From NCBI GenBank assembly GCA_035946615.1, contig DASYZB010000146.1:1-44587 (forward strand): a stretch of DNA of 44,587 nucleotides, written 5' to 3'. The position numbers and the translations under genes were made by a program. Below, piece after piece: positions 1 through 44,587 of this stretch. Positions within the stretch are counted from its first letter, which is position 1. Each line of letters starts with the position of its first letter. The notes beneath the pieces are model-generated. The model had not been told where the DNA came from. It did no database searches and saw only the letters and a program-made list of their open reading frames with translations. The DNA is from Verrucomicrobiia bacterium (GTDB lineage: Bacteria; Verrucomicrobiota; Verrucomicrobiia; Limisphaerales; UBA8199).

Positions 1-1605
1 GGTTGCCCGGAAGGCTTGCTCCGGGACCTGCAATTCGGGAAATTGTGTGGTGATATCCAGCCCGTTCCGGCCATGAATCCTTAGTTCGCCTTCATCCAGG
101 GCGACCATGGCGCGAATGCCATCCCATTTCACTTCGTAAAGATAATCCGTCGAGGCGGGTGGTTTATCGAACGCTCGAGCCAGCATGGGCTGAACGGGGT
201 CGCGCAGCCAATCCAGTTGGGGGGTGTCCACCCGCTCGAGGAGCCACTGGTTTTCTTTTGTGTGATGGATGCGGTATTCGGCATTCAACTCGCGGGATTG
301 CAGGCGGAAATAAAATCCATCCTTTTTCTGTTTGCTGATTTCGTAGCGCCCTTGCGCAAATTTCCACATCATACCGCCGCCGTATTGACCTTTGGGGATG
401 GCCCCTTCGAAATTCACGTATTCCAAAGGGTGATCCTCGACATTAACCGCCAGCCGCAGGATACCCGGCCTGGGTGGCAGACCTTTGGGCACAGCCCAGG
501 ACTTCAGCAGACCGTTTTGTTCCAAGCGCAAATCATAATGCAGGCGGGAGGCATGGTGCCGATGAACTACAAACGCGCTCCCGTCTCCAGCAATTTGAAC
601 CGGCGGCGGCTCCGGTGTTTTATCAAAGCTGCGCTTGCGGGAGTATTGGGAAAGCTGCTGAGGGGTTTTGCGCGTTCGGGCCGGCTTGAGTATTTTCAGC
701 AAGGGTCTGGTGATTTTCTTATCGGTGTGGAGGGGGGTGGCATAAGCGTCGATTACTTCCCAGGGATCGCCGTTTTGCAAGATGCGTTGCGGCACATTGT
801 GAATATCCAATATCTTCGGGTTTTCGACCGAGCCCAATTCTTCCCAAGTCAGCGGGGTGGAAGCCGGTGCGCCGGCGAGTCCGCGCAGGCTGTATGCCGA
901 GATAATGGTTTGCGATTGCCGATTGCGATAAATATCCAGGAGTACTTTGCCTTTTCGGTATTCTTTCTTTATCTGCAAGGTCACGATTGAAGCGTGAGAA
1001 TCCGCAAATGGCTGGGCGACGGCCTTGGCTGCTTCAAAGACCTTTTGGAATTCCCATTTCGGCTCAATCGGGGTGACCACATGCACGCCCTTGCGGCCGG
1101 TGGTCTTTACGAAGGCATGATACCCGAATGGCTCGAGGTGTTCTTTGAATTCGAGCGCCAGTGCGGCAACGTCCTGAAACCTAAAATCCTCCGGCGGATC
1201 GAGGTCATACACGATGTAGTCAGGTGTGTCAAAATGCGGGGCGCGCGCGTGCATTTGGTGCAATTCGATGCAGGCCAGGTTTGCCAGCCAAACAAGCGAA
1301 GCTTCTTCGGTTGCAATAATGTAATCCTTTTTCTCATCCCCGAGTATCACATGGTCCAGCCAATCGGGCGCCCAATTCGGACGGTTCTTTTGAAAGAACG
1401 ATTCTCCATCTATCCCGTCCGGAAACCGCACCAGCGAAAGGGGCCGCCCTTTGACGTGGGCCAGGATTGTGGGCGCAATCTTAAGATAATACTCGACCAA
1501 GTGCGCCTTGACGATGCCCTCGCCCGGGTAAAGAACCTTTGTCAGATTGGACAGTTCCAGTTTCCGTTTCCCGATCTGGGCTATTTGAGAGGAGGGTGGC
1601 GACAT
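1..1605 (-). CDS. ligD: LigD, NHEJ DNA ligase D (3' end cut by the window)
   Basis: Multi-domain enzyme of bacterial non-homologous end joining, which fills in and seals double-strand breaks, normally with Ku. The frame is open from an ATG at 1603-1605 to the window edge (535 codons, no stop). The polymerase/primase domain covers roughly residues 15-270 and has the metal-binding stretch DYIVYDLDPPE near residue 129. A phosphoesterase domain follows at about 335-460, with FVVHRHHASRLHYDLRLE and a VEDHPL motif. The ATP-dependent ligase domain then begins, with EVKWDGIRA, whose Lys (about residue 493) is the expected adenylation site. The order POL-PE-LIG matches mycobacterial LigD and differs from the PE-LIG-POL order of Pseudomonas. 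The remaining ligase and OB domains must lie beyond position 1. It starts 19 bp after the DUF72 gene, so the two are probably co-transcribed. No Ku gene is in the window. Confidence 0.93.
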   Translation of the reverse strand, partial: MSPPSSQIAQIGKRKLELSNLTKVLYPGEGIVKAHLVEYYLKIAPTILAHVKGRPLSLVRFPDGIDGESFFQKNRPNWAPDWLDHVILGDEKKDYIIATEEASLVWLANLACIELHQMHARAPHFDTPDYIVYDLDPPEDFRFQDVAALALEFKEHLEPFGYHAFVKTTGRKGVHVVTPIEPKWEFQKVFEAAKAVAQPFADSHASIVTLQIKKEYRKGKVLLDIYRNRQSQTIISAYSLRGLAGAPASTPLTWEELGSVENPKILDIHNVPQRILQNGDPWEVIDAYATPLHTDKKITRPLLKILKPARTRKTPQQLSQYSRKRSFDKTPEPPPVQIAGDGSAFVVHRHHASRLHYDLRLEQNGLLKSWAVPKGLPPRPGILRLAVNVEDHPLEYVNFEGAIPKGQYGGGMMWKFAQGRYEISKQKKDGFYFRLQSRELNAEYRIHHTKENQWLLERVDTPQLDWLRDPVQPMLARAFDKPPASTDYLYEVKWDGIRAMVALDEGELRIHGRNGLDITTQFPELQVPEQAFRAT

Positions 1606-1624
1606 TGAGAACCAGAGTTTACGA

Positions 1625-2329
1625 TCAATCCAATGCGGTCTGCTCAAGGAACCTCCGGGCCATTTCGGGCCCCTTGCCTTCCTCCTCATGTTTGAAGAAA
1701 ACGAAGGCCTCCCGCCACTGCTGCTGTTTGACTCGTTTGGCCCATGCCTTCAGCGCCGCATCGCCGTAATCAGGACGCCGCAATCGCATGTAACCCCAGT
1801 CCGCCGTTGATACAAAGGGAATCTCCAGGTCATTTTCCGCCTCGGCGATGCAGAGCACGGCCTGATGCTGATGCAATAGATCGAAAATCTCAGGGTCGAA
1901 CCAGGATTGGTGGCGGAACTCGAAAGCGGCCCCCGGTTGGCGCGGCAGCAGCCCCAGAAAATCGCGGAACCGGGGCAAATCCTTCTTTAGGTAGGGGGGC
2001 AACTGAAACAGCAGCGGTCCCAATCGTTCCTTCAGTGCCGCGGCCACTTTGAGCAGATACGCCACTGAATCGCCGGCGTCCTTAAGCCGCTGCATGTGAG
2101 TAATCCGCTGCGGAGCTTTAAGCACAAATTTGAAATCTGAAGGCACTTCGCTCCCCCATGCCTCCAAGACGGATTCCTTGGGCATCCGGTAGAACGTGTT
2201 GTTGATTTCGACAGCTCGAAATCGCGCGCCATAAAAGCGGAGCATTTGCTTTTCAGGCAAGTCCTCTGGGTAAAACGTCCCCTTCCACTCCTTATAAGAG
2301 TAACCGCTGGTGCCGACGTAGAGGTTCAC
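1625..2329 (-). CDS. DUF72 family protein (YecE-like TIM barrel)
   Basis: A 234-residue protein of the DUF72/YecE family, whose biochemical role is not established. The family N-terminus is clear (YVGTSGYSYKEWKGTFYPED), followed by RAVEINNTFYRMP, FVLKAPQRITH and the late barrel strand AAFEFRHQSWF. Length is usual for the family. The start is GTG (2327-2329); no other in-frame start codon lies between it and the upstream stop, and the family N-terminus begins right there. It lies directly upstream of ligD on the same strand with a 19-bp gap. DUF72 genes are often found near DNA-repair genes, but a repair role here would be an inference from position only. Confidence 0.9.
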   Translation of the reverse strand: MNLYVGTSGYSYKEWKGTFYPEDLPEKQMLRFYGARFRAVEINNTFYRMPKESVLEAWGSEVPSDFKFVLKAPQRITHMQRLKDAGDSVAYLLKVAAALKERLGPLLFQLPPYLKKDLPRFRDFLGLLPRQPGAAFEFRHQSWFDPEIFDLLHQHQAVLCIAEAENDLEIPFVSTADWGYMRLRRPDYGDAALKAWAKRVKQQQWREAFVFFKHEEEGKGPEMARRFLEQTALD

Positions 2330-2576
2330 AGGTGTTGATGCCTTTAAAGCCTTGCGTGAGCTCCGGTTATGCCCTGCCTTAATGCGCTGGGGGAACTCAC
2401 CATGCCCAGGAAAATATTACGCCTCGCTCGAATTGTCCACACCAAGTCTATGCTTGCGTGCTTGCGCTCCCGCAATGAGTGCAGATGTAGAAGAGTCAGG
2501 AAGTCAGGAAATTCGGCTTGCACGGCAGCATTTCCCGCCTACTTTAATGGAACAAGAAAACCCAAACAGGAACTGA
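2330..2576. other. Divergent intergenic region (DUF72 / FMN reductase)
   Basis: A 247-bp gap between two divergently oriented genes, so it should hold both promoters. I found no convincing -35/-10 pair and no strong inverted repeat. A 74-codon plus-strand frame (2352-2576) ends against the FMN reductase start, but its translation looks like random sequence and I do not call it. Confidence 0.5.
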
Positions 2577-3143
2577 TTGCTGTACATCCCTATAATCGCC
2601 GGGAGCACGCGCCGTGATCGGCAAAGCATCAAGGTAGCGCGTTTTGTTTTCGCGCGATTGAAGGTGCGCCAGGGAGTTGAGACGGAATTGCTGGACCTGC
2701 TTGACTTCGATTTCCCGATTATGGAGGAACGGCTGCATCGGCGCAGCGACCCACCACCGCGCTTGAGGGAGTTTGGTGAAAAAATTGGCCGCGCCGATTC
2801 GTTCGTCATCGTCACGCCCGAGTACAACAATGGTTATCCCGGCGTTCTCAAGAATGCGCTCGATTACCTGCTTCCCGAGTATGAGCGCAAGCCGGTCGGC
2901 ATTGTGACCGCTTCAGCGGGCGGCTTCGGCGGCATCAATTGCCTGGCACAGCTCCGGTTAGTGACTCTTGGGATGGGCGCTTTCCCAATACCTGAAAACC
3001 TCGCGGTGTCGCATGTTCAAGACAGTTTTCGTGAGGATGGCACCCCAAATGACTCTGCCTATGAAAAACGCGCTGCTGTTTTTCTGGACGAGGTCGTGTG
3101 GTTTGCCGAAGCTATTGCCGACCGCAAAGCCAAAGGGACTTGA
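2577..3143 (+). CDS. NAD(P)H-dependent FMN reductase family flavoprotein
   Basis: A 188-residue flavodoxin-fold protein of the NADPH-dependent FMN reductase/ChrR-like family, which transfers electrons from NAD(P)H via FMN to flavin, quinone or other small acceptors. The phosphate-binding loop is visible near the N-terminus (IIAGSTRRDRQSIKVA), as is the hallmark TPEYNNGYPGVLKNALDYL around residue 80. The C-terminal half matches the family (KPVGIVTASAGGFGGINCLAQLR). The start is TTG at 2577, chosen because the family N-terminus begins there and an AGGA-like ribosome site (ACAGGAAC) lies just upstream. It converges with the pseudogene at 3158. The substrate cannot be read from sequence. Confidence 0.9.
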   Translation: MLYIPIIAGSTRRDRQSIKVARFVFARLKVRQGVETELLDLLDFDFPIMEERLHRRSDPPPRLREFGEKIGRADSFVIVTPEYNNGYPGVLKNALDYLLPEYERKPVGIVTASAGGFGGINCLAQLRLVTLGMGAFPIPENLAVSHVQDSFREDGTPNDSAYEKRAAVFLDEVVWFAEAIADRKAKGT

Positions 3144-3157
3144 GCCTGCTTTGTAAA

Positions 3158-3957
3158 CTATCGCGGCTCCAGGGCCGCTTCCGGAATGAGCTTCGTTATC
3201 GTGACCTCCCGCAGGTAGTACCTGCTGTTATTCGTCGAGTCCGAGTCAAAGGAGAAATGGTACGCCCAACTGCCGACGAATTCGTCATCGGCAATATTCC
3301 ATGTGAGTGTGCGCCATTTGTCTGCGCCCGGACCCGAATTCCACCCGATGCCCTTGCGCCCTGCAGCAGATTCGTATTTCAAGTTAAAGCCGGGGTGATC
3401 GGCAGCCGATATCTTTCGCACGATAGCTCTGATTTGGATGGGGGTGTGGGTATAAGATAGGAAATTCGGATCTACGGCAAATGCGATCCCCGGGGTTTTG
3501 CTGCAGTCGCGAGCGGTGACTCCGTCAACGGTCACCTCCGGGAGCGCATCCGGATTAAGCAGGTGCAGTCCTTTGGCGACTTCAGGCTTATCCATCACAA
3601 TCGAGACGGACGAGGCACTGCTGTAATCGCCGACCCGCTCACGTTGAGCCGATTGGCCGCAGCGGTATTGAGAATTGAATCCATTAGGGACCATCTCCAC
3701 GTTGCCGGAGAGGGTTCGATTTGTTCCCAAGACGGGAAGATCCGGACCCACTTAGCACCGGCAGCGGCCATCTTAGGCATCCAAGCGCCGTAACGGCCCG
3801 AAGCTTCGGCTGAAGAGCCGACGCCAAAGGGGCTGGGGTCGTCAGGGCCGGCAAAAGCCGAAGAATTGGTGGCGATGAGCAGAAGGCACAGCGCATTGAG
3901 AGCTTGTTTTAAAATCCCGCGGGGTCCTTTTTTGCAGCATTGGGTCTTTCGAATCAT
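3158..3957 (-). pseudogene. Broken secreted glycosidase-like gene (frameshift and internal deletion)
   Basis: Two frames each carry half of one protein. From ATG 3955-3957 comes a signal peptide (LNALCLLLIATNSSAFA) and a segment typical of the first strands of a glycosidase TIM barrel (GAWMPKMAAAGAKWVRIFPS, then WEQIEPSPATWRW). This frame runs into a stop at 3595. A second frame, open to a stop at 3158, has a beta-rich C-terminal module (for example WAYHFSFDSDS and YYLREVTITKL) like those following catalytic barrels. The join is near 3630-3645. The catalytic middle, usually several hundred residues, is missing, so this looks like a deletion that also shifted the frame. Glycosidase identity is inferred from the N-terminus only. 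Alternatives are a sequencing error plus an unusually short protein. Confidence 0.6.
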
Positions 3958-4073
3958 GCTTCATCACGAAGCCTGAGAATGCCTGGATTGTCAATGCGGG
4001 GCGGCTCTCAGGACGACGAGGAGAGAAGTCTCGCCATTTTTAAAACAGCTCCGAGACATTCCGGCAGCGGGAT

Positions 4074-5573
4074 CTATCGGGGCTGGCGCTGGGCGATTTG
4101 CTTGGGTTGCTCGATTTCCCAACCGCCGCCCAGAGCTTTATAGATGGCCACAAGACTGGTAGCGGTGCGGGTCTCGCTTTGGGCTAACTGCGCCTCGTCT
4201 TCGAGTTGAGTCCGTTCGGCATCCAGGACCGGAAGAAACTCGGCTATGCCGCTTTCGTAACGCTGGCGAGCCAGGGCCACGGCTTGCGTTGCCGAATCCA
4301 CGGACTGGCGCAGGTACTCACGCCGGGCCTGTTCGCGACCGAAATCAACCAGCGCGTTTTCTGTTTCTTCAAGCGCGGTTAGCACGGTTTTTTGATAAAA
4401 AGCAAGCTCGGCGTCGGCCTGGGCGTGAGAGGCTCGAATCCGGGCGCGCACGTGTCCAAAGTCGAGCGCCGCCCAGGTAATTTGAGGACCGAAGGCGTAG
4501 GAATCTGTCGCGGGTTTGCCGAGCCGGCCAATGGTGTTTGCCGAGAAACCCAGATTCCCATTGAATGTGACGCGCGGGAACAGGTCTGCCGTGGCAATAC
4601 CGATACGGGCGGTGGCTGCAGCCAGCGCGCTTTCCGCCGCGCGAATGTCCGGGCGCCTTCGAAGCAGACTGGCTGGGTCGCCGATGTTAGCCAGGGCCGG
4701 CAACGCGGGAATCGGGGCTGGCTCTGAAAGCTCGGGCGCCAGGGCCTGCGGTTGTTGTCCGGTCAGGACACTGAGCCGGTGAATGGAATGTTTAATCGCC
4801 CCCTCGAGTGATGGGATACTGGCCAGAGTCGAGTTCAACTCCGCCCGGGCACGAGCGGTGTCGAGTTCGGTAGCGCGGCCCGCCTTAAATTTCGCTTCCG
4901 CCACATCCAAGGTCTCTTGCTGGTTGGCGGCGTTGCGGCGCGCAACGGCCAATTGATTCTGTCCACCGCGCAATTCGAAATAATTCCTCGCCAGCTCGGA
5001 AATCATGGTGACCAGCACGTCCTGCCGATTCGCTATGGTTCCGCGCAGTTCGGCATTGCTGGCTTGAATTGAACGCCGGACTCTGCCGAAAATATCCAGT
5101 TCCCATGTAGCATCAAAGCCGACGCTGTAGAGATCGAGTTCGCGTTGGGAGCGGGAGAGAGGGAACGGGGTGGTTTCCTCACTAAAAACGGATTTCGAGT
5201 AACTACCAGTCGCGTTGATGACGGGCAATTCGTCGGCAATGGCGCCCATGCGCAGAGCGCGGGCCGCCTGCACGCGCGCGGTGGCGATGCGCAAATCCTG
5301 GTTGGCGCTGAGCGCGTGCTCCACCAGTCCGTCCAGTTGGGCATCCTTGAACCCGTGCCACCAATCGACCGCGATTCGGCCAGAACTAAGATTAGTCTGC
5401 TCCCCATTGGCGAACCCGGAATCCACCGTGGTTTGAGGTGGATGGAAATTGGGTCCAAACGCGCAACCGCCGAGGGCAAGCGATAAGGAGGCCAGGAGGC
5501 CAAAGGATTTGGAGAACAGAACGCGAAAGGCCGAAAAGTCAGCACGTGGACGAAAGGGTTTCAACTCGTTCAT
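4074..5573 (-). CDS. RND efflux outer-membrane channel lipoprotein (NodT/OprM family)
   Basis: A 499-residue TolC-like channel that carries drugs from the periplasmic adaptor and pump to the exterior. An N-terminal hydrophobic segment ends in a lipobox (LALGGC), so it is a predicted lipoprotein. It is followed by the family opening GPNFHPPQTTV and two outer-membrane-efflux repeats with long alpha-helical stretches. Typical motifs include VDWWHGFKDAQLDGLVEHAL, WELDIFGRVRRSIQ and SLLRRRPDIRAAESALAAA. Length is normal. Its ATG overlaps the pump's TGA by 4 bp (5570-5573), indicating translational coupling. It is the last gene of the TetR-regulated efflux operon. Confidence 0.95.
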   Translation of the reverse strand: MNELKPFRPRADFSAFRVLFSKSFGLLASLSLALGGCAFGPNFHPPQTTVDSGFANGEQTNLSSGRIAVDWWHGFKDAQLDGLVEHALSANQDLRIATARVQAARALRMGAIADELPVINATGSYSKSVFSEETTPFPLSRSQRELDLYSVGFDATWELDIFGRVRRSIQASNAELRGTIANRQDVLVTMISELARNYFELRGGQNQLAVARRNAANQQETLDVAEAKFKAGRATELDTARARAELNSTLASIPSLEGAIKHSIHRLSVLTGQQPQALAPELSEPAPIPALPALANIGDPASLLRRRPDIRAAESALAAATARIGIATADLFPRVTFNGNLGFSANTIGRLGKPATDSYAFGPQITWAALDFGHVRARIRASHAQADAELAFYQKTVLTALEETENALVDFGREQARREYLRQSVDSATQAVALARQRYESGIAEFLPVLDAERTQLEDEAQLAQSETRTATSLVAIYKALGGGWEIEQPKQIAQRQPR

Positions 5574-8500
5574 ATAGCGGGCAGCGTGTTTTCGGGCACG
5601 GTTTGCGTGCTCGATTTGGTTTTGTGTTCCAGGAGGCGGCGGATGGTGACATAAAACACCGGGGTGAGCACTACGCCGAAGAAGGTGACCCCCAGCATTC
5701 CGAAAAAGACAGCAGTCCCGATTGATACCCGCATTTCTGCCCCGGCGCCGTGCGAAAGCATCAGCGGGATGACGCCAAAGGTAAAGGCAAACGATGTCAT
5801 CAGGATTGGACGCAAGCGCAGGCGTGAGGCCTCGATGGCCGCTTCGGTTCTATTGCGGCCAGCATCCTGGAGTTGTTTGGCAAATTCAACGATGAGAATG
5901 GCGTTTTTACAGGCTAATCCCATCAAGACCACTAGTCCAATTTGGGTGAAGAGATTGTTATCGAGCCTGCGAAGCCACACTCCCCCAATAGCGAAGAGCA
6001 GGCACATCGGCACGATGAGAATAATGGCCAGGGGCAGCGACCAGCTTTCGTATTGGGCGGCCAGCACCAGAAACATCATCAGCACACACAACGGGAAGAT
6101 GTAGAGAGCCGTGTTGCCGGCCAGGATTTGCAGGAGGGTTAATTCAGTCCATTCGATGGTCATGCCGCGCGGGAGCACCCGGTCGGCCAGGCTCTTCATG
6201 AGTTGGATAGCGTCGCCGGTGCTCACGCCGGGTGGCGTGCTGCCGGTGATCTCAGCGGTCGGGAACATATTGTAATGGCCAACCAGGACCGGGGCATTGA
6301 TATCCTTGATTTTAACCAGAGTTCCCAATGGCACCATCTCGCCGCGGGCATTGCGTGTCTTGAGGTTCTTTACGTCGTCGGGCCTGGCGCGGAATGGGGC
6401 GTCGGCTTGGGCCGTGACGTGGTACGGGCGGCCATAGAGGGTGAAGTCGTTTACGTAAAGGGAGCCCAGATAAATGGAGAGGGTATCCCACACGGTGTCC
6501 AAGGGCACCTGCATCGACTCGGCCTTGGCCCGATCGACATCGAGATAAACCTGCGGCACACTGGCGCGGAAAGTCGAGAGGGCACCGGAAATCCGCGAGT
6601 CACGGGCGGCGGCGCCGGCCAGTTGGTAGGTGGCTGTCTGTAGCGCGCTGTAGCCGAGATCGCTGCGGTCCTCGACTTGCAATTTGAATCCGCCAAGAAT
6701 TCCAAGCCCGTCCACTGGCGGGGTGCCGAAAACCCCCACATAGGCCTCCTGGATATCGGCTGCTGCGATCGTATGCCTTAGATTATTAATAATTACATCG
6801 GCGGTGAGTCCCTCCTGGACCCGTTCTTCAAATGGACTCAGGCGAATGAACATGCTCGAGGCATTCGCACTGTTGCCCAGCGAAACCAGCGACAGACCGG
6901 CGAACTCGGACACCGCCGCGATACCTTTAGTGTGTTGGACCAAATCCAGCACCCGCTTGCTGACCGCCTCAGTGCGTTGAAGCGAGGCGCCATCGGGAAG
7001 CTGGAGGTAACAAAAAATGCTGCCCTTATCCTGTGAGGGGATGAAGCCGGTGGGCACATGCTGAAAACCGAACCAGGTCAACGCCAGCAAGCCTGCGTAA
7101 AGAACCATGGTAACGCCGCAATGACGCAGCACCCTCGAAAGCGCCCGGACGTACCCAGCCCGCCCGCCCTCGAAAAGGCGGTTGAACCCGCGAAAGAGCC
7201 AATCCACCGAGGCGTGCATGGCGCGTCCGATGAAATCCTTTGGGGCGTGATGAGGCTGGAGCAACAAGGCCGCCAGAGCCGGGCTGAGCGTGAGCGAGTT
7301 GAAGGCGGAGATGAGCGTTGAAACTGCGATAGTTAGGGCAAATTGCTGGTAGAATTTACCCGTGATTCCGCTGATGAACGCTGTGGGGATAAACACCGCG
7401 CTCAGTACCAACGCGATTGCCACGACCGCCCCGCTCACTTCGTCCATCGCCTTGTGGGTTGCGGCAACCGGCGAGAGCCCTTCGGCGATATGGCGCTCGA
7501 CATTCTCGACTACCACGATGGCGTCATCCACAACGATCCCGATCGCCAGCACCAGGCCGAACAAAGAGAGATTATTGATGGAAAATCCAAACGCGGTCAT
7601 CGCCGCAAACGTCCCTATGAGCGAGACGGGAACCGATATCAGGGGGATCAGGGAAGCCCGCCAATTCTGCAGGAACAACACCACAACAAAAACTACCAGG
7701 ATGATTGCAACAATCAGGGTATGAAGGACCGCCCGGATGGATTCCCGGATGAAGGCGGAGGTGTCGTAGGCAATGCGGTAATCGAGGCCATCAGGGAAGT
7801 CCTTCTTCAGCTCGCGCATGGCCGCCTCGATGGCATTGGCCGTCTCAATGGCGTTCGAGCCGGGTTGCTGGAACAGGGCAATCGCTGCAGCCGGCCGTCC
7901 ATCAAGCTTGCTGTCGATGCTGTAATCGTTGGCGGCCAACTCAACACGGGCCACATCACGAAGCCTGGTGATTTGGCCGTCTGGCTGGGCCTTGAGCACG
8001 ATGTCTTCGAATTCAGCGGGTGTGACAAGGCGGCCTTTGGTCCGGACAGCCAGTTGGAAGAGGTTGCCTGGCGGCTGGGGCGCCTGACCAACGAGACCCG
8101 CCGCCACTTCGATATTCTGCCTGCGAATAGCCGAGACAATGTCGCTGGCTGTCAGGCTCCGCGCCGAGGCCTTGTTCGGATCGATCCAAATGCGCATGCA
8201 ATAGTCGCGCGCGCCGAAGATGATCGAATCACCGACGCCCGGCAACCGCGCGAGCACGTCCCGCACGTGGAGGTAGGCGTAATTACTCAAATAAACAGGG
8301 TCGTACTTGCCCGAGGGAGAAATCAGGCTGACCAGCATGGCAATGGTCGGGGAGCGTTTGCGCGTGATCACACCCAACGTTCTCACCTCCTCAGGCAGCC
8401 GCGGCAAGGCGCCATCAACCCGGTTTTGGACCAGCACCTGGGCTGTGTTCGGGTCGGTCCCCACTTTGAACGTCACTGAAAGGCGCATCGACCCATCGCT

Positions 8501-8755
8501 GCTGCATTGTGCCGACATGTAAAGCATGTTCTCGACGCCGTTGATTTGCTCTTCGAGCGGAGTCGCCACCGTATCGGCGACCGTTTCGGCATTGGCCCCG
8601 GGATACGTGGCCTGGACGAAAATAGTTGGGGGCGTGATTTCCGGATACTGGGCGACAGGCAATGTGAACAGGCCGATCACACCCAGCAGAACGATGAAGA
8701 TGGACAAGACCGACGCGAAGACAGGCCGGCGGATGAAGAAATGGGAGAATTTCAC
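5570..8755 (-). CDS. RND multidrug efflux pump, HAE1 family (AcrB/MexF-like)
   Basis: A 1061-residue inner-membrane drug/proton antiporter. It opens with the usual FFIRRPVFASVLSIFIVLLG and has the porter-domain motifs YPEITPPTIFVQATYPGAN and TPLEEQINGVENMLYMS. The TM4 proton-relay Asp pair is present in IGIVVDDAIVVVENVE, and the TM10 Lys in GLACKNAILIVEFAKQL. The two-fold repeat and full family length show an intact gene. It lies 12 bp after the adaptor gene and overlaps the outer-membrane gene by 4 bp. Expression is likely controlled by the TetR repressor at the head of the operon. Substrates cannot be deduced; the family usually exports dyes, detergents and antibiotics. Confidence 0.97.
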   Translation of the reverse strand: MKFSHFFIRRPVFASVLSIFIVLLGVIGLFTLPVAQYPEITPPTIFVQATYPGANAETVADTVATPLEEQINGVENMLYMSAQCSSDGSMRLSVTFKVGTDPNTAQVLVQNRVDGALPRLPEEVRTLGVITRKRSPTIAMLVSLISPSGKYDPVYLSNYAYLHVRDVLARLPGVGDSIIFGARDYCMRIWIDPNKASARSLTASDIVSAIRRQNIEVAAGLVGQAPQPPGNLFQLAVRTKGRLVTPAEFEDIVLKAQPDGQITRLRDVARVELAANDYSIDSKLDGRPAAAIALFQQPGSNAIETANAIEAAMRELKKDFPDGLDYRIAYDTSAFIRESIRAVLHTLIVAIILVVFVVVLFLQNWRASLIPLISVPVSLIGTFAAMTAFGFSINNLSLFGLVLAIGIVVDDAIVVVENVERHIAEGLSPVAATHKAMDEVSGAVVAIALVLSAVFIPTAFISGITGKFYQQFALTIAVSTLISAFNSLTLSPALAALLLQPHHAPKDFIGRAMHASVDWLFRGFNRLFEGGRAGYVRALSRVLRHCGVTMVLYAGLLALTWFGFQHVPTGFIPSQDKGSIFCYLQLPDGASLQRTEAVSKRVLDLVQHTKGIAAVSEFAGLSLVSLGNSANASSMFIRLSPFEERVQEGLTADVIINNLRHTIAAADIQEAYVGVFGTPPVDGLGILGGFKLQVEDRSDLGYSALQTATYQLAGAAARDSRISGALSTFRASVPQVYLDVDRAKAESMQVPLDTVWDTLSIYLGSLYVNDFTLYGRPYHVTAQADAPFRARPDDVKNLKTRNARGEMVPLGTLVKIKDINAPVLVGHYNMFPTAEITGSTPPGVSTGDAIQLMKSLADRVLPRGMTIEWTELTLLQILAGNTALYIFPLCVLMMFLVLAAQYESWSLPLAIILIVPMCLLFAIGGVWLRRLDNNLFTQIGLVVLMGLACKNAILIVEFAKQLQDAGRNRTEAAIEASRLRLRPILMTSFAFTFGVIPLMLSHGAGAEMRVSIGTAVFFGMLGVTFFGVVLTPVFYVTIRRLLEHKTKSSTQTVPENTLPAI

Positions 8756-8767
8756 TGGGGCCTCGCT

Positions 8768-9985
8768 TCAGGATTTGCGGTTCGGTTCACCGGTTGCGGG
8801 TTGGTGACCTTCCTGGCTGCCACCCGATGCGCCGGCCCTGACAGCCGGCTCCTGTCCCTTTCCTTCCACATCCACTTTGGCCCCGGGCCGGAGCATTAAC
8901 AGCCCGTTGATTACAACTTGATCGTCCGGCGCCAAGCCCTTCGTGACTGCCCGTAGTGAACCATAGTTGCGGCCCGTCGAGATAGGACGCGCCTGAACGG
9001 TGCCCTCATTGCCGACAATATAAACGTATTTGTATCCCTGGTCGGACAATACGGCCACGTCCGGGATGAGCATCGCCGGTTCCGGGGCGCCGGCCAGCAC
9101 CCGCAGGGTAGCAAACATTCCCGGCACCAGAGTTCGGTCCGCATTTGGAAAAACGGCGCGCAGCCGAATTGTGCCGGTCTGCGGGTTGACCTGGTTATCA
9201 AAAAAGTCGAGCCGCCCACGATGAGTGAAAGTCTCCTCGTCAGCCAATTGCAGGTCGCAGAGGGCGCCACCGCCCTGTTCGTCGGAGTTAGTAGCCTGCT
9301 TCATTTTGGCGCGGTATTTCAGAAAGGCCCCTTCGTCCACATCAAAGTAGCAGTAGATCGGGTCCATCGAGACGATGGTGGCCAGGACCGTCGCGCCGCT
9401 GTTGCCCTGCAGTTGAACGAGATTGCCGACCGTTACGAGGCGGCGGCCAATTTTGCCGCTGACCGGGGCTGTAATACGGGTGTAATCCAGGTTGAGCTGA
9501 GCGGTCGATTCTGCTGCGCGCGATGCAGCCAAGGCCGCCTCGCTTTCGCGCACGGCCTTGTTCCGGCTGTCGTACTCCTCCTCGGAAATCGCTTTGGTTC
9601 CACGCAAACTTTCTGCACGGCGCAGGTCGCTCCGGGCTAATTCCAGACGAGTTTCGGCCTGCTGCCTCTCGGCAGAAGCGCGGTCCAGGTCCGCCTGGTA
9701 GGGCTTGGGGTCAATCACGAACAGCAGGTCACCCGCCTTGACCTCGGTCCCATCTTCGAAATGGATGGATTCCAGGTAACCCGAAACACGCGGGCGCAAT
9801 TCGACGGTCTCAACGGCCTCAATGTGGCCCGGATACTCATCCCAATTGGTGACGACCTCGGTGCGGGGATGGCTCACAGTGACTTTGGAAGGCGGTGGAC
9901 TGGCCGGCGGCTTGTTTGGCGCGCACGCGCTCAGAAGCGGGGCCAAGCTGCCGATGATCAAGGCGTGAACGATAAAATTTCTCAT
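8768..9985 (-). CDS. RND efflux periplasmic adaptor lipoprotein (AcrA/MexE-like)
   Basis: A 405-residue membrane-fusion protein that links the inner-membrane pump to the outer-membrane channel. The ATG at 9983-9985 is preferred over a start near 10222, because it begins directly with a signal peptide and lipobox (MRNFIVHALIIGSLAPLLSAC) and the longer frame would overlap the TetR gene. It then shows the barrel-sandwich half-motif VELRPRVSGYLESIHFEDGT with DLLFVIDPKPYQADL, a helical hairpin (SAERQQAETRLELARSDLRR), the second half-motif (RITAPVSGKIGRRLVTVGN), and beta-barrel and membrane-proximal domains. The C-terminal tail is Gly/Pro-rich. It sits 29 bp after tetR and 12 bp before the pump. 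I see no strong Shine-Dalgarno sequence. Confidence 0.95.
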   Translation of the reverse strand: MRNFIVHALIIGSLAPLLSACAPNKPPASPPPSKVTVSHPRTEVVTNWDEYPGHIEAVETVELRPRVSGYLESIHFEDGTEVKAGDLLFVIDPKPYQADLDRASAERQQAETRLELARSDLRRAESLRGTKAISEEEYDSRNKAVRESEAALAASRAAESTAQLNLDYTRITAPVSGKIGRRLVTVGNLVQLQGNSGATVLATIVSMDPIYCYFDVDEGAFLKYRAKMKQATNSDEQGGGALCDLQLADEETFTHRGRLDFFDNQVNPQTGTIRLRAVFPNADRTLVPGMFATLRVLAGAPEPAMLIPDVAVLSDQGYKYVYIVGNEGTVQARPISTGRNYGSLRAVTKGLAPDDQVVINGLLMLRPGAKVDVEGKGQEPAVRAGASGGSQEGHQPATGEPNRKS

Positions 9986-10014
9986 AAATTTGTTTCGGTT
10001 GACGTGGCTGGCGA

Positions 10015-10722
10015 TCAAGATTTTCGGATTTGGAGTTTCGAGGCGTGCAAAACCCTGGGCCGTCTGGGGCGAGCTTCCCCGCTTGTCTCCGCGCAAAAGC
10101 CCGGCGAGAAGAATCGGATCATCTCCGCGAGCACCCGCTCGGTATCGACGGGATTGCAAGCGCCGTGGGTCTCCTGTTCGAGTTTGTGCGGGTTGCACAG
10201 GATGAACGCCAGCGCGCCCCACACAAATTCCAGGCGCCAGCGCAGATTGGCTTCCGGCACGCGCGGCAGACTCGCCCGAAGCGCCTTGAGAAAGGCTTCC
10301 CGCACATCCGCATGCTGGCTGCGAAGAATCTTCTGTGTCTCCGGGTCCGGCTCCGTCACGATGCGCCCCAGCAGCCGCCTCACTGCCTGGGGACCGGGGG
10401 AGGACTTTACCGCAAGGCGCAATGGCGGCAGGAGCATCGCTTCGAGTATCTGCTCCACCATGAGCGGCCGGCCTGCTGCGGCGCCTTCGAGCCTCCGCAG
10501 CAGTTCGAGGTGCTCTGCCCGCAGCGGACCAAAGCGCCGCTTGAGCACCGCTTCCATTAAACCGTTTTTGGATTGGAAGTAATAGTAAACCGTCGCCAGA
10601 TTCACCTGCGCCTCCAGCACAATGTGGCGCAACGACGCCCCGGCAAAGCCATGCTCGGCAAAGGCCTGTTCAGCGGCATCCAGGATTCGCTCTCGCCGGC
10701 ATTGTTCGGCTGCGGGTGTCAT
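10015..10722 (-). CDS. TetR/AcrR family repressor of the RND efflux operon
   Basis: A 235-residue one-component regulator. The N-terminal helix-turn-helix is classic (RILDAAEQAFAEHGFAGASL, then NLATVYYYFQSKNGLMEAVL). The rest is a helical ligand-binding domain of the kind that senses pump substrates. The ATG lies at 10720-10722. Nine bases upstream is a 25-bp palindrome, and an ideal promoter is just beyond, so it very likely represses its own operon. It is the first gene of a run with the adaptor (29-bp gap), pump and channel. The inducing ligand is unknown. Confidence 0.95.
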   Translation of the reverse strand: MTPAAEQCRRERILDAAEQAFAEHGFAGASLRHIVLEAQVNLATVYYYFQSKNGLMEAVLKRRFGPLRAEHLELLRRLEGAAAGRPLMVEQILEAMLLPPLRLAVKSSPGPQAVRRLLGRIVTEPDPETQKILRSQHADVREAFLKALRASLPRVPEANLRWRLEFVWGALAFILCNPHKLEQETHGACNPVDTERVLAEMIRFFSPGFCAETSGEARPRRPRVLHASKLQIRKS

Positions 10723-10730
10723 TTCATGTT

Positions 10731-10755
10731 AAACGCTCGTTTAAAACGAACGTTT
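10731..10755 (-). promoter_or_regulatory. TetR operator palindrome
   Basis: A 25-bp inverted repeat of the form AAACGnnCGTTT-n-AAACGnnCGTTT. Only one mismatched pair (positions 6 and 20 of the repeat) and the central base break perfect symmetry. Each half contains its own CGnnCG core, as expected for a site bound by two TetR dimers. It lies between the -10 box and the start codon of the adjacent regulator gene, where bound repressor would block transcription. Confidence 0.8.
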
Positions 10756-10756
10756 G

Positions 10757-10785
10757 ACCATACTCACTACCACAGTCCTCGTCAA
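10757..10785 (-). promoter_or_regulatory. Sigma70-type promoter of the tetR-RND operon
   Basis: Read on the minus strand, TTGACG (10785-10780) is followed by a 17-bp spacer and TATGGT (10762-10757). This is close to the bacterial housekeeping consensus. The predicted transcription start falls inside the TetR palindrome at 10731-10755, supporting autorepression. Confidence 0.7.
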
Positions 10786-10989
10786 GGGTTCTTGTCCGCG
10801 CGAAGGGTCGTAAACTGCGTCAGTCCTCTGTCGCTTTGGAGGGTTGCCTAGGACTCTGTTTACCAAATTGCGACCGTTTGGAGGGTTATCTTTTCGTTGC
10901 CGAGTTGACCGGAGGGTCGGCGCCGCCGGCTCAAGCAAGCCGATCTCTGGCTGCAGGTGGCGGGATTCCCCGTGGCCACCCACATCCGC
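10786..10989. other. Intergenic stretch with short GGAGGGT direct repeats
   Basis: No gene is called here. The 11-mer TTTGGAGGGTT occurs twice (10835-10845 and 10877-10887), 42 bp apart, and GGAGGGT occurs again at 10911-10917. Weak ORFs of about 80-98 codons cross the region on both strands, but none has a recognisable start context or protein character. Confidence 0.4.
10956..10980 (-). terminator. Possible hairpin after the complex I/GltD operon
   Basis: GGTGGC (10956-10961) pairs with GCCACC (10975-10980), with a further GGGA/TCCC pairing inside. It lies 10 bp past the stop of the GltD-like gene on the minus strand. There is no following U-run, so it is at best a weak or Rho-assisted terminator. 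Confidence 0.25.
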
Positions 10990-12417
10990 TCACGGGCTGG
11001 GCGGAGAGGTTTGAGCCAGATAAGAATGAATGCGGGCGGCTGCCAGGCGCGCATCGCGCACGGCGTGCAGAATCGAAGTGGGCCCGCGCACGATGTCGCC
11101 ACCGGCGAAAACTCCCGGCATCGAGGTCATGAGGTTTGAATCGACGGCAAGGCCCCCCCAATCGTTCCTTGCGAGCATGTTGAAATCATCATCCTCCGAG
11201 GAAGGCGCCGGCATAAATCCCAATGCCAGGATCACGCAATCGGCGTCTATCTCAAATTCCGTTCCGGGTTGAGGGCTAAAGCTGAGCCGTTCGGTCCCTG
11301 CCGATTCGAGCCGGGTGCGGATCAGGCGCAAACCGGACACCGACTCGGTGCCGCGTCCGAGTACGGCGACGGGCGCCGCCTGGAAGAGGAACCGCGCCCC
11401 TTCTTCGCGGGCATTGCGATATTCCTGCCTCGAGCAGGGCATTTCGCGCTCGCCCCGGCGATAGACACAAAGGGTCTCACGCGCTCCGTACCGGATGGCA
11501 GCGCGCAAACAATCCATGGCGGTGTCGCCTGCGCCCAAAACGACCACCCGCTGGCCGGTGATGTCCAGCGCGGACAGTTGCAGGGGAATCGACGTATTCT
11601 TTTGCAAAAGAAAGGGCAGCGCCTGGATGGCCCCTTTGAGTTCCGCACCCGGCACATCGAGTGGGCGCGCCTGGCGCCAATCGATCCCGATCATCACGGC
11701 GTCGAAACCGGTTCGCAATTGCGCAAGGGTGATATCCTTTCCTGGTTTCAGGCCGAGGCAAAACGCAACCCCGCGCTTTTTCAACAAATCGATGCGGCGT
11801 TGAACGATGGATTGGTCCAGCTTGAAAGCCGGAACGCCGTTGACCAACAACCCGCCCGGAACCACATCGGAATCAAAAATGCTGACCGCGTAGCCCTTCT
11901 TTGCCAGCTCCTCGGCGCAGGCGAGGCCGCCCGGGCCGGAGCCCAGAACCGCGATCTTCAGCCCGTTGGGCGGAGCGGTGCTGGCATCGACCTGGCCATG
12001 GGCAAAGGCATACTCGATGAGAAACTGTTCGAGGCCCTGGATGGAAACCGGCTCCGAAATCGATTCCAGGATGCAGGCTCCCTCGCAGAGATGGTCGCTC
12101 GGGCAGACCCGGGCGCAGATTTCGGCCATGTTGGTGACCGAACCCAGGACTGCCGCGGCTTCCAGAAAGCGGCCTTCAGCGGTGAGCAGCATCCATTCGG
12201 GGATAGGGTTGCACAGCGGGCATCCCATCACACAACTGGGGTTGGGGCATTGGATGCAGCGGCTGGCCTGTTCACGGGCGGTGGCCTCATCATAGAGCCC
12301 GTAGATTTCGAGAAAATCAGCCGCTCGTTCGGATGCGGAGCGTTTTGGCAATCCCTGGCGGGTTAATTCGCGCCAGGCGTATTTCGAGTTCAAGTTCGTT
12401 GCGCCAGTCTCGCTCAT
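10990..12417 (-). CDS. GltD-like FAD/NAD(P)-dependent Fe-S oxidoreductase
   Basis: A 475-residue protein of the glutamate synthase small-subunit family, which moves electrons between NAD(P)H, FAD and [4Fe-4S] clusters. The N-terminal Cys set is visible (CIQCPNPSCVMGCPLC and CARVCPSDHLCEGAC). It is followed by an FAD-binding GxGxxG (VLGSGPGGLACAEELAKKGY), a second Rossmann motif for NAD(P)H (VVVLGAGDTAMDCLRAAIRYG) and the C-terminal FAD motif GVFAGGDIVRGPTS. Length matches GltD (about 470). No gltB is adjacent. The gene begins 20 bp after nuoN, on the same strand, as the last gene of a complex I operon that lacks nuoEFG. It may therefore feed electrons to that complex; this is inference. A stand-alone GltD paralogue is the alternative. 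Confidence 0.88.
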   Translation of the reverse strand: MSETGATNLNSKYAWRELTRQGLPKRSASERAADFLEIYGLYDEATAREQASRCIQCPNPSCVMGCPLCNPIPEWMLLTAEGRFLEAAAVLGSVTNMAEICARVCPSDHLCEGACILESISEPVSIQGLEQFLIEYAFAHGQVDASTAPPNGLKIAVLGSGPGGLACAEELAKKGYAVSIFDSDVVPGGLLVNGVPAFKLDQSIVQRRIDLLKKRGVAFCLGLKPGKDITLAQLRTGFDAVMIGIDWRQARPLDVPGAELKGAIQALPFLLQKNTSIPLQLSALDITGQRVVVLGAGDTAMDCLRAAIRYGARETLCVYRRGEREMPCSRQEYRNAREEGARFLFQAAPVAVLGRGTESVSGLRLIRTRLESAGTERLSFSPQPGTEFEIDADCVILALGFMPAPSSEDDDFNMLARNDWGGLAVDSNLMTSMPGVFAGGDIVRGPTSILHAVRDARLAAARIHSYLAQTSPPSP

Positions 12418-12437
12418 GGGACAGATGGGTTATGGGT

Positions 12438-13934
12438 TTATGGTGGAGCGGGTTTCATTTCCTTCGATTTAACTTCGACTGCCAGGACAGCGGTTGAGGG
12501 CGTGAGGTTTGCCCGGGCGACCGATGTCGAGATGGTATCCAGCACGCGGGCCGGCACAACGCCCAGGGCAAGAATGCCTCCAATGAGCAGAACACACAGG
12601 ACGCGAGTCGGCCAATCCAGCCTGATCGGCGGCAACTCGCCGGGGTCACGGAACCAGGCCTCGCGTACGACGCCCAAATAGTAATAAATAGCAATGGCAG
12701 CATTGACGACCGCGATGATAACCAGCGCCAGATGGCCCTTGGCCAAGGCGGCGGAGAGCAGGGTCAGCTTGCCCATGAAGCCGACGAAAGGCGGCATGCC
12801 CGCCAGGGCAAACACCCCGACGGCCAGCGTCAGCGCCAGCAAAGGCGCCCGGCGGTGCAGGCCGGCTAATTCCTCGATGCGCACATTCGAGCCGTCGCGG
12901 GAGACTTTGCAGATGACAACAAAGCACGCCAGGACCATCAGCACATAGCCGATGATATAATAGAGGGCAGCAGAGTAACCGGCTTCGTCCAGGGCGACCA
13001 ATCCCATCAAGGCATAGCCGGCGTGGGCAATGCCGGAGAAGCCGAGCATGCGTTTGAAATCCTTTTGCATCAAGGCGATGAGGTTGCCGTAGAACATCGA
13101 GCTGGCTGCCAGGACGGTCAGGAGCAAGGCGATCGTCGTGTGGTCCGGTGTCGCCAAAGACACAAAGCGGACCAGCACCGCCACCCCGCCGATTTTGGGC
13201 AGGGACGCTATCAAGCCGGCGGTCTCATTGGCGGCGCCTTGGTACACATCCGGCGTCCAGAAATGGAATGGGAAGATGGCGAGTTTGTAGTAAAGACCGA
13301 CGAGCATCATGGCCAGGCCGACGATCGCCAGGGGCGAATGGATGACCGGCTGGAGCCTGAGCAACAGGCTCGGCAAGGATGTTGTCCCGGTCAGGCCAAA
13401 GAGGTAACTCATCCCAAAGAACATCACGCCGTTGGCCGCCACGCCGAACATGATGTACTTAATAGCGGACTCCATTTGGCTGCGCTGGCCCTGGCGTTCG
13501 CGCCGCATGGGGACCATGAGATAGAGGGGGAACGCGGAGATCTCGAGGGCTACCACCAAAGTAATCAAGTCGATGCAACTGACCAGCATCGTCAACCCGC
13601 TGACACTGATGGTCAGGAACAGGTAGTACTCCGGTTTAACATCGTCGCGGATATCCGAAAGGTTGCCGCCTAGCAACAGGATCAGCAGCAGTCCACCACT
13701 CAGGGCCAGCTTGAGCACCTGGGAAAACAGGTCCACCCGATAGGCGCCATAAAAAAGAGCGCCTTCCTGGCCGAAGCAAAACAGGCAAGATGCAATGGAG
13801 AAGCCGACAATGACGAGCGCAGCAACCCGGGTTTTGCTCGTCTGGGATTCGCCTAAACTCAAACAGAACAATACCAAGGCCCCTAGCAGGAGGACCGTCT
13901 CAGGCAAAAAAAGCAGGATGGTGGAATTCGTCAT
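12438..13934 (-). CDS. nuoN: NADH-quinone oxidoreductase subunit N
   Basis: Antiporter-like membrane subunit of respiratory complex I, about 498 residues with around 14 transmembrane helices. Proton-path residues are visible: Glu in TM5 (VVALEISAFPLYLMV), Lys in TM7 (YYKLAIFPFHFWTPDVYQG), Lys in TM8 (ASLPKIGGVAVLVRF) and Lys in TM12 (GMPPFVGFMGKLTLL). KDFKRMLGFSGIAHAGYALMG is the NuoN signature. I chose the ATG at 13932-13934 over a TTG 18 bp upstream. It is separated from nuoM by 148 bp that hold a long inverted repeat, the only large gap in the operon. Confidence 0.95.
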   Translation of the reverse strand: MTNSTILLFLPETVLLLGALVLFCLSLGESQTSKTRVAALVIVGFSIASCLFCFGQEGALFYGAYRVDLFSQVLKLALSGGLLLILLLGGNLSDIRDDVKPEYYLFLTISVSGLTMLVSCIDLITLVVALEISAFPLYLMVPMRRERQGQRSQMESAIKYIMFGVAANGVMFFGMSYLFGLTGTTSLPSLLLRLQPVIHSPLAIVGLAMMLVGLYYKLAIFPFHFWTPDVYQGAANETAGLIASLPKIGGVAVLVRFVSLATPDHTTIALLLTVLAASSMFYGNLIALMQKDFKRMLGFSGIAHAGYALMGLVALDEAGYSAALYYIIGYVLMVLACFVVICKVSRDGSNVRIEELAGLHRRAPLLALTLAVGVFALAGMPPFVGFMGKLTLLSAALAKGHLALVIIAVVNAAIAIYYYLGVVREAWFRDPGELPPIRLDWPTRVLCVLLIGGILALGVVPARVLDTISTSVARANLTPSTAVLAVEVKSKEMKPAPP

Positions 13935-13954
13935 GGGTTTAGTCGGTTCCAAAC

Positions 13955-14062
13955 CTTTGTAGGAGACGACGTGAGGAGTCTCTGATAAAGGATGTCTGTC
14001 GGCCGCCTTTGCTTCACCCGGGAGTTGCGGATCAGAGACTCCTTACGTCGTCTCCTACAAAG
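13955..14062. repeat. 31-bp inverted repeat (REP/MITE-like) between nuoM and nuoN
   Basis: Arm 1 (13955-13985) and arm 2 (14032-14062) are reverse complements with a single mismatch in 31 bp, separated by 46 bp. Each arm contains a GTAGGAGACGACGT core or its complement. The RNA would fold into a very stable hairpin in the nuoM-nuoN spacer. Its form is typical of dispersed palindromic or miniature transposable elements. It could also stabilise or attenuate the nuo transcript. I found no second copy in the window. Confidence 0.8.
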
Positions 14063-14082
14063 AGCATAGCAATGCGCCTGTT

Positions 14083-15585
14083 TCATTTTGGGTCCAGGAC
14101 GGCCAGCCCGGTGGCGGGGTGAGTTTGTTCCATGAGATGTTGGACACTGGCCTCCATGACCCGTGTCAGAGGCGCGGGATGCAGCCCAATCCAGAAAACC
14201 AGCACCAGCAGGGGCGCCAATGTGACGACCTCGCGCACGCCGAGATCGCTCAGATGCGAATGGTCCGGATTTCGAGTGCCCCCGTAAGCGACCTTCTGGA
14301 GCATCCGAAGCATATAAGCAGCGGCAAGAATGACCCCCGGCACGACACAGACCATCATCGCTTTGGAAACCGCAAAGCCGCCGCTAAGCACCAGGAACTC
14401 GCCAATGAAGCTGTTTGTGCCGGGGAAAGCCAAAGAGGACAGGGCGAAGACGCCGGCAAAGAGCGCGAAGATAGGCATGACCTTGCCCATGCCCGCCGCT
14501 TGCCCCAAATCCCGGGTGTGCAACCGCTCGTAAATAATTCCCACTACGATGAACAGGGCGCCCGTGGTGACCCCGTGATTGATCATCACAAGGACAGCTC
14601 CCTCGATGCCGACCTTGTTCAGGGCAAAAATTCCCAAGGTGGCAAAGCCCATATGCGCCACGCTCGAATAGGCAACCAGCTTTTTCAGGTCCGTCTGGGC
14701 AAGGGCCGTCAGACCGCCGTAAAGGATGGCTACCACGGATAATGCCAGTACGTACGGCGTGAACACCGCGGTCGCGTAAGGCGTCATTGGCAGGGAAAAA
14801 CGCAGAAAGCCATAGGTGCCCATCTTGAGCAGAACACTTGCGAGCAAGACGCTGCCGGCGGTAGGGGCTTCCACATGAGCTGCCGGCAGCCAGGTATGGA
14901 ATGGGAACATCGGCACCTTAATCGCAAAAGAGATAAAGAACGCCAGGAATATCCAGCATTGAAAACTCTGCGGCAACGAGCGGCCCATGAGTTCGGGGAT
15001 GCTGAAGGTGCCGGTCTTGAGATACAGTGCGATAATGGCCACCAGCAGGAAGACCGACCCAGCCATCGTGTAGATGAAAAACTTAAGTGCCGCGTAGATT
15101 TTGCGCGGCCCGCCCCAGATGCCAATCAGCAAGGCCATCGGGATGAGCATGGCCTCCCAAAAGACAAAAAAGAGGACCAGGTCCAATGCGCAAAAAACAC
15201 CCACCATCGCCGTCTCCATGATCAAAAGGCAGATCATGAACTCCTTGACCCGGGTCTGGATGTAGCGCCAGGAAGCCAGCACGCATAAGGGCATCATGAG
15301 CGTCGTCAGCAGCACCAGCAGGAGGCTGATTCCATCGATGCCCAGGGCGTAATGGGTTTTGAGCGCCGGGACCCAGGGCACGTCTTCAACAAACTGAAAA
15401 TTCGCCGTTGAGACATCAAATCGCCAGAACAACGGCAGGGAGAAAAGGGCGGCGGCTGAGGTGAAGAGCAACGTCCACCAACGCAACAGGGTTTCGTTCC
15501 TTACGAGGACAGCGATGGCCGCCGCGACCAGCGGACTGAAGATCAGGACACTGAGCGCCGTTTCGTTATAGCCGGAAAGGATCAT
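14083..15585 (-). CDS. nuoM: NADH-quinone oxidoreductase subunit M
   Basis: A 500-residue proton-pumping antiporter-like subunit of complex I. Key residues are in place: TM5 Glu (FWEAMLIPMALLIGIWGG), TM7 Lys (FAIKVPMFPFHTWLPAAHVE), TM8 Lys (LLKMGTYGFLRFSLPM) and the terminal Glu (FPGTNSFIGEFLVLSGGF) that is characteristic of NuoM. The quinone-oxidoreductase M-type signature AQTDLKKLVAYSSVAHMGF is present. It starts 3 bp after the stop of the upstream NuoL/MrpD-like gene. Confidence 0.97.
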   Translation of the reverse strand: MILSGYNETALSVLIFSPLVAAAIAVLVRNETLLRWWTLLFTSAAALFSLPLFWRFDVSTANFQFVEDVPWVPALKTHYALGIDGISLLLVLLTTLMMPLCVLASWRYIQTRVKEFMICLLIMETAMVGVFCALDLVLFFVFWEAMLIPMALLIGIWGGPRKIYAALKFFIYTMAGSVFLLVAIIALYLKTGTFSIPELMGRSLPQSFQCWIFLAFFISFAIKVPMFPFHTWLPAAHVEAPTAGSVLLASVLLKMGTYGFLRFSLPMTPYATAVFTPYVLALSVVAILYGGLTALAQTDLKKLVAYSSVAHMGFATLGIFALNKVGIEGAVLVMINHGVTTGALFIVVGIIYERLHTRDLGQAAGMGKVMPIFALFAGVFALSSLAFPGTNSFIGEFLVLSGGFAVSKAMMVCVVPGVILAAAYMLRMLQKVAYGGTRNPDHSHLSDLGVREVVTLAPLLVLVFWIGLHPAPLTRVMEASVQHLMEQTHPATGLAVLDPK

Positions 15586-15588
15586 GGT

Positions 15589-17382
15589 TTATCGGTTCGA
15601 GTACCAAATCAGCGCCACGATAAGCATGGCTGCGACCGCAAAGGCAAACGTCAGGTTCTCCTGCATTTGGCCGCGCTGGGCGGAGCGCAACCGCCGGCCC
15701 ACACCGCCTATACCGGCTGCCAGGCCATCGACCAGACCGTCAATAACGCGGTTATCGAAAAGGCCCGCCAGGCGCGCTGAGAACATCAGCGGGATGAGAC
15801 CGGCCAGCCGATACAGTTCGCCCACGAACGTATCGGCGCCCTGGACCGGCTTGCGCGCCAGCCAGAAGAAGGCGCGCCCGCCCATGCGATAGAACCAGTC
15901 CATGTCCAGGCTGATGGTGGGCTCGGGCACAAGTTTTTTGAGCAAGAGGAAGAAACCCAGCCCGGTGAAAAGGAGAATCTGCAGCGTCTCGAATATGTGA
16001 TAAGCCGTGTAGGGCTGATATTTCAGCGCCTCTTGAGGGTAAGGCAGCATCTTGTACAGATAAGGCGTATAGCAGCCGATAAAGATGCAGAGGGCTGCGG
16101 TGATGAACATGGCGGCGTTCATGTTCCACGGCGGTTCAGCCGCCTTGTCCAAGACTTCCTGCCGAGGCTTGTTTTTCCCGAACCAAATGAAGTATGGGAC
16201 TTTCAGGCCAGTGTGGAGGAACGTGCCGGCTGAGGCCAGCAAGAGCAGGAATCCGACCCAGAATTTGTGTTGTTCAAAACCAGCGGAGATGATCATCGAT
16301 TTGCTGACGAACCCGCTAAAGAGCGGGAAGGCGGATATGGATAGGCCGCCTATTAGCGTGAACAAAAATGTCCAGGGCATTTTTTTCCAAAGCCCGCCCA
16401 ACTCGGTGAACTTGCTTTCGCCGGTCATGTGAAGAACGGCTCCGCAACCCATGAACAACAGGCCCTTGTAGAGGATGTGGGCGAAGGCATGGGCACAGGC
16501 GCCGTTAATGGCCATCTCGGTGCCCAGGCCAACGGCTGCGACCATGTAACCGACCTGGCTGATGATGTGATAGGCCAGCAGCCGCCGGCTGTCGTTTTCC
16601 AGCACCGCGTACACCACGCCATAAAGCGCCATGATAACTCCCAGCGGCACCAGGATGCCCATCCCCGCAAAACCCCGGCACAAGGCGTACACGGCGGTTT
16701 TCGTTGTAAAGGCGCACATGAACACCGCGCCGTTGAAAGTAGCTTCGCCGTAGGCATCGGGCAGCCAGGCATGCAGCGGCGGCACGGCCGCATTGAGGAT
16801 GAACCCGATCATAATCAGGTAAATGGCCGGTGTCGGGTGTTGAACATCCAGCGCGTTAAAGGCCCAGTTCCCCTGAGCCCTGCAATGCATTACTATGCCC
16901 ATGAGCAGGGCCAGGCCGCCGGTGACGTGCACCAGCAGGTAGCGCAAGCCGGCTCCGAGCGATTGCCGCCTGCCCCGGAACCAAATCAGGAACACCGAGG
17001 AAAAAGCCATTAATTCCCAAAAGAGGAAGAGCGTGATGAAGTCCCCGGCGTAGATAGCGCCAATGGAACCGGCGACATAAAACCAGGCGGCGATATGCTG
17101 CGAATCCTCTTTGACATGCATCCCGTAAAGGGTCCCCAGGATGCACATCAGGCTCATAATATAGCCGAAAACAAGGCTCAAGCGGTCCACGCGCCCAAAC
17201 ACCAGTTCCCAATCAAGAAATTGCACGTGGCCAAAACTGCCAGCGGTCATGGTCAACGTTCGGGCAAAGACCAGCACCGGGATGAGCAGCAGGTAACACT
17301 TCTTGAGACGGGCCGGCAGGAATGGCAGCAGCAAGCTGCCCAGGATGAGAATCAATGCAGGATGAAGCCAAAAATGAGTCAT
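15589..17382 (-). CDS. NuoL/MrpD-like antiporter subunit of complex I
   Basis: A 597-residue polytopic membrane protein in the place where nuoL is expected. It has the TM5 Glu (FLFWELMAFSSVFLIWF), a TM8 Lys (AFTTKTAVYALCRGFAG) and a TM12 Lys (FPLFSGFVSKSMII). The TM7 position, normally Lys before the PxHxWLP motif, is Asn here (FILNAAVPPLHAWLPDAY). The C-terminal extension resembles the NuoL tail (IDGLVDGLAAGIGGVGRRL, then a final TM), so it may include a lateral-helix equivalent. By sequence it resembles proteins annotated as Na+/H+ antiporter subunit D more than textbook NuoL. It begins 6 bp after the 103-aa gene and ends 3 bp before nuoM. Confidence 0.85.
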   Translation of the reverse strand: MTHFWLHPALILILGSLLLPFLPARLKKCYLLLIPVLVFARTLTMTAGSFGHVQFLDWELVFGRVDRLSLVFGYIMSLMCILGTLYGMHVKEDSQHIAAWFYVAGSIGAIYAGDFITLFLFWELMAFSSVFLIWFRGRRQSLGAGLRYLLVHVTGGLALLMGIVMHCRAQGNWAFNALDVQHPTPAIYLIMIGFILNAAVPPLHAWLPDAYGEATFNGAVFMCAFTTKTAVYALCRGFAGMGILVPLGVIMALYGVVYAVLENDSRRLLAYHIISQVGYMVAAVGLGTEMAINGACAHAFAHILYKGLLFMGCGAVLHMTGESKFTELGGLWKKMPWTFLFTLIGGLSISAFPLFSGFVSKSMIISAGFEQHKFWVGFLLLLASAGTFLHTGLKVPYFIWFGKNKPRQEVLDKAAEPPWNMNAAMFITAALCIFIGCYTPYLYKMLPYPQEALKYQPYTAYHIFETLQILLFTGLGFFLLLKKLVPEPTISLDMDWFYRMGGRAFFWLARKPVQGADTFVGELYRLAGLIPLMFSARLAGLFDNRVIDGLVDGLAAGIGGVGRRLRSAQRGQMQENLTFAFAVAAMLIVALIWYSNR

Positions 17383-17388
17383 AACGGC

Positions 17389-17700
17389 TTAGTGCTTCTC
17401 ACCAGAATCCTGGGGACTCGCAGGGCTCGTCCCCCCTGGTTTGGTTGAGACCTCGTAGTAGTCCTCTCGCGTCATAATTCCGGCGTGGCCATACCATTTC
17501 GAGAGGAGGATAATGAGCACGCAACCCACAAAACCGAACAGGGACCAAAAGCCTGGCACACGTTCCATTTGGGTATGGGCGTGGCCCTTGTTCACAAAAA
17601 GGCCGTCCGCCAGGATCAGCAGCGCCAGAAGCGCCAGGCAGATTCGCACCACGCTCTTGAGCCGCTTGCGCAGAAATTCGATGAATTTGACCAGGTTCAT
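17389..17700 (-). CDS. Small two-TM membrane protein inside the complex I operon
   Basis: A 103-residue protein with a basic N-terminus (FIEFLRKRLKSVVR), two predicted transmembrane helices (ICLALLALLILADGLF and FWSLFGFVGCVLIILLSKW) and a short hydrophilic tail with REDYYEVSTKPGG. The motif ERVPGFWSLFGFVGCVLI looks conserved: I associate similar short proteins with MrpD-like antiporter genes in other bacteria, but cannot verify this here. Its ATG overlaps the stop of the upstream MrpD-like gene (ATGA, 17697-17700) and the next gene begins 6 bp later, so it is almost certainly translated with the complex. Probable accessory membrane subunit; function unknown. Confidence 0.8.
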   Translation of the reverse strand: MNLVKFIEFLRKRLKSVVRICLALLALLILADGLFVNKGHAHTQMERVPGFWSLFGFVGCVLIILLSKWYGHAGIMTREDYYEVSTKPGGTSPASPQDSGEKH

Positions 17701-19172
17701 GAGATGAGATGCTGCACGAAGCGCATGAAAAATGCGGGATAAAGGCCAATCAGGACCGAGATGACCGCGGTGATACTCAAAGGAATAACCAGGGCGGGAT
17801 GCGCCTCACTATATTGATGGTGCGCGTCGGCTTCGGAGCTTTTTCCAAAAAAGCCCTGGTAAACAACTGGAGCGAAATACGCCGCATTGAGCAGCGTGCT
17901 GGCCAGGAGTATCACGATGATCCCGATCGAGCCCGCGTCAAACGCGCCATTGAGCAAATACCATTTGGTAACAAACCCGGCTACTGGCGGAGCGCCAATC
18001 ATACTCAGAGACGCCAGCGCGAAGGCCCCGAAGGTGAACGGCATCGCCCGGCCCAGACCGCTCATCTCAGAAATGTTTTTCTTATGAGTCGCGACGTAAA
18101 TGGCGCCGGCGCAAAAGAACAATGTGATTTTAGAAAAGGCATGATTGGCGATATGAATCAAACCGCCCTCAATGCCCGCAGGGGTCAACAGCGCCACGCC
18201 CAGGATGATGTACGAGAGCTGGCTCACAGTTGAATAGGCCAGCCGCGCTTTCAGGTTGTCTTTGCTCAACGCGACGATTGAGCCGACGATAATGGTGAAA
18301 GAGACGAAGTAAGCGGTCGGCAGCCCCAGATTCAACGCGTGCATGCAGTCCACGCCGAACACGTAAAGCATCACACGCACGGTGGAAAAGACGCCGACTT
18401 TGACGACCGCGACGGCATGGAGCAGGGCGCTGACGGGGGTAGGAGCGACCATGGCGCTGGGGAGCCAATTATGGAACGGCATCACACCGTTCTTGGCAAA
18501 CCCAAGGATGCAGCAGACATAGAGCGCCGCGATGATCCCGTGGTGCACGTTCGGCGGGATGATGCCGGTGCGGATGTTGGTGGCGAAATCCAGGGTGCCC
18601 GAGAGCACGTAAATGAGAACCATCGCCGGTAGCACGAGGCCCTTGGCTGTCGCCGTCAAATACACCAGGTATTTCTTTCCGCCTTCATACCCTTCCTCAT
18701 CCTGATGATGGGCGACCAGCGGGTAGGTGCAGATGCTGACGATTTCGTAAAACAGATACAAGGTCAGCAGATTATCCGAGAAGGCACAGCCGATGGCGCC
18801 GAACAAGGCCAGAGCGAAACAGGTGTTAAAGCGGGTTTGGGCGTGCTCCTCGAGACCGCGCATGTAACCGGCCGAGTAGAACACGGTCACTACCCACAGA
18901 AATGAGGCCGATAATGCGAAGACCATCGACAGGGCGTCGGCTCGCAGCGCGATACTCAAGCCCGGCAGCAATTGAAACACCACAAAATGCAAGCGGACGC
19001 CAGCGAGGACTGCGGGGATCATCGATGCAGTGATGGCAAACAGGGTCGCGGCCGCCAGGAACGAGCAGGTCTCGCGCAGATTGGGGCGTTTGCCGAAGAG
19101 CATGACCAGGCCGGCGCCAATGAGCGGCGCCAGGATGGCCAGCAGAAGCCGGATGTCGGTTGTGGGTGTCAT
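17697..19172 (-). CDS. MrpD-like antiporter subunit of complex I
   Basis: A 491-residue proton-conducting antiporter-type membrane protein. Conserved ionisable residues are complete: TM5 Glu (LYLFYEIVSICTYPLV), TM7 Lys (GFAKNGVMPFHNWLPSAM), TM8 Lys (HAVAVVKVGVFSTVRV) and TM12 Lys (APPVAGFVTKWYLLNGAF). Its closest look is to monovalent cation/H+ antiporter subunit D rather than NuoM or NuoL, and it has no NuoL-type C-terminal extension. It is embedded between nuoK (2-bp gap) and the 103-aa gene (4-bp overlap). With the following NuoL-like gene plus NuoM and NuoN, it brings the operon to four antiporter-like subunits. Pumped ion (H+ or Na+) cannot be decided. Confidence 0.88.
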   Translation of the reverse strand: MTPTTDIRLLLAILAPLIGAGLVMLFGKRPNLRETCSFLAAATLFAITASMIPAVLAGVRLHFVVFQLLPGLSIALRADALSMVFALSASFLWVVTVFYSAGYMRGLEEHAQTRFNTCFALALFGAIGCAFSDNLLTLYLFYEIVSICTYPLVAHHQDEEGYEGGKKYLVYLTATAKGLVLPAMVLIYVLSGTLDFATNIRTGIIPPNVHHGIIAALYVCCILGFAKNGVMPFHNWLPSAMVAPTPVSALLHAVAVVKVGVFSTVRVMLYVFGVDCMHALNLGLPTAYFVSFTIIVGSIVALSKDNLKARLAYSTVSQLSYIILGVALLTPAGIEGGLIHIANHAFSKITLFFCAGAIYVATHKKNISEMSGLGRAMPFTFGAFALASLSMIGAPPVAGFVTKWYLLNGAFDAGSIGIIVILLASTLLNAAYFAPVVYQGFFGKSSEADAHHQYSEAHPALVIPLSITAVISVLIGLYPAFFMRFVQHLIS

Positions 19173-19174
19173 TG

Positions 19175-19501
19175 TTATCCCTTGAGTTCGTTCAACCCGG
19201 CAGTTTTGACCGAGCGATAATTGCGATAAACGGCGATGATGATGCTCAAGGCAATCGCCACCTCGGCGGCAGCCAACCCCATAATGAACAGGACAAAAAT
19301 CTGGCCCGCCGCGGGGTCTGAGGCCGTAAAGCGGTTAAAGGCCATCAGGTTTAGCGAGGCCGCCGAGAAGATCAACTCGCCCGAGATCAACATCCCGATC
19401 AATGTGCGCCGCCGGATAAGCCCGTAGATGCCAATGGCCAGCAGCAATGCCGCAGCCATTAAAAAGATGTCGAGCCGGTCGTAAATAGGAGAGAAATTCA
19501 T
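19175..19501 (-). CDS. nuoK: NADH-quinone oxidoreductase subunit K
   Basis: A 108-residue membrane subunit with three TM helices, part of the complex I E-channel. Both buried Glu residues are visible: one in GMLISGELIFSAASLNLMAF and one in IMGLAAAEVAIALSIIIAV. Length is normal. It begins 6 bp after the 62-aa small ORF and ends 2 bp before the MrpD-like gene. Confidence 0.95.
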   Translation of the reverse strand: MNFSPIYDRLDIFLMAAALLLAIGIYGLIRRRTLIGMLISGELIFSAASLNLMAFNRFTASDPAAGQIFVLFIMGLAAAEVAIALSIIIAVYRNYRSVKTAGLNELKG

Positions 19502-19507
19502 AAGATG

Positions 19508-19696
19508 TTATGCGGGGTCAGGCTCTCGTTCCCCCAGCGAGAGACCCGTTTGGGACTCCGGAGAGACTTCCATCCCGGCTGGTTTCTCTATTTCCTGAGC
19601 AGAGGACGGCGCTTGTGGCATTCCGGTTTCCGCAACCCGAGCGCCTGCCCTGGAAGCCTGCGCCAGAATCTGACTGAATAATTGGAGCGTGGTCAT
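19508..19696 (-). CDS. 62-aa hypothetical ORF between nuoJ and nuoK
   Basis: A small soluble-looking protein with a short helical N-terminus (TTLQLFSQILAQASRAG) and a Pro/Glu/Ser-rich tail. Its ATG overlaps the nuoJ stop codon (ATGA, 19693-19696) and its stop is 6 bp before nuoK, so it fills the gap as an operon gene would. I recognise no family. It might be a real small accessory subunit. Alternatively it is a coincidental frame through an inserted sequence; the stretch also contains a CTCTCG/CGAGAG hairpin (about 19522-19542). Confidence 0.45.
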   Translation of the reverse strand: MTTLQLFSQILAQASRAGARVAETGMPQAPSSAQEIEKPAGMEVSPESQTGLSLGEREPDPA

Positions 19697-20226
19697 GGTT
19701 GAGTCCTTCCGGGTTTGGCAATAGCCAGCGCGCCGACGATCGCTACGAGGATCGCCAGAGAGATGAGTTCAAACGCGAGGCTGTATGTGGTCAGCAGGGC
19801 ACGCCCGATTGCCTTGATCGAGCCGTCATTGGCCACCGCTGGAATCGAGGTCCAGGTCGCATGCGTGCCGACCCAACCCAAGGCATAGAAAATCGCTACT
19901 GCGGCGACCAGGCCCACCCCGCCCCACACAAATGCCGAACCGCTCGTGGCGCCGGCGGGCGGCTCGTCGGCTTCGGCGAGCATGATAGCGAAGATGATGG
20001 TCACACAGACGGCGCCCACATAGATGAGAATCTCCATCAGAGCGAGAAAGGGGCTGTTGAGGAAGTAGTAGAGCCCGGCCAAGCCGAACGAGCAGATGGC
20101 CAGCCCGCAGACGCTGCGAATCAAGCGCGCGCTCAGCACTGCCAGCAAAGCGCCGGCGCTCATAGTAGCCACGCAGACCAGGAAAATCCCGTTGGCGATC
20201 AGTGATGAAGCCGGGAACGGGTTCAT
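19693..20226 (-). CDS. nuoJ: NADH-quinone oxidoreductase subunit J
   Basis: A 177-residue membrane subunit with five TM helices, which links the Q-site region to the antiporter subunits. The conserved TM3 region is clear (NSPFLALMEILIYVGAVCVTIIFAIML), including the pi-bulge segment YVGAV. Start overlaps the nuoI stop by 4 bp and stop overlaps the 62-aa ORF start by 4 bp. Confidence 0.94.
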   Translation of the reverse strand: MNPFPASSLIANGIFLVCVATMSAGALLAVLSARLIRSVCGLAICSFGLAGLYYFLNSPFLALMEILIYVGAVCVTIIFAIMLAEADEPPAGATSGSAFVWGGVGLVAAVAIFYALGWVGTHATWTSIPAVANDGSIKAIGRALLTTYSLAFELISLAILVAIVGALAIAKPGRTQP

Positions 20227-20771
20227 TTGGTCTCCAGTTTGAGCCCCCCGCCGACCCCGGCAGGTTCCTCTTTAGGCGCGCTGGTCGCGGGGGGAGGGAG
20301 GGCGTTTTGTGAATTCAGCGCGCCAGCCGGGGAAGCCGTCTCGGCTTCGAGCCGTTGAAACAAATCCATGATGAAATCTTCCTTATGAGTGCTGGCCAGG
20401 TTGTAGTCGTGGGAGAAACGGATAGCCCCGTCGCGGCAGGCCTCGACGCAGGAACCGCACAGGCTGCATTTGGTGAAATCGAGACGGTACTGGGTAACGG
20501 TCTTGCGTTTGGCGCCTTCAGGCTTCACGCCATCGACCGTGATGCAATCGCTGGGGCAGGCCCTCTCGCAGAGTTTGCAAACGAAGCATTTGGGTTTGCC
20601 CGTTGCTGGGTCACGCACCAGCTCGATATGCCCGCGGAAGCGGGCGGGCATCTTCAGGGCCTGGTGTGGGTACTGAACCGTGACAATCGGTTTGAAGAAT
20701 TGGCCCAGCGTAATACGCAACCCGATGACCAGGCTTTTGATTCCGCCGTAAATTTCTCGAAACGCGTTCAT
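20223..20771 (-). CDS. nuoI: NADH-quinone oxidoreductase subunit I (2x[4Fe-4S])
   Basis: A 182-residue peripheral subunit carrying clusters N6a and N6b, which pass electrons to NuoB. Both cluster motifs are intact: CFVCKLCERACP and CSLCGSCVEACRDGAI; the second lacks the usual Pro after the fourth Cys. The C-terminus carries a low-complexity Pro/Ala/Gly tail of about 40 residues beyond the family core. It overlaps nuoH and nuoJ by 4 bp each. Confidence 0.95.
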   Translation of the reverse strand: MNAFREIYGGIKSLVIGLRITLGQFFKPIVTVQYPHQALKMPARFRGHIELVRDPATGKPKCFVCKLCERACPSDCITVDGVKPEGAKRKTVTQYRLDFTKCSLCGSCVEACRDGAIRFSHDYNLASTHKEDFIMDLFQRLEAETASPAGALNSQNALPPPATSAPKEEPAGVGGGLKLETK

Positions 20772-21781
20772 GCCCTGAAAAGTTTAACCATGGCGCTGGA
20801 GAGAATTAGCGTGAAGAGCGCTACCGGGATGAGAATCTTCCACGAAAGATTCAACAGACCGTAGAACTGCGTGCGGGGAAACGTCCAGCGAATCCAAACC
20901 ACCGAAAAGACCAGCAGATAAAGCTTCACCAAAAACCAGAACAACCCCGGCAGAATCCCAATCGGGCTTTGCCAGCCGCCTAGAAACAGAACAGTCCCCA
21001 GGCTGCAGCCCAGCAGGATATTGGCGTATTCCGCCATGAAAAAGACTCCGAAACCCATTCCGGAATACTCGGTGTAGGCCCCCGCCACCAACTCGCTTTC
21101 CGCTTCGGCCATATCGAACGGCGCCCGGTTTGTCTCAGCGAGCATGCAGATGAAAAAAATCAAAAAGGTAACCGGCGCCAGCGGATTGAGGTCCAGCCGG
21201 AACAAGTACCATTTCCAGAATCCCCCGGCCTGGTTATTGACGATGTCATTGAGATTCATCGTGCCGGTGACCATCACCATCGTGATGACCACCAGGAGCA
21301 TCGGGATTTCATAGGCGACGTTCTGCGAAACCACACGCGCAGCCGAGATGATCGCGTATTTGTTCCGCGAGGACCATGCCCCGAGCATTATCGCCATCAC
21401 ATTGATAGAGCCGAGGGCAAAAATCATCAGCAAGCCGACGTTGATATTTCGAACCGCCAGTCTCGCGCTAAAGGGGATGACCGCCAGGCTCGCCAGGGCA
21501 GGGGCCATCACCAGCAAGGGCGCCATCCGAAACAGTGTTCGGTCCACGCCCGCCGGGACGATGAGCTGTTTGGAGAGCAGTTTGACCGCATCCGCTATGG
21601 GCTGGAGCAGGCCCGCCCATCCCACCTCGGTCGGGCCTGGACGCCGTTGAAAACGGGCGGCGCCCTTGCGCTCGACCCAGACCAGGTAAGCCGCGTTCAA
21701 ACCGACGAAGGCCATGATCGCAACCAGCGACAGAACGAGCCTGAATGGTTCGTCCGAGAGTCTATGGAGCAGTTGGCGCAT
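20768..21781 (-). CDS. nuoH: NADH-quinone oxidoreductase subunit H
   Basis: A 337-residue membrane subunit with about eight TM helices, forming the quinone-chamber entrance. Signature motifs are present: YLVWVERKGAARFQRRPGPT, the acidic loop AETNRAPFDMAEAESELVAG and YTEYSGMGFGVFFMAEYANI. It starts 18 bp after nuoD; no nuoG lies between them, unlike the E. coli arrangement. Confidence 0.96.
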   Translation of the reverse strand: MRQLLHRLSDEPFRLVLSLVAIMAFVGLNAAYLVWVERKGAARFQRRPGPTEVGWAGLLQPIADAVKLLSKQLIVPAGVDRTLFRMAPLLVMAPALASLAVIPFSARLAVRNINVGLLMIFALGSINVMAIMLGAWSSRNKYAIISAARVVSQNVAYEIPMLLVVITMVMVTGTMNLNDIVNNQAGGFWKWYLFRLDLNPLAPVTFLIFFICMLAETNRAPFDMAEAESELVAGAYTEYSGMGFGVFFMAEYANILLGCSLGTVLFLGGWQSPIGILPGLFWFLVKLYLLVFSVVWIRWTFPRTQFYGLLNLSWKILIPVALFTLILSSAMVKLFRA

Positions 21782-21799
21782 GTTCAGGGGTGCGAGGGG

Positions 21800-22936
21800 T
21801 TATCGGTCAATATCGGGGATGACCAGGTCCAGGCTGCCCATCAAGGCCAAGGCGTCTGGCAGCAGCATTCCGCGCGAAGCCTCCTCGAACAGACTCAGGT
21901 TTGAGAGGCACGGCGTCCGGAGCTTCACCCGGTAGGGAATCTCTTTGTTATCGCTGACCAGTCGCACCATGAAACGCCCTCGCGCCGCCTCGACCGCATA
22001 GCAGTAATCGCCGAGTGGCAATTTGAGCACGCGCGGGACCTTTTCAGCCATCACCGGACCCACCGGCAGTTTATCCAGCGCCTGTTCGATGATGCGCAGG
22101 CTTTGGGCAATTTCTTCCATTCGCACCAGGTATCGCGACATCGAGTCACCTTCGGGGAAGGTGGGGATCAGGAAATCGAATTCGGGATAGGCAGAGTAGG
22201 GCTCAATCTTTCGAACATCATAGGCAACACCCGAGCCGCGAATCACCGGACCAGTCGCCCCATAGCCCCGGCACATCTCGACTGTGATTGGGCCAATCCC
22301 AATCAGCCGTTTGCGCAGGATGATGTTTTCCGTCACCAACTCCCGGTACATTTTGAGACGGGGACGCATGTGCGCCACAAAGGCGCGGGCGCCCTTGAGG
22401 AATTGGTCATCCACATCGTTGTACAGGCCGCCGATACGGAAATAGGAATAAGTGAGGCGTGCCCCGGTAATGCCTTCGAGCAGGTCGAGGATTTTCTCGC
22501 GATCGTCGAAGGCGTACAGCAAGGGCGTGAATCCGCCCAGGTCCAGCAGAAACGCTCCCCACCAGACCAAGTGGCTCGAGATGCGATTGAGTTCCGAAGT
22601 AATGACCCGGATATACTCGGCGCGCGGGGGCACTTGCAGCTTGGCGGCGCGTTCCACCGCGCCCACGAATGCGTGCGTGTAAGTCAGCGCCGAGAGGTAA
22701 TCGATGCGGCTGGTGTTCGGCAGAAACTGGGCGTAGGTGCGATTTTCGCCCATTTTCTCCTGCATCCGGTGGATGTAGCCGCAAACCGGCTCGGCGCGCA
22801 CGATGTACTCGCCGTCCATGGTCATCTTGACCCGCAACACGCCGTGCGTGGCCGGGTGCTGCGGCCCCAGGTTCAGGACAAACGTCTCCTGGGGCGCCTT
22901 TTCGGCAGGTTGAGCAATATCCGGTTCGGCAATCAC
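21800..22936 (-). CDS. nuoD: NADH-quinone oxidoreductase subunit D (49 kDa)
   Basis: A 378-residue Q-module subunit related to the large subunit of NiFe hydrogenases; with NuoB it forms the quinone site. Motifs: NLGPQHPATHGVLRVKM at the N-terminus (the His loop at the quinone pocket), VCGYIHRMQEKMGENRTY, ISSHLVWWGAFLLDLG and the C-terminal LVIPDIDR. It is a separate gene from nuoC, overlapping its stop by 4 bp. Confidence 0.97.
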   Translation of the reverse strand: MIAEPDIAQPAEKAPQETFVLNLGPQHPATHGVLRVKMTMDGEYIVRAEPVCGYIHRMQEKMGENRTYAQFLPNTSRIDYLSALTYTHAFVGAVERAAKLQVPPRAEYIRVITSELNRISSHLVWWGAFLLDLGGFTPLLYAFDDREKILDLLEGITGARLTYSYFRIGGLYNDVDDQFLKGARAFVAHMRPRLKMYRELVTENIILRKRLIGIGPITVEMCRGYGATGPVIRGSGVAYDVRKIEPYSAYPEFDFLIPTFPEGDSMSRYLVRMEEIAQSLRIIEQALDKLPVGPVMAEKVPRVLKLPLGDYCYAVEAARGRFMVRLVSDNKEIPYRVKLRTPCLSNLSLFEEASRGMLLPDALALMGSLDLVIPDIDR

Positions 22937-23499
22937 ACGCTGAAATCTTTCCGCAATGGATGAAAGGTGGCGTCCTCAGGCAGCAAAAACGGGATGAGAT
23001 TGGGGTGTCCCAGGAAATGGATGCCAAAGAAGTCATGTGTCTCGCGTTCGTGCCAGTTGGCGCCGGGAAACACCGCCGAGATGGTGGGGATTTCGGGATG
23101 GTCTCTGGGAATTCGCGAACGCACCACGACCCGCAGCAATTGAGTAGGATGGAAGTAATCATAGACCACTTCCATTTGGCCCGCGGCGAGCCAATCCACA
23201 CCGGTGATGGTATCGAGGGCAAACCCTTCGCGAGCTAGCTCGCGCGCCGCAAAGACCACCTGGTCGGGTTGAACCGTGGCGTTCAGATGGTAACCCTTCA
23301 TCAAATAATCGATCACCTGGAAGGGAATCGGCAGATGCGACAGGGCGTGAGTGGAAGGCTGCCGCGCATCGCTTGCAGTGACGCTCTGGAGTTCCGCCAC
23401 TCCCGCCTGCCCGGGGGCCGTTGCCGAACCAGGCAAAAGGGGGCTCTCTGCCGGGCCGGTTACAGAGGTTTGACTGGAGGTTTTTGTCTCGGGATTCAT
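22933..23499 (-). CDS. nuoC: NADH-quinone oxidoreductase subunit C (30 kDa)
   Basis: A 188-residue Q-module subunit. The family signature NWHERETHDFFGIHFLGHPN followed by LIPFLLPEDATFHPLRKDF is intact. Before the core (which begins near residue 58) is an N-terminal stretch rich in Ser, Pro, Ala and Thr that is not typical; a later start is possible, but I see no better one. It lies 50 bp after nuoB and overlaps nuoD by 4 bp. Confidence 0.92.
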   Translation of the reverse strand: MNPETKTSSQTSVTGPAESPLLPGSATAPGQAGVAELQSVTASDARQPSTHALSHLPIPFQVIDYLMKGYHLNATVQPDQVVFAARELAREGFALDTITGVDWLAAGQMEVVYDYFHPTQLLRVVVRSRIPRDHPEIPTISAVFPGANWHERETHDFFGIHFLGHPNLIPFLLPEDATFHPLRKDFSV

Positions 23500-23549
23500 T
23501 GCCGGGCTGTAGAGAGGATGTTCGGGGGTTGCGGGGTGTAAAAAAGGGT

Positions 23550-24062
23550 TTACTCCGGTTTGACCACCGGCCAGCGTCTTTTGCCTGTCAGTTTCTCTTC
23601 CAGTTTCAAAATCCCTTCGATCAGCCCCTCAGGCCGGGGCGGGCAGCCGGGTATGAAGACATCGACCGGAAAGAGCTTGTCCACGCCCTCGACCACCGCG
23701 TACTGGCCGGGAAACACGAACGGCCCGCCTGAGATAGCGCAATTGCCCATCGCAATGACCCATTTGGGTTCAGGCATTTGGTCGTAAAGGGTCTTAACTG
23801 CGGCGGCCATCTTGTGGTTCACTGTTCCCGCCACGATCATTACGTCGGCCTGGCGAGGCGAGGGGCGGAAGACCTCCGCCCCAAAGCGGGCGATGTCAAA
23901 CCTCGAGGCCCCAGCCGCCATCATCTCGATGGCACAGCACGCCAACCCGAAGGTGAGAGGCCAGAGCGAGTTGGCCCGCCCGAGGGCGAGCAGTTCATCC
24001 AGCTTGGCGAACCTCACCCAGGGCGAACAGTCCTTCAGCAGTTGATCTTCTTGCGTTTCCAT
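23550..24062 (-). CDS. nuoB: NADH-quinone oxidoreductase subunit B (PSST, cluster N2)
   Basis: A 170-residue subunit holding terminal Fe-S cluster N2 next to the quinone site. Ligands are visible: the tandem Cys pair in [12 protein letters not shown], Cys in [12 protein letters not shown] and Cys in [16 protein letters not shown]. The start overlaps nuoA's end by 28 bp. Confidence 0.96.
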
Positions 24063-24442
24063 TCAAAAACGCCCTTCCTCCAGGCGTACAGAATCACCAT
24101 CGACAAAATGCCCACGAAAAGGATTAGCTCACAGAAATCACGAACAAAGAAAGCCCCGACGTCTTCTCTATAAACCAACGCCACTGGGAGCAGGTACAAC
24201 ACATCGACAGCAAACGCCACGAACACCAAAGCGTACAGGTAGTAAACCGCGCTGTAGCGAATCCACGCATCCCCGATCGGGTCCATGCCGCATTCGATGG
24301 CTTGTTCGGTCTTATGGGCGTAGTTGCGCGTACGGCGCGCCGAAATCAGATGGACCAGGACAATCGGTCCGAGGGCAAATACCAGGCCGCCCAGGCAAAA
24401 AGCCACGACGTAAATCAAATCGCCTAAAAGGACATCGTCCAT
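24035..24442 (-). CDS. nuoA: NADH-quinone oxidoreductase subunit A
   Basis: A 135-residue membrane subunit with three TM helices and the conserved Cys loop ([18 protein letters not shown]), which sits near the quinone site. It is the first gene of the complex I operon. The 123 bp between it and recO should hold the operon promoter, although I found no clear -35/-10 pair, and read-through from the recO cluster is possible. Confidence 0.95.
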
Positions 24443-24565
24443 ACTGCGGCTATCTCATTCCAGGGCGGCTGGAGCGGCAACACAAATGGTGTCTTTTGCT
24501 CACCGTTTTTTGTCCTGGCGACTGCATCAAAGGGCTGATAAGCGCAGAACCCGGCGATATGTTTT

Positions 24566-25240
24566 CTAATGTCTTACCTGCGTCTCGGGGTGGATAAGTC
24601 CTAATCCTAAAGCCGCCTGTCTGAATTTTGGCATGCTCGTCAGGTGAAAGATTAAGAACCCGTGCAAAAATCGGTTGAGGTTGTTGACTTGCGGGGCGCT
24701 GAGTCTCAGGCGGGCGATGGCGGGCCAATCAGATTCCGTTAAGGCCCTCACCACCTGCCGCAGCCCGGCATCCAGCTTTGTCTGATTCAAGTCCGGTTGC
24801 AGTCCCAAGTGGTTTAACAACTTGAGTTCGAAAGCGAAAATGGTCTGAGGTTCGGGGGGGTGGCCGGGCAAATAGCACAACAGCTCCTCGATCAGAGCGA
24901 AGAAGGCTGGAAGCGGTGTGTCGGTTTCAGTTGTCTGTTCGACTAATCCCGCGCAATAGGCAGCCTGGCGGAGATAGCCGAGGTCGGTCCGCAGGGCCGG
25001 GTGAGTGTCCAGGACGTTTACTTCGCGCAGGGTGTGGAGGTCCGAACGGCGGCTGCGATTGAAGCTCAAATCAACCCGATAAAACAGGTCCAGCTTGCCG
25101 CGAAAAGGCGATTTGGCCCGGCGCGCCCCTTTAGCAACAGTCGCCAGCCGCCCCAGGTCGCGCGTGAGCCAATGGACAATCAGGCTGGTCTCGGTGAGGC
25201 TCCGGATGCGCAGCACCAAGCCGGTGGCCGATTCGGTCAT
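24566..25240 (-). CDS. recO: DNA repair protein RecO
   Basis: A 224-residue recombination mediator that loads RecA in the RecFOR pathway. The N-terminal OB-fold matches the family (GLVLRIRSLTETSLIVHWLT, then LGRLATVAKGARRAKSPFRG), followed by the helical domain (LRQAAYCAGLVEQTTETDTP). The C-terminal half lacks the Cys4 zinc motif seen in many RecO proteins, a common variation. Its ATG overlaps the stop of the DUF502 gene by 4 bp. Confidence 0.88.
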   Translation of the reverse strand: MTESATGLVLRIRSLTETSLIVHWLTRDLGRLATVAKGARRAKSPFRGKLDLFYRVDLSFNRSRRSDLHTLREVNVLDTHPALRTDLGYLRQAAYCAGLVEQTTETDTPLPAFFALIEELLCYLPGHPPEPQTIFAFELKLLNHLGLQPDLNQTKLDAGLRQVVRALTESDWPAIARLRLSAPQVNNLNRFLHGFLIFHLTSMPKFRQAALGLGLIHPETQVRH

Positions 25241-25935
25241 GACCCTACGGGCGTCAGGTCCGGTGGGGCGCCCTTGAGGCGTGGCTGCACGGCAGGGGCG
25301 TAATCGGGCAGAATGGACCCGAGGCTGATGATATACTTAATACCTTGCGAGACGGACATGTCGAGTTTGGTGACCTTATCCTCGGCCACCATGAGCAGGA
25401 AACCCGAGGTGGGATTGGGGGTGGTCGGAACAAAAACGCACACGAACTTCTCATCGCTGCCGGTCTTGAATGTGGCCTCTTGTTCGTTGGTGATGAACCC
25501 GATGGAATAGACGCCCTCTCGCGGGAACTCGACTAGGACTACGGTGCGGAAGGCATTCTTGTTGGTCGAAGAGAACGCCTCATTAACCTGTTTGGTGGCG
25601 GCATAAATCTTATTAAGCAGTGGAACGCGCAGCAGCGTGGCATCCACCCATTCAATCATCTTTTTGCCAAAATAATTGCGGGCCAGCAATCCTACCACTC
25701 CAATCAACGCCACAGCCAGCAGCAGCGCGCACAGACTCCAATACCAGTACATCGGCCCGGCGCCCATGTCCTGGTGGGTGAGCTTGTGCGGCAGAAACAG
25801 CAGCAGCGTATCGGTTATCCTCGAGGCGGTGCCAAAAAGCCACACCAGCACGGCCACCGAAATCACCCCAGGCAAAACGATCGCCAAACCGGCCCAAAAA
25901 TTGGCCTGCCATGTTGCGAGGAGCTTTTTCTTCAC
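25237..25935 (-). CDS. DUF502 family membrane protein
   Basis: A 232-residue protein with two TM segments near the N-terminus (WAGLAIVLPGVISVAVLVWL and WYWSLCALLLAVALIGVVGL) and a soluble C-terminal part. Family motifs include WVDATLLRVPLLNKIYAATK and FRTVVLVEFPREGVYSIGFI. Function is unknown. It lies between ybeY and recO in a housekeeping cluster and overlaps recO by 4 bp. Confidence 0.9.
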   Translation of the reverse strand: MKKKLLATWQANFWAGLAIVLPGVISVAVLVWLFGTASRITDTLLLFLPHKLTHQDMGAGPMYWYWSLCALLLAVALIGVVGLLARNYFGKKMIEWVDATLLRVPLLNKIYAATKQVNEAFSSTNKNAFRTVVLVEFPREGVYSIGFITNEQEATFKTGSDEKFVCVFVPTTPNPTSGFLLMVAEDKVTKLDMSVSQGIKYIISLGSILPDYAPAVQPRLKGAPPDLTPVGS

Positions 25936-25980
25936 CGGACCATTCTAAGCGCAGTAAGCAGTCCGCTCAAGGAAACAATG

Positions 25981-26472
25981 TCAGCCCAAACCCTTGAAGG
26001 AGAACCGGCGGCTCAATTCTAAGAGCAGTCTCTTCTCAACCTGTTTCATCTCCCGGCGAGCACCGGCTTTCTGGTCGTCATAGCCGCACAAGTGGAGCAC
26101 TCCATGGACGGTGTAGCGAACCAGTTCAGTTTGCCAGTTTGTCCGGAATCGCCGCGCTTGTTTCACTGCTTCGTCCACGCAAACACAGATTTCCCCGGCC
26201 AGGGCTTCCGGTTGGGCCGCGCCGGTGTAATCGAAAGCCAGGACGTCGGTTGGCCCTTGATGTTTTAGGAATTGCTCGTTGAGCCTGGTAATCCGGCGCG
26301 CATCGACCAGCAACACATTGAGGTCAAATGCGTCTTTGCCCAACAGCTCTTCCAATAAAGCGCGGGCGATGCGGCGCAGAAGGCGCGAGGCAACGGGTCG
26401 AGTGTGTTGGAGGTTGCGCACCGCCAAGCTGCGGCGCGGTGCTTTTCCCGGCGCGCCGGCAGCGGCGCTCAT
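25981..26472 (-). CDS. ybeY: YbeY endoribonuclease / rRNA maturation factor
   Basis: A 163-residue metal-dependent RNase needed for 16S rRNA 3' processing and ribosome quality control. The catalytic zone is visible: LNEQFLKHQGPTDVLAFDY and the zinc motif VHGVLHLCGYDDQ. The usual motif is HGxLHLxGYDH; here the third ligand position is Asp. Asp may still bind zinc. The start overlaps the phoH stop by 4 bp (ATGA), the conserved PhoH-YbeY pairing. Confidence 0.92.
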   Translation of the reverse strand: MSAAAGAPGKAPRRSLAVRNLQHTRPVASRLLRRIARALLEELLGKDAFDLNVLLVDARRITRLNEQFLKHQGPTDVLAFDYTGAAQPEALAGEICVCVDEAVKQARRFRTNWQTELVRYTVHGVLHLCGYDDQKAGARREMKQVEKRLLLELSRRFSFKGLG

Positions 26473-27452
26473 TGCTCTTCCTTGGGGATTTGCCCACGCG
26501 CTTTGCCGCGGTGCTCCTCGTAAGCGGCGATGATCCTCTGCACCAGGGGGTGGCGCACTACATCGCGGCGGGTGAATTCGACAATGCCAATCCCTTCGAT
26601 GTGCTTGAGGGCGCGATGGGCCTCGAGCAACCCGGAGCGCTTCTGCGGGGGCAGGTCGATTTGAGTTTCGTCCCCTGTAACGACCGCCTTTGAATTGACG
26701 CCCAGCCGGGTCAGAAACATGAACATCTGCTCGGTCGTCGAGTTCTGCGCCTCGTCGAGGATGATGAACGCATGATTGAGCGTGCGCCCGCGCATGTAGG
26801 CCAGGGGCGCAATCTCGATGACCCCGCGTTCGGTGTTTTTCTGAATCTCCTCTGCCGGAAGCATATCGTGGAGAGCATCATGTAGTGGGCGCAGAAAAGG
26901 CATGATCTTTTCATAAAGGTCCCCCGGCAAAAAACCAAGGGCTTCCCCGGCCTCGACCGCCGGGCGTGTGAGAATGATGCGCGAGACCCGGCCTTCGCGC
27001 AAAGCAGCCAGGGCCATCGCCACCGCCAGGTAAGTCTTGCCTGTTCCCGCCGGCCCAACCCCAAAGGTGACGTCATGGCGCCGAATGGCATCCAAATAGC
27101 GTTTCTGCCCGACGGTCTTTGCCGTGACGCTCGGTTTTTTCTCGGAGGTTTGGATGCGATCGCTCAGGATGTCCTTGAGGATCGACACTCCCTCGTTTTT
27201 CACGATGTTGAGCGCGTGGGAAAACTCCCGCTGCCGCACTGGGTTGCCGGCATTGATCGAGTCTTCCAGCATCAGGAACAGGTGTTTGGCCTGGTCCAGC
27301 GCGCCGGCTTCCCCTTCGAGCTTAATCCAACCCTCGCGGGAGGTGGCCTTGACCTGTAGTTGTTCTTCAATCGCCTGCAAATTGCGCGGGTCGTTATTAT
27401 AAAGCTGCTGCGCCAGACGGGCATTTTCGAAATGGAGCGTTTCAACAGGCAT
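26469..27452 (-). CDS. phoH: PhoH-like ATPase
   Basis: A 327-residue P-loop ATPase of the PhoH/YbeZ family, associated with RNA metabolism and YbeY. It has an N-terminal KH-like segment (LQAIEEQLQVKATSREGWIK), Walker A (FGVGPAGTGKTYLAVAMAL), Walker B (HAFIILDEAQNST), VVTGDETQIDLP and a C-terminal R-finger region (IVEFTRRDVVRHPLVQRII). I use ATG 27450-27452. A TTG at 27480-27482, overlapping the HIT gene stop as TTGA with AGGGAGG directly before it, is the alternative and adds 10 residues. Confidence 0.93.
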   Translation of the reverse strand: MPVETLHFENARLAQQLYNNDPRNLQAIEEQLQVKATSREGWIKLEGEAGALDQAKHLFLMLEDSINAGNPVRQREFSHALNIVKNEGVSILKDILSDRIQTSEKKPSVTAKTVGQKRYLDAIRRHDVTFGVGPAGTGKTYLAVAMALAALREGRVSRIILTRPAVEAGEALGFLPGDLYEKIMPFLRPLHDALHDMLPAEEIQKNTERGVIEIAPLAYMRGRTLNHAFIILDEAQNSTTEQMFMFLTRLGVNSKAVVTGDETQIDLPPQKRSGLLEAHRALKHIEGIGIVEFTRRDVVRHPLVQRIIAAYEEHRGKARGQIPKEEQ

Positions 27453-27478
27453 GGAACAATTACGCTTGTGTCGAACCT

Positions 27479-27988
27479 TCAACCTCCCTGGCTTGTGTCA
27501 CTGGCTAAAGCCGACCGCAATTGGCCCGCGAGTTCCCTCAAGGCTTGCGGAACAACGGTTGTGCTCGCCAGCACCGGCATGAAGTTGGTGTCCCCCTGCC
27601 AGCGGGGGACTACGTGAAGGTGCAGATGCTCCAAAATCCCAGCGCCGGCCACCTTGCCTATGTTAATCCCGATGTTGAAGCCTTCGGGCTTCATGACCCG
27701 GGAGAGGGCGTTTTGGCAGCGGCGAGTGAGCTTGAGCAGGTCGGTTAATTCATCGTCCGTCAGCCCATTTAAATCCTGCACCTGTTTGTAGGGTACGATC
27801 ATTAGATGTCCGCCGGTATAGGGATAGGTATTCAACAGAGCGTAGCAGGTGCGCGCGCGCGCGATGACGCAGTTGGCTTCGTCCTCATTGGATTGGGCAA
27901 TGCGCGAAAAAAGGCTGTCGGAGAGGGTGGGTTTGGGCGCGAGAATGTACTCGATTCGCCAGGGCGCGTGAAGGCATTCCATGGGCAA
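27479..27988 (-). CDS. HIT family nucleotide hydrolase/phosphorylase
   Basis: A 169-residue histidine-triad protein of the Ap4A-phosphorylase-like branch. The triad is intact (GILEHLHLHVVPRW), and the nucleotide-binding segment TCYALLNTYPYTGGHLMIVP precedes it. Such proteins cleave dinucleoside polyphosphates or nucleoside phosphoramidates; the substrate here is unknown. It heads the HIT-phoH-ybeY-DUF502-recO run, with overlapping or near-touching genes through ybeY. Confidence 0.92.
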   Translation of the reverse strand: MPMECLHAPWRIEYILAPKPTLSDSLFSRIAQSNEDEANCVIARARTCYALLNTYPYTGGHLMIVPYKQVQDLNGLTDDELTDLLKLTRRCQNALSRVMKPEGFNIGINIGKVAGAGILEHLHLHVVPRWQGDTNFMPVLASTTVVPQALRELAGQLRSALASDTSQGG

Positions 27989-28096
27989 AGACTAGTGACA
28001 CAAACCGGCAAAGTCAAAAGGCCAGCCCTTTGGAGTTTGAAATCTCTTTTCCATGAGAGGCAGTCGGTTTGCTTTGTTCAAGCGAGTCCGGGACGG

Positions 28097-29287
28097 CTAC
28101 TTGGCGGGCATGCGCCGGCGCAGCACGTAAACCAGCGCTTTGACGGCCAGTTCGATAAAGAGGAAAGGTTTGGCAATGAAATCGTTGCCGCCGCTCATCA
28201 TCGAGTTGGCACGGCTTTCGAAGTCGTTCAGGCTGGTGACGAACACAACAGGGGTCTTCTTATGAGCCGGCAACGCGCGCAACTTGGAACAGAGCTCGAA
28301 CCCATTCATCCCCGGCATATCCACATCCAAAAAAACAAGGTCAAAAGCATTTTCCAACAGCAGGTTGTAGGCCGCTGTCGGGTCCTCCACGTTCACCGAC
28401 TTGAGCTTCGCCTTGTCCAACGCGTAGGTGACCGCCCGTCGCGAAATGGCTTCGTCATCCACTACAAGGATATTCGCCGGATCGTTGTCCTGCTTCTCAG
28501 TAAAACCGCCATGCTCGAAGAGCACACCGAGAAAATCGATGGTGGTAGCGACCGTTCGGAGAGTCGAGGCAGTAATGTTTTTTGGCTTCTCGTAAAGTTC
28601 CTTGAGCAGGGCCTCCAGGGCGTCAGCCATCTGGGCAATCTGGCTCATCCCGGTCAGAGCTGCATTGCCCGTCAGCGCATGGATGCGGCGGTACATGTCG
28701 TGACTGTGCTTAATCTGGGCTACTTGAGTGTCCGCCTTAATGAGACCTTGGAGCAACGCCCTCAATGCGGCCAGGTGCCCTGGCAGGCCCTCGAGAAACG
28801 ACCGGCGCAAATCCGCCTGGAATTCCGCATCCGGGTCCCCGGTGACAACCCGGTCGCTCGCCCTTTTGGGGGCTTCCCCCTCGGTTACAGCGGGGGAGGA
28901 AGATTCGGTTGGAGCGGCGCCGTTCTGGAGGGTGCTGCGCACCAACTCGATGACTTGCTTTGGCGTGCAATTGGCCTTGGAGAGACATTTGGTGGCCCCC
29001 GCTTTCCAGGCCTCTTGCACCATGTTGGTCAGATACGTGTTCGAGAAAACGATAATAGGGGTCTTCTCGAAAGCAGGATTGGCGCGCACTTTTTTCATCA
29101 GCTCCACACCGGAAAGCTTGGGGAGCATCAAATCCAGGAGCACCGCATCGGGGTGGAATTTGCTGAGAATATCCAGGCCGGTTTGGCCATCCATCGCTAT
29201 CTCTACCTGGTAACCTTCAACCGAGAACTTGTTCCGGTAGATGTTGGCAACGATCTGGTCATCCTCGACGATAAGAATCTTCTTCAT
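28097..29287 (-). CDS. REC-HPt-REC response regulator (phosphorelay partner)
   Basis: A 396-residue cytoplasmic signalling protein from ATG 29285-29287. The first receiver domain has ILIVEDDQIVANIY and VLLDLMLPKLSGVEL. A middle helical domain carries an HPt-type His (MYRRIHALTGNAALTGMSQI). The second receiver domain has ANILVVDDEAISRRAV and LVFLDVDMPGMNGFEL. No DNA-binding or enzymatic output domain is present, so it should act as a phosphotransfer or protein-interaction module. It begins one base after the stop of the histidine kinase gene. Confidence 0.92.
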   Translation of the reverse strand: MKKILIVEDDQIVANIYRNKFSVEGYQVEIAMDGQTGLDILSKFHPDAVLLDLMLPKLSGVELMKKVRANPAFEKTPIIVFSNTYLTNMVQEAWKAGATKCLSKANCTPKQVIELVRSTLQNGAAPTESSSPAVTEGEAPKRASDRVVTGDPDAEFQADLRRSFLEGLPGHLAALRALLQGLIKADTQVAQIKHSHDMYRRIHALTGNAALTGMSQIAQMADALEALLKELYEKPKNITASTLRTVATTIDFLGVLFEHGGFTEKQDNDPANILVVDDEAISRRAVTYALDKAKLKSVNVEDPTAAYNLLLENAFDLVFLDVDMPGMNGFELCSKLRALPAHKKTPVVFVTSLNDFESRANSMMSGGNDFIAKPFLFIELAVKALVYVLRRRMPAK

Positions 29288-29288
29288 G

Positions 29289-31775
29289 CTAACGCTTCGA
29301 GGCAAGAGCCCACTGGCGGTCAAGGTAGTTTTTCAGGTAATCGTTGACCCTCTGAAATTCCAATCGCGCCTGGTGGCACAGTTCGGCGGGATTAACCAGC
29401 TTGGCTTCGCGGCCCTGGCGCTCCAATTCGCGCAGCAACAGCACCAATCGCCGTACGCCGCAGGTGGCGCTGGCGCCCGCGCAACTGTGGGCCAGACGCC
29501 TGATCTCCGAGGCGTCACTAGTTTCTACCGCAACCGCCAACTGCTCGAGTTGCTCTTGTGTCTGCTCGATGTACATCCCGGCCAGTTCGCGAAGATTATC
29601 CGGGCTGCCGTCGGTGAATTCCAGAAGCCGTTGCATATCGACGGGGGCATCCTCCGAATCCATATCGGGCGGCTCTTGCTCCAAGGCAAGCGGCGGCGCA
29701 GCAGGCGCCTCCGGAAGCCCCATTTCCGTTGCTTCCTTCCGGCCGACTTGAGCGCCCCATCGCTCGACGATGCCGCGCACGTCTTCCGGTCGAACTGGTT
29801 TGGCGATGTAATCGTCCATCCCGGCCTCGATGCATTTCTCTCGATCACCCTGCATTGCATTGGCGGTCATGGCCACGATAATAGGCGAGTTTTTGTAATT
29901 AGGAAACCGGGATTTTTCCCTTTGTCGCTGGCGAATGATGCCGGTGGCTTCCAAACCGCTCATTTCGGGCATCATTACGTCCATGAAGATCAGATCGTAG
30001 GCCTGCCGGTCCAGAGCAGCCAATGCTTCCAACCCATTAGCCGCCACGTCGGCTTTGTAACCCATTTGTTGCAGCAGGCGCAAAGATACTTTTTGATTGA
30101 TCGCATTATCATCGCACAGCAGGACTCGCAACGGCAAGCGGCTGGCCAGGGTGGGGTCCAGTTTTGGCTGGGTCACGGCTGGGCGGGGCGGGGGTTTGGC
30201 TCCGGAAACAGCGCGGATGAGGACCTCCTGCAGTTGGGCTGGTTTAATCGGTTTGGTAAGGCAGCTTGCGAAAGAAACGTTTGAACTGTCGAGGGTCTCG
30301 GGGCGCACACCCATCGAGGTGAGCAAAATCAAGGGCATGGCCGCCGCGTGCGGCACTTTGCGTATCTCGGAGGCCAGGCTTAAGCCATCCATGCCGGGCA
30401 TTTGCATATCGAGGATTGCCACATCGAAGCGTTCGCCGCTGCGGAGCCATTCCAGGGCCTGGGCGCCGGTCTGAGTCTCGCGCGCAGTCACGCCCCATTT
30501 GCGGGTCTGCAAGCTCAGAATCCGGCAGTTGGTCGCATTGTCGTCCACCACCAGCAGTCGCAAGTCCGATAATCCTGCAGGACGGCCTGACACTTGGGCG
30601 CGCGCCGGTTGGGCCACGCCGGGCAAGGATAATGTGAAATGAAACGTCGAGCCCTTTTGCGGCACGCTCTCAACCCACATCTTGCCGCCCATCAGCTCGA
30701 CCAGCCGCTTGCTAATCGCCAGGCCCAAGCCCGTCCCGCCATAATGCCGCGTCGTCGAGGCATCTGCCTGGCTGAACGATTTGAATAAACGCGCCAGCCG
30801 GTCCACGGGAATCCCGATGCCGGTGTCACGCACAGAAAAATGCAATGGCCACGGTGTCCCGGGGGGACGCTCATTGGACTCGCCTGGAATCGCGGTCACC
30901 TGCACCACAACCTCGCCGGCTGCGGTGAACTTCACCCCGTTGCTGAGCAAGTTGACCAGCACCTGCTTGAGCCGCGTCAAATCGCCTAATACACAGGCCG
31001 GCAGGTGGTCCTCCATCTGATAGACCAGGTCCAATTTCTTTTCTGCCGCCTTGGGCGCCAGCAGGTCCAGGGCTTCTTCTACGCATGCCCGCAGATCAAA
31101 AGGATGGCTTTCCAGTTCCAGCTTGCCGGATTCGATTTTTGAAAAGTCCAGAATCTCGTTGATGATGGTCAGCAGCGATTCACTGCTGGAATAGATCGTT
31201 TCGAGGTAGCCGTGCTGTTCGCGATTGAGCGGCGTCTCCAGCAACAGCCCGGCCATGGCGATGATCCCATTCATCGGGGTGCGAATTTCGTGACTCATGT
31301 TGGCCAGGAATTCTGCCTTGGCCCGCGCGGCGGCCTCCGCCGCCACTCGCGCCGAGAGCAGGTCGCGATTGGCCTGGGTCAGCTCGTCCTGAAGATGTTT
31401 GGCGCGCAGGGCCGCGCATAGCCGGGCCCGCAGTTCCGACGATTCAAAGGGCTTGGTCAGGTAATCCACCGCTCCCAATTCAAACCCGCGCAGCTTGTCT
31501 TGGGTGCTGTTCCAGGCCGTCAGCACAATGACCGGGATCGACTCGGTTTCGGGTGTATTCTTGATTTGGCTAAGAACATCGAACCCGTTGATGCCGGGCA
31601 ACCCTAAATCAAGCAAAACAAGGTCGAATTTGGTTTCATGCAGCCGGCGCAGGGCTTCAGGGCCGTCCTTGGCGCTGCTGAGCGTGATCTGGTCATCATG
31701 CAGCAATCCCGCCAGCACCTCGGGCATGCGCGGGTCATCCTCAACCAATAGCACTTGAGACGCGGGCAGTTTCAT
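29289..31775 (-). CDS. Hybrid histidine kinase (REC-HisKA-HATPase-REC-REC-HPt)
   Basis: An 828-residue protein with no TM or PAS domain, so probably cytoplasmic. Order: an N-terminal receiver ([33 protein letters not shown]), a coiled coil, HisKA ([20 protein letters not shown]), HATPase with N, G1 and G2 boxes ([36 protein letters not shown]), a second receiver ([27 protein letters not shown]), a third receiver ([29 protein letters not shown]) and a C-terminal HPt ([20 protein letters not shown]). Input seems to come through the N-terminal receiver, so an upstream kinase may control it. It is coupled to the following REC-HPt-REC gene. Confidence 0.95.
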
Positions 31776-32076
31776 AACCTCGCGGTCGCAACGGTCTTCA
31801 TTTCTAAGCTTTTGTCGGAAATAACTCGATGCTGATAAAGCACATTCAGCACCAAGCTACTCACCCAACACCTTTCTTGCGATACCTCGGAATCGGCTCT
31901 GTCGGTTTAGCTCGCTTCACCTCGGGTTGTCAAGCCCCCCACCCTGCTTCCAAATCTTAAATTCCTCCATGCGCCGTTTGGTCGAGGGGTCTGGCTTATC
32001 CGTCGAGTGTCCTAAAAGCGGACAGCGCGCAAAGAAACATTGCAGAACGTTCTAAAATCCGGCTAAATATCCATCC
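31776..32076. other. Divergent intergenic region, kinase / 2-oxoacid dehydrogenase
   Basis: A 301-bp stretch with no gene. It holds a 6-bp inverted repeat TGCTGA (31830-31835) / TCAGCA (31846-31851) upstream of the kinase gene. It also holds the promoter-like sequence of the E1 alpha gene at 32040-32069. Nothing else convincing was seen. Confidence 0.5.
32040..32069 (+). promoter_or_regulatory. Promoter-like sequence with internal palindrome, upstream of E1 alpha
   Basis: TTGCAG (32040-32045), an 18-bp spacer and TAAATA (32064-32069). The expected transcription start, about 7 bp downstream, coincides with the ATG at 32077, so the transcript may be leaderless; no Shine-Dalgarno is visible. 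The spacer overlaps a perfect 10-bp palindrome AGAACGTTCT (32044-32053) that could be an operator. Confidence 0.5.
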
Positions 32077-33117
32077 ATGGGTCATGCTTTGCTCAATCAT
32101 GGCACGGTGTCCGATCTCTCCTCTGTTCGTCATGCGTATGTGAAGGCCTTTCGGCTCATGCTTTTGGCGCGCATCTTGGACGAGAAGCTCGCCAGCCTCT
32201 ATCGGATGGGCAAAATCCACGGCGGCGTGTTCATCGGGCGCGGACAGGAAGCGTTGAGCGTTTCGGTTGGGCTGGCTTTGCAGAAAGGAGACATCTTCGC
32301 GCCGCTCATTCGGGACACTGCAGGGAGGCTGGCTTTTGGCGAATCGATACTGGATGCTCTGCGCACGTATCTGGGCTCGGCCCAAGGTCCCATGCGCGCG
32401 CGAGATGGAAATGTTCATCGTGGGAGGCCAAAGGAAGGTCTGCTGCCAATGATTAGCCATCTCGGGGCGATGATTTCCGTTGTGAACGGGGCGTTGCTGG
32501 CGCACCGGCTCAAGGGAGTGTCCGGAACTGTCGGAGCCGCCTGCATTGGTGATGGAGCTACCTCGACGGGTGCATTTCACGAAGCCCTGAACCAAGCCGC
32601 TGTCGAGAAACTGCCCTTGGTGCTGGTGATTGCCAACAACTTCTATGCCTATTCAACCCCCAACGAGCGGCAGTTCGCATGCCGCGCGCTCCAGGACAAG
32701 GCCGATGGGTATGGCGTTCAGAGCCACTGCGCGGAGGGCACCGAGTTGGCGGAGTGTTTGGCAACCTTATCCGAGGCCGTCACTCGCGCCCGAAGTGGTG
32801 GCGGTCCTCAACTGGTTGTCGCGCGCCTGCTGCGATTGTGCGGCCATGGCGAACATGACGATGCGGCCTACATTGATGCTAAACTCAAGTCTTCACCTGC
32901 GGGCAGGGATTGTATTAATGTGAGTGAAGAGCAGTTGGTCCAGAAAGGCTGGGCCGATCCCGCGGCCCTGGCGGATTGGAGAAATGAAGCGATTCAGCAG
33001 GTCGAGGAGGCTGTCGCTCAGGTGCAGCGTGAACCCGGCCCGGACCCCTATAAAGAGGACTGGTGTGCTCTGGCCTCCAAACACCTGAGCGAGGGAGCCG
33101 AGCAACCCGCCGAGTAG
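32077..33117 (+). CDS. 2-oxoacid dehydrogenase E1 component, alpha subunit
   Basis: A 346-residue thiamine-pyrophosphate-dependent subunit that decarboxylates a 2-oxoacid (pyruvate or a branched-chain 2-oxoacid). The TPP/Mg motif runs from GDGATSTGAFHEALNQAAVE to LVLVIANNFYAYSTP. The N-terminal FRLMLLARILDEKLASLYRM and FIGRGQEALSVSVGLAL are typical of E1 alpha, as is the C-terminal heterotetramer region (LLRLCGHGEHDDAAYID). It is the first gene of the E1a-E1b-E2 operon, 4 bp before E1 beta. Substrate choice between pyruvate and branched-chain acids cannot be settled by eye. Confidence 0.93.
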   Translation: MGHALLNHGTVSDLSSVRHAYVKAFRLMLLARILDEKLASLYRMGKIHGGVFIGRGQEALSVSVGLALQKGDIFAPLIRDTAGRLAFGESILDALRTYLGSAQGPMRARDGNVHRGRPKEGLLPMISHLGAMISVVNGALLAHRLKGVSGTVGAACIGDGATSTGAFHEALNQAAVEKLPLVLVIANNFYAYSTPNERQFACRALQDKADGYGVQSHCAEGTELAECLATLSEAVTRARSGGGPQLVVARLLRLCGHGEHDDAAYIDAKLKSSPAGRDCINVSEEQLVQKGWADPAALADWRNEAIQQVEEAVAQVQREPGPDPYKEDWCALASKHLSEGAEQPAE

Positions 33118-33121
33118 CGCA

Positions 33122-34087
33122 ATGCCCATCACTTACTTAGATGCTATCCGCGAGGCGCAGGCGCGCGCCCTGGCTGAGGACCCGCGCGTGTTCATCTATG
33201 GGCAGGACGTCGGCTCGTTTGGCGGCGCGTTTAAGGCCACAAGGAACCTCGCTCAACAATTCCCCGGACGCGTCATCGACGCGCCTATCAGTGAAGATGC
33301 CATGCTGGGCCTGGCCGTCGGGGCGGCCATCGAAGGCATGCGCCCGATTATCGAAATTCAGTTTGCAGATTTCTCTACGATTGGTTTTAACCAACTCGTC
33401 AACCAGGCGGCAACACTCCATTGGCGGACCCGGGTGCCGTGTCCGATAACGCTTCGCTTGCCTGGCGGCGGCACTTCCGGGAGCGGCCCATTTCACAGCC
33501 AGAGCATGGAAGCCATTTACGCGCATTATCCAGGTCTGATTGTCATGACTCCCGCCACGGTCGAAGATGCCTATAGCATGCTGCTCGAAGCCGTGGCCAT
33601 TGATGACCCGGTAGTCTTTTGTGAGCACAAATATCTCTATTACCACCTCAAAGCCGAGCGTTTGCCAACCGAGGCCATGCCCGTTGGCAAAGCCCGCATC
33701 GCGCGCCCGGGACGCGATATGACCATCGTCGCCTACAGCGCGATGGTCCATGAGGCCCTGGCTGTGGCGGAGGAATTGGCAGTTGAACGAATTGAAATTG
33801 AAGTCGTGGACCTGCGTTCGGTCAAGCCGCTCGACACCGATACCGTGATGGCTTCGGTGGCGCGCACGGGCCGGCTTTTATGCGTGGGCGAGGCCTGGCC
33901 TTGGGGCGGCGTCACCGCTGAGGTGGTCGCTCGAGTGGCCGCCGAGGGGTTTGCGCTTCTGGACGCCCCGCCCCAGCGGCTCAACGCCAAAGATACACCG
34001 GTTCCTTATCACCCGAAGCTCTGGGCAGCTCACCGGCCAACCGCGCACAGCATCGCCGCGGCCGCCCGCCGCCTCTTGCGCCTTTGA
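33122..34087 (+). CDS. 2-oxoacid dehydrogenase E1 component, beta subunit
   Basis: A 321-residue partner of E1 alpha that completes the TPP site and binds E2. Motifs: YLDAIREAQARALAEDPRVF, APISEDAMLGLAVGAAIEGM with the catalytic Glu region, FADFSTIGFNQLVNQAATLH and the C-terminal transketolase domain (LLCVGEAWPWGGVTAEVVAR). Length is normal. It is somewhat closer in style to the branched-chain 2-oxoacid type. E2 begins 13 bp downstream. Confidence 0.94.
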   Translation: MPITYLDAIREAQARALAEDPRVFIYGQDVGSFGGAFKATRNLAQQFPGRVIDAPISEDAMLGLAVGAAIEGMRPIIEIQFADFSTIGFNQLVNQAATLHWRTRVPCPITLRLPGGGTSGSGPFHSQSMEAIYAHYPGLIVMTPATVEDAYSMLLEAVAIDDPVVFCEHKYLYYHLKAERLPTEAMPVGKARIARPGRDMTIVAYSAMVHEALAVAEELAVERIEIEVVDLRSVKPLDTDTVMASVARTGRLLCVGEAWPWGGVTAEVVARVAAEGFALLDAPPQRLNAKDTPVPYHPKLWAAHRPTAHSIAAAARRLLRL

Positions 34088-34100
34088 ACCACACCGCCCT

Positions 34101-35309
34101 ATGCCCTCTATTCCGATTATTATGCCTCAACTCGGCGAATCCATTGCCGAGGCCATGGTCGTTAACCTCCTGGTCCGCGTCGGTGACTCGGTACAGACCG
34201 ATCAGGACATTATTGAAGTCGAGACCAGCAAAGCGACGATGAACGTCGCCTCTCCTTGCACGGGCCGCGTTGAGACGCTCCTGGTCAAACTGAACGAGAG
34301 CTACCCCGTTGGCACTGTTCTGGGTTATTTGGAGGCCAGCACCGAGGAGGCCGCGCGCCTGGGCTTGGATGCCCAACCACCCGAAAAGAACGGCGATGAA
34401 ACCGAGCCCGGTCATGGCCGCGGCGGCCCCATGCAAACCGATGGCGCCAGGAAAAGAGTCGAGCCCACGGTGCGCGGCCTGCCAGTCCCCGCAAACGCCA
34501 CGGGCGCCAGCTATATGTCCCCTCGCCTTAAAGCCCGTATGATAGAGTTGGGCTTGCACGCCGCCGATTTGGCTGGATTGCCCGGCAGCGGCGCTGCCGG
34601 GCGGGTCACCATCCAGGATTTCGAAAAATTTATCGCCAATCTCGAACAAAACAAACTCAGCCAGGCCTCGAGCATGCGCGTGGCGGTGGCCGATGCCATG
34701 CGCCGCAGTTGGACCCGCCCTCTGGCCACCGTCGCCCTGCCGGTGCGGTTCGATTGCCTTCTGGAACATCGCAAGAGCTGCAATCCCCGGCCCGGCCCGG
34801 CGCTCTACGCGCTGCGAGCGCTGGCGGTTGCCCTGTCGGAAAATAGCGCCCCGGCTGGCCGCCTGATCGGCCACCAAATTGTGCGACCCCACGCCATCGA
34901 CATCGGTTTTGCTGTCGAAGCCGAAGACGGCGTGCTGGTGCCGGTGATTCGAAACGCCCACAAACGGTCGCTGCGCGATTTGGTGCAGCGTTACGACGAA
35001 CTCATTCAACTGGCCCACAAACGCAAACTCCCCGCCGACGCCACCGGCGGCTCCATCGCCACCGTCACCAATTTCGGCACTTTCGGCCTGACTTGGGCCA
35101 CGCCTATTCCTTTGCCCGAGCAAACCCTGGTGCTGGGGATGGGCGCCGCCCGGCGAGTGCCCTTCTGGGACGAGGCCCAGGAGCGGTTCGTGCCCATCCT
35201 CGAGGCCAACGTCACCCTGAGCTTCGACCACCGCGTCCTGGATGGCGGCGCAGCCGGCCGGTTGCTCGCCCGGGTCAGCCAACTGCTCGCTCAGCCTGAA
35301 AAACTCTAG
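34101..35309 (+). CDS. Dihydrolipoamide acyltransferase (E2)
   Basis: A 402-residue core enzyme from ATG 34101; a longer frame from 33951 only overlaps E1 beta and is not used. A single lipoyl domain covers residues 1-80 (IIMPQLGESIAEAMVVNLLV), with the lipoylated Lys in VETSKATMNVASP. A Glu/Pro/Gly linker leads to the peripheral subunit-binding domain (SYMSPRLKARMIELGLHAAD, about residues 135-175). The catalytic domain ends with the active-site motif LSFDHRVLDGGAAGRLLARV. No E3 (lipoamide dehydrogenase) gene is in the window, so E3 must be encoded elsewhere. Confidence 0.94.
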   Translation: MPSIPIIMPQLGESIAEAMVVNLLVRVGDSVQTDQDIIEVETSKATMNVASPCTGRVETLLVKLNESYPVGTVLGYLEASTEEAARLGLDAQPPEKNGDETEPGHGRGGPMQTDGARKRVEPTVRGLPVPANATGASYMSPRLKARMIELGLHAADLAGLPGSGAAGRVTIQDFEKFIANLEQNKLSQASSMRVAVADAMRRSWTRPLATVALPVRFDCLLEHRKSCNPRPGPALYALRALAVALSENSAPAGRLIGHQIVRPHAIDIGFAVEAEDGVLVPVIRNAHKRSLRDLVQRYDELIQLAHKRKLPADATGGSIATVTNFGTFGLTWATPIPLPEQTLVLGMGAARRVPFWDEAQERFVPILEANVTLSFDHRVLDGGAAGRLLARVSQLLAQPEKL

Positions 35310-35317
35310 ATTTGATT

Positions 35318-35719
35318 ATGATGCCTGCCCGAAAAAGCAACCCTCGAGCCGAATACCGCCTGCTCCACGTCGAGCGTGTCAACGCCTCGCTCAGCCTGGC
35401 CCGGAAGTTTCCCGGGTTGAAATCCTTAACCCTTAACATCGAGTACTTTGATCCGTCCGGCTTGACCCGAAGCGGGGGGATGAAGGTCAAGGCCAATCTC
35501 CAAATGGCAAAATCCCTTGTTCGCTTCAATTGTCCCCACGGCGACTGCGCCGGGGGCGACTACGATTTAAGCGAAGAGCTCTCGCAGGCCATTACCGCCG
35601 GGCGAACCAGTGTGACGGGAGAAAAGCGCTGCCAGGGTGTGCGCCATAACAGAGACAGAAAAGAAAGCGTTCCCTGCCGCAATCTCTTGCGCTACAAACT
35701 GCGCCTGGCTTACGTCTAA
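35318..35719 (+). CDS. Conserved hypothetical Cys-containing protein
   Basis: A protein of about 133 residues beginning 8 bp after the E2 gene (ATG 35318; a TTG at 35312 is possible). A basic N-terminus is followed by a beta-rich core and Cys residues in FNCPHGDCAGGDYDLSEEL, then GEKRCQGVRHN and VPCRNLLRYKLRLAY. The four Cys could bind a metal ion. I believe homologues with the same pattern occur in other bacteria, but no function is known to me. Co-transcription with the dehydrogenase operon is likely from spacing; functional linkage is unproven. Confidence 0.75.
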   Translation: MMPARKSNPRAEYRLLHVERVNASLSLARKFPGLKSLTLNIEYFDPSGLTRSGGMKVKANLQMAKSLVRFNCPHGDCAGGDYDLSEELSQAITAGRTSVTGEKRCQGVRHNRDRKESVPCRNLLRYKLRLAYV

Positions 35720-35902
35720 CCTGGCGCACCCCAGAGCAGATCAGGCTTTTCGCTTTAATGTGCTGGCCTTGTCCCTGGCTTGTGCAGACTAAAGTCCTTA
35801 GATTTATCGCAAAAAAATTCGTGTTAATTCATGAAATTAGTGTCTGGCTCCGCGCGGCCTGAGGTCGCGCCTCGCCAGTAAACTGGACAAATCATCCGGG
35901 GT

Positions 35903-35919
35903 GTGTCACGGTGGGACAC
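35903..35919 (+). promoter_or_regulatory. Possible operator of the toxin-antitoxin pair
   Basis: An inverted repeat with GTGTCAC (35903-35909) and GGGACAC (35913-35919) arms, one mismatch and a 3-bp spacer. It ends 4 bp before the antitoxin ATG. Toxin-antitoxin pairs of this class usually bind such palindromes to autorepress. Confidence 0.45.
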
Positions 35920-35923
35920 GGAT

Positions 35924-36187
35924 ATGAAAAGCATAACGATTCGGGAGTTGCACGAGCGAACTGGCAGATGGCTGCGCGAGGCGGGCCGCCGTGGTCAAAT
36001 CCTGGTAACGTTCAATGGCAAGACAGTGGCAAAAATTCTTCCGGAGAAAGACAAAGCGGCCACCCCGTATTTTTCTCGCCGGAAGTCGAGCCCATCTTTC
36101 AAAAGGCGCTTTGAAAGCGGCCGGTTTGGCGCGGGCGGCGCCGATAGCACCGCAGCCATATCCGAGGACCGTGAGGACCGCGTTTAA
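35924..36187 (+). CDS. Phd/VapB-type antitoxin
   Basis: An 87-residue protein from ATG 35924 (a GTG at 35903 would start inside the palindrome). The N-terminus is typical of Phd/YefM-like antitoxins (MKSITIRELHERTGRWLREA, then GQILVTFNGKTVAKILPE), which bind DNA as dimers. The C-terminal part is basic and disordered-looking, as expected for the toxin-neutralising tail. Its TAA overlaps the toxin's ATG (TAATG), a strong sign of coupling. Confidence 0.85.
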   Translation: MKSITIRELHERTGRWLREAGRRGQILVTFNGKTVAKILPEKDKAATPYFSRRKSSPSFKRRFESGRFGAGGADSTAAISEDREDRV

Positions 36188-36621
36188 TGCTCTACCTTGA
36201 CGCCAGCTCCATCGTTCGCTTGTATGTGAACGACCCCGGTTGGGAACGGGTCAAAGCACTGGCCGAAACCGACTCTGTTGCCTGTTCTGTTCACGGCCAG
36301 GCAGAGACGGTGGCCGCCTTCCATCGCAAATTTCGGGAAGGGATTTTCAGCACAAAGGATTTTGCCTCTGCGCTTGGGCAGTTTCGGGAAGATTGCCGCT
36401 ATGGGGCCTATGAGTGGCTGCCCGTGTCGTTGGACGTGGCGGCGCGGATCTCCGCCGTTTACGAAACTTTGCCTGCCTCGATTGCTTTGCGGGCATCCGA
36501 TGCCGTGCACCTTTCGGCGGCCGCTGAGAACGGTTTTAAACAGATCTACTCCAATGACGTGAGGCTGATCGGCGCATCAAGCGCTTTTGGCTTGAAAGGG
36601 CTGAACGTCATCTCAGCATGA
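36187..36621 (+). CDS. vapC: PIN-domain toxin, VapC family
   Basis: A 144-residue PIN-domain ribonuclease, probably toxic by cleaving tRNA or rRNA when not held by its antitoxin. Acidic metal-site residues are in place: Asp in MLYLDASSIVRLYV, Glu in GQAETVAAFHRKF, Asp in ALRASDAVHLSAA and Asp in IYSNDVRLIG. Length is normal for VapC. It overlaps the antitoxin stop. The pair sits between a metabolic operon and a sugar isomerase-like gene. Confidence 0.88.
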   Translation: MLYLDASSIVRLYVNDPGWERVKALAETDSVACSVHGQAETVAAFHRKFREGIFSTKDFASALGQFREDCRYGAYEWLPVSLDVAARISAVYETLPASIALRASDAVHLSAAAENGFKQIYSNDVRLIGASSAFGLKGLNVISA

Positions 36622-36742
36622 TTTTTTCGCAACAATTCCGAACAAAACCGGCCCCAAAATGGCCCGCCATTCACATAGCGAGAATCAAGTATCTCTAAAA
36701 AAATCCAGGTTTCCTGAAGAATCAAACGGAAAGCCCACTACA

Positions 36743-37621
36743 ATGCGAAATGTTATTTGTTTCCTGATGTCTTTGTTGCTGCTGGGTGGACCCCGCCTGA
36801 GCAGCGCAGCAGACAACCATCCGTCCGGGACCTTCACCAATGCGTTCTTTCCGTTTTGCATTGATTGGCATGATTCCAAGAAGCGCAATTTTGAACAGCA
36901 GAGCAACATGCTCAAAGAATTGGGCTATTCGGGCATGGGCCACATCTGGCTGGACAAAGTTGACGAGCGCCTCAAGGCCTTGGACGAAAATAATCTGAAG
37001 CTCTACCAGATCACCATGACGGTGGACATCAAACCCGATAAACCCGTCTGCGACCCCCGCCTCAAGCACGTCATGACCCTGTTGAAGGGGCGTGGCACCC
37101 AAATCCTTCTGCTCATCAACGGCATGAAACCGTCCGATCCTGCCGGTGATGACAAAGCGGTCGCCCTGGTCCGGGAAATCGCCGCAATGGGCCGTGACTC
37201 CGGCGTGCAGATTCTCCTCTATCCCCATACCGGTCTATGGCTCGAGCGCTTTGAGGATGCCATGCGAATCGAGAAGAAAGTGGCGCGGCCCAACGTGGGC
37301 ACCATGTTCAACCTCTGTCACTGGCTACGCGTTAGCAAGGACCGTAATTACCGCCCTCTGCTGGAAGCGGGCAAGGACAAGCTCTTTGCGGTTTCAATTA
37401 ACGGGGCCGATGAATGGGACCCACAACCCGGTTGGGCGCGCTATATCCAGCCCCTTGGCTGTGGCTCGTTTGACGTGCTGGCCTTTTTAAAGACACTCAA
37501 AGAAATCGGCTTTACCGGTCCGGTCGGCCTCCAGTGCTATGGCATCGGGGGGGACGCCAGAGACCACCTTGCCGAATCCATGGCCACCTGGCGGGATTAC
37601 TGCCGCAGGCTCAGCCAGTGA
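36743..37621 (+). CDS. Secreted sugar phosphate isomerase/epimerase-like TIM barrel
   Basis: A 292-residue protein from ATG 36743, chosen because it starts a signal peptide (MRNVICFLMSLLLLGGPRLS, cut near SSAADN). A frame from 36659 adds an untypical N-terminus. The mature part resembles xylose-isomerase-like TIM barrels: KELGYSGMGHIWLDKVDERL, ILLYPHTGLWLERFEDAM, NVGTMFNLCHWLRVSKD and the C-terminal GFTGPVGLQCYGIGGDARDH. Metal-binding residues are plausible, but the substrate is unknown. Such secreted sugar-isomerase-like proteins are common in Verrucomicrobia and Planctomycetes. Confidence 0.83.
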   Translation: MRNVICFLMSLLLLGGPRLSSAADNHPSGTFTNAFFPFCIDWHDSKKRNFEQQSNMLKELGYSGMGHIWLDKVDERLKALDENNLKLYQITMTVDIKPDKPVCDPRLKHVMTLLKGRGTQILLLINGMKPSDPAGDDKAVALVREIAAMGRDSGVQILLYPHTGLWLERFEDAMRIEKKVARPNVGTMFNLCHWLRVSKDRNYRPLLEAGKDKLFAVSINGADEWDPQPGWARYIQPLGCGSFDVLAFLKTLKEIGFTGPVGLQCYGIGGDARDHLAESMATWRDYCRRLSQ

Positions 37622-37668
37622 ACGCAGCCGTTGGTGGTTTTAGGCAAGCCCGCCGACCATACATTCAG

Positions 37669-37780
37669 TTACCGAATCTTTTAGCTTCTGTTACGCCGGC
37701 TTGCCTTCCCTCACCGTCGGCAAGCGCCAGCGAGCCAGATTACCAAAATCTAAAATCTTTAGGCTCCCTTACGCCAGCTT
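37669..37780. repeat. Imperfect direct repeat at the end of the PEP-CTERM gene
   Basis: Copy 1 (37669-37702) and copy 2 (37740-37780) share TTACC, AATCT and TTACGCC(G/A)GCTT in the same order. Copy 2 includes the stop and last codons of the PEP-CTERM gene. Between them, GCTTGCC (37699-37705) pairs with GGCAAGC (37719-37725) as a possible hairpin between convergent genes, without a U-run. Confidence 0.4.
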
Positions 37781-38446
37781 AGGCCGGAACGCGATTAGTC
37801 CTGCCAAGCCCATTCCCAGCAGGCCAAGAGTGGCGCCGCCATCCGGCACGCCAACCGCCCCGTTGCCATCCACTGTGAGGCTCCAACTGTCCAGCGTGCC
37901 CACACCCACGGGCGACACGTCCGCAATGTACAACGTCCAGGCCCCGTTGGCGTCCATCCCGTTGAACGAACTCAAAAAAGCGGTTCGCGGGTCGGTATCC
38001 AACGCCGTCAGCGGATTGACGTTGCGTGCGTCCGGCTGCCACGCTCCAGTCAACGCGCCCCCGCCCGCGCTGCCCAGGTGGCTGTCGCCGTTGGCCGCGC
38101 TGTCGCTGAATGTCACGTTGAGCCCGCTGTCAGACGAGCCATACGGATTGCCGCTGGTGCTGCCCACGCGATTGAGCAGCACGGCAAAACCGGTGGCACC
38201 GTGGCGCAAGTAGGCATAATAATCACCGTTGTAACCGCCGGAGATGTCCAGCGTCACCGTCACGTCGCTGATCGAAGTAATGGTCGTGCTGAGGTTGATC
38301 GTATCGGCCACGCCGTTCAGGTCGTTATCAGGGATGACCACCCCGGGCGACGAGGTGGCGGTGACGGGCAGGGCCCGTGCCGATGGAGCAAAGGCCTGCG
38401 CGAGGCAGAACATCAAACCGGCAGGTAAAAGGAGTCTCATTTTCAT
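37769..38446 (-). CDS. PEP-CTERM protein with proprotein-convertase P-domain
   Basis: A secreted protein of about 225 residues from ATG 38444-38446 (38440 is also possible). The signal peptide is LLLPAGLMFCLAQAFAPSARA. A P-domain-like beta sandwich follows (SDVTVTLDISGGYNGDYYAY, then FNGMDANGAWTLYIADVSPV and LDSWSLTVDG). The C-terminus is a PEP-CTERM anchor in the verrucomicrobial VPDGG form (GVPDGGATLGLLGMGLAGLI, then a basic tail), a target for exosortase processing. No peptidase domain accompanies the P-domain. It lies 20 bp after the giant exoprotein gene, so the two are probably co-expressed. Confidence 0.9.
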   Translation of the reverse strand: MKMRLLLPAGLMFCLAQAFAPSARALPVTATSSPGVVIPDNDLNGVADTINLSTTITSISDVTVTLDISGGYNGDYYAYLRHGATGFAVLLNRVGSTSGNPYGSSDSGLNVTFSDSAANGDSHLGSAGGGALTGAWQPDARNVNPLTALDTDPRTAFLSSFNGMDANGAWTLYIADVSPVGVGTLDSWSLTVDGNGAVGVPDGGATLGLLGMGLAGLIAFRPKLA

Positions 38447-38466
38447 AGTCGTGCAAGGCAACTGGG

Positions 38467-41400
38467 TCATGGGCCAACGCGCGTCCGGTAGAAGCGAGGC
38501 GAAGTAGGGTTGCTGTCGTTGTAAATGATCAAACCGGTGGCGTCGGCTGTCAGCGTACCGGACAAATCGGTCCATGGGCCGCTGCTCGATGAGGCCGATT
38601 GGATGACGTATTGGAACGTCGGGATGCCGGCGAACTGGAGGAAATTCGCGCCGGAGTTGGCCGTAATCGAGATCAGATTGAGCGTCGGCCCGCTGGTTGA
38701 AGTGACCGTAACGGCCACAGTGCCTTGGGCGGTGCAGTGGCCATCGCTGAGCGTGTAGGTGAACGTATCGAGGCCCGCAAAGTCATGCGCCGGCGTATAA
38801 GACACCATCGTGCCGCCGCTTGTCAGCGCGACGGCGCCGCCATGGGCGCTCGATGAACTGACACTCAGGATGCTCAGCGGACCGTGGATTGAGCTGCTGT
38901 CGTTGGCGAGGAGTTTAACAACTGGCGCGTTGACCGCCGTGTTCTGCACAGTTCCAAGGGTGTCGGCCCCAGCCACGGGCGGCTCATTAAGGGTTATCGT
39001 CACCTCCGCGCTGGAATCCGGACAAGGCGGATTAGAGATGGTCCAGCGCAAGACAATCGGACCCGTGCCGGCGGTGTGCGTGAAGGCTGCATTTGGATCG
39101 TTGGCGCTGCTGAAGCCGCCGACCCCGCCGCGGACAATCGTCCAAGTGCCCACGCCGACGATTGGGGTATTGCCCCCCAGGGCCGCTGATGTGCTGCCAG
39201 GGCAAATCGTTTGCGGCCCACCCACCGTGGCGGTTGTCGGCGGGAGATTGATGGGCACATCAACGGAATTCTGGGCCGTGCATCCGGAGCTATTGCCCAC
39301 CACCAGGGTGAGGGTCACGAGGCCCGAGGCCCCGGCAGTGTAGGTGACGCTCTGCTGATCGAGCAGACCCGTGAGAGCGCCGTTGCTGATGGTCCATGAA
39401 TAGGTGGCAGCGCCGGCCGGGCCGCTGGCCGTATTGCCGGTGGAATCAGCGCACACGCTGGCGTCCGCTGTAATCGCGGGCGTGGACGGCAGCGCGTTGA
39501 CGGTCAGCGCAGCGGGGAGTGAATCCACCGGACCGGAGGTGTTGGTAAACACCGCGCGATATTGGTTGCCGCTCTGCGAAACTGCCGCTGTAAAGCTGAG
39601 CGTACCCGAAGTTGCGCCGGTAACGTCATTCCAAGTCAAGCCGCCATCAGTGCTCACCTGCCATTGGACGGTGGGCGTGGGGGTGCCACTTGCTGTTGCG
39701 GTGAACGTCGCAGCAGCTCCGTCACATACCGTGGCGGCTTGCGGTTGCTGGGTCACGAGAGGCGCCGCGCCCTGGAATTCAAGCGCGCCCATGTCCACGA
39801 TGCTGCTGAAAATGCGCGGAAAGCCTGGGCCGCGCTGGTCGTCCGGCGACGCCTCGGTGGTGTTGCCGTTGGCGTTTTGATCGGCGTAGTCCTGCGGAAT
39901 GAGCGCGTTGTCGCCGGCGTCAATGGCCGGGCTGTTGACCACCAGCGCGTGCGTCAAGGTGGGACCGCCGTTGTTGGCCAGCGTGGTGTCCAAAACCGTA
40001 GTGAGGTTAATCGTCCCGCTTCCACTGTTGCCGACGATGTTGCCGTTGACGCCATTGCCAATGCCGCCCGCGCTGCCGGCGTCGCCGATCAAATCGTGGC
40101 TGGCCGTGCCGATGGTGCCGCCGAGGTCGTCCGCTCCGCCGCTGTCGGAGTTGCCGGCCACGATGCTGTTGTTCAAGGTCCCGGTGACCGCCGCGTCAAT
40201 TCCCCCGCCGCTGCCCGCGGCGCCAGTGGCGCCGTTGCCGGTGATGGTCACGTTGGCCGCAGTCCAGGTGGCGGCGTTGGCGAGGTTAATCCCGCCACCA
40301 TAACTGGCCTGGTTGCCGGAAATGGTGCTGTTGGCCACCGTCAGAGTGCCCCCATTGTCAATGCCGCCGCCGCCGTTGACCGTCACGAGGTTGCTGGAGA
40401 TGGTGCTGTTGGCCACGATGAGCGTGCCGCTGTTGCAAATGCCGCCGCCATTGGGCGCTTGGTTGCTCGAAATGGTGCTGTTGAAAACGCTCAATACGCC
40501 AAGATTGTAAATGCCCCCACCGCCGGCGGCAGGTCCCGCTAGGTTGCCCGAAAGGATGCTGTTGGACACCACCAGCGTCGCGTTGTTGTCGTTGAAAACG
40601 CCGCCCGCCCCGACAGCCTGGTTGTTGGTGAGCGTGCAATTGGCCAGCGTCAGGCTGGCGAAGGGGCTATTGGACACCGCGCCGCCAAACTGGCCGCTGG
40701 CGCCGGCGCTGGCATTCTCAATGGTCAAGCCGCTGATCAGCACCGTCGGTCCGGGATTGGCCTGGGCGGTGTTGATGCCGAACACGCTGGCGTTTCCGTT
40801 CCCGCCGCCGCTGACGGTGACCAAACTCGCTCCGTCGCCGATAATCTTCAAATCCTTGTTCACGGTGAGCTCGGCGCCGGGCGCGTAGGCGCCGGCCTTG
40901 ACGAACACCATGCCACCAGCGCAGGCCGCGTTTATGCCCGCTTGAATGGTCTGCTTCGCCGTCGCCAGGCTAGTGCCGTCGTTGGCGTCGTTGCCGCCGG
41001 ACGCTTCCACGTAGATGGCCGGCGAGCACACCGTAATAGAGACCGTCGCCGCCGCCGAAGAGAGGGTGCCGTTGTTGACGTTGAACTGGAGGCTGTCCGG
41101 GCCGGCGTAATTGTTGTTCGGTGTGTAGGTCAGGTTGGGGGCTGCGCCCGAGAGGGCGCCATGCCCCGGGTTGACGGTCACGCTATACGTCAGCGGAAGC
41201 GGTGGCGAGTTCGGGTCGGCGCCGGTCAACGTGATGGTCGCGGCCGTGTTCTCGGGAGTGGTGACGGACTGAGGGTTGGCCGTGGGCGTGCCGACCACGG
41301 TGATCGAGACCGTGGCGAGCAGAGAATCGACCGCTCCATTGTTGACCTTGAACTGCAAGCTGTCCGAACCAAAATAACCGCTGTTCGGGGTGTACGTCAG

Positions 41401-44400
41401 GCCGGGCGCGGTCCCGGAAATCGAACCGTGCGTGGGCCCTGTGGTCACGATGTAAGTCAAGGCAAGCGAATTTGGATCACTGCCCGTCAGGGTGATGGGC
41501 GTCGCCGTGTTCTCGGACACGGTCACGGATTGGCTGTTGGCCGTGGGCGTACCCGGATTGGTCACGGTGAGCGTGCCGTCGTTAATCGTCACGTTATAGT
41601 TGCCCAGCTTGTTGCCGGGATCTACCAGGGCTGGCACGATCGGATAAGTGCCGACGGCGCTGCTCGTTGTCGCGATGGTACTGTAGGTGGCAGTGATGTT
41701 ATCCTCGTTCTGAATGCCGGCAATCGTGCCCGTAAAGGCCGGGTTCGCCGTGCCGAAGGAACGCGAGGCATCGTGGGCCGTCACCGTTAGCGGCGCAGCC
41801 GTCACCGTGAGCGTTCCAGCGACATAGCTGATGTTGTAGTTGGCGTCCACCGCGCCGGTGGCCGAAACCGTATAGGTGCCCACCGGGCTGCTGGCGCTGC
41901 CGGTCGTGGTCAGGGTGGGTGCCGTGGTCAGGCTCGACGCCGTGTCCCCGTTGACCAAGCCGCTGTAGCTGGCGGTCAGGGTCGGCAGGGCGGCGCCATA
42001 AACTTTGCTCTGGTTGTTGGCCGTGATGGTCAAGGAGGCGGGCGTTACCGTCAGGGTGCCAGGCCCATAACTAATGTTGTAATTGGCATCCGCCGCGCCG
42101 GCGGCCGTAATCGGGTAAGTGCCCACCGCGCTGCTGGCCGTGGCAGTCGTACTCAAGGTGGGCGCCGTGGCCAAACTCGCCACGGTGTCCCCATTAACAA
42201 AGCCGCTATAGCTGGCCGTCAGGGTTGGCAAGGCCGCGCCATACACTTTGCTCTGGTTGTTGGCGGTGATGGTCAATGAGGCGGGCGTCACCGTCAGGGC
42301 GCCAGGCGCATAGCTGATGTTGTAATTGGCATCCGCTGCGCCGGTGGCCGTAATCGGGTACGTCCCCACTGCGCTGCTGGCCGTGGCAGTCGTGCTTAAG
42401 GTGGGCGCCGTTGTCAGACTCGTCGCGCTGTCCCCATTGACAAAGCCGCTATAATTGGCCGTCAGGGTCGGCAAGGCCGCGCCATACACTTTGCTCTGGT
42501 TGTCGGCTGTGATGGTCAATGAGGCGGGCGTCACTGTCAGGGTGCCAGACGCATAACTGATGTTGTAATTGGCATCCGCCGCGCCGCTGGCCGTAATCGG
42601 GTAAGTGCCCACCGTGCTGCTGGCAGTGGTAGTCGTGCTCAAGCTGGGCGCCGTAGTCAAACTCGCCGCCCTGTCCCCATTGACAAAACCGCTATAGCTG
42701 GCCGTAAGGGTCGGCAAGGCTGCGCCATAAACTTTGCTCTGATTGTCCGCGGTGATTGTCAACGGAGCAGGCGTTATGGTCAGCGTTCCGGGCGAATAGG
42801 TGACGCTATAGTTTGCGTCCAGCGCGCCGCCAACCGTGATCGGGTACGTCCCGACACCGCTGCTGGCGGTGGCAACCGTGCTCAGGCTGGGTGCCGTGGT
42901 CAGACTCGCTACGGTATCCCCATTAACAAAGCCGCTATAGCTGACCGTCAGGGTTGGCAAGGCCGCGCCATAAACTTTGCTCTGGTTGTTGGCTGTGATG
43001 GTCAATGGGGCGGGCATTATCGTTAGTGTCCCGCTGACGAAGGTAACAAACGAGTAATTGGCCGCGCTAAGGGTTCCCAGCACCGGCGTAATGGGATAGG
43101 GGTCCACGGGGCTGGCCGACGTCGCGGATGTGCCAAAGCCCGGCGTCCCGCTCACGACCAACGGCGTGTCCCCATTGACAAACCCGGTGATCGTCGCTGT
43201 GAAAGGCGGGTTGATGCTGCCATACAACCGGCTGGCGCTGTTGGCCGTTACCGTCAACGGCGCCGGATTCACCGTCAACGTTCCGTTCACATAAGTGATT
43301 GCATAATTCTCCGCCGCGAAGGTCCCGCCTGTGAGCGCGCTGGGAACGATGTCGTAGCCGCCGACTCCGGACGTTGCGGGCGAACCCGCGCTGGACAACG
43401 TCGCGGTCCCCACCGTCTCGCCATTCTGCAAACCAGCCGTCGCAAACTCGGTACCTTCAAACGTCAGCGTTTGGCCATAGGTTTTGCTCGTGCTATTGGC
43501 CGTTACCGTCAACGGCGCCGGATTCACTGTCAAATTCCCGCTCAGGTAGGTGATAATGTAATTAGTCAGCCCGGGGTCCGGACTGCCGACAGCGTTGTTG
43601 ATTATGATCGAGTAAGGCGATTCGGCCACCGAGGCCGTCGGCGCGGCCCCTGCGGTGCTCAATGTCGCGCTTGTCATTGTGTTGCCGTTGACCAGGCCAG
43701 TGGTGGTGAATTCCGTCCCCGCAAAAGTGAAGGTTTGGCCGTAAGTCTTGCTGGCATCATTAGCGGTTACGGTCAGAGGCGCCTTCAGGACATTGATCGT
43801 CACTTGTTTGCTGGCAGTGGTCTGGGCGGGATCGCTCGGCGTGAATGTGGCCGTCAGGACCTGGCCGTTACCCGACTTCAGCACCGTGCCGAGCGGCGGA
43901 TTGTAAGTGAAAGTTCCAGCGACAGCCGAGGTGGCCGGGTTGGTCACGGCGTTCAGTTGGCTGGCGCTCAACGCCGTTCCATAAGTGATGTCCGCCGGGT
44001 TCGCCCAGGTGATGACGCCGACGTTCGTCAAGGTCAAGGTCGTGGCGGTGTAACCGGGCTGCCAAATCCCCCCTGACGGCGAAGCAATGTTATTAAACGC
44101 GCTGGAAAGCGACCCGGCAGACAACACCGTAAAGAAACTCCCGGGGGTGGGAATAAAGCCGTTGTTTAAATCGGCGCTGAACGTGCCGTTCAAGCCCAGA
44201 GCACCGCTTCCCGTAAAAGCGATCTTGCCAAAGTCCGTTGCGGTGTTCAAACGGACATTCAACGTGCTGGCCGCTTCGAGAGTCAGGTGAGCAGGAAACG
44301 ACAATGTTCCCTGCAGCGCGCTGATGATGCCCTGGTTATCGTTGGTGTCCGCCATGCTGATAGACACTGTGGAAGCGGAGCCGATCTCTTTGGTGATGGT

Positions 44401-44587
44401 TCCCTGATTGATCAGGTAATCGTCACCTTGGGAGCCTTGAAAGCCCCCCGTGCCCCAGAAGTTAATCATCGCCCCGCTCTCATTGACTAACCCTCCAAGG
44501 TAATTGTTAGCGTTGCCATTGTTGAAAATCTGAAACGTCCCATTGGTCAGGTTTATGGTACCATAATTGGTACATGGGCCTTCCAAC
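38467..44587 (-). CDS. Giant MBG/cadherin-like/beta-helix exoprotein (5' end outside window)
   Basis: At least 2039 codons, open to the window edge with no real start; the first in-frame codon, TTG, is internal. Order: a beta-strand-rich region (TINLTNGTFQIFNNGN), an Ig-like domain (ITWANPADITYGTALSASQL), nine MBG domains (KTYG/KVYG motifs, about 41550-43800), two cadherin-like domains (SVTVSENTATPITLTGSDPN), a choice-of-anchor parallel beta-helix (about 39775-41025; YVEASGGNDANDGTSLATAK), Ig-like and PKD-like domains, a Big_9-like domain, and a C-terminal domain (FQYVIQSASSSSGPWTDLSG) common in verrucomicrobial exoproteins. Probably secreted and adhesive or surface-associated; this is inferred from domains. 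No PEP-CTERM anchor is on this protein. Confidence 0.9.
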   Translation of the reverse strand, partial: LEGPCTNYGTINLTNGTFQIFNNGNANNYLGGLVNESGAMINFWGTGGFQGSQGDDYLINQGTITKEIGSASTVSISMADTNDNQGIISALQGTLSFPAHLTLEAASTLNVRLNTATDFGKIAFTGSGALGLNGTFSADLNNGFIPTPGSFFTVLSAGSLSSAFNNIASPSGGIWQPGYTATTLTLTNVGVITWANPADITYGTALSASQLNAVTNPATSAVAGTFTYNPPLGTVLKSGNGQVLTATFTPSDPAQTTASKQVTINVLKAPLTVTANDASKTYGQTFTFAGTEFTTTGLVNGNTMTSATLSTAGAAPTASVAESPYSIIINNAVGSPDPGLTNYIITYLSGNLTVNPAPLTVTANSTSKTYGQTLTFEGTEFATAGLQNGETVGTATLSSAGSPATSGVGGYDIVPSALTGGTFAAENYAITYVNGTLTVNPAPLTVTANSASRLYGSINPPFTATITGFVNGDTPLVVSGTPGFGTSATSASPVDPYPITPVLGTLSAANYSFVTFVSGTLTIMPAPLTITANNQSKVYGAALPTLTVSYSGFVNGDTVASLTTAPSLSTVATASSGVGTYPITVGGALDANYSVTYSPGTLTITPAPLTITADNQSKVYGAALPTLTASYSGFVNGDRAASLTTAPSLSTTTTASSTVGTYPITASGAADANYNISYASGTLTVTPASLTITADNQSKVYGAALPTLTANYSGFVNGDSATSLTTAPTLSTTATASSAVGTYPITATGAADANYNISYAPGALTVTPASLTITANNQSKVYGAALPTLTASYSGFVNGDTVASLATAPTLSTTATASSAVGTYPITAAGAADANYNISYGPGTLTVTPASLTITANNQSKVYGAALPTLTASYSGLVNGDTASSLTTAPTLTTTGSASSPVGTYTVSATGAVDANYNISYVAGTLTVTAAPLTVTAHDASRSFGTANPAFTGTIAGIQNEDNITATYSTIATTSSAVGTYPIVPALVDPGNKLGNYNVTINDGTLTVTNPGTPTANSQSVTVSENTATPITLTGSDPNSLALTYIVTTGPTHGSISGTAPGLTYTPNSGYFGSDSLQFKVNNGAVDSLLATVSITVVGTPTANPQSVTTPENTAATITLTGADPNSPPLPLTYSVTVNPGHGALSGAAPNLTYTPNNNYAGPDSLQFNVNNGTLSSAAATVSITVCSPAIYVEASGGNDANDGTSLATAKQTIQAGINAACAGGMVFVKAGAYAPGAELTVNKDLKIIGDGASLVTVSGGGNGNASVFGINTAQANPGPTVLISGLTIENASAGASGQFGGAVSNSPFASLTLANCTLTNNQAVGAGGVFNDNNATLVVSNSILSGNLAGPAAGGGGIYNLGVLSVFNSTISSNQAPNGGGICNSGTLIVANSTISSNLVTVNGGGGIDNGGTLTVANSTISGNQASYGGGINLANAATWTAANVTITGNGATGAAGSGGGIDAAVTGTLNNSIVAGNSDSGGADDLGGTIGTASHDLIGDAGSAGGIGNGVNGNIVGNSGSGTINLTTVLDTTLANNGGPTLTHALVVNSPAIDAGDNALIPQDYADQNANGNTTEASPDDQRGPGFPRIFSSIVDMGALEFQGAAPLVTQQPQAATVCDGAAATFTATASGTPTPTVQWQVSTDGGLTWNDVTGATSGTLSFTAAVSQSGNQYRAVFTNTSGPVDSLPAALTVNALPSTPAITADASVCADSTGNTASGPAGAATYSWTISNGALTGLLDQQSVTYTAGASGLVTLTLVVGNSSGCTAQNSVDVPINLPPTTATVGGPQTICPGSTSAALGGNTPIVGVGTWTIVRGGVGGFSSANDPNAAFTHTAGTGPIVLRWTISNPPCPDSSAEVTITLNEPPVAGADTLGTVQNTAVNAPVVKLLANDSSSIHGPLSILSVSSSSAHGGAVALTSGGTMVSYTPAHDFAGLDTFTYTLSDGHCTAQGTVAVTVTSTSGPTLNLISITANSGANFLQFAGIPTFQYVIQSASSSSGPWTDLSGTLTADATGLIIYNDSNPTSPRFYRTRVGP
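41797..43011 (-). repeat. Five tandem 243-bp (81-aa) MBG repeats
   Basis: Five in-frame copies of exactly 243 bp each, every one with TITA(N/D)NQSKVYGAALPTLT followed by a GTYPIT-like segment. The shared ACTTTGCTCTG anchor recurs at fixed 243-bp spacing (near 42003, 42246, 42489, 42732 and 42975). Three more divergent MBG units lie upstream in the protein and one downstream, with different lengths. Confidence 0.95.

Follow-up and report, generated by a model that had tools for sequence, protein, structure and literature searches.

The window, a stretch of 44,587 nucleotides from a bacterium of the Verrucomicrobiia, carries on its minus strand an operon for a complex I whose genes run in the order NuoABCDHIJK, MrpD1, a 103-residue ORF, MrpD2, NuoM and NuoN, followed by the gene of a GltD-like Fe-S flavoprotein (Table 1). 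The last of these ORFs has an ATG start 20 bp downstream of the nuoN stop codon (12438), and inspection of the 20-bp gap revealed no promoter- or terminator-like site. The operon encodes four subunits of the antiporter type (MrpD1, MrpD2, NuoM and NuoN), with two MrpD-like proteins in the place of NuoL, as is characteristic of green complex I. Neither the ORF list nor the profile matches contain NuoE, NuoF or NuoG in this operon, which thereby differs from the rhizobial form.

Table 1. Genes of the complex I operon in the window, listed from the last to the first gene.
Feature	Position	Strand	Profile match or remark
GltD-like Fe-S flavoprotein, 475 aa	10990..12417	-	two [4Fe-4S] clusters N-terminal, FAD domain, NADP(H) domain with YRR
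NuoN, antiporter-like subunit	12438..13952	-	TIGR01770 332.9 bits, over cut-off
NuoM	14083..15585	-	TIGR01972 610 bits
MrpD2-like antiporter subunit (PRK12668), green complex I marker	15589..17382	-	NF009310 759 bits, over cut-off
Small membrane protein, 103 aa, between MrpD genes	17389..17700	-	no Pfam or NCBIfam match
MrpD1-like antiporter subunit (PRK08375)	17697..19172	-	NF006236 826 bits, over cut-off
NuoK	19175..19501	-	NF004320 78 bits, over cut-off 57
NuoJ	19693..20226	-	
NuoI, both CxxCxxCxxxC motifs intact	20223..20771	-	TIGR01971 115.6 bits
NuoH	20768..21781	-	NF004741 331 bits, over cut-off
NuoD, HPATHG and RIDY quinone-site residues, no NiFe ligands	21800..22936	-	PF00346 286.8 bits
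NuoC	22933..23499	-	PF00329 111.7 bits
NuoB, CC, C and CP ligands of cluster N2	23550..24062	-	PF01058 107 bits
NuoA, first operon gene	24035..24442	-	PF00507 84 bits

Two Pfam domains match the flavoprotein above cut-off: Fer4_20 (105.8 bits) and Pyr_redox_2 (92.2 bits), a pairing of an Fe-S domain with a pyridine nucleotide-disulphide oxidoreductase domain that defines the GltD-like class. The motifs of the class are present as well, namely the Cys ligands of two [4Fe-4S] clusters and a GxGxxG/A motif each for FAD and NAD(P)H. All eight cysteines (54, 57, 62, 66 and 101, 105, 111, 115) align with those of Azospirillum brasilense GltD (6s6s); seven are invariant in 64 orthologues and the eighth is kept in 55 of them. 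The predicted fold is already fixed by homology to the solved GltD (364 bits). Residues 319-321 read YRR, the motif for the phosphate of NADP(H) in NfnB and DsrL-2 (PMC7596348), and the flavoprotein probably uses NADPH. In one lineage (f13; genomes G120, G139 and G099, loci L091, L097 and L100) the NADPH motif has degenerated to GEDDTA, with CPH for YRR, and two of these three proteins are still linked to nuoN; this warns that the role may have changed or decayed there.

An earlier note on this DNA had described the flavoprotein gene as the last of a complex I operon without NuoEFG, 20 bp after nuoN, with two Cys-rich [4Fe-4S]-type motifs, FAD and NAD(P)H sites and no gltB neighbour. Every part of that description agrees with the ORF coordinates, the Pfam matches and the alignment to 6s6s, and gltB was not found anywhere in the window.

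The remainder of the complex appears to contain what an electron would need on its way to quinone. The [4Fe-4S] motifs of NuoI, the N2 ligands of NuoB and the quinone-site residues of NuoD are all present, the residues being assigned by their counterparts in Thermus complex I. By its sequence, the quinone-reducing part looks intact and the NADH head missing, and NuoI is a candidate docking site for low-potential electrons. The block NuoJK-MrpD1-small ORF-MrpD2-NuoMN is shared with rhizobial green complex I, whose MrpD1 and MrpD2 are 52-55% identical to those of the window; the rhizobial operon, unlike this one, has NuoEFG (the block, then ABCD-EFG). The 103-residue membrane protein recurs in nearly every green operon compared, and also in S. 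meliloti and rhizobia, where it is annotated as hypothetical. It is probably a green complex I subunit that has yet to be named.

What feeds such a complex? The question arises in most lineages whose complexes I lack NuoEFG. The earlier note had proposed that the GltD-like protein could replace the NADH module. The missing NuoEFG could instead be borrowed from elsewhere in the cell, the GltD-like protein being a bystander. Other contigs of the window's genome (5.6 Mb, 96% complete) encode a canonical complex I that includes NuoEFG (C143) and HoxEFU/HoxH-like proteins (C18), and NuoF homologues are encoded by all 26 genomes of the order that possess an EFG-less green complex. In one of these (G119; L144 662-9070), HoxEFU/HoxH genes, together with a sigma-54-activator-like response-regulator gene, lie downstream of the green nuo-GltD operon. 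The Q-module subunits of the canonical complex, however, are only about 30-61% identical to their green counterparts, and borrowing leaves the co-occurrence and linkage of the GltD-like gene, described below, unexplained. We consider it highly improbable. A third complex I of the same genome (C3; L113 3443-15583) is also EFG-less and has two NuoM-type subunits (2M type).

Could the flavoprotein be a familiar enzyme that merely happens to sit here? It resembles A. brasilense GltD (6s6s/2vdc; TIGR01318) over its full length, with both [4Fe-4S] motifs and the FAD and NADPH motifs (score against 6s6s, 363.7 bits), but it scores below the TIGR01318 cut-off for the GOGAT beta subunit (410.4 against 482.95 bits), is linked to complex I and has no GltB partner. 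With NfnB/SudA of T. maritima and P. furiosus it shares the module and the YRR motif, and differs in that no NfnA gene adjoins it. The only GltB (GXGXG-domain) match of the genome is on C128 and has a gltD of its own beside it, and a separate NfnA/NfnB-like pair is found on C85. Because both pairs exist separately, the flavoprotein is unlikely to be a GOGAT small subunit or NfnB, and we rejected both identities. A remote GltB, which the earlier note had named as a partner that would overturn its proposal, is likewise an unlikely one, since the sole gltB has a gltD next door. Azospirillum matches at 43% identity were not accepted as orthologues; the A. brasilense match is a true GltD adjoining GltB. 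Elsewhere in the genome (C87; L011 4186-7993), a 648-residue GltD-like protein with a ferredoxin-like C-terminal end is encoded beside apparent Rieske and cytochrome b genes, which were called from N-terminal sequence only; it may be a further electron module of the GltD-like kind, attached to a respiratory complex.

The distribution of the gene was surveyed in 293 genomes of the order, with ORFs called by a hexamer-scored caller. An orthologue had to score above roughly 310-350 bits with an identity of 42% or more, limits below which NfnB and GltD paralogues fall, and the green complex was recognised by an MrpD2 match of more than 700 bits. A clear orthologue was found in 56 genomes, a count that includes one partial, and the EFG-less green complex in 26. 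The two tend to coincide: the orthologue occurs in 22 of the 26 green genomes but in only 34 of the remaining 267 (Fisher p = 2.6e-14, a value that ignores kinship and that common descent inflates). For the family to which the window belongs, the figures are 9/10 and 0/3 (p = 0.014). Thirteen of the 26 carry the two on the same strand side by side, nine with the gene after nuoN, the window included, and four with it before nuoA. In nine more the orthologue lies elsewhere or on another contig, and in the remaining four, one of them 98% complete (G068), it was not found.

These counts have to be weighed against chance neighbourhood, in which an NADPH oxidoreductase with another job, near haem synthesis for example or as a second GOGAT small subunit, is simply inherited beside nuo. 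About 14 orthologues are encoded directly after or near hemH, in a haem operon, and others in many mixed places without a green complex; moreover, the window protein is 37-43% identical to GltD, NfnB and AegA-type proteins. Yet both ends of the operon are used, there is one GltB per genome where GltB was found, that of the window's genome having its own GltD, and linkage to the green complex is seen in no fewer than two distinct GltD lineages (AU p = 0.001). Hitch-hiking of this kind thus seems improbable to us.

The latter point comes from the orthologue tree. Here the window protein falls into a clade of 13 (support 100/98). Every one of their genomes has the complex, ten with the gene linked, and the clade's three sub-lineages appear again in a tree built from the complex. 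The linked GltD of G069 lies outside the clade (AU p = 0.001), and that of G193 may do so as well (AU p = 0.09). In G233, a whole unit, GltD-A-B-C-D-H-I-J-K-MrpD1-orf-MrpD2-M-N, sits inside a different complex I operon, with nuoD on one side and nuoI on the other, and we conclude that the GltD gene travels with the green complex. The tree shows co-inheritance and at least one independent re-association with the complex.

In some lineages, proteins of this family evidently have different partners. Five orthologues form a clade of their own (100/100) and are encoded behind an operon for a group-4 [NiFe]-hydrogenase with the nickel motifs RICGIC and DPCISC. The hydrogenase, too, is a relative of complex I and has no NAD(P)H module. 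The five loci (L090 1634-9947, L094, L095, L098 and L099) have genes of the HyfB, C, I, G and H types, with HypB nearby in some. Hydrogenase operon and GltD together make a candidate NADPH-coupled membrane hydrogenase.

Is the GltD-like protein, then, a general substitute for NuoEFG? Outside the order, 12 further genomes of the phylum have a green complex, and each of their operons that was read lacks EFG; EFG is in fact absent from every green operon of the phylum that was examined. None of these 12 operons has an adjacent GltD gene, and only two of the genomes have an orthologue elsewhere. An EFG-less green complex therefore does not need a GltD-like protein, and the phylum survey rejects universal replacement. 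Nor is co-occurrence obligatory, at 22/26 in the order and 2/12 outside it. The adjacency whose conservation the earlier note had asked to have checked holds, at one operon end or the other, for half of the green genomes of the order and for none of the 12 beyond it. Its proposed replacement of the NADH module survives as a possible electron partnership in this lineage. As a general or obligatory arrangement it is excluded by the four green genomes without the gene, the nine with the gene elsewhere, the 0/12 outside the order and the many orthologues found beside hemH or at other sites where there is no green complex.

Other genes occupy the ends of the green operons in these relatives. In one family (f66; G575 and G391, L159 and L160) genes for a ferredoxin and for the alpha and beta subunits of a 2-oxoacid:ferredoxin oxidoreductase lie directly upstream of nuoA, and in another (f72; G411, L170) those for the alpha and beta subunits do. 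Four further genomes have an ETF-quinone-oxidoreductase-like gene after nuoN on the same strand (L165 17102-18730, L167 16137-17804, L168 5186-6817 and L169 14696-16327), three identified by Pfam matches and the fourth by sequence likeness. The operon ends, this suggests, are a slot for different low-potential donors, among them the GltD-like protein and 2-oxoacid:ferredoxin oxidoreductase.

Ferredoxin is a credible alternative donor. Green complex I may be fed by reduced ferredoxin at NuoI, as other EFG-less complexes are, with the GltD-like protein a soluble NADPH:ferredoxin oxidoreductase that draws on a common ferredoxin pool and is no subunit at all. The genes upstream of nuoA in f66 and f72 fit such a supply, as do the orthologues behind group-4 hydrogenases, which use ferredoxin-type subunits; unlinked orthologues, and those in genomes without the green complex, suit a soluble role. 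There is also a precedent in NfnII, a simple NADPH:Fd reductase (PMC8097209). Linkage at both operon ends and the unit in G233 are nevertheless tighter than an enzyme serving a common pool requires, and the green operon of the window contains no ferredoxin gene. We regard this alternative as rather unlikely, while giving it more weight than borrowing or chance.

Given its linkage, co-occurrence and co-inheritance with the complex, and with no other partner for it, the protein is best read as functionally coupled: an NADPH-linked Fe-S flavoprotein that works with the EFG-less green complex I encoded in the same operon. Judging from the genomic evidence we lean towards this coupling, with a confidence only somewhat better than even. 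The more specific proposal that the flavoprotein docks stoichiometrically in place of NuoEFG is doubtful. Equally tentative is the picture of a single GltD-like NADPH dehydrogenase subunit replacing the NADH module of a complex with a four-antiporter arm, which would work as an NADPH:quinone proton pump or as a proton-driven reducer of NADP+.

How would electrons travel if the two are coupled? NADPH would reduce the FAD of the flavoprotein, from which electrons would pass singly across its two N-terminal [4Fe-4S] clusters. Their point of entry into the complex would be the NuoI clusters (N6a/N6b), reached by direct docking or via ferredoxin, from where they would continue to N2 in NuoB and on to quinone. 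Run in reverse, the same path would make NADPH from quinol and the proton-motive force. The nucleotide specificity, the path, its direction and any physical contact between the partners are inferred.

Comparable arrangements exist. GltD-like modules hand electrons from NAD(P)H to a partner protein via low-potential [4Fe-4S] clusters (PMC8097209). In DsrL, the NAD(P)H:acceptor oxidoreductase for DsrAB, a GltD-like module has likewise been co-opted to supply a different redox enzyme (PMC7596348), although DsrL has an additional C-terminal ferredoxin domain and a different partner. A functional likeness is seen in FpoF of the F420H2 dehydrogenase of Methanosarcina, a flavoprotein/Fe-S unit that serves as the alternative entry for electrons into a complex I lacking NuoEFG (PMC12361115); FpoF belongs to another protein family and its donor is F420H2. 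Within those parts of the literature that our search covered, Chadwick 2018 and Degli Esposti 2016 lying outside its scope, we found no description of a GltD gene with complex I.

If the coupling is true, a single-gene NADPH module would be a simple solution, and NADPH would be a respiratory fuel, or a product of respiration, in these bacteria. The driving force of NADPH is larger than that of NADH, which would, we infer, match the additional pumping subunit of the complex.
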